26,874 nucleotides of DNA from the IMG/VR virus record IMGVR_UViG_3300045125_000027, positions 1 to 26,874 of that record; one strand, written 5' to 3'. The position numbers were made by a program, and so were the translations under genes. Source of the DNA: a virus. The notes beneath the pieces were generated by a model. It was not told where the DNA came from. It ran no database searches and was given only the letters and a program-made list of their open reading frames with translations. Each line of letters opens with the position of its first letter. Position 1 is the first letter of the stretch. Below, piece after piece: positions 1 to 26,874 of this stretch.

Positions 1-1092
1 GATCACCTTCGTTCAGTTTTCAATGATGGGTGTTTAACCGTTTTCGCATTTATCGTGAAACGCTTTCGCGTTTTCGTGCGCCGCTTCAGCGATGCAGTAA
101 TTGAGGAGCATGATTCCTATGTTAAGAAGTTCAATAAAGAACTTGATCGTCTAGAAAAGATTACAAAGCAGATAAAGGAATCTAATATATCTAGAGCACT
201 AGAAACTTCTTTAGATTATATTATTGGTATTGAGGAACAGAATAGCAACTACAATGGGAGATTGCACATACCAAGAAGAAGATCGACCAAGTTAGAATCT
301 CAAGGTTAAAAAGCTCAGAGTAGCCAGAAAAACCCAGAGCAGGAATCTAATTGTGAGTCTTGTGGTCAAATAATTTCTGGAAATAACTACAAGCATAGCT
401 TCGTGAAAGGGCTTTTGCATATTCCGAAATTGAAACATTAGAGTATTCTGCAAAGGATATGCAAGCTTAGAGATTGTAACTCCTCCGATATCCTCATCTT
501 GAGCATCACAGGATTAACGAATACAAATCTCTACAAAAGGATATTCAGACATACGAATCCCTTAAGGAGGAGACTTTTAGCTAAGAAGCAGAAAAGCATT
601 TGATGAAAAGCAAGATCTTTAATAATAAGTATGAGATCATGCGTTTCTGGGAAAAAGCTTTCTCCGAGTCTGGTATTGTAAAGTATGTGATAAAGAATGT
701 CCTAGAGTAACTTTAACTCAAGGTTAATGCACACTTATCTCACCTATCACAGGGTAAATTCTTCATTCAGTTTGATGAAGAACTGAGTGAGACAACAACA
801 CATACACAATGAAGTTATTAGTTATATGTCACTCTCGGGTGGAGAGAAGAGAAAGATTAGCCTTGCAGTTATGTTAGGGCTACAGAAATTACTAAAGATA
901 TCTCATAATCAGAAAACTAACATTATGTTTTTTGACGAAGTAGGTGAGAATCTAGATAGAGAAGGTTTGGAGGGACTCTATATACTCCTATCCGAATTAA
1001 AGAAAGACCGTACTTTATTCGTAATTACTCACAACAATTATCTGAAACTCTTAATGGACAATGCAAAGACCCTAACTATTATAAAAGTCTAA
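1..1092 (+). CDS. SbcC/Rad50-like recombination endonuclease ATPase (T4 gp46-like), 5' partial, frameshifted
   Basis: ABC-type SMC-like ATPase subunit that pairs with a gp47/SbcD nuclease for end processing in phage recombination. The gene enters from the left edge. Visible in order: charged coiled-coil helix (about 100-300), a zinc-hook CESC at 352-363, further coiled coil, a C-terminal lobe segment (FWEKAFSESGIVKYV, about 640-690), then the ABC signature LSGGEKRK (832-855) and Walker B FFDEVGENLD (about 928-957) followed by a VITHN switch. The N-terminal Walker A lies outside the window. Stops at 307-309, about 438 and about 707 break the reading, but hook, lobe and signature lie in order at sensible distances, so I read one gene with indel errors. 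It ends at TAA 1090-1092 and the RNR gene follows after 29 bases. Family call is firm; whether it is nearer gp46 or bacterial SbcC is not decided. Confidence 0.82.
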
Positions 1093-1121
1093 CGGAATAT
1101 CTAAATTAAAAGGAAAGTGAT

Positions 1122-3108
1122 ATGGTTAACGCAAAATCTTACAGGTCTAGGACAAGAAATATTTGAATCACGCTATGCATACCCTGGTGAAACAGTAGTG
1201 GGCTGAACGCGCCAAGGTTATTGCAAAGACTATGGCTACAGCCGAGCGTGATGACGAGAAGGAAAAGGTAGAAAAGCTTTTCTATGAGGCTATTGGATCT
1301 GGGGATTTTGTTCCTGGTGGTCGTGTATCATTTTCGCAGCGGACGTAATGGTGGCAGACACAACCCTCCTTAACCGCTACGTTATTATTCCAGAGGATAA
1401 TGTTGATTCCATCGGTAAGACCGTAATGGATGTGTATCGCTTTCATGCTGCTGGTGGTGAGTTGGATTTAATGTTTCTGAAGATTCGTCCCCAAGGAGTG
1501 ATCACATTGGTACGTGAAGAATTCTGCTCCTGGTGCTGTATCTGTTCTCAAGATGATTAATGAAGTTGGAGAACACGTTCGTGGTTGGTAAGAATCCTCC
1601 AGAACTGCTACTCATAGGTATCCTCAACGTAACTCACTGAGCCTCCTTGAATTCCTTCACGTTAAGTCAGATCAAGGACAACTCAACGTTTTAATATCTC
1701 GGTTGCAGTACCAATCGCTTCCTAGAAGCTGTCGAACTCAACGAGCCTTGTCTTTACATTCAACAATCGTGAGTACCATTCTTACGATCTCTGCCGTAAT
1801 ACACTAGACCAAGACGGTAATGTTACTGATAAAGCGTTACTAGTGTTCTAGGTACAAGTGCTGGAAGATGCTATGGAGCGTGCGAATAACTTCCACAAGG
1901 TGAAGTGGACTGATACGGTTCGAGATGATTGGTCAACGTGATATCAAGCGCTGGAGAGCTTTGGGATCTTATTTGGAAAGAACTCTGCTGAATCAGGTGA
2001 TCCTGGAATTTACAACATTGATCTGAAGCGAATAGCTACACCAATGTCTCATACTTCGAGCGTCTTGATTCTACTAATCCTTGTGGTGAGATTTCGTTAC
2101 CTTCGTATGGTAACCTGCATGCCAGGTAGAGTAATACCAATCCAAGCTTAACACGGTGTCTTTGAGGATGGTTCCGATATTGATTGGAAGCGTCTAGCAT
2201 AGAACTCGTCTCGCACGGGAATACGCTTTCCTTCGATAACGTGTTAACCGTAAATACTTTCCCAACCTGAAGAGTGCAAGAAGATCGGTGAGCGTCTCTC
2301 GTAGATGCTGGTCTTGGCGTAGACAGTAGACTTCACTCATATGCTAATCAAGCTCAACATTCGCCTCAGCAGCGAGTGAAGCGTCTGGAATCTCCTTGAA
2401 AGGCTATTCAGCACTATCCGTGACGAAGCGTACAAGACGGTCGATCCATCTTGCCCGTGATGAAGCAACCTTTCCCTGGGTTTGATGCCAAGAAGTATCT
2501 TAACGAAAGTATTGCCAAGACTCTACCTGCAAGAATCCGAATGCTTACGACATTTCAAGCGTTATGGAATCCGTAATGCAGTAATGCTTACGATTCTCCC
2601 CTGTGGAACGATCTCGATGCTCCACGGAGTTTCGAGTGGTATCGTTCCATCTTTTCTGCGATGCGCTAATCGTCGCTACCGTAAGAACAATGTGTGGAAG
2701 GAGCAGCTTGTAGTCGATCCCCCTATTCCGGAAGAGTATTTCGATGAGAAGAAGCCTCTTGACGGCACTCGTTGGCGCATACGACGTAACTCCGAGAGGA
2801 CCACATCAAGGTTCAAGCCACAGTTCAAGAAGTTCGATTGATTCGTGCATCTCAAAGACGATCAACTCTACCTTCAACTGCAACACCGCAACAGTTCTCG
2901 CAAGCAGCTTTGGATTATGCTCCTGACTCTCAAAGGGTCTAACGGTGTACCGTGCTGGCTCAAAGGGTAATGAACCTCTGACAAGCAATCCCTCTAGCCG
3001 AGGAGAATGTTAACAGCCAGAAACATGTGCGTAAGAACGAAGATCAGTTAGTTGGTATGCAAGCTGCGTGATGCTTGTTCTCTAACTGGTGGAGAGTGCG
3101 GAGCCTGA
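1122..3108 (+). CDS. nrdJ: Adenosylcobalamin-dependent ribonucleotide reductase (class II, NrdJ-like), heavily frameshifted
   Basis: Reduces ribonucleotides to deoxyribonucleotides for phage DNA synthesis, using B12 to make the radical. The ATG at 1122 follows AAAGGAAAG. Pieces readable by switching frames: YAYPGETV near the start, FVPGGRV (about 1310), the KNPPRTATHRYPQ-type segment (about 1595-1640), LNVFNIS (about 1685), NPCGEISLPSYGN (2073-2112), an RTGIRFLDNVLTVNTF-like segment (about 2210-2270), and PCGTISMLHGVSSGI (about 2600-2645). The last motif is the class II form; class I enzymes have a different sequence there. The C-terminus reads LTGGECGA before TGA 3106-3108. Length is about 660 residues after correction, in the range of phage NrdJ. 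Around a dozen or more single-base indels break it, the worst in the window. The zinc-ribbon gene starts two bases after the stop. Confidence 0.88.
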
Positions 3109-3109
3109 T

Positions 3110-3645
3110 ATGACCTTATATGAGTGGATTTGCAGAGACTGTGATATATTCTGGGATAGAGATTGCCAGATGGGCAAAGCTCCAACCAGAACTAAATGTC
3201 CAAATGCAAGAAGCTCTCAGGACGTTATTATATGAAAACGCTAATGTGGGTGTATCATTTATAAAGATGATGGGCAAGGAAACAGGTGGTAGAAAAAGCG
3301 CTGTAAAAAGTGATTTCCATACTGTGAAGGCGATATCAGAAGCACGCAGAGAAAGGCTCGATAAAGATTCCACAGCTAACAGATTCCCCAGAAAAAAGTA
3401 TAGATGCCACAAAAGCATCTATGAATGATGAATCCTAAGTAGATATAAAACCAGTAGAATTGAAGTGGGCTAACATAGCCAAGGCTAACAATCTGAAACG
3501 TGTAAGTTCTTCGCAAGTAGAAAAGAAAAATACAAGCTGCTAAGAAATCCAACAGAAGATGCCTATGATAGAGCAAACAAGCTGGGCTACAAAGACCAGC
3601 ATGGTAATAAAGTTAGATATCACAAAACCCCTAAAAACAACAATA
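3110..3645 (+). CDS. Zinc-ribbon (FmdB-like) phage protein, frameshifted
   Basis: Small zinc-ribbon protein of unknown function, of a type often found beside nucleotide and replication genes in large phages. The ATG at 3110 is almost contiguous with the RNR stop. The N-terminus reads MTLYEWICRDCDIFWD, then KAPTRTKCPN, giving two CxxC-type half sites for one zinc (the second broken by an indel near 3220). The rest is basic and helical: SDFHTVKAISEARRERLDKDS (about 3312-3370), VELKWANIAKANNLKRV (about 3455-3508), and a tail YDRANKLGYKDQHGNKV (about 3566-3616). At least four frame changes and an in-frame TAA at 3436 interrupt it. The 3' end is placed just before the helicase ATG and could be off by a few codons. 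A shorter relative lies at 17180-17389. Confidence 0.65.
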
Positions 3646-3647
3646 GC

Positions 3648-4980
3648 ATGGCATACGATTTTTCTGAAAACATTCAACGAGGTATCATCTACCTGTTGAA
3701 GTCTGATCGTGGATTTTTATCTTCAAATTGTAAACCTAGTTAAAGCCTGATTATTTTCGACTACCCTTCTCACTCGAAGATTTTCGAGAAGCATTGGTAA
3801 GGCGCATTACGATAAGTATGGCAAACTTCCAATACTGATGATTGATTTCATCATTCAGGATGATTAAGCCTACGCTGACTAGCAGAGAAAGTGTCTCTGA
3901 TGCAGGAAGACGAGCTTCTCAACATCAATAATGTTGATACATCTAGTGTTAGCAACACAGAGTATATGCTCGACCTGATCGAGAACTTTGCTAAGAAGGG
4001 AAGGCTATGAAATCTGCCATAGCGGAAAGTATTTCGCTAATCAAAGAGAATCGCATGGATGAGGTTGAAGCCATCGTTGAAACCTGCTCATCAATCGTGA
4101 TGTCGATACTGGTCAGAATTATTTTAGTGAATTAACTGATCGTTGGGTCAATATCTTTAATAAGAAGCAAGATCAGAAGTACAAGACCCTTCTGCCGCCA
4201 TCAATAAATCTCTAGAGGGAGGTTTAGGGGCGAAAGGGTAGCTGTGGTTGTTGCTCCTCCTGGGTTGGTGAAATCCCTTTTCCTAGTGAATCAAGGGTTC
4301 ATTCGATGATGGAAGGTAGAAAGGTCTTGTACATCTCGCTAGAAATGAGCGAAGATAAGATCGCACAGCGTTTTGATTCGGTGATGACCTTGGTTCCTCA
4401 GATGAAGCTTAAGGATCCTGCTAATCAGCTTACGGTTAAGAGCGTCTTGATATGTTCAGAAGCACTTTCCTGGTAGCGAGCCTGGTTATTAAGGAATTTC
4501 CAACAGGTCAAGCGTCGATTAATACCATTCGTAATCTCTTGGTGCAGCTAAAGAACTACAACGAGTTCGAGCCCTGATCTTCTTATCGTAGACTAACTAA
4601 ATTACTCCATACCCTGAAGATTCAGCAAGAGTACCAAAGCGCAGCAGAAGATCGCAGAAGAACTTCGTGGTGTTGCTATGGAGCATAACTTCCTAATCTG
4701 GACTGCTACACAGACGAACCGCCAAGGTCGTATGGTAAAGATTATTACCGATGCAGAGCTTGGTGATTCTTATGGTAAGATTCGTACTTGCGATTTTGCC
4801 ATGTCGTTAAATCAGACTGAGGAGGAGTTTGACGAAGGTCGTATGCGTGCATACGTTATCAGAAGTCTAGAAATGGTGAGACCCCGCTTCCTTCTCTGTT
4901 CCCGTTAAGGGCATCCTGCGATTATCCTGCGAATGGAGGAGGGTGATGAGATTTTCGATGTGGAGAATGGTGATGAATAA
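3648..4980 (+). CDS. Replicative DNA helicase, DnaB/T4 gp41-like, frameshifted
   Basis: Hexameric 5'-3' helicase that unwinds the fork; RecA-fold motor of the DnaB family. The start MAYDFSENIQRGIIYLLKS and an N-terminal helical domain run to about 4190. The motor domain begins with a GGLG-type segment, then VAVVVAPPG..KSLFLVNQG (about 4240-4290; the Walker A reads GLVKS because of an indel, expected GxGKS). Next come KVLYISLEMSEDKIAQRF (about 4322-4375), which is a DnaB motif, Walker B DLLIVDY (about 4575-4595), and an intact stretch 4678-4890 with NFLIWTATQTNRQG and GDSYGKIRTCDFAMSLNQT. The latter matches DnaB motif H3 and the following region. The stop TAA at 4978-4980 overlaps the next ATG. 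About ten frame changes. Corrected length is about 445 residues, normal for gp41/DnaB. Confidence 0.85.
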
Positions 4981-5300
4981 GTATAAGCATCCTAATAGGT
5001 TTTTTGATGGTGTTAGATATTATGACATCGTTCAGAAAGCCTAAGGATGAAGGTCTAATGGGTAAAGTAGACTTTGAACAGAGGATAATCTTTGTTGACC
5101 CAGACCAAGACCACTTAGAATATAAAAAGACCCTATTACATGAGATTATTCATATAGGTTTTGATTGCTTTGGATTAAATAATGATGGTAATATGCCAGT
5201 CATAACTAATGAATATATTACTACTGTAACAACTAACATGATTCAGCAAGGATGGTTCTCTAATAGGCATTTTATTCCAGTTTGTCTTCTCATACCCTAA
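4973..5300 (+). CDS. Putative zinc metalloprotein with HEIIH motif
   Basis: The start ATG 4973 lies inside the helicase stop region (8-base overlap) and gives MNKYKHPNRFFDGVRYYDI. One indel near 5038 then joins it to an intact frame beginning KPKDEGLMGKVDF. The key feature is LLHEIIHIGFD (about 5132-5164), an HExxH zincin motif. The preceding IIFVDP and short charged helix resemble the ImmA/IrrE-type fold seen in many small phage proteins. The third zinc ligand is probably an E in the following helix (TNEYITTVTTNMIQQ), as in that fold. About 109 residues. What it cleaves, if anything, is unknown; it may be a degenerate peptidase. Its stop codon TAA 5298-5300 sits in the loop of the hairpin that covers the next start. 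Confidence 0.6.
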
Positions 5301-5313
5301 ATAAGGTATGAGA
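5288..5313 (+). promoter_or_regulatory. Hairpin covering the start codon of the 5308 gene
   Basis: A perfect 9-bp inverted repeat (TCTCATACC at 5288-5296, GGTATGAGA at 5305-5313) with an 8-base loop. The right arm contains the ATG (5308-5310) and part of the weak AAGG ribosome site; the loop contains the upstream stop TAA (5298-5300). Inference: ribosomes finishing the metalloprotein gene would open the helix and allow re-initiation, giving translational coupling. There is no U-tract, so it is not a terminator. Confidence 0.5.
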
Positions 5314-5753
5314 GAACAGGACATATTACAAAGAAGAAATAGAAGATTAGTCTCTGCATCCATTGAGGTTAATGGACGGTGGAGATTTATTCCATTAACT
5401 AATCCATTTAAAACTTATAATAGAAAATTTTATAAAATAAATTATAAATTTGGTTTAATTAAAGAAGGCACCACAAATCCAGCCCTAACAAGTATAACTG
5501 GTCAAGTTGGAGATACATAGCAGAAGATGCTTTTGGAACATTAACTTTGATTACAGAAAATCAATACAGAATGTTATTTCCAGAACCAAACTTAAATCCA
5601 CCCGTACCACCAACGAGTTCCGCTTTATTAAGCAACCCTTCATATATTACTAATTTTTCTAAAGGAATATCGAACGTAGCCTATAATACCTCGGTGGTTA
5701 ATACAACAAACTTAGTACAACCCACAACACAAAAACCCTGTAATTGTAACTAA
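5308..5753 (+). CDS. Conserved-looking phage protein of unknown function, CxC tail, one frameshift
   Basis: Not recognised. Two frames, 5308-5520 and 5547-5753, become one 149-residue protein if a missing T near 5512 is restored: GQVGDYIAEDAFGTLTLITENQ crosses the join smoothly. The N-terminus is basic and beta-rich (RRLVSASIEVNGRWRFIPLT), the middle has ITGQVGDYIAEDAFG, and the C-terminal third is a low-complexity N/T/P/S-rich tail with repeated VNTTN-like segments. It ends in KPCNCN, a possible metal or disulfide CxC. No signal peptide or membrane helix. Base composition is AT-rich, like the metalloprotein before it. Translation start is within the 5288-5313 hairpin. The next gene starts four bases after the stop. 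Confidence 0.55.
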
Positions 5754-5756
5754 TTT

Positions 5757-6195
5757 ATGAAACAATTCATTGAGTCCTTAGAGGACTTTACTTGGGAAAA
5801 CTATAAAACTATTAGTGATGCCTTGGTTACGTTCGATGATTCTAATATCGAACTGGAGATGCAACGCCAAGCCACTATTTACTCTTACTATCATGCTTTG
5901 ATGAGTCTTGCTAAGAAGACTGTTAATGATATCGAAGCTGATAACGTGAGGTCGCTGCAACGATTCGTTCCTCTTATAGGAACAATTCTAAAGTTGGCAA
6001 TAAGCTGACCGCTAAAGACCTTGAGTGATCGAGGTCTTTGCAGATGAGCAGTATATTGCTGCTACTCGTAAACTGAACGAAGCGTCGTTCAAGTATGAAC
6101 TACTCAAGGGACTCGTTCGCGCTCTTGAGCAGAAGAAAGATATGTTGCAACAAGTCTCCGCAAATAAGCGGGAAGAGACTAAACTTTACAAGTAA
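5757..6195 (+). CDS. Small helical phage protein, possibly a UvsY-like recombination mediator
   Basis: Reading from ATG 5757, MKQFIESLEDFTWENYKTI continues to about 5960, then a shift near 5965-5985 leads to NKLTAKDLE..VFADEQYIAATRKLNEASFKYELLKGLVRALEQKKDMLQQV and TAA at 6193-6195. Corrected length is about 145 residues, almost all helix, with an N-terminal segment rich in Q, Y and H and a C-terminal coiled coil. Size, helical layout and position directly before the gp32-like gene are what one expects of UvsY, which loads RecA/UvsX on gp32-coated DNA. I see no diagnostic UvsY motif, so the functional call is inference. Alternative: an unrelated small phage coiled-coil protein. Confidence 0.5.
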
Positions 6196-6232
6196 CCAAC
6201 TATTATAACACTACTTAAACAGGAGAACTATT

Positions 6233-6971
6233 ATGCCTATTGACCTTAATGCGCTTCGTAAGAAGCACGAACAACAACAACCCCGCTGGAGCTTCTAGCT
6301 CCTCGAGACGGTGATTTCCTTCAAAAGTTCTGCCAGATCAAGGATGGTGGTAACATGATCCGAATCCTTCCCTTGGAAGGACGGAGAGAAGAATTCTACG
6401 CTGAAACAAAGATTCACCGTATCCCTGGACCTGATGACACGGTGAAGAACGTACACTACCGAAGGTTCACAGTGAACAATGTCCTCTGTGTGATCTTTAT
6501 TATACGCTGTGGAAGACTGGTCGCAAGGAAGATGAAGATCTTGCTCGCATCATCAAGCCTCGCGCTCGTTACTACATGAATGTTCTTGATCGTGATAGCA
6601 ACGATATTGAGATTCTTTCTGTCGGTGTTATTCTGTTCAAGAAGATTATTGCTGCTATGTTGGATGAAGACTTCGGTGATATCACCGATCCTGACAAGGG
6701 TCACGATTTCAAGATCGTGAAGGAAATGGATGGACAGTGGCCGAAGTACGATCAATCGGCTCCTCGTCCTAAGGCTTCTGCACTTGGCAGCAAGGCTGAG
6801 ATCGCTTCGGTCATGGGAAGTCTCCGTGATATCCATGAGCTTGTTAAGCTGGAGGATTATGAGGAAGTGAAGCAAGCCGCAGCCGCTCTTATGGGCGGTC
6901 CTATTCGAAAGGGTAGGCATCGAAGGGATCGGATGACGTTTCTGATGATGACTACCTTTCCAAGCTTCTAA
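6233..6971 (+). CDS. Single-stranded DNA-binding protein, T4 gp32-like, frameshifted 5' half
   Basis: Coats ssDNA at forks and recombination intermediates. ATG 6233 follows AGGAGA (6221-6226). The N-terminus MPIDLNALRKKHEQQQ is a basic gp32-type LAST-like segment. The core contains FLQKFCQIKDGGNMIRILPLEG (two frames) and a zinc site: H (about 6451), then EQCPLCD (6475-6495), matching the H...CxxC layout of gp32. Then comes KTGRKEDEDLARIIKPRARYYMNVLDRD, followed by intact 6576-6910 with VGVILFKKIIAAMLDEDFGDITDPDKGHDFKIV, the usual gp32/phage SSB core. The C-terminus after a last frame change is acidic (GSDDVSDDDYLSKLL), the protein-interaction tail. About 245 residues. Breaks occur near 6290, 6385, 6460 and 6915. 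Followed by the lipoprotein gene nine bases later. Confidence 0.8.
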
Positions 6972-6980
6972 GGATAATTT

Positions 6981-7515
6981 ATGCGAAACTTTTTAACTGT
7001 ATCTCTTTTTGCGCTAGTTGTAGGCATGGGAACAACTTCCTGTGCTACTTTGGAGAGTTGGTTTGTTGAAGATCCTGTGCGGTCACAACTGATGATCAAC
7101 TCAAGGATGGTGAGCAACCTGCTGTTGTAATTCCCCAAGGAACAACTTCCTGAAGAACTTCAAGCTGTAATTCCTGAGGGGACGCAAGTCGTTCTAGCAG
7201 AAGGAGCAGCTAGAAGAAGGTGCTGCTTACATTCCTCTTGGCAAGCCACAAGGAGTTGATATTGCTGGAATTATTCAAGCAATCTTTGGAGTTGCCGCTG
7301 CATTTTTCCCAAGCCTAGCCGCATGGGAAGGTCTGATTGCATTATTCTCACAACGCAAGCGTCAACAGTATGCTAAGGCTTTCACTTCTATCATGCCTTT
7401 CGACAAGAAGATTGATATTGGTGGTGCTATGACTGCATTAGCTGCTGCTATCGGTGCTGCTCACTCGACTAAGCAGCCACAACCTGAACAAGAATGTTCA
7501 CAAACCCAAGCATAG
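6981..7515 (+). CDS. Putative phage lipoprotein/membrane protein, frameshifted
   Basis: ATG 6981 follows AGGATAA. The first 22 residues, MRNFLTVSLFALVVGMGTTSC, form a signal peptide: basic start, hydrophobic core, then a cysteine in a lipobox-like position (TTSC, weaker than the L-x-x-C consensus). A P/E-rich spacer follows (EQPAVVIPQEQLPEELQAVIPEGTQ across two frames), then a hydrophobic stretch IAGIIQAIFGVAAAFFPSLAAWEGLIALF (about 7260-7355), a basic segment SQRKRQQYAKAF, and a second weakly hydrophobic Ala-rich segment. Stop TAG 7513-7515. About 175 residues. Frame changes near 7078, 7135 and 7205. Last gene before the terminator, so it closes the upstream unit. Could serve in lysis (spanin-like) or superinfection exclusion; neither is shown. 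Confidence 0.6.
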
Positions 7516-7538
7516 ACTAATATAAATCGTCTATGATA

Positions 7539-7572
7539 AGAGGACACCTCTAAAAAGGTGTCCTCTATTTTT
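7539..7572 (+). terminator. Rho-independent terminator
   Basis: Perfect 11-bp stem (7539-7549 with 7556-7566), 6-base loop, then ATTTTT. It separates the replication block from the glycan island, whose first gene starts at 7590. Confidence 0.9.
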
Positions 7573-7589
7573 AACTATACAATATAATT

Positions 7590-8760
7590 ATGGCAGAGAA
7601 ACTTAAAATACGTGTATACCAGCTAATGAAGGTGGATGTTCTTATTATAGAATTATAGCACCTTACAGAAAGCTAGAAGAGTTATATCTGATCAGGTAGA
7701 GATTCGATGGAACAAGAATCCTTTGGGTATAGATGAAAAGACTGGTCAATGGATTCCTGATTGGGATTTTGCTGATATGAAGTGGGCAGACATTGTGTTC
7801 ACTCAAAATCTATGTAAGTATGGTGGTAACTATACTGCTAGAATTATAGGTAAGGCTAAGGAATTTGGTAAGTTTGTACATTATGATACAGATGATCTAT
7901 TAACTAATATCTATCAAGGTCATAGATTGTATCATGTATATGAGGAAAGGTCTTGAGGAAATTACCAAGTTTATTTATCACCACTCAGATTTAGTTACGG
8001 TAACACAAAGCAAATTTGCTGCAAGAGTAGCACCTTTTGTGGTCCAAACACTAAACTTGCTATAGTTAAGAATACTATAGATTATAATCTACCTTGTTGG
8101 AACTTACCAAAGAGTAGAAAAACCTTCAAAGAACTTTATAAGATTTGGGTGGGTAGGAGGAATTCACCATGAGCAAGATTTAAAATACTTCTCTGGAGTA
8201 CCACACTTAGTTAATCAAAAGAGTAGGTAGAGAAAACTGCCGATGAGGATTTCTAGGACATCCCCCTAAAGGAACTCCTCCTGATGATTGGCAGATTGAT
8301 GTTTGGAGAAAGTATCAACAAATTATTCTAAGAGGATTTAAAGGATTAGGCAATTGGGCTATACATTATGCATTGATGCCAGATCGTTACGGTTCTATGT
8401 TTACGAACATGGATATAGCACTTGCTCCATTAGAAATGAATGAATTCAATGACTCAAAAATCCGAAATCAAAATCGCTGAATGCGGTAGATATAAAATTC
8501 CTCTAGTAGCTTCTAATGTTGGTTGTTACTCTGAATGGATTAAAGATGGAGAAACAGGATTCTTAATTGACCCTAAGAAGGGTATACCTGAATGGATTCG
8601 AGTGTTAACATTATGTGCAAAGAATCCAGAGCTTGTTAAGCGAATGGGTGAGAATCTACACAAGATAACAGAAGCAAACTTTGATATGAATAAGATGGTA
8701 AAATCTAGAATAGATTTATATAGAGAGGTTATGAATGAAAAAGCAAATAAAGTTAGTTAG
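7590..8760 (+). CDS. Glycosyltransferase, GT4/GT1-type (GT-B fold), frameshifted
   Basis: Predicted to transfer a sugar from a nucleotide-sugar. From ATG 7590: MAEKLKIRVYPANEGG (frame change near 7625), intact 7723-7940 with WADIVFTQNLCKYGGNYTARI and KFVHYDTDDLLTNIY, then HSDLVTVTQSKFAARV (about 7985-8035) and a WVGG-type segment near 8150. The C-terminal domain, intact from 8440, carries KIAECGRYKIPLVASN, GCYSEWIKDGETGFL and a helix-rich tail, the donor-binding E..GxPxVAs..G pattern of GT4 enzymes. About 390 residues. No clear Shine-Dalgarno site; a TATAAT ends one base before the ATG. First gene of the island; its stop overlaps the next start by 26 bases. Sugar and acceptor cannot be told. 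Confidence 0.75.
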
Positions 8761-9511
8761 TGGTTGGTCCTCTCAGGAGGAAGCACAGAACATCACATTA
8801 AATTAACCAATTTGCTAAATGCAAACGGGTATGATTGTACTTTTTATGGTCCTCATGATTGGCACTTAAATAAGTGTAGAGCAGCAAAGCTCAGTGATTG
8901 CAAAATTACAGTATATGATACTGTAATCAGTCACTTTGTAATGATTACTACTAGAAATCTAAAGAAGCACATATTAAGCTGCCATGAATCAAATTTATTT
9001 CCACTTAAGGAGTTACCCTTAGATCATTATGATGTTATTCAATTTGTTAGCCAAAGACAAAAAGAATATCACTCAATAAATCATCCTAACGTGATAATTC
9101 CACCTATCGTAGATCGTATAGTATGGAAAGCTCCAGAAACTAATACAGCGGGTATTATAGGCAGTATTGATTCTCACAAACAAACGCATCTATCAATAAA
9201 GAAGGCGTTAGATGACGGATTTAAGAAGATTAAATTATTTGGTATAATTTCAGATATTACTTATTTCAATAAATTTATTGAGCCTTTATTAAAAGTATGG
9301 AGTTTCTGTAGAGAATCACTGTAATGATAAAACCATAATGTATAACACATTAGATGCTGTTTATCACAGTTCTAAATTTGAAACTTATGGATTAGTGGAA
9401 GCTGAATGTAAAGCAGCGGGTATCCCTTATCATGGAAATCATTTTAATCCTGAGATCATCACTACAGATGAAATTCTACGACGTTGGAATATAGTTTTAA
9501 ATGATAATTGA
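8735..9511 (+). CDS. Glycosyltransferase (GT-B type), two frameshifts
   Basis: Start ATG 8735 inside the end of the previous gene gives MKKQIKLVSGWS; a one-base shift near 8775 continues as GGSTEHHIKLTNLLNANGYDCTFYGPHDWH. The middle has QFVSQRQKEYH and NVIIPPIVD (about 9040-9115), then the donor-side half: AGIIGSIDSHKQTHLSIKKAL (9151-9213) and KIKLFG. After a shift near 9295 come MYNTLDAVYHSSKFETYGLVEAECKAAGIPY (about 9338-9430), the E..GL.EAE...AGxP motif of GT4-like transferases. Stop TGA 9509-9511. About 258 residues, short for GT-B, so perhaps a compact form. The next gene starts 11 bases before this stop. Confidence 0.7.
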
Positions 9512-10097
9512 TTTAACTAAGATTCCTATCTACTGGAACACCATTGAAAAAAATATTGATAGACATAAGAAGATGCAATCAATGTTTAAACAAATGGGAG
9601 TTAGTAATACTACTCAGCTTAATGGTGAAATAATTAAACCCTATACTATAGGAATAGCACGATCACATATAAAGTCTCTAAGTAACAGTCTGCCAGTTCT
9701 AGTCTTAGAAGATGATTGTCAACTTGTTAAAGATTTCACCTCTACAATACAAGTTCCTGATGACGCAGATGCAGTATATCTTGGCACTTCTTTGTATGGA
9801 ATGATCCAAGGTAGAACCACGTTTGGAGGAGCAATATCTTCGATCTATAATGATGATTACCTTAGAGTCTATAATATGTTAGGAATTCATGCTGTTCTTT
9901 ATCTAACAGAATCCTATAGATCTCATATCATAAATACTCTCAATAATTTTACAGAGAACCCTATAGGAGGTTGTGATGATCCAATAGCGATGACTATGAA
10001 GAACTATAAAATCTATGCATTGAGAAATCCTATGTTCTATCAAAACGACGGACACAGCGAAAATGCAACAAAAACCCCACTTAATCCATTATTTTAA
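9501..10097 (+). CDS. Glycosyltransferase, GT25-like
   Basis: Intact, 198 residues. GT25 enzymes (LPS/LOS galactosyltransferase family) are GT-A transferases with short N-terminal strands and a xxLEDD metal site. Seen here: MIIDLTKIPIYWNTIEKN with a following RHKKMQSMFKQMGV helix (residues 1-35), the segment GIARSHIKSLSNSLPVLVLEDDCQL (about 52-76) with the LEDD metal motif, then VYLGTSLYG and GIHAVLYLTESY, and CDDPIAMTMKNYKIYAL near 160-175. All are in the GT25 order. ATG 9501 overlaps the previous stop; the next gene starts after a two-base gap. Substrate unknown. The intact frame and typical length make this one of the safer island calls. Confidence 0.72.
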   Translation: MIIDLTKIPIYWNTIEKNIDRHKKMQSMFKQMGVSNTTQLNGEIIKPYTIGIARSHIKSLSNSLPVLVLEDDCQLVKDFTSTIQVPDDADAVYLGTSLYGMIQGRTTFGGAISSIYNDDYLRVYNMLGIHAVLYLTESYRSHIINTLNNFTENPIGGCDDPIAMTMKNYKIYALRNPMFYQNDGHSENATKTPLNPLF

Positions 10098-10099
10098 TT

Positions 10100-10944
10100 A
10101 TGAAAACTTATAGTATTACACTAGTAAAAGATGAGGCACCATTACTTAAAGAAGTGCTACCTTTTTGGGAAAACTATCCAATAGATAAATTTCTATTCTG
10201 GAATGATAATTGTTCAGATGATTCCATAGATATTATTAAAAAATATCTGGGAAACAGGTGCGAGATATATAATTCTGATACATTAAATTTAAATGAGAGT
10301 AAAGGTAGAAATTTTTTAAATAAAGTAGCTAGATCTGAAGGAGCTGATTTAATTTTTCTATAGATTGTGATGAATTGCTAGGATATTCTTTATTACAAAA
10401 TTTTAAAGAATGTTGTGAACTATCACTAAAGTATAACATAGGACTTTTTCAGGCTAATGTTGTTGGAGGATCTTTGAATAAAATGAGAACTGATCCTATG
10501 TATAAGTATAATTATAGAACATTCATATCATCAACTAAGCATATGCAAGATTTACCAGAGAGTGGTGAAGGCATTCATAAATCTCAAAGGGAACCTTTTG
10601 TAAATTTACCTAGAGTTAATACTAATGATTTATGTTTTATTCACCTGCAAGCAATAAATACTAAATTTTATGCATTTAAACAAGTTTATTATAAGATTGA
10701 TCAATTATTAAATAATAAAGAAAATGGTTTAAAAGTTATTAAAGACATAGATGCAGCCTGTAATAACTTGATTTTTAATGAAGTTAATACTCCAACAAGT
10801 TATGTAACTGACTGGAAATTTGATGCTTCTGTTTTTGATAAATTATTAAAACATCGTAACTATGATAAGTTTGTATATGATTATATAAGAGAGACAGGGG
10901 ATACTTCTCTCTGTGATATGGCTTTGAGATTTTCAAATGAGTGA
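10100..10944 (+). CDS. Glycosyltransferase, GT2/GT92-like (GT-A fold), one frameshift
   Basis: Two frames, 10100-10363 and 10375-10944, join if one T is restored near 10358, giving LIFLIDCDELLGYSL across the break, where DCDEL is the metal-binding DxD-type motif. The N-terminus YSITLVKDEAPLLKEVLPFWENYPIDKFLFWND is the typical opening of GT2/GT92-like proteins that begin with a nucleotide-binding strand and a KxE/EApxLkEWl-like helix. Then SDDSIDIIKKYL, and FQANVVGGSLNKM. The C-terminal half has HLQAINTKFYAFKQVYYKI and a helical tail. About 281 residues. The stop overlaps the radical SAM start by eight bases. Substrate unknown. Confidence 0.7.
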
Positions 10945-12028
10945 TTATTCTGAATTAACACAAAAATATAGCACTTGGGGAGATAAGTTACTCCAACATA
11001 CTGATGTTTTACACAGTATCCAAGTGAATAAGACATTCAAGCCTATCACAATACAATTGGCTCCTTGTGAAATTTGTGATAGTGACTGTCCTTTCTGTTC
11101 CGTGGCAGGTAGACCTTTAAAAAGTTTTATGCCTTGGGATGTAATTTGTCAGACGCTGCAAGATTTTAAAAAGCTTGGAGCTAAGTCTGTAGAAATTACA
11201 GGAGGTGGAAACCCTATGCTTTATAGGGACAAAGCTCAGGGAAAAAATATAAATGATATAATATCCTATTCTAAGGAATTAGGGTATGATGTTGGAATGA
11301 TAACTAACAGCCATGATTTGAAGATTCTAAATCAGGAGTCTCATAAAAATCTCAACTGGCTCAGAATAAGTTTGATTCAATTAGATGAAGGTGTAGATCC
11401 TGAAGATTACAACTTCAGAAATTTTCCAAAAGATAAACTAGGATTTAGTTATATTATTTATGATGGAACAGAAAAATCTCCTAGATTAGGTAAACCATAT
11501 AGAGGAACTACTAAGGAGACAATAGAAAGAATAGCTAAACTAGTAAGCATTCACCCCGAGGTTAAATTTGTCAGAATTGCTGGTAACTGCCTAATAAAAG
11601 GAAATAATGCTACTATTAAGGATGAGTATACAGAAATAATAAAACAACTTGATAAATATTCTAAATTCTTTATCAAGGATATTGATAACGATGATGGACC
11701 GTATAATGAAGGCTGTTATGTTGGTGCAATAAGACCTTATATTGCACCTCATCCACATGGAACAGGTTCTTATCATGTTTATATTTGTACATCTCACGTT
11801 CTGAATACTAGAACTTATGATTTAGATTATTCTTTGTGTGAAGTAAAAGATATAATTAGTACTTGGGAAAAAATGTCTGAAAATTACAAGAACTTAGGTT
11901 ATCCTTATGAAATTAAGAATAACAAAGGTAAAAACTGGTGTTCTTCTTGCAAGTATTGTTATTACAAATTTAACAATAAATTACTACACACAGTAGCCTC
12001 AGAAATGCCAGATAAAAATTTCCCATGA
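10937..12028 (+). CDS. Radical SAM enzyme with C-terminal cysteine cluster
   Basis: Intact, 363 residues. The N-terminus APCEICDSDCPFCSVAG (about residues 42-58) contains CDSDCPFC, the CxxxCxxC motif that holds the 4Fe-4S cluster used to split S-adenosylmethionine. GAKSVEITGGGNPMLY (about 81-96) is the GGE-like motif that binds the SAM amino group, and GYDVGMITNS fits the next strand of the barrel. The C-terminus has NWCSSCKYCYYKF (about 334-346), a CxxCxxC set that could bind a second cluster, as in SPASM/twitch-type enzymes. All ten arginines are AGA or AGG. It sits between a GT2-like gene and a methyltransferase with 4-8 base overlaps, so it is probably co-translated with them. Reaction unknown: sugar modification (dehydration, epimerisation, methylation) is plausible from context only. 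Confidence 0.85.
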   Translation: MSDYSELTQKYSTWGDKLLQHTDVLHSIQVNKTFKPITIQLAPCEICDSDCPFCSVAGRPLKSFMPWDVICQTLQDFKKLGAKSVEITGGGNPMLYRDKAQGKNINDIISYSKELGYDVGMITNSHDLKILNQESHKNLNWLRISLIQLDEGVDPEDYNFRNFPKDKLGFSYIIYDGTEKSPRLGKPYRGTTKETIERIAKLVSIHPEVKFVRIAGNCLIKGNNATIKDEYTEIIKQLDKYSKFFIKDIDNDDGPYNEGCYVGAIRPYIAPHPHGTGSYHVYICTSHVLNTRTYDLDYSLCEVKDIISTWEKMSENYKNLGYPYEIKNNKGKNWCSSCKYCYYKFNNKLLHTVASEMPDKNFP

Positions 12029-12622
12029 GTAATCAATATACGGAAAGTTATTACAAGAGTTCTAATTATTCTAATTATCTGGAAAGAGAAGACAGGTATT
12101 TTAAATTAGCTAAAGAAATAACTCATACTCTTGAATCTATAGGATTAATAAATTCTAATACAAACATTGTTGATTTTGGTTGTGCAGTAGGGCATCTAAT
12201 AAAAGGAATAAAAAGATGTGGGTATACCAATGTGGTAGGTGTGGAACTTTCCGATTGGGCTAGGAATGTTTGTCAAGAAAAAGAATTAACTACTCACAAA
12301 AATATAAATGATGTAAAATTTAATGAATACCTATTATTTGGATTAGATGTTTTTGAACATATGAATGATTTTTCACTAGACCAGCTAATGAATACTGCAA
12401 AAACACAAATAATAGTTGGTAGAATACCTGTAGCTATAGAAGGTGAAAATAATTTTTACTTAGAAATATCAAGAAAAGATCCAACTCATATAAATTGTAA
12501 AACTAAGAAAGAATGGATAACTTTCTTTAAAAATAACAAATTTAATACCATTTTAAAATTGAATTTAAATACTATTTTATGATTCTGATGGTGTTTTTTG
12601 TTTCATAGCCATGAAAGATTAA
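12025..12622 (+). CDS. SAM-dependent methyltransferase (class I), 3' frameshift
   Basis: ATG 12025 overlaps the radical SAM stop by four bases. The SAM-binding motif I reads NIVDFGCAVGHLIKGI (about residues 47-62), followed by VVGVELSDWARNVC (motif II, acidic residue after the second strand) and LLFGLDVFEHMND (motif post-II, DVFEHM). These match Methyltransf_11/23-type proteins of glycan clusters. An apparent stop at 12580-12582 is probably an indel in a T-run: shifting one base gives YDSDGVFCFIAMKD and a stop at 12620-12622. About 198 residues. Probably methylates a sugar or a precursor; the substrate is not visible. Confidence 0.72.
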
Positions 12623-12640
12623 AAAATTTAGGAGAATCAA

Positions 12641-13334
12641 ATGACTTATTATTATCCTCAAGGAAACGCTTTATGATGTTATTCAGCATGATGTGGAAAA
12701 TTATTTTCATAAAGCAATAAAAAAAGAAAAAACAGAAATAAAAACTATAGTAATAGTTGGAGCTTATCATGGGTACGAGATTTTTACATTATTAAATATA
12801 TATCCAAATTGTATTGTTCACGCTTTTGAAGCTGTTCCCAAACATTATCAAAGATTAACAAACTATTTTAATGATAACCCTAGAGTAAAGACATATAACA
12901 AAACAATTTCTGATTGCATAGAAGATATTAATTTCTATGAACTCGGTAATGGTGGAGAGGATCTGGATCTATTTTAAAATTTCTTGGGCATGAATTAGGG
13001 CATCCATTTAAAATTGATCAAATTATAAAAAACTAAATCTACTACCTTAAAAGAAGAATTGGGGGATATGGATATAGATCTTCTATGGATTGATGTTCAA
13101 GGAGCAGAATTAAAAAGTTCTAAAAGGTACTAATTTAGATAAGTGTAAAAGTTTATTTTGGAAATTCATACTCATGATTTTATTAAACCTTGGGATGAAC
13201 GTCCTTATGATGGTATGTGTTTTAGAGAAGATCTGGAAGATTATCTTAAACAATTTACTTTGATATCTATAGGGCTGGATAATGACACTAAAAATGGACA
13301 GGGTAATTCTTTTTGGTTAAATAATAATTTATGA
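12641..13334 (+). CDS. FkbM-family methyltransferase, frameshifted
   Basis: ATG 12641 follows AGGAGA at 12630-12635. Pieces: KTIVIVGAYHGYEIFTLL (motif I, about 12745-12800), HAFEAVPKHYQRL (about 12820-12860, the HAFEP-like motif typical of FkbM), VKTYNKTISDC, an FkbM-type GSGS after NGGEG (about 12945-12970, broken), then IDLLWIDVQGAELKVL (about 13070-13125; FkbM motif D-x-x-G-x-E) and a tail LDNDTKNGQGNSFWLN. Breaks near 12660, 12960, 13030 and 13120. Stop TGA 13332-13334 overlaps the next ATG as ATGA. About 230 residues. FkbM proteins O-methylate sugars and polyketides; here most likely a sugar. Confidence 0.75.
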
Positions 13335-14059
13335 AAAAGTTACTACTAGTTCAACCTGGTGCTTTTGGTGATATTTTTGTCCGTGCTCCTATTGCTAAGT
13401 GGTACGCAGACAAAGGATATGAAGTTTATTGGCCTGTAAGAAATCAATTTCTAGAAACAATAAAATACTTCAATTATGTTAAACCAATTATCCTTGGTGA
13501 TGAATCGTTGCATGAGGATTGGTTAAGATCTGATGTTATGAAAATAATTCCCATGATGAAAAATTATGATAAAGTTATTAATCTAGCAGATCGTGGACCA
13601 CATCCAACGGCACAAAAACCTTGGGAAAATTTTGAACAATGTAAATACCGATTAGCAGAAGTTCCATTTGAAAAGAAACATAATCTAGTTTGGACAAGAA
13701 ACATTAGAAAAGAAAATGAATTGAAGCAGCTACTCAATGTTCCAGATAACTATGTAGTGGCTCACTTAACTAATTCTCATGGAGACAAGGCTCTAATGCC
13801 TAATCAATCATTACCAGTTATAGAAGTTTCTATGATAAATGGGTTTAGCATTTTAGATTGGTACTCTATAATAAAGGGAGCCTCCGCAGTTTATTGTGTT
13901 GAAAGTGCAGTTCACCAATTTATAGATGGTACTTTAAAACAATACTCAGAAAATTTCTTCTTACTAAGAAGAGGTGCTGTTGCTCATGGTACGAGATCTA
14001 CCCATTCTAATTATTGGAATTTAAAATATTTGGGAGATAATTCAAAAATTGTAGGTTAA
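13331..14059 (+). CDS. Glycosyltransferase, GT9/heptosyltransferase-like
   Basis: Intact, 242 residues. The N-terminus MKKLLLVQPGAFGDIFVRAPIAKWYADKGYEVYW is the GDxxxxxP opening of the ADP-heptose:LPS heptosyltransferase family (GT9): glycine-rich loop GAFGD, then a helix ending in AP. It continues with KVINLADRGPHPTAQ and a C-terminal half with YVVAHLTNSHGDKALMP and ASAVYCVESAVHQFID, resembling the donor-side D/E-S.hxH motif of GT9. About 100 residues shorter than bacterial heptosyltransferases. ATGA overlap with the gene before; the next gene starts two bases after the stop. Sugar donor unknown. Confidence 0.68.
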   Translation: MKKLLLVQPGAFGDIFVRAPIAKWYADKGYEVYWPVRNQFLETIKYFNYVKPIILGDESLHEDWLRSDVMKIIPMMKNYDKVINLADRGPHPTAQKPWENFEQCKYRLAEVPFEKKHNLVWTRNIRKENELKQLLNVPDNYVVAHLTNSHGDKALMPNQSLPVIEVSMINGFSILDWYSIIKGASAVYCVESAVHQFIDGTLKQYSENFFLLRRGAVAHGTRSTHSNYWNLKYLGDNSKIVG

Positions 14060-14061
14060 AC

Positions 14062-14554
14062 ATGATAGAATTTATTGAATTTGAAGATGAAAAATATCCA
14101 AAATTTCAATCTCAAGGTATGCATCTCAATTTGCAATTCCATTTGCTAAACATTTTTGCAAAGGTATAGGCGTAGATATTGGATTTAACAATGAAGAATG
14201 GAAATTTCCAGGGGCCGTAGGTGCTGATATAAATGATAAATCAAATGAATATCATGCACATAATCTTCCTATAAACTTAGATTATATTTATTCCTCACAT
14301 TGTTTAGAGCATTTAGAAAATTGGGTTGGAACTCTTGAATATTGGTCTAAATGTTTAAAGCCTGGCGGAATTTTATTTTTTGTATTTACCTCATAAAGAT
14401 CAAAAATATTGGCTTCCCTGGAATAATAGAAAACATTTACATTTTTTTGATGCAGCTTTAATAAAAAAATGTATGGAAAAATTAGGATTTAAATCAATAA
14501 TTTTTTCTGAAAGAGATTTAAATCATTCATTTATTATTATTGGAGAAAAAATGA
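14062..14554 (+). CDS. SAM-dependent methyltransferase (type 11-like), frameshifted
   Basis: From ATG 14062: MIEFIEFEDEKYPKFQSQG, then (shift near 14117) ASQFAIPFAKHFCKGIGVDIGFNN (motif I), VGADINDKSNE (motif II), YIYSSHCLEHLENWVGTLEYWSKCLKPGGILF (about 14288-14372, the SxHxLEH...LKPGG signature of Methyltransf_11), and LPHKDQKYWLPWNNRKHLHFFD. It ends HSFIIIGEK. The frame as written runs on into the next gene, but a six-A run (14546-14551) precedes that gene's ATG; with one A fewer the frame would end in TGA at 14552-14554, as an ATGA overlap like the one at 13331. About 163 residues. Confidence 0.65.
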
Positions 14555-15252
14555 AAAATTGTATATCAGTTGTAAATATTCCTATTAATCAAAATACCAA
14601 TAATATTTATGAACTATGTATTGATTCGATTAGAAAATATTCAAAAAAATATTCTATTGATTTGATAGAATTTAATACTTTCAAAATAAATACAAATTCA
14701 ATAGTTTTTGAAAAGTTTCAAAACTTAGAATTGTTTAATTTAGGATATGATAGAATTCTTCAAATAGATGCTGATGTGTTAATCAACCCTAATGCACAAA
14801 ATATTTTTGAAGTTTATAATGATAGTTCTTTTTTTATGCGTTTCTTGAAAATAAAAATTCTCAGGATTAACTAGAAATGAAGTAGTAGATTCATTTCCTA
14901 AACCACTTGATTGGCCTAAAGAAAATGGACTTTATAAATATTTCAATGCTGGTATCTATTTAGCTTCCAAGGAGCAAGCAGAAACCTTAAAAAATGGAAA
15001 TCAGTTTTAGATCGTCTAGGTCAGACACCATTTCATGAACAGGATATTCTAAACTATTTAATATTTTCTAATAATGTTAAGTTTAAAGAGTTGGATTATT
15101 CTTGGAATAGAATGGATCTAGGAATGCCTGACCCAAATAATGAAAGAAGATTAGCAAATTTTATTCATTATGCTGGTAGAGGTTATTCTTTTTATGAAAG
15201 TAAACAATCCATAATTTATAAAGATTATAACTATTTTTATGGGATAAATTAA
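14551..15252 (+). CDS. Glycosyltransferase, GT8-like (glycogenin/galactosyltransferase family), frameshifted
   Basis: ATG 14551 with GGAG (14542-14545) six bases upstream. The N-terminus CISVVNIPINQNTNNIY opens the first strand; FNLGYDRILQIDADVLIN (about residues 65-82) carries the DADV (DxD) metal site of GT8; then NAQNIFEVY. After shifts near 14855 and 14990: YFNAGIYLASKEQA (about 14939-14980, the N.G.hl motif of GT8), FHEQDILNYLIF (about 15030-15070) and ELDYSWNR, with FIHYAGRGYSFYE (H-x-x-G motif, about 15162-15195) near the end. These are the GT8 hallmarks in order. Stop TAA 15250-15252; about 233 residues. The region is extremely AT-rich. Confidence 0.72.
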
Positions 15253-15253
15253 T

Positions 15254-15843
15254 ATGCAAGAAAAAAATGGACAATTAGTTGGGATTCTCCTGAAATAAAT
15301 GAATCAGTTAAAGTAGATATTAATCATGCAAATTTGATTAAATCTTTAGTAATGTGCTCCAAACCAAAAAATATTCTTGAGTTAGGTGTTGGAGGTGCAA
15401 GATCAATGGATTCAATATTAGATTGTATTGAGTATAATCAAAATAACCCAATCTACACCGTAGTAGATAACTGGTGTGATTTTGGAGGTAATGTTCCAAA
15501 CGAATTTTTAGAAATTTATGGTCCGTTTATAAATAACTTAATAACTTCAAATGAAAAAGATTTTGTATTTTCAACAAAAAATAAGTATGATTTTATAGTT
15601 TCTGACGCAGATCATCATAATACTGATCAATGGTTCTCCTATGTATATGATAACTTGCTTGATACAGAGGCTATTGATATATCATGATATTAATCTTTTT
15701 ACTCAGAGCAGAGACTGTTTTCCAAATTTAATAAATATTCTCAAAGATTGTATAAAAAATAACATACATCATAAATTATTTAACAAATCAACTCTTTCAG
15801 GAGAAAGATGTCACGAGGTCTTTTAGTAATTTTTAAACATTAA
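15254..15843 (+). CDS. SAM-dependent methyltransferase (Methyltransf_24-like), frameshifted
   Basis: ATG 15254 is two bases after the GT8 stop. A shift in the A-run near 15265 gives KKWTISWDSPEINESVKVD; then intact KNILELGVGGARSMDSILD (motif I, E-x-G-x-G), IYTVVDNWCDFGG (motif II), and KYDFIVSDADHHNTDQWFSYVYDNLL (D-A-D-H, about 15585-15660), followed after another shift near 15672 by LIYHDINLFTQS and a tail ending FKH with TAA 15841-15843. The layout (IDxxH-like DADHH then a GG-x-IxxHD segment) fits the Methyltransf_24/class I group acting on sugars. About 196 residues. Confidence 0.68.
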
Positions 15844-15860
15844 TATACTCTTAAAACAAT

Positions 15861-16841
15861 ATGAAAATAATTTTAGTATGCGGTGCTGGTGGATTTATTG
15901 GGTCTAACTTAGTTAAGAAACTGAAGGCTCAAGGTCACAAAGTTATTGGGGTGGATCTTAAGAAGCCTGAATTTTCTGAAACTCAAACAGATCATTTTAT
16001 GTGGCTGACCTTAGAAAAGAAGCTACTTGGAAAACTCTATCAGAGTATAAGGATATATCAGAAGTCTACCAACTAGCTGCTGACATGGGTGGAGCAGGAT
16101 ATATATTTACAGGAGAGCATGATGCTGATGTAATGAGTAACTCAGCATTAATTAATCTATTCTGTTGTAAGTATGCTCAGAAGCATAAGTGGAAAGTGTT
16201 TTACTCTTCTTCTGCTTGTATTTATCAAAGTATAATCAGGAAGATCCAAACAATCCAAAGTGTGCTGAAGAATCGGCCTATCCTGCTGCACCCGATTCAG
16301 AATATGGTTGGGAAAAATTGTTTAGTGAAAGACTATACCTATCGTATCACAGGAATTACGGACTTGATGTTCGTATTGCGCGATTCCACAATATTTTCGG
16401 ACCAGAGGGTTCTTGGAATAATGGTAAGGAGAAGGCTCCAGCAGCGATCTGCCGCAAGGTGGCAGAGACTATAAACGGAAGTTATATAGAAGTGTGGGGT
16501 GATGGTAAACAAACAAGGTCATTCCTATACATTGACGAGTGCTTGGAAGCTATGGAACGTCTAATGAATTCTGATTTCATAGGACCAGTTAACATTGGAT
16601 CTGATGAAATGATAGCTATTCAACAGTTAGCTTGGAATGTTATTCGCCTATCAAAGAAGGATCTAGTAATTAAAAATATCCCAGGACCAACTGGTGTTAA
16701 GGGTAGAAATAGCGACAACAAGCTAATTCAGAAAAGCTGGGATGGAAACCCTCAGCAAAACTTATGGAGGGTTTACAAAAGACCTATGAATGGATATTAT
16801 CTCAAGCAATCAAGGCAAATACCGCTCATACCAAGCTATAA
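15861..16841 (+). CDS. GDP-mannose 3,5-epimerase-like NAD-dependent sugar epimerase, frameshifted
   Basis: Extended SDR enzyme. GDP-mannose 3,5-epimerase (GME) makes GDP-L-galactose/GDP-L-gulose from GDP-mannose. Seen: GAGGFIGSNLVKKL (NAD Rossmann loop, residues 8-21), VYQLAADMGGAGYIFTGEHD (about 16060-16120), FYSSSACIY (about 16200-16225), YGWEK (16303-16317; the YxxxK catalytic pair), RIARFHNIFGPEGSWNNGKEKAPAAICRK (about 16372-16458) and WGDGKQTRSFLYIDECLEAMERL, then PVNIGSDEM, IPGPTGVKGRNSDNKLI. This series is very close to plant GME. Shifts occur near 15998, 16225 and 16735. Last gene of the island; TAA TAA stops at 16839-16844. It could supply the donor for the island transferases. A related NDP-sugar epimerase is the alternative. 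Confidence 0.8.
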
Positions 16842-16847
16842 TAAGCC

Positions 16848-17180
16848 ATGAACGACTTCAATAAATTTCAGCAAGAGGCAATCCGCACAGCAGTCTACCC
16901 TAATGTTAAGCGGAATCTTTATTATCCCACACTTGGACTAGCTAGTGAGGCAGGGGAAGTCTGTGGTAAGATTAAGAAGATCATGCGAGACAAGGACGGT
17001 CAAGCAACTAATGAAGATATAGATAAGATCTCAAGCGAGCTTGGTGATGTGCTTTGGTATGTCTCTGCTATTGCATACGAACTTAATATTCCTCTTAAGA
17101 GTATTGCAGAGGGTGTTCTGAAGAAGTTGGATGACCGTAAGAGCCGTGGAGTGATTCAAGGATCAGGAGATAATCGCTAA
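16848..17180 (+). CDS. MazG-like nucleotide pyrophosphohydrolase
   Basis: Intact, 110 residues, one MazG domain (bacterial MazG has two). Hydrolyses nucleoside triphosphates to monophosphates; phage forms may also act on ppGpp. Seen: FNKFQQEAIRTAVYP, then LYYPTLGLASEAGEVCGKIKKIMRDKDG (about residues 24-51), with the ExxE helix of the Mg site (SEAGEV), and DKISSELGDVLWYVSAIAYEL (about 60-80) with the second metal motif ExxD. The end reads DDRKSRGVIQGSGDNR, also seen in phage and bacterial single-domain MazG proteins. ATG 16848 is seven bases past the island's last gene; its stop shares a base with the next ATG (TAATG). Confidence 0.9.
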   Translation: MNDFNKFQQEAIRTAVYPNVKRNLYYPTLGLASEAGEVCGKIKKIMRDKDGQATNEDIDKISSELGDVLWYVSAIAYELNIPLKSIAEGVLKKLDDRKSRGVIQGSGDNR

Positions 17181-17389
17181 TGCCTTTCTATGAATATCAA
17201 TGTTCAGGATGCGAGTCTATGTTTGAGATGTTTGAATCAATGACGGATCATGTGAATAACCCAATACCACATTGTCCAAAGTGTGATCCAAAGCAAAAGA
17301 AGCCCACTACAATGTTTCGATTTCTAGGCAATAACAAGCATTCATTCAAGATTACTGGAGAAGGTGTTTATAAACCTGGTTGGCATTAA
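17180..17389 (+). CDS. FmdB-like zinc-ribbon protein
   Basis: Intact, 69 residues, opening MPFYEYQCSGCESMFEMFESM, the classic FmdB/CxxC_CXXC_SSSS start, with C8 and C11 (CSGC) and C32 and C35 (CPKC) as zinc ligands, then a short basic tail FRFLGNNKHSFKITGEGVYKPGWH. FmdB-type ribbons are of unknown function, sometimes linked to regulation. Overlaps the MazG stop by one base and is followed by the deaminase with a one-base gap, so the three are probably translated together. A longer zinc-ribbon protein lies after the RNR at 3110. No catalytic motif. Confidence 0.8.
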   Translation: MPFYEYQCSGCESMFEMFESMTDHVNNPIPHCPKCDPKQKKPTTMFRFLGNNKHSFKITGEGVYKPGWH

Positions 17390-17390
17390 T

Positions 17391-17722
17391 ATGAACGAAC
17401 CTCCGCCGATTCGGGCAGCAAGACTTGAGTCCAAAAAGTCAAAGAGTAGATTCAAGATCGGTGCTGCCATAGCTCGCAAAAATAAAGTCTTAGTTTGCGT
17501 CACAATATTAAGAAGACCCATCCCAAGTTCGGATCGGGTAACTATAAGACTCTCCATGCTGAAAGCCATGCAATCTATAAGGCTGTTCGCAGAGGTATTG
17601 ATTTGTCTGGGACCACTATCTTCGTATATCGAGTAAATGATCTTCTCGCCAAGCCTTGCAAGTGGTGCCAGAAACTAATTAATGATCACGGCATAAAAGA
17701 AGTGATTTATAGCAAAGGCTAG
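17391..17722 (+). CDS. Cytidine/deoxycytidylate-type deaminase, one frameshift
   Basis: Zinc deaminase that should convert a cytosine nucleotide or nucleoside to uracil, feeding dTMP synthesis. Start MNEPPPIRAARLESKKSKSRFKIGAA (ATG 17391). A base is missing near 17500 (VCGHN expected across it), then TLHAESHAIYKAVRRGI (about 17538-17590), with HAE the zinc and proton-shuttle site, and KPCKWCQKLINDHGIKEVIYSKG (about 17653-17720), where PCxxC gives the other two zinc ligands. About 110 residues. It resembles compact phage CDA/dCMP deaminase-like proteins. A second, unrelated-looking dCMP deaminase begins at 26704. Stop TAG 17720-17722. Confidence 0.8.
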
Positions 17723-17755
17723 GGACCAAAAAGTCAAAGTGTTCTATAATACAGT

Positions 17756-18749
17756 ATGAATAAAGCAGTACTTGATCGTTTAAAAAACGCGGGCCTTTTT
17801 ATCAGAACAAGTTCCCGACATGGGATTTGTTTCAACTGGAAGTTATGCACTCAATAAGATTATCTCTGGAGATTATACCAGAGGTATTCCTATTGGCATG
17901 ATTACACAAATACATGGAGAAGCATCTACAGCCAAGACTGTATTTGCTACTCATATCCTCAAGGAAGCTCAAGCAGCAGGACACTACACCATGCTTGTAG
18001 ATTCCGAAAATGCGTATAACCCTGAGTTTGCTGTACACTTAGGATTAGATCCCAAGAAGCTGATTTACGCTGCACCTGAAACATTGGAAGACTGCTTCCA
18101 AGTTATAGAAGATACAATTAAGGCTATCAGAGAAACAGATACTGATACACCGATTGTAGTTGCATACGATAGTATCGCTGTATCGCCTTCAAAAGCAGAA
18201 TACGAAGCAGAGAGCTATGATGGCAACAATATGCAGGGCGCAGTAAGAGCCAAGGCTACGGGAGCTTGCTTGCGAAAGATCAACCCACTCATGCGTAAGC
18301 ATAAAGTAGCACTCGTCATCATCAACCAAATTAGAAACAAAGTTGGTGTAATGTACGGTGATCCTACCACAATGGCTGCGGGAGGCAAGTCGTTAGAGTA
18401 TTACCTAGGCGTTAACTTAAAGACTATCTCGAATAAAACCAGCGACCTCATTCGTGATGAACACAAAGTTGTCGTAGGAATCAAGGGTACAGTTCGTAAC
18501 ACAAAGAATAAAGTATCCGTGCCTTTCCGTGAGTGCGAATTTGAACTCATGTATAACGAGGGTCTAGATCCATACGCTGGCGTTCTACAGATGCTAGAGG
18601 CTGATGGTCTAGTTAAGCGTGCAGGGGCTTGGTACTCTGTCGATGGTACAGAATCCAAGTTCCAGTCTAAGGAGTTCAAGGAAATGCTTCTGAACCCTGC
18701 CGAGAAGGGCTTCGCCCCACTTCACAAAGTTTTCGGTATTTCTTCTTGA
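17756..18749 (+). CDS. recA: RecA/UvsX-type recombinase
   Basis: Strand exchange ATPase. The intact frame from 17820 is preceded by coding sequence in another frame: ATG 17756 gives MNKAVLDRLKNAGL, and removal of one T in the run near 17798 joins it to LSEQVPDMGFVSTGSYALN, so the true start is taken as 17756. RecA hallmarks: GEASTAKTVFATHI (Walker A; the expected glycine before K is alanine), TMLVDSENAYNPEFA, VVAYDSIAVSPSKAE (Walker B), MQGAVRAKATGACLRKINPLM, VINQIRNKVGVMYGDP (loop L2/Q-N switch), AAGGKSLEYYLGV. About 330 residues, like UvsX/RecA. No Shine-Dalgarno site; a TATAAT (17745-17750) lies five bases upstream. The stop overlaps a promoter for the next unit. Confidence 0.9.
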
Positions 18750-18773
18750 AAGTTTTCTGCGGTAGGGTATAAT
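18746..18773 (+). promoter_or_regulatory. Sigma70-like promoter
   Basis: TTGAAA at 18746-18751, a 16-base spacer, TATAAT at 18768-18773. It overlaps the recA stop codon and faces the gene at 18805. Good match to a host housekeeping promoter, though unproven. Confidence 0.6.
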
Positions 18774-18804
18774 AGTGCGACCACAAGGAGAGAACTTAGC
18801 GACC

Positions 18805-19098
18805 ATGACTACCAGAAATTGGCAAAACTTCTATGAAGAAGTGTCTGGCATGATCTCTGATGCATTCGATAATTCCTTTGGACGCAAAATTACTCAACCA
18901 AAACTAAAGAAAGTTATGATTCCGCAAACACAACCTATCGTCGAAGTTAAGGCTACGGCTAAGACTTCTCCCAGCTACCAGTCCATCGAGGACTATACCG
19001 AAAAGACTGGAAAGCGTTTCCGCATGACCAAGGATCAGAAGAATCGCAACCTCACCCGTGAGCAAGCGTTCGCTGAAACCTACGGAGGTAATGCCTAA
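18805..19098 (+). CDS. Small phage protein of unknown function
   Basis: Not recognised. 97 residues from ATG 18805, with AAGGAG at 18785-18790 (spacing 14, long). A GTG at 18775 is in frame but lies before the ribosome site and right after the -10 box, so it is not favoured. The N-terminus TRNWQNFYEEVSGMISDAFDNSFG is amphipathic; the middle is K/P/T-rich (VMIPQTQPIVEVKATAKTSPS); the end is basic and helical (KRFRMTKDQKNRNLTREQAFAETYGGNA). The stop and the DUF932 start overlap as TAATG, so it is coupled to that gene. Low-complexity and strongly charged, possibly DNA-binding. No cysteines, no membrane helix. Confidence 0.65.
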   Translation: MTTRNWQNFYEEVSGMISDAFDNSFGRKITQPKLKKVMIPQTQPIVEVKATAKTSPSYQSIEDYTEKTGKRFRMTKDQKNRNLTREQAFAETYGGNA

Positions 19099-19877
19099 TG
19101 GTCCTCTTTAACGAAGAAATGCTCCGCGCAGAAGCTCCTGCGGTTTTTGCTACGGCACCTGAGGAGGGTCGTGTCTCTGATCGCTACTCTTTCCTCCCCA
19201 CTACGGAGATCCTTGAGATTCTCCAAGAAGAAGGTTGGACTGCTTGGAAGGCTCGTCAGGTTGGTTCCTGCAAGTGGAGCCGTGACCATGCGAAGCACAT
19301 TGTTCGCCTCCGTCACCGTGATCTCGATGTTAAGAATTTCGCAGTCGGTGATAGCTTTCCTGAGATGCTCGTTGTGAATTCGCACAATGGTCTTGGAGGT
19401 TACAAGCTGCAAGCGGGTATCTTCCGTCTTATCTGCTTGAACGGTGCGGTTGTCTCCGAAAATGATTTCGGTACTATCCACATCCGTCACATTGGATTCG
19501 ATCCTGAGCAGGTTAAGGATGCTTCCCGTCGCTTGGTCAGTAATGCTTCGGTCCTCAAGGACAAGGTTACACGCTGGCAAAAGACTGAACTCTCGGAACG
19601 CTCTCGAATGGATTTCTTTGCTGATGCCGCTCGTTTGCGCTTCACGGATCCTGATAATGCCATCATTCAGGAAGTCTCTACTGCCCGTCGCCAACAGGAC
19701 GTTGGTAATGATCTCTGGCGTACTTTTAACGTCGCTCAGGAGAACCTTATCCGAGGCGGTTTCCGTAACCAGCAGACCCGCCGCATGGTTCGCTCGATCT
19801 CTAACATCCAGTTGGACATTGATCTTAACCAACAATTGTGGGAACTTGCTAGTCAGTATGCAGGAAGCACCAACTAG
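19098..19877 (+). CDS. DUF932 (phage/plasmid-like) protein
   Basis: Intact, 259 residues. DUF932 proteins are common on phages and plasmids; molecular function is not established. Seen: DRYSFLPTTEILEILQEEGW, VVNSHNGLGGYKLQAGIFRLICLNGAVVS (about residues 93-121), FGTIHIRHIGFDPEQV and, near the end, LWRTFNVAQENLIRGGF (about 209-225), the family's recurring strand-helix motifs. All 25 arginine codons are CGN, unlike the glycan island. It starts with a one-base overlap on the gene before and is followed by the palindrome and stem-loop region, so it probably ends the transcript started at 18746. Confidence 0.85.
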   Translation: MVLFNEEMLRAEAPAVFATAPEEGRVSDRYSFLPTTEILEILQEEGWTAWKARQVGSCKWSRDHAKHIVRLRHRDLDVKNFAVGDSFPEMLVVNSHNGLGGYKLQAGIFRLICLNGAVVSENDFGTIHIRHIGFDPEQVKDASRRLVSNASVLKDKVTRWQKTELSERSRMDFFADAARLRFTDPDNAIIQEVSTARRQQDVGNDLWRTFNVAQENLIRGGFRNQQTRRMVRSISNIQLDIDLNQQLWELASQYAGSTN

Positions 19878-19891
19878 ACACTCTAAATACT

Positions 19892-19909
19892 GTTAGGGTT
19901 AACCCTAAC
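19892..19909. repeat. Perfect 18-bp palindrome
   Basis: GTTAGGGTT followed by its exact reverse complement AACCCTAAC, no spacer, 14 bases after the DUF932 stop. Could be a dimeric repressor operator or the first of two hairpins. It does not look like a terminator, since no U-run follows. Confidence 0.7.
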
Positions 19910-19917
19910 TAATCCTT

Positions 19918-19961
19918 GTAGGGTAGGGGGATGAGCCTTGTAAACCATTCCCCTATCCTAC
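19918..19961 (+). promoter_or_regulatory. Long GC-rich stem-loop after DUF932
   Basis: 12-14 bp stem (19918-19929 with 19950-19961, one G-U pair; two more inner pairs possible) and a loop of about 16 bases. A short CTCATTATTA follows instead of a U-tract, so function as terminator or mRNA-end structure is open. Confidence 0.5.
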
Positions 19962-19971
19962 TCTCATTATT

Positions 19972-20261
19972 ATGGAAGAATCAAAGTTCAGAGAACCTTT
20001 TTAATGGATGACAATGGGCTTTATGTAACTACAGCCCAAATGAACTTTTTTATGAACAGGGATAATGGCGAAAAACTTGTAAGAGAAGTTTCTCCAGAAT
20101 TCGTAAAATACTACAATAATTGCAAACTTTACAATTTAGTTTACGATATGATGGAGCACGATCCTAAGTGCGCTGTAATGTATTGGGATGCAGGAAGAGG
20201 AGAACGTCTCTTTATCATTTCCTACAAATGGCGAGGTTGCGTATACCTTGGCAAGCATTGA
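19972..20261 (+). CDS. Small hypothetical protein
   Basis: Not recognised. The intact frame begins at ATG 20004 (85 residues: MDDNGLYVTTAQMNFFMNR through FIISYKWRGCVYLGKH). ATG 19972 opens another frame (MEESKFREPF) that would join it in a T-run near 20000 if one base is wrong, giving MEESKFREPFLMDDNG; I list the longer form as likely, but neither start has a clear ribosome site. The body is acidic and aromatic with EVSPEFVKYYNNCKLYNLVYDMMEHDPKC and no known motif. It follows the stem-loop region and is followed by a TATAAT box and 47 non-coding bases. Confidence 0.5.
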
Positions 20262-20265
20262 TCTG

Positions 20266-20271
20266 TATAAT
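20266..20271 (+). promoter_or_regulatory. Possible -10 box (TATAAT)
   Basis: TATAAT preceded by CTG, in the gap 20262-20308 before the small lysine-rich gene. No -35 at the right distance (TTGGCA lies only 12 bases upstream), so it may be phage-type or chance. The rest of the gap is a T/A-rich leader without a ribosome site. Confidence 0.35.
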
Positions 20272-20308
20272 AACTCCTCTGGCGGTCCTAATTTTAATTT
20301 TTAATATC

Positions 20309-20469
20309 ATGGCAGATTCAAAAGTACGAAAAGCAGGAGCCTTATAACAAGGCTGGTGAAAAGAAGAAGCAAAAGAACTATAATACGATAAAGGGTAAGA
20401 TCGAGAATCCAGGAAGACCTCTACGATGACGATGAGGATGGATTCGAGAAGTTTACCAGAAAGAAGTAA
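20309..20469 (+). CDS. Small lysine-rich protein with acidic tail, frameshifted
   Basis: Not recognised. From ATG 20309: MADSKVRK, then (shift near 20330) QEPYNKAGEKKKQKNYNTIKGKIENP, then (shift near 20415) EDLYDDDEDGFEKFTRKK and TAA at 20467-20469. About 55 residues, basic first half, acidic DDDED patch and basic end. No ribosome site is evident. It is followed two bases later by the next ATG. Whether it is really translated rests on the smooth composition across two assumed indels. Confidence 0.4.
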
Positions 20470-20471
20470 TT

Positions 20472-20706
20472 ATGTTCAAGTGGATCTAGGAGAACGTAAG
20501 AAAAAGATTCCCGTAGAGTTTACTTCAGAACCTCTTAAAAATAATCTAACTGAGCGTCATGTTAGGTACATCTGGATTTAGCTTTGGATGTATCTAATAA
20601 TGTAGATCTAGTTAATAGTATAATGACCATGAAGATGAACTTCCATATGCCTGAAGGCACTTACATGAAGAATCTTCACCTTTCCCATATAGAAATTCTT
20701 AATTAA
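20472..20706 (+). CDS. Small hypothetical protein, frameshifted
   Basis: Not recognised. From ATG 20472 with a missing base at once: VDLGERKKKIPVEFTSEPLKNNLTERHVR (about 20478-20562), then after a shift near 20580 ALDVSNNVDLVNSIMTMKMNFHMPEGTYMKNLHLSHIEILN to TAA 20704-20706. About 77 residues, mixed charge, no cysteine or membrane segment. The next ATG follows one base later, as in a run of tightly spaced small genes (20309-21575). Confidence 0.45.
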
Positions 20707-20707
20707 A

Positions 20708-20935
20708 ATGAATCAGGAAGTTAACTCACCTTACTTGCCTTGGTATCCTGCGTTTTCGCACGATACGGAAATTACTTACGATGAGTGGTACGATGTATTC
20801 ACTTCGTTTGTTCAGAAAAACATCAATTCTAAATACGAAAGAATGCTAGATACCAAAAAGGAGCTTATGTATGCCAACAACTTATATACCAAAAACTTCG
20901 ATTCTTGGCCCAACCAGAATTCAAAGAATAGCTAA
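20708..20935 (+). CDS. Small hypothetical protein
   Basis: Not recognised. 75 residues, acidic and aromatic at the start (NSPYLPWYPAFSHDTEITYDEWYDVFTSFVQ), helix-rich later. Its last 65 bases overlap the next gene in a different frame. Since that overlap is unusually long for this genome, an indel may hide a stop near 20865, in which case the protein ends ...TKKELMY. Confidence 0.5.
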   Translation: MNQEVNSPYLPWYPAFSHDTEITYDEWYDVFTSFVQKNINSKYERMLDTKKELMYANNLYTKNFDSWPNQNSKNS

Positions 20936-21209
20936 GAAGCTAATAGAAGAATCCATAGAGGATAGAAAGCTCGCTCTGGATGCTCACCGTTTCTTCAGAG
21001 AAATGGTGGACAATAATCCTATGGACTCAACTGCCAAGGCTTTAATGGTAGACACCCTTAAAGTAGCTCAGGCATCTAAGAATAACGTAATTAAGATCCT
21101 AGGCTTAGTTATTAAAATGGAGGAGCCTACCGACTCTAATACAACCAAGGCATCTAAGGGTTCAGAAAATTCGGTATTTACGGAACTAGATAGTTTAATT
21201 AATGACTAA
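20871..21209 (+). CDS. Small helical protein of unknown function
   Basis: Not recognised with confidence. 112 residues from ATG 20871, which has AAGGAG seven bases upstream (the best ribosome site in this cluster). N-terminal PTTYIPKTSILGPTRIQRIAKKL, then a long helical region EESIEDRKLALDAHRFFREMVDNNP and TLKVAQASKNNVIKILGLVIKMEE, and an S/T/N-rich acidic tail. Size, helicity and position among small late-type genes recall a small terminase subunit, but I see no helix-turn-helix and the call would be a guess. The stop overlaps the next start by eight bases. Confidence 0.6.
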   Translation: MPTTYIPKTSILGPTRIQRIAKKLIEESIEDRKLALDAHRFFREMVDNNPMDSTAKALMVDTLKVAQASKNNVIKILGLVIKMEEPTDSNTTKASKGSENSVFTELDSLIND

Positions 21210-21575
21210 CAAGAAAACCTACCGTGTAGTTTCTCCAGAACTAGATTTAGTTCTTTTTTTGTTCGTGGCTTCTCCCTTGAGGAGGAAAAGAAGATATACG
21301 ATTCACTTCGTAAAAAGATTCTGTCCGAACAAACTCCCATTAAGGTTGAGGATTACAAGGTATTCATAGTCCGCAAGTTTATGATGGAGGGTGATGCTTT
21401 CATAGATGGATTACCCGAAGATGTTGAGGATCGTGAAATTGCTCTGAACGCTGCATACAAGGCTATCATTGATTTGTATCCTCCATTCTCGTTGGAGTTT
21501 ATCTGTACCGATCTGAATGCTCAGACGTTTATGAGCGGTATGGAACACAAGTTCCTCGCCATGCTCAAGCAGTAA
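21202..21575 (+). CDS. Hypothetical protein upstream of the Clp-type ATPase, frameshifted
   Basis: Not recognised. From ATG 21202: MTNKKTYRVVSPELDLVLF, a shift in the T-run near 21255, then FVRGFSLEEEKKIYDSLRKKILSEQTPIKVEDYKVFIVRKF joined to intact 21381-21575 (MMEGDAFIDGLPEDVEDREIALNAAYKAIIDLYPPFSLEF ... AMLKQ). About 125 residues, acidic, alpha/beta. The stop TAA 21573-21575 comes just before the Clp-type ATPase. Because the frame after the stop (KTKGRVINEGLGMSSIEDLE) runs smoothly into that ATPase, it could also be its N-terminal domain if the stop is an error. Confidence 0.5.
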
Positions 21576-21609
21576 GACTAAGGGCAGAGTTATCAATGAA
21601 GGTCTTGGT

Positions 21610-22531
21610 ATGTCCTCAATCGAGGATCTTGAGAATCTTTCGCATACACTTCAATACAAACATTGTCGGTCAGGATGAAGCTATTGATGCACTAATTAAT
21701 GCCATGAAGCTCATGGCTTCTGGTTTAACAAAGCATAGCTCATTCTTATTCGTTGGACCTACGGGAGTTGGCAAGACTCAAATCGCAAAGATCCTTGGTG
21801 AGAAGTTCAGCGGCAACTTCTTCAAAGTGAACTAGTGCAGAATACTCTCACGGGCATGAGTATGCCAAGTTGATTGGATCCCCTCAGGATTTATTGGTCA
21901 CAGCGAAAAGAGTTTGTTAGGTGAGAAGGCAGAGCAATCCAATCGTTGGGTATTCCTATTCGACGAGATTGAGAAGGCTCACCACAAGTTGTACGATTTT
22001 CTTCTTTCACTTCTTGATGATGGAACCTGCACCGATAACCTTGGTCAAGTGTTAGACTTCAGCCAATCTATCTTCATCTTCACATCGAATCAAGGCATTA
22101 CCGAGATTAACAAGGAGCCTATGGGGTTCGATAGAAAGAAGGCTCCCGATGAGAAGGTTTCATCGGAGATTATTCGTAAGTCCATCAAGCGGCACTTTAG
22201 TCCTGAATTCTTAAACCGTATTGATGATATAGTTGTGTTCCATGCTCTCAGCAAGGAAGATGTTAAGAAGATTGCTAAATTGCAACTAGAAGCCCTGCCT
22301 ATCAAGGCTACTGATTCGTTAATCGAGTATGTTGCCGAGGGTGGATACTCTAATGAGTACGGAGCTAGAAACATCGCTCGATTTATTAAGTCTAACGTGT
22401 CCAATAAGATTGCAGACGCAATCCTGAACAAGATCGTTCCTACCAAGGAAAAGGATTTGTACACACCTCGTATTGTCGATGGTACTGTTCGGATTGTAGA
22501 TACCAAAAAATATAACGCATCTTCTAATTAA
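21610..22531 (+). CDS. AAA+ ATPase, ClpA/ClpB D2-like single-module protein, frameshifted
   Basis: Unfoldase-type motor. ATG 21610 follows AAGG; SSIEDLENLSHTL, then (shift near 21660) IVGQDEAIDALINAMKLMASGL, the entry segment of Clp D2 modules. Next GPTGVGKTQIAKIL (Walker A, 21756-21797), a pore-loop segment G..PGFIGHSE near 21885 across a shift, WVFLFDEIEKAHHKLYDFLLSLLDDG (Walker B), IFIFTSNQG (sensor 1), FLNRIDDIVVF (arginine-finger region) and EYGARNIARFI (sensor 2). About 305 residues, one AAA+ module, no N-domain or D1. The ClpP-docking IGF/IGL loop is not evident (the region reads EPMGFDRKK). ClpX is similar in size but has a zinc domain, absent here. Confidence 0.82.
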
Positions 22532-22549
22532 ATACCTAAAGCTCCGCAG

Positions 22550-22555
22550 TATAAT
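22550..22555 (+). promoter_or_regulatory. Possible -10 box before the 22573 gene and tRNA array
   Basis: TATAAT in CAGTATAATATACC, 17 bases before the ATG at 22573; TTAAAT at 22528-22533 is a poor -35. AGGAGA follows at 22563-22568 as ribosome site. It could start the transcript that includes the tRNAs. Confidence 0.45.
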
Positions 22556-22572
22556 ATACCGTAGGAGACATT

Positions 22573-22842
22573 ATGGCACACGGCAAGCGTTGGAACATCG
22601 AAATTCATTGGCTTGATGAGGATGGTCATTCGGCTATCACAACTTACAACGACGATAGTAATGAAAACGTCCTGTATATTGTGGCTATTGCCCTGAAGAA
22701 TTTCTACAAGAGCACTAAGCACGATACGATTACCGATGTTTTTGTGGACATGAAGTGCTATACCTGCAACTATGATAGCGAGACTGATACTCGCACTTTT
22801 GTAGGTGTCCCAACGTACTGCAAGTGCGATATGCGGGAGTAA
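22573..22842 (+). CDS. Small protein ending inside tRNA-Gly
   Basis: Not recognised. Intact, 89 residues, AGGAGA at the right distance. Seen: GKRWNIEIHWLDEDGHSAITTYNDDSNENVLYIVAIALKNFY, then VFVDMKCYTCNYDSETDTRTFVGVPTYCKCDMRE, with CYTC and CKC as possible metal sites. Acidic and beta-rich. The last ten bases are the first ten of tRNA-Gly, and the stop TAA coincides with tRNA positions 8-10. Excision of the tRNA by RNase P would therefore cut the message before its stop codon. Confidence 0.7.
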   Translation: MAHGKRWNIEIHWLDEDGHSAITTYNDDSNENVLYIVAIALKNFYKSTKHDTITDVFVDMKCYTCNYDSETDTRTFVGVPTYCKCDMRE

Positions 22843-22907
22843 CTCAATGGTAGAGTTTCAGCCTTCCAAGCTGACTGTTGCGAGTTCGAGTCTCGTCTCC
22901 CGCTCCA
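22833..22907 (+). tRNA. tRNA-Gly(UCC)
   Basis: Acceptor GCGGGAG pairs with CTCCCGC. Anticodon stem TCAGC/GCTGA around loop CTTCCAA (anticodon TCC). T-arm CGAG-TTCGAGT-CTCG. CCA is encoded. Its first ten bases are shared with the end of the 22573 gene. Confidence 0.93.
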
Positions 22908-22913
22908 GCACAC

Positions 22914-22990
22914 GCGCCTATAGCTCAATCGGTTAGAGTTGCCGTCTTATAAGCGGTAGGTTCTTGGTTCAAGTCCAAGTAGGCGTACCA
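22914..22990 (+). tRNA. tRNA-Ile(UAU)
   Basis: Acceptor GCGCCTA pairs with TAGGCGT (first pair G-U). Anticodon loop CTTATAA, anticodon TAT. T-arm CTTGG-TTCAAGT-CCAAG. CCA encoded. UAU is uncommon for bacterial tRNA-Ile; it would read AUA directly. Confidence 0.88.
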
Positions 22991-23015
22991 AACAATCTTT
23001 AAGAAAGGATTTATT

Positions 23016-23252
23016 ATGACTGAAAAGACTGTTGATAAGCGTGATAAGTTCCTTGCTCAGATGCTCGAAGGTGCTGAACAAGGTATTAAGCAGATGGACA
23101 ATGCTCTTTCTCAAATTGATGCTCAACGTGAGAACATCATCAATCGACGTAATGAGCTTGTCGATACTGCTAATGAACTGAAGGTCATTCTCGGACTTAC
23201 GGATGAGATTGAGCCTGAGGGTGGTTTCTGGAAGGGTGACAGTACCCTGTGA
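23016..23252 (+). CDS. Small coiled-coil protein between tRNA genes
   Basis: Not recognised. Intact, 78 residues, AAAGGA nine bases before ATG. An almost continuous helix (KRDKFLAQMLEGAEQGIKQMDNALSQIDAQRENIINRRNELVDTANELKVIL) with heptad hydrophobics, then a short acidic end. It ends nine bases before tRNA-Asn. Similar short coiled-coil proteins are common in phages as structural or regulatory helpers; nothing more can be said. Confidence 0.65.
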   Translation: MTEKTVDKRDKFLAQMLEGAEQGIKQMDNALSQIDAQRENIINRRNELVDTANELKVILGLTDEIEPEGGFWKGDSTL

Positions 23253-23260
23253 TTGAAGGT

Positions 23261-23335
23261 TCCTCGGTAGCTCAATGGTAGAGCAATCGGCTGTTAACCG
23301 ATTGGTTGTAGGTTCGATCCCTACCCGAGGAGCCA
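23261..23335 (+). tRNA. tRNA-Asn(GUU)
   Basis: Acceptor TCCTCGG/CCGAGGA, anticodon stem ATCGG/CCGAT around CTGTTAA (anticodon GTT), T-loop GGTTCGATCC, G discriminator and encoded CCA. Confidence 0.94.
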
Positions 23336-23342
23336 TATACAA

Positions 23343-23414
23343 GGGAGGCGACGTTGAAGGAAACGTGCCGTAGTAAATACGGATTCAGCAGGTGTCGAAC
23401 CCTGCACTCCCACC
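23343..23414 (+). ncRNA. tRNA-like structured segment (degenerate or miscalled tRNA)
   Basis: Four stems in cloverleaf order: 5-bp end stem (GGGAG 23343-23347 with CTCCC 23407-23411), ACGTT/AACGT, CCGTA/TACGG with a 5-base loop, and GCAGG/CCTGC with loop TGTCGAAC, followed by ACC. The anticodon loop is two bases short and the T-loop one base long, so no anticodon can be read. A true tRNA with indel errors, a decayed tRNA, or another RNA are all possible. Confidence 0.35.
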
Positions 23415-23622
23415 TGCGAGTACGTTGTTGAGTGTTGACGATGGCGTACATTTTTCATCGCTGCGGCTTCAGCAAGCGTTCGACATAGCTGAAAACGTCC
23501 GAGTACCATTCGCCCGATGGACGTTAAGAACAGAGGGGCTATGTTGGGGGTTTTTGCAATTTATCCATTATGTTTCGTTGCGTGCGTTAAACTGAAATTG
23601 CAACTTAGCTCTTTAAAATAAC
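23415..23622 (+). other. Non-coding gap with inverted repeats in the tRNA array
   Basis: No convincing gene. It holds a 7-bp inverted repeat (AACGTCC 23494-23500, GGACGTT 23519-23525) and a 9-bp one (TTGCAATTT 23554-23562, AAATTGCAA 23595-23603). It may contain a small RNA; frames here have no coding character. Confidence 0.4.
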
Positions 23623-23657
23623 GGGGATGTGGTGGAACAGGCAGACACATCAGACTT

Positions 23658-24336
23658 TTAACTATATGAGTCATAAAGGAGAAATCCTTTATCGAGAACT
23701 AACCAAATTCGGTGAAACCTTTAACATGGCAACGCCGAGCCAAATTACATTTTTATGTTTTTACCCCTATAATTAGGTGTAAGAGCATGGCAATTTGGAC
23801 AAAGTAATCTTAAGTTACAAAGATTATTATTTTCATGATCTCCGTCAATATGATCTAATTCTAGGGGTATATTTTTACCTAACCAATTCTGAAGATTGCA
23901 ATTTGAGCATTGAGATTTAAATAAACCCTCTTCAATTAGTCTTTGGCGTAGACGATGAGATGATATAGAGAATTGATTGCATAAGTAAGATGCAATAGGA
24001 CGCTTATGTCCAAATTTTCTATTCTTGTTCCAAGATTTGCCTTTGAAATGTGATATATCTAACTTGTGCAACTTAATCTGTCTTTTTAATGTAGCATAAT
24101 TTCCTCCTGCTGGGACGATATTGAGCTTCATTAGGACTTCACGAATAGAGTGGCTAGTTGTTATAGCTTCTTTAAGTTGTTCAATAGTGTATCTATGTTT
24201 CATAATAATGTAATGTGTGTAGAGACTAGATGGTTAGTGCCTGACTCCTGTAACTAGGAAAGGCAAAGGCATAGTCCAGACTACAAATGCGTATACCTTA
24301 CAAATATATAGCAGCGGTGAAAACCGAAGTAGTAAG
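23658..24336 (+). ncRNA. Group I self-splicing intron in tRNA-Leu
   Basis: 679 nt. P1: exon GACTT (23653-23657) pairs with GAGTC (23668-23672), giving the required U-G pair at the 5' splice site. P2: perfect 8-bp hairpin with a GAAA loop (23673-23692). P4: TTCGG (23708-23712) with CCGAG (23735-23739). P6: ATTACATT (23744-23751) with AATGTAAT (24207-24214), whose loop holds an antisense HNH gene. P7: GACTA in AGAGACTAGATGG (from 24221) with TAGTC in GGCATAGTCC (about 24268-24277). P8: TGCCT/AGGCA between them. P9-type hairpin CGGT-GAAA-ACCG (24315-24326). The last base is G24336. These are the P, Q, R and S elements of the group I core in order. Subgroup is not assigned; the site suggests IC3-like. 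Confidence 0.9.
23745..24203 (-). CDS. HNH homing endonuclease, antisense inside the tRNA-Leu intron
   Basis: Intact, 152 residues. The N-terminal half is a DNA-binding-like helical region (YTIEQLKEAITTSHSIREVLMKLNIVPAGGNYATLKRQI). The HNH domain follows: CSNCNLQNW (CxxC, about 99-107), then PLELDHIDGDHENNNLCNLRLLCPNCHALT (about 113-142), with the DH general base, the central N, and the terminal H of HNH, plus a second CxxC. Homologous to the HNH protein at 24689. It is encoded opposite to the tRNA and intron, and its last codons form one arm of P6. Start ATG at 24203 has no clear ribosome site. Expected to nick or cut an intronless tRNA-Leu allele. Confidence 0.88.
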   Translation of the reverse strand: MKHRYTIEQLKEAITTSHSIREVLMKLNIVPAGGNYATLKRQIKLHKLDISHFKGKSWNKNRKFGHKRPIASYLCNQFSISSHRLRQRLIEEGLFKSQCSNCNLQNWLGKNIPLELDHIDGDHENNNLCNLRLLCPNCHALTPNYRGKNIKM

Positions 24337-24397
24337 AAAATCTGGAAGAACTTAGTTCGTGCGGGTTCGATTCCCGCCATCCCTACCAAACAACGAT

Positions 24398-24441
24398 CCA
24401 TTCACCTCTTGAATGGTGGTCGGGGAGTTAACTCTCCCGAG
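24398..24441 (+). other. Two short hairpins after tRNA-Leu
   Basis: CCATTCA/TGAATGG (24398-24404, 24410-24416) and a CGGG/CCCG-ended hairpin over 24421-24439 containing the 10-base palindrome GAGTTAACTC. Not a tRNA: no T-loop or anticodon. Possibly processing signals next to the terminator. Confidence 0.35.
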
Positions 24442-24467
24442 CCACAGGATAACACCTGTGGTTTTTT
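24442..24467 (+). terminator. Rho-independent terminator inside the tRNA array
   Basis: Perfect 7-bp stem CCACAGG/CCTGTGG with a 6-base loop, then TTTTTT. tRNA-Arg starts three bases later, so that half of the array needs read-through or its own promoter. Confidence 0.9.
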
Positions 24468-24469
24468 AA

Positions 24470-24546
24470 GTCCCCATAGCTCAACAGGATAGAGCAGATG
24501 ATTTCTAATCATCAGGTTGAAGGTTCGATTCCTTCTGGGGATACCA
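24470..24546 (+). tRNA. tRNA-Arg(UCU)
   Basis: Acceptor GTCCCCA/TGGGGAT, D-stem GCTC/GAGC, anticodon stem GATGA/TCATC around TTTCTAA (anticodon TCT), T-arm GAAGG-TTCGATT-CCTTC, encoded CCA. Reads AGA/AGG, the arginine codons of the glycan island. Confidence 0.93.
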
Positions 24547-24552
24547 ATACAT

Positions 24553-24626
24553 GACTCCATAATTCAATGGCAGAATATCTGGCTTTTAACCAGTCTATCC
24601 GAGTTCGAGTCTCGGTGGAGTCACCA
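24553..24626 (+). tRNA. tRNA-Lys(UUU)
   Basis: Acceptor GACTCCA/TGGAGTC, D-stem ATTC/GAAT, anticodon loop CTTTTAA (anticodon TTT), T-loop GAGTTCGAGTCTC, encoded CCA. The outermost anticodon pair is T-T. Confidence 0.9.
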
Positions 24627-24655
24627 ACTTAAAATTTCATTTAAAATTGAACTCT

Positions 24656-24690
24656 AGATCTACTATATATATGTATAAGAGATCTACTAT
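24656..24690 (+). repeat. 11-base direct repeat at the HNH start
   Basis: AGATCTACTAT occurs at 24656-24666 and 24680-24690, with a TA-rich stretch between. The second copy includes the likely ATG (24689). May be a duplication from insertion or a regulatory repeat. Confidence 0.45.
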
Positions 24691-25129
24691 GTCAAATCCA
24701 AAAAAAAGAAAAGAATCACTTTGTAAATTTTGCAATATTAAGTTTGAATACTTACAAACTGCTCAAAAGGGGAAATATTGTTCTGTAAAGTGTCAACAAA
24801 AGTATCAGAGCGATCAAAAAGTTAATAATTGGAAATCGGGGACTTTTGATGGCACAAAAAATAACGGAAATCAACTATCAAATTCAATAAGAACTTACTT
24901 ATTAGAACAAGCAAATCACAAATGTATTCAATGTGGTTGGAATAAAATTAATCCAGTTACCAACAGGAGTCCTTTAGAGATAGATCACATTGATGGTGAT
25001 AGCACAAATAACAGACCAGAAAATCTTAGAGTATTATGTCCTAATTGCCATGCGCTCACTAGCACATATAAAGCTCTAAACAAAGGCAAAGCAAATAAAA
25101 AAAGATTACGATATTATAAGCTGATGTAG
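24689..25129 (+). CDS. HNH endonuclease, free-standing in the tRNA array
   Basis: Intact, 146 residues from ATG 24689; an in-frame ATG at 24647 adds 14 unlikely residues. The N-terminus MSNPKKRKESLCKFCNIKFEYLQTAQKGKYCSVKCQQKY has CKFC and CSVKC, a four-cysteine zinc finger (residues about 12-35). The HNH domain: CIQCGWNKI (CxxC), PLEIDHIDGDSTNNRPENLRVLCPNCHALTS, with the DH, N and terminal H. Close to the antisense intron HNH (shared LE-DHIDGD, NLR-LCPNCHALT), but with a zinc finger in place of its helical N-domain. Its last ten bases are the first ten of tRNA-Tyr; the stop TAG is tRNA positions 8-10. Probably a homing enzyme maintained by the tRNA locus. Confidence 0.85.
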   Translation: MSNPKKRKESLCKFCNIKFEYLQTAQKGKYCSVKCQQKYQSDQKVNNWKSGTFDGTKNNGNQLSNSIRTYLLEQANHKCIQCGWNKINPVTNRSPLEIDHIDGDSTNNRPENLRVLCPNCHALTSTYKALNKGKANKKRLRYYKLM

Positions 25130-25208
25130 ACCCGTAGGGGCGGGAGCAGACTGTAAATCTGTTGTTATTAAATTGACCCCGTAGGCTCGACTCCTACCAT
25201 CAGCACCA
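25120..25208 (+). tRNA. tRNA-Tyr(GUA)
   Basis: 89 nt, class II. Acceptor GCTGATG/CATCAGC, anticodon stem GCAGA/TCTGT around CTGTAAA (anticodon GTA), T-arm GTAGG-CTCGACT-CCTAC, long variable arm, A discriminator, encoded CCA. It overlaps the HNH gene by ten bases. Confidence 0.9.
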
Positions 25209-25215
25209 CTATGCA

Positions 25216-25646
25216 ATGAGCCATGCCAACAATATGCCCATTAAAGAAGTTCGCAGACTCCCGAGGTTGGAGTCCTAAATGATATTTATCAAGTTGCCAA
25301 GACTGATAAGTTTCAAATTAACTATAGCATCCTGTATCCAAATATAGTTAAGGCTTGGCACCGACACGCAAATCAAGATGATTACTTCTGTGTACTAAAT
25401 GGAATGGCGCAAGTAGGTGTGTTTGATTTGGATACAGAAAGGATTCCTACGAGTATTTTATAGGAAGAACACAACCCAGCGGTAGTTCACATAAAAGCTG
25501 GAGAGTGGCATGGTTTAAATCGCACTTAGGGAATCAACCTTGCGGACTCTCTATGCTCGGTAACTAATCTTTATGATCCTAAGAATCCAGATGAAGAAAG
25601 ACGCGCTTTTGATTCTTTCTGCGGAGAATCCTTCTGGAAGCCCTGA
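25216..25646 (+). CDS. dTDP-4-dehydrorhamnose 3,5-epimerase-like cupin (RmlC-like), frameshifted
   Basis: Reading from ATG 25216 (or 25234 in the same frame): MPIKEVRRLPRLES, then after a shift near 25275 NDIYQVAKTDKFQINYSILYPNIVKAWHRHANQDDYFCVLNGMAQVGVFD (about 25278-25430). AWHRHxxQxDYF is the cupin metal/active-site strand of RmlC-like sugar epimerases; typical RmlC has RGLHxQ. Later pieces are HKSWRVAWFKSHLGNQ-like segments near 25500, and NLYDPKNPDEERRAFDSF (about 25566-25620), the NxYDPxxPDE ending of this family. TGA at 25644-25646. About 140 residues, shorter than RmlC (about 180). Could add a sugar to the phage's glycan set, but it is 8 kb from the island. Confidence 0.6.
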
Positions 25647-25656
25647 GAATAAATGA

Positions 25657-26433
25657 TTAGTAAGTGAATCCCTTGAGCGATCTGGTACTTTCTTCCATAC
25701 ACGATAGACACCATCAGATGCCATCTTGAATATGGTGATATCTCCAGTACCAACACAGTTTCTAATATCAACCTTCTTGGTTGTGTTGTCTAGTCTCAAA
25801 GTGATTCCATTATTGTGATCTAGTGTTAGACCATCAATAACAATCTCCTCTGGGACCTGCTTGTCCTGCTGCCTTATTTGCAAAATCAAATAACTGAACT
25901 GCGGTCATCTTTGGATTCTTATATCCAACATAGCCACCCGTCCAATTTAATGATTTGCAATACTCAATGCATACAGCAGCAAAACTATCAGCCCAAGTAC
26001 CATCACTTCTCTTTGCAACATTAGTTTGTTGCACAGTCTTTAAGTATGGATCAACAATCTCTACCGTGCCGTTAGGACCAGAGTCCTTAATTGATACAGC
26101 GAGGCTGCTCTCGCTAAACCTCTCTCTTTGTCCAATCTCATTTCCGTGAATGTCAGGTAACAACAATGTGTCTTGGGGTTTTGGCCCACTTAGGGTCAGA
26201 CCTGTTACCAGCAAGACGGATTTGTAATAGCTGGGCAGGAATGTTTGTCGCCGGAGCAACCTTCATACAATGTGCTTCGCCACTCTCGATCTCGTCGTAG
26301 ATGGCGTGTTCTTTCATATAGGTAATTCCCGAAGTCTCGAACAAAGCAGGGCGCGTGGTAATCCACCACACGAACTCTTATTGTCTGTGGATTTCTTACT
26401 TTGGTGGCGACGGACACCCCACATGGTAGTCAT
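25657..26433 (-). CDS. Unrecognised minus-strand protein, frameshifted
   Basis: ATG at 26433 with AAAGGAGATAAA in front. It opens MTTMWGVRR, then by frame switches VRNPQTIRVRVVDYHAP, ALFETSGITYMKEHAIYDEIESGEAHCMKVAPATNIPAQLLQIRLAGN, DIHGNEIGQRERFSESSLAVSIKDSGPNGTVEIVDPYL (about 26165-26050), TWADSFAAVCIEYCKSLNWTGGYVGY, and QVPEEIVIDGLTLDHNNGITLRLDNTTKKVDIRNC, ending VYRVWKKVPDRSRD. The family is not recognised; the last third reads as beta-rich. The stop is put at TAA 25657-25659, ten bases beyond the convergent cupin stop; a frame without that shift would run on to 25551. About 255 residues. Its start overlaps the stop of the gene above. Confidence 0.55.
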
Positions 26434-26659
26434 TTTATCTCCTTTTTAACCGTAATTAAAACATTACGGAGAATAGGATTAGTGAATACGGGGGACATAT
26501 CAGATATAATTCCAGCACGACCTCCGTTCATTATAATGTGGGCATTAGATAGAAAGCAGTTAGTAGGTTGTGCGCCTTTCCAATAGAGCCCATCTCGGTC
26601 TACCGCTGCGTTCCAGCATAACTTAAAGGTTCTTGTGGTAATTGAGGTCTTATTGCCAT
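26430..26659 (-). CDS. Unrecognised small minus-strand protein, frameshifted
   Basis: From ATG 26659: MAIRPQLPQ, then after a shift near 26630 RTFKLCWNAAVDRDGLYWKGAQPTNCFLSNAHIIMNGGRAGIISDMSPVFTNPILRNVLITVKKEIK. TGA at 26430-26432 overlaps the next ATG as ATGA. About 76 residues. GGGAGA lies 11 bases before the ATG, and TATAAT on the minus strand (26681-26686) is further upstream. No known motif. Forms a two-gene unit with the gene at 25657-26433. Confidence 0.5.
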
Positions 26660-26670
26660 AATTTTAATCG

Positions 26671-26686
26671 TCTCCCTACTATTATA
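26671..26686 (-). promoter_or_regulatory. Minus-strand -10 box and ribosome site
   Basis: On the minus strand, TATAAT (26686-26681) is followed by GGGAGA (26676-26671) and the ATG at 26659. The box lies between two divergent genes (26659 minus, 26704 plus) in a 44-base gap. No clear -35. Confidence 0.4.
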
Positions 26687-26703
26687 TAGCCGAGGATATC
26701 CTG

Positions 26704-26874
26704 ATGGCAGCACAACAAAACTTGGATAGCACCTACATGGCTATGGCAAAAGAGTTAGCCAAACTCTCTTATGCCAATAGAGCCAAGGTAGGCTGTGTTA
26801 TAGTAAAGGTTGCGCACATTATATCAGAAGGATTTAATGGAACTCCCAAGGGATTCGCTAATGTTTGTGAGAAT
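26704..26874 (+). CDS. Deoxycytidylate (dCMP) deaminase, 3' partial
   Basis: ATG 26704 after GAGGAT. Fifty-seven residues before the window ends: MAAQQNLDSTYMAMAKELAKLSYANRAKVGCVIVK, then HIISEGFNGTPKGFANVCEN. The arrangement A..A..S.a.RakVGcvIV, then iiSeGfNGTP.GF.NvCE, is the ComEB/T4 Cd dCMP deaminase N-terminus. It converts dCMP to dUMP, feeding dTMP synthesis; the zinc HAE and PCxxC lie beyond the edge. It is divergent from the minus-strand pair. A second, compact deaminase is at 17391. Confidence 0.85.
   Translation, partial: MAAQQNLDSTYMAMAKELAKLSYANRAKVGCVIVKVAHIISEGFNGTPKGFANVCEN

Follow-up and report, generated by a model that had tools for sequence, protein, structure and literature searches.

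An antisense HNH endonuclease gene inside the group I intron of a phage tRNA-Leu(UAA) gene

The tRNA-Leu(UAA) gene of a phage (IMG/VR record IMGVR_UViG_3300045125_000027; the whole stretch of 26,874 nucleotides that was analyzed is called the window) is interrupted by a group I intron, and the P6 loop of this intron carries an HNH endonuclease gene on the opposite strand (Table 1). Very probably, to judge from the sequence comparisons, an HNH endonuclease specialized on the anticodon arm of tRNA-Leu(UAA) invaded the P6 loop of a group I intron which was already present in phages. The sequences hold a spliceable tRNA, a covarying fold, empty and occupied alleles, purifying selection in the antisense frame and a locus specificity of the endonuclease family.

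The exons 23623-23657 and 24337-24388, joined to each other, were called by ARAGORN as an 87-nt tRNA-Leu(UAA) with CCA, as the first-pass annotation had stated, whereas no tRNA was called at the split tRNA-Leu locus in the unspliced DNA. Counts of phage tRNAs made with standard tools miss such split tRNA-Leu genes. The junction 23657|24337 is fixed exactly by two natural empty alleles, found in the contigs L462 and L463, and their intact genes give the same outer boundaries (23623-24388) as the annotation. The intron is inserted between U34 and A35, and the site GACTT|...|AAAATC is shared by cyanobacteria, in line with the earlier assignment to the site of the cyanobacterial and plastid tRNA-Leu intron.

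Table 1. Positions of the features at the tRNA-Leu(UAA) locus of the window.
Feature	Position	Strand	Evidence or remark
Insert between tRNA-Asn and tRNA-Leu	23339..23622	+	absent from L462/L463
tRNA-Leu(UAA) 5′ exon	23623..23657	+	ends after U34; ARAGORN on spliced exons; same position in intact L462/L463 alleles
P1, GACUU (23653-23657)/GAGUC (23668-23672)	23653..23672	+	U.G at 5′ splice site
Group I intron (IC3-like), 679 bp, final G	23658..24336	+	L462/L463 gap; helices, covariation; RF00028 E=1.2e-4; model R1 E=2e-14
P2 hairpin, ATAAAGG/CCTTTAT	23673..23692	+	paired 75% vs. 46% shuffled, phages
P3 5′ strand, 3′ partner 24231-24237	23699..23705	+	paired 84% vs. 52% shuffled
P4-P5, TTCGGTG/CGCCGAG around CC/GG	23708..23739	+	P4 97% paired in phages
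P6a 5′ strand, partner 24201-24214, 13/14 pairs	23744..23757	+	overlaps stop-codon end of HNH ORF
Antisense HNH homing endonuclease gene, 152 aa	23745..24203	-	PHROG 10822; dN/dS; invariant HNH residues
P6a 3′ strand	24201..24214	+	overlaps HNH ORF start codon
P7 5′ strand, GACTA	24224..24228	+	P7 100% paired in phages
P3 3′ strand	24231..24237	+	partner 23699-23705
P8	24239..24264	+	81% paired in phages
P7 3′ strand, TAGTC	24272..24276	+	P7 100% paired in phages
P9 (ACTAC/GTAGT), P9a and GAAA-capped P9b (24315-24326)	24280..24333	+	P9 98%, P9b 97% paired
tRNA-Leu(UAA) 3′ exon, encoded CCA	24337..24388	+	ARAGORN on spliced exons; intact L462/L463 alleles
Another HNH gene, free-standing, flanked by tRNA-Lys and tRNA-Tyr	24689..25129	+	Pfam HNH_3/HNH; PHROG 10822/1271

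The helices were tested on 76 tRNA-Leu(UAA) introns, which were ORF-free or had their ORF excised. In P1, the two outer pairs vary and the inner C-G, U-A, and U.G pairs are retained in all 37 phage rows. P3 shows double changes in six of its seven pairs with 84% pairing in phage rows against 52% in shuffled columns, P9b is paired in 97% (77% shuffled, phages), and covariation was found in P3, P4, P9, and P9b. The U-G of P1, the helices P2, P4, P6, P7, P8, and P9 and the terminal G named in the annotation were all recovered, and P3 and P5 can be drawn as well. Against the Rfam model Intron_gpI (RF00028), the window reaches 26.7 bits (E=1.2e-4) and stays under the gathering score of 50, because the 459-nt ORF splits the model; ORF-less relatives exceed this score with 59.6, 58.9, and 51.0 bits. 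Rfam alone is too insensitive for an intron which is split by an ORF. A covariance model of the intron 3′ half (R1), built from 27 other phage introns with the window excluded, matches 24213-24350 with 72.7 bits (E=2e-14). The covariance-model check proposed by the annotation thus succeeded with R1 and with the ORF-less relatives, but not for the window itself at the Rfam gathering score. With a conserved P3-P9 core including the P3/P7 pseudoknot, a U.G at the splice site and a terminal G, the region 23658-24336 is a group I intron, whose predicted splicing restores the tRNA.

The protein encoded by the antisense ORF matches the HNH endonuclease family PHROG 10822 (E=7e-41). A Pfam search with it gave no match, and a Foldseek search against the PDB returned mostly HNH nucleases as top matches, none of them significant (best E=0.037). 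The HNH motif with two Cys pairs and the catalytic His is present, and its HNH residues are invariant across the family. The copy in the contig L044 is 93% identical, with dN 0.031 and dS 0.245 (dN/dS 0.13), and 17 of the 30 changes fall on third positions of the antisense frame. Judging from this substitution pattern, the ORF is a real gene under purifying selection, which bears out its earlier description as an antisense HNH ORF in the P6 loop. Both the start codon and the stop codon of this gene fall within the two P6a strands. A clear Shine-Dalgarno sequence is missing at its start, so that expression may be weak; five other antisense genes have a Shine-Dalgarno-like stretch directly upstream of the start codon. 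A promoter scan of 23300-25700 gave no minus-strand candidate. That the ORF is a dead remnant or a chance frame in an ordinary immobile intron would agree with the lack of a clear ribosome-binding site and with the many other ORFs of the window which look frame-broken, but it is hardly credible given that the frame is unbroken in three contigs, the dN/dS is low and the HNH residues are invariant, and given that empty as well as occupied alleles exist, which speaks against an immobile intron.

In L462 and L463, the contigs with the empty alleles, the tRNA cluster is the same (Ile-Asn-Leu-Arg-Lys-Tyr, plus Gly in L463) and exactly 23658-24336 is missing. The intron-bearing L044 and the intron-less L463 are 98.1% identical across about 1 kb upstream, 94% identical downstream and 100% identical in the tRNA-Leu exons, so that some of these closely related viruses have the intron and others lack it. 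Such occupied and empty alleles in nearly identical genomes are the mark of a mobile intron. Between the window and L044, the introns differ by about 2-6% and the flanks by 12-17%. Because the upstream tRNA region likewise contains a part with 95% identity between these two, the differences do not establish that the intron itself was transferred very recently.

The insert between tRNA-Asn and tRNA-Leu was found to be composite. Its part 23415-23622 co-occurs with the intron and is 97% identical in L044, and its first 76 bp, comprising a tRNA-like fold, are present in the window only. A search for the origin of 23339-23622 yielded matches in the two sister contigs only. The cloverleaf-like fold at 23343-23416 (-27.4 kcal/mol, z -3.0) has a tRNA-like T arm, was not called by ARAGORN and is missing in L044 and L463.

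A further exchange seems to have taken place around the second, free-standing HNH gene. The region 24627-25117 is 99.2% identical in L044 and missing in L463, and tRNA-Arg and tRNA-Lys are 98.7% identical between the window and L044 vs. 73% between the window and L463. The tRNA-Arg/Lys tract was apparently exchanged together with this HNH gene and resembles a recent homing tract. Over 24470-25208, the second HNH gene with tRNA-Arg, tRNA-Lys, and tRNA-Tyr is 98.7-100% identical to L044, where the flanks differ by 12-17%.

The relatives of the intron-borne HNH gene show at which locus this family resides. Among the 80 closest viral relatives, 72 are located at tRNA(UAA) loci (61 automatic calls and 11 from core motifs, four of the latter read by eye): 17 inside the intron, 20 next to a tRNA gene that has the intron and 35 next to an uninterrupted one, commonly at a distance of 47-80 nt from the tRNA. 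Intact tRNA-Leu(UAA) genes make up only 37 of the 273 intact tRNAs at the loci of HNH relatives. Closely related endonuclease genes occur at intron-bearing and at intron-less loci, e.g., L418/L419, L403/L402, and L390/L394. Six of the 17 embedded genes, including the window's sister L382, lie antisense in P6; the others are in sense orientation, mostly in the P1/P2 region. The tRNA(UAA) loci include tRNAs with a short variable arm, whose similarity to the others lies mainly in the anticodon arm. Taken together, the family lives at tRNA(UAA) genes and its probable target is most likely the anticodon arm. An intron endonuclease specific for the anticodon region of another tRNA is known from a bacterial chromosome.

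Alternatively, the HNH enzyme might target a neighboring tRNA or spacer and use the intron loop as a harmless seat, with mobility in trans or by hitch-hiking. Some relatives in isolates lie among other tRNAs, for example F-TflIV after tRNA-Ser/Ile and a gene of Erwinia phage Cronus between tRNA-Leu(UAG) and tRNA-Tyr, and the tRNA-Arg/Lys beside the second HNH gene were replaced. We regard this alternative as unlikely in view of the 72 of 80 relatives at tRNA(UAA), short-variable-arm tRNAs included. Such UAA-anticodon tRNAs with a short variable arm were seen in L386, L388, L396, and L419, with the same intron in all of these except L419.

The orientation of the genes was followed on a tree of 67 family members (HEG tree), in which several deep branches are moderately supported. 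All antisense genes, embedded and free-standing, fall into one clade of 22 rows (82/90). Orientation changed at least four times vs. a mean of 15.9 after shuffling, and the position inside or outside of an intron changed 10 times vs. 17.2. The AU test rejects that the antisense-embedded genes arose only once (p=0.0004). Starred sister pairs of an embedded and a free-standing gene are L428/L405, L399/L392, and L387/L421, and for three antisense-embedded genes the starred sister is a free-standing gene. The window and the huge phage LR756511 carry their genes in opposite orientations, which was first explained by an inversion across the inverted repeat of P6 (14 bp with 13 pairs). A sense gene flipped within the same intron would account for the P6a repeats bordering the HNH gene and for the homologous sense gene which the closest intron core (LR756511) carries in the same loop. 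However, the window gene groups with antisense genes of other phages and that of LR756511 with sense free-standing ones, and all antisense states lie within the one clade; since joining the window gene with the sense gene of LR756511 gives p=0.073 and is not formally rejected, the inversion is improbable rather than refuted. The tree is better explained by a lineage that was already on the opposite strand and repeatedly entered (or left) the P6 loop.

The intron is widespread in viruses. A first exon pattern scan returned mostly ordinary intact tRNA-Leu genes, and pattern scans followed by a splicing test yielded spliceable tRNA-Leu(UAA) introns from at least 106 viral loci, including some duplicates. 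Among the matches listed, most viral introns are 185-300 nt long and ORF-less, and 28 of the 106 are ORF-bearing introns of at least 600 nt, nearly all with an HNH gene. The occurrence of this intron in a phage gene, described by the annotation as unusual, is thus matched at about 100 or more viral loci, mostly without ORF, and an ORF inside it is not rare either, with 28 cases among the 106 matches listed. Among huge phages, LR756511 (595 kb) has the intron with an HNH gene lying in sense orientation in P6, and LR756501 (735 kb) has it without an ORF. The intron was also found at about 56 bacterial loci, including some from cyanobacteria, alphaproteobacteria, Acidobacteria, and Bacteroidetes. 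As expected by the annotation for cyanobacterial introns, which were said usually to lack a homing gene, the sampled ones are all at most 307 nt long and without ORF.

The intron tree places the window next to LR756511 as its sister (95, starred) and not with the cyanobacterial introns, which form a separate clade (100, starred); the exact place of the window in this tree is unsure due to its long end branch. The phage introns are diverse and fall on both sides of the bacterial ones. A recent acquisition of a cyanobacterial or plastid-type intron from a host, with phages as mere carriers, could explain the same insertion site and fold and the core in common with cyanobacterial introns. This origin was tested with the intron tree, was not supported by the two separate clades and the diversity of the phage introns, and is considered highly improbable. 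Regarding the earlier suggestion that the intron moved between hosts on phages, movement among phages is backed by the empty and occupied alleles of 98%-identical viruses; a recent exchange with cyanobacteria is not, since the window groups with LR756511 instead.

Based on these comparisons, the following mechanism is proposed. The group I intron splits the phage tRNA-Leu(UAA) gene at U34|A35, splicing would restore the tRNA, and the P6 loop is occupied by the antisense HNH homing endonuclease gene. The most likely target of the endonuclease is the uninterrupted anticodon-arm sequence GACTT^AAAATC of co-infecting phages, which it would cut or nick; this target is assigned from the location of the genes alone. 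Repair would then copy the intron with its gene, sometimes together with flanking DNA. The antisense orientation most likely goes back to an opposite-strand endonuclease lineage beside tRNA-Leu that entered or left the intron more than once, and the antisense placement would separate the expression of the endonuclease from the tRNA transcript. From sequence we infer the splicing, the cleavage with its exact site and the minus-strand expression. In a wider sense, it is rather likely that flanking free-standing copies of this HNH family repeatedly and independently colonized a phage tRNA-Leu intron which is abundant and apparently undescribed, and that they did so in different loops and in both orientations, so that the relatives would represent stages in the formation of a mobile intron with antisense embedding as a recurrent end state.

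The components of this system are already known: tRNA-Leu group I introns, HNH homing genes, collaborative homing and, in nuclear rDNA, antisense homing genes. Cyanobacterial tRNA-Leu introns share the gene, the U34|A35 site, an alignable core and the U.G of P1 with the window intron, whereas the latter resides in a phage, belongs to a separate clade and carries an HNH gene. F-TflIV (hegA, phage BF23) is homologous in its C-terminal HNH part (52.7% over residues 61-150) and is also located among tRNAs, but unlike the window gene it is free-standing, outside introns and adjoins tRNA-Ser/Ile. In collaborative homing, as in cyanophage psbA and the ICP1 terminase, an endonuclease gene lies beside an ORF-less intron, and the enzyme is thought to cut the insertion site of that intron (PMC10448857, PMC2988022). 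An endonuclease gene adjoining an ORF-less intron was also found here, at tRNA-Leu(UAA), but in this case the intact gene with endonuclease, the intron with neighbor and the embedded form all occur in one family. Antisense homing genes were described in nuclear rDNA group I introns of Didymium and Diderma (PMC9548176); these likewise run opposite to the ribozyme, yet they are of the His-Cys box type and lie in P9 in a eukaryotic nucleus, in contrast to the HNH gene in P6 of a phage tRNA gene. A review from 2014 places every phage group I intron known at that time in a protein-coding gene, despite the large number of tRNA genes in phages (PMC3984707). The open-access papers on phage introns and phage tRNAs that were searched mention no intron in a phage tRNA gene; priority is uncertain, as only open-access text was covered.

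With at least about 100 viral cases, with and without the intron, with the endonuclease outside or inside and in both orientations, the collaborative-homing route is directly testable at one small and well-defined locus, tRNA-Leu(UAA). Nearly every arrangement of the HNH gene and tRNA-Leu(UAA) is found among the relatives, by which the birth of a mobile intron can be traced step by step.

Additionally, several minor observations were made. In the window, many coding genes between 1 and 22500 appear to be broken into overlapping frames, e.g., 16001-16474 and 16189-16851, which suggests sequencing or assembly errors in the record. The intron of L189 (minus strand, about 290 nt) has a tRNA-like sequence in its P6 loop with acceptor-like ends and a T-arm-like stretch. 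Two contigs from metagenome-assembled genomes labeled "Bacilli" (L286 and L313) have a tRNA-Leu intron with an HNH gene in sense orientation in P6 and may be phage contigs binned with their host. Finally, in the marine Autographiviridae L049 and L051 (Pelagibacter phage HTVC120P), the capsid gene is annotated in pieces around related group I introns, with Rfam scores of 78 and 76.9 bits in L049.
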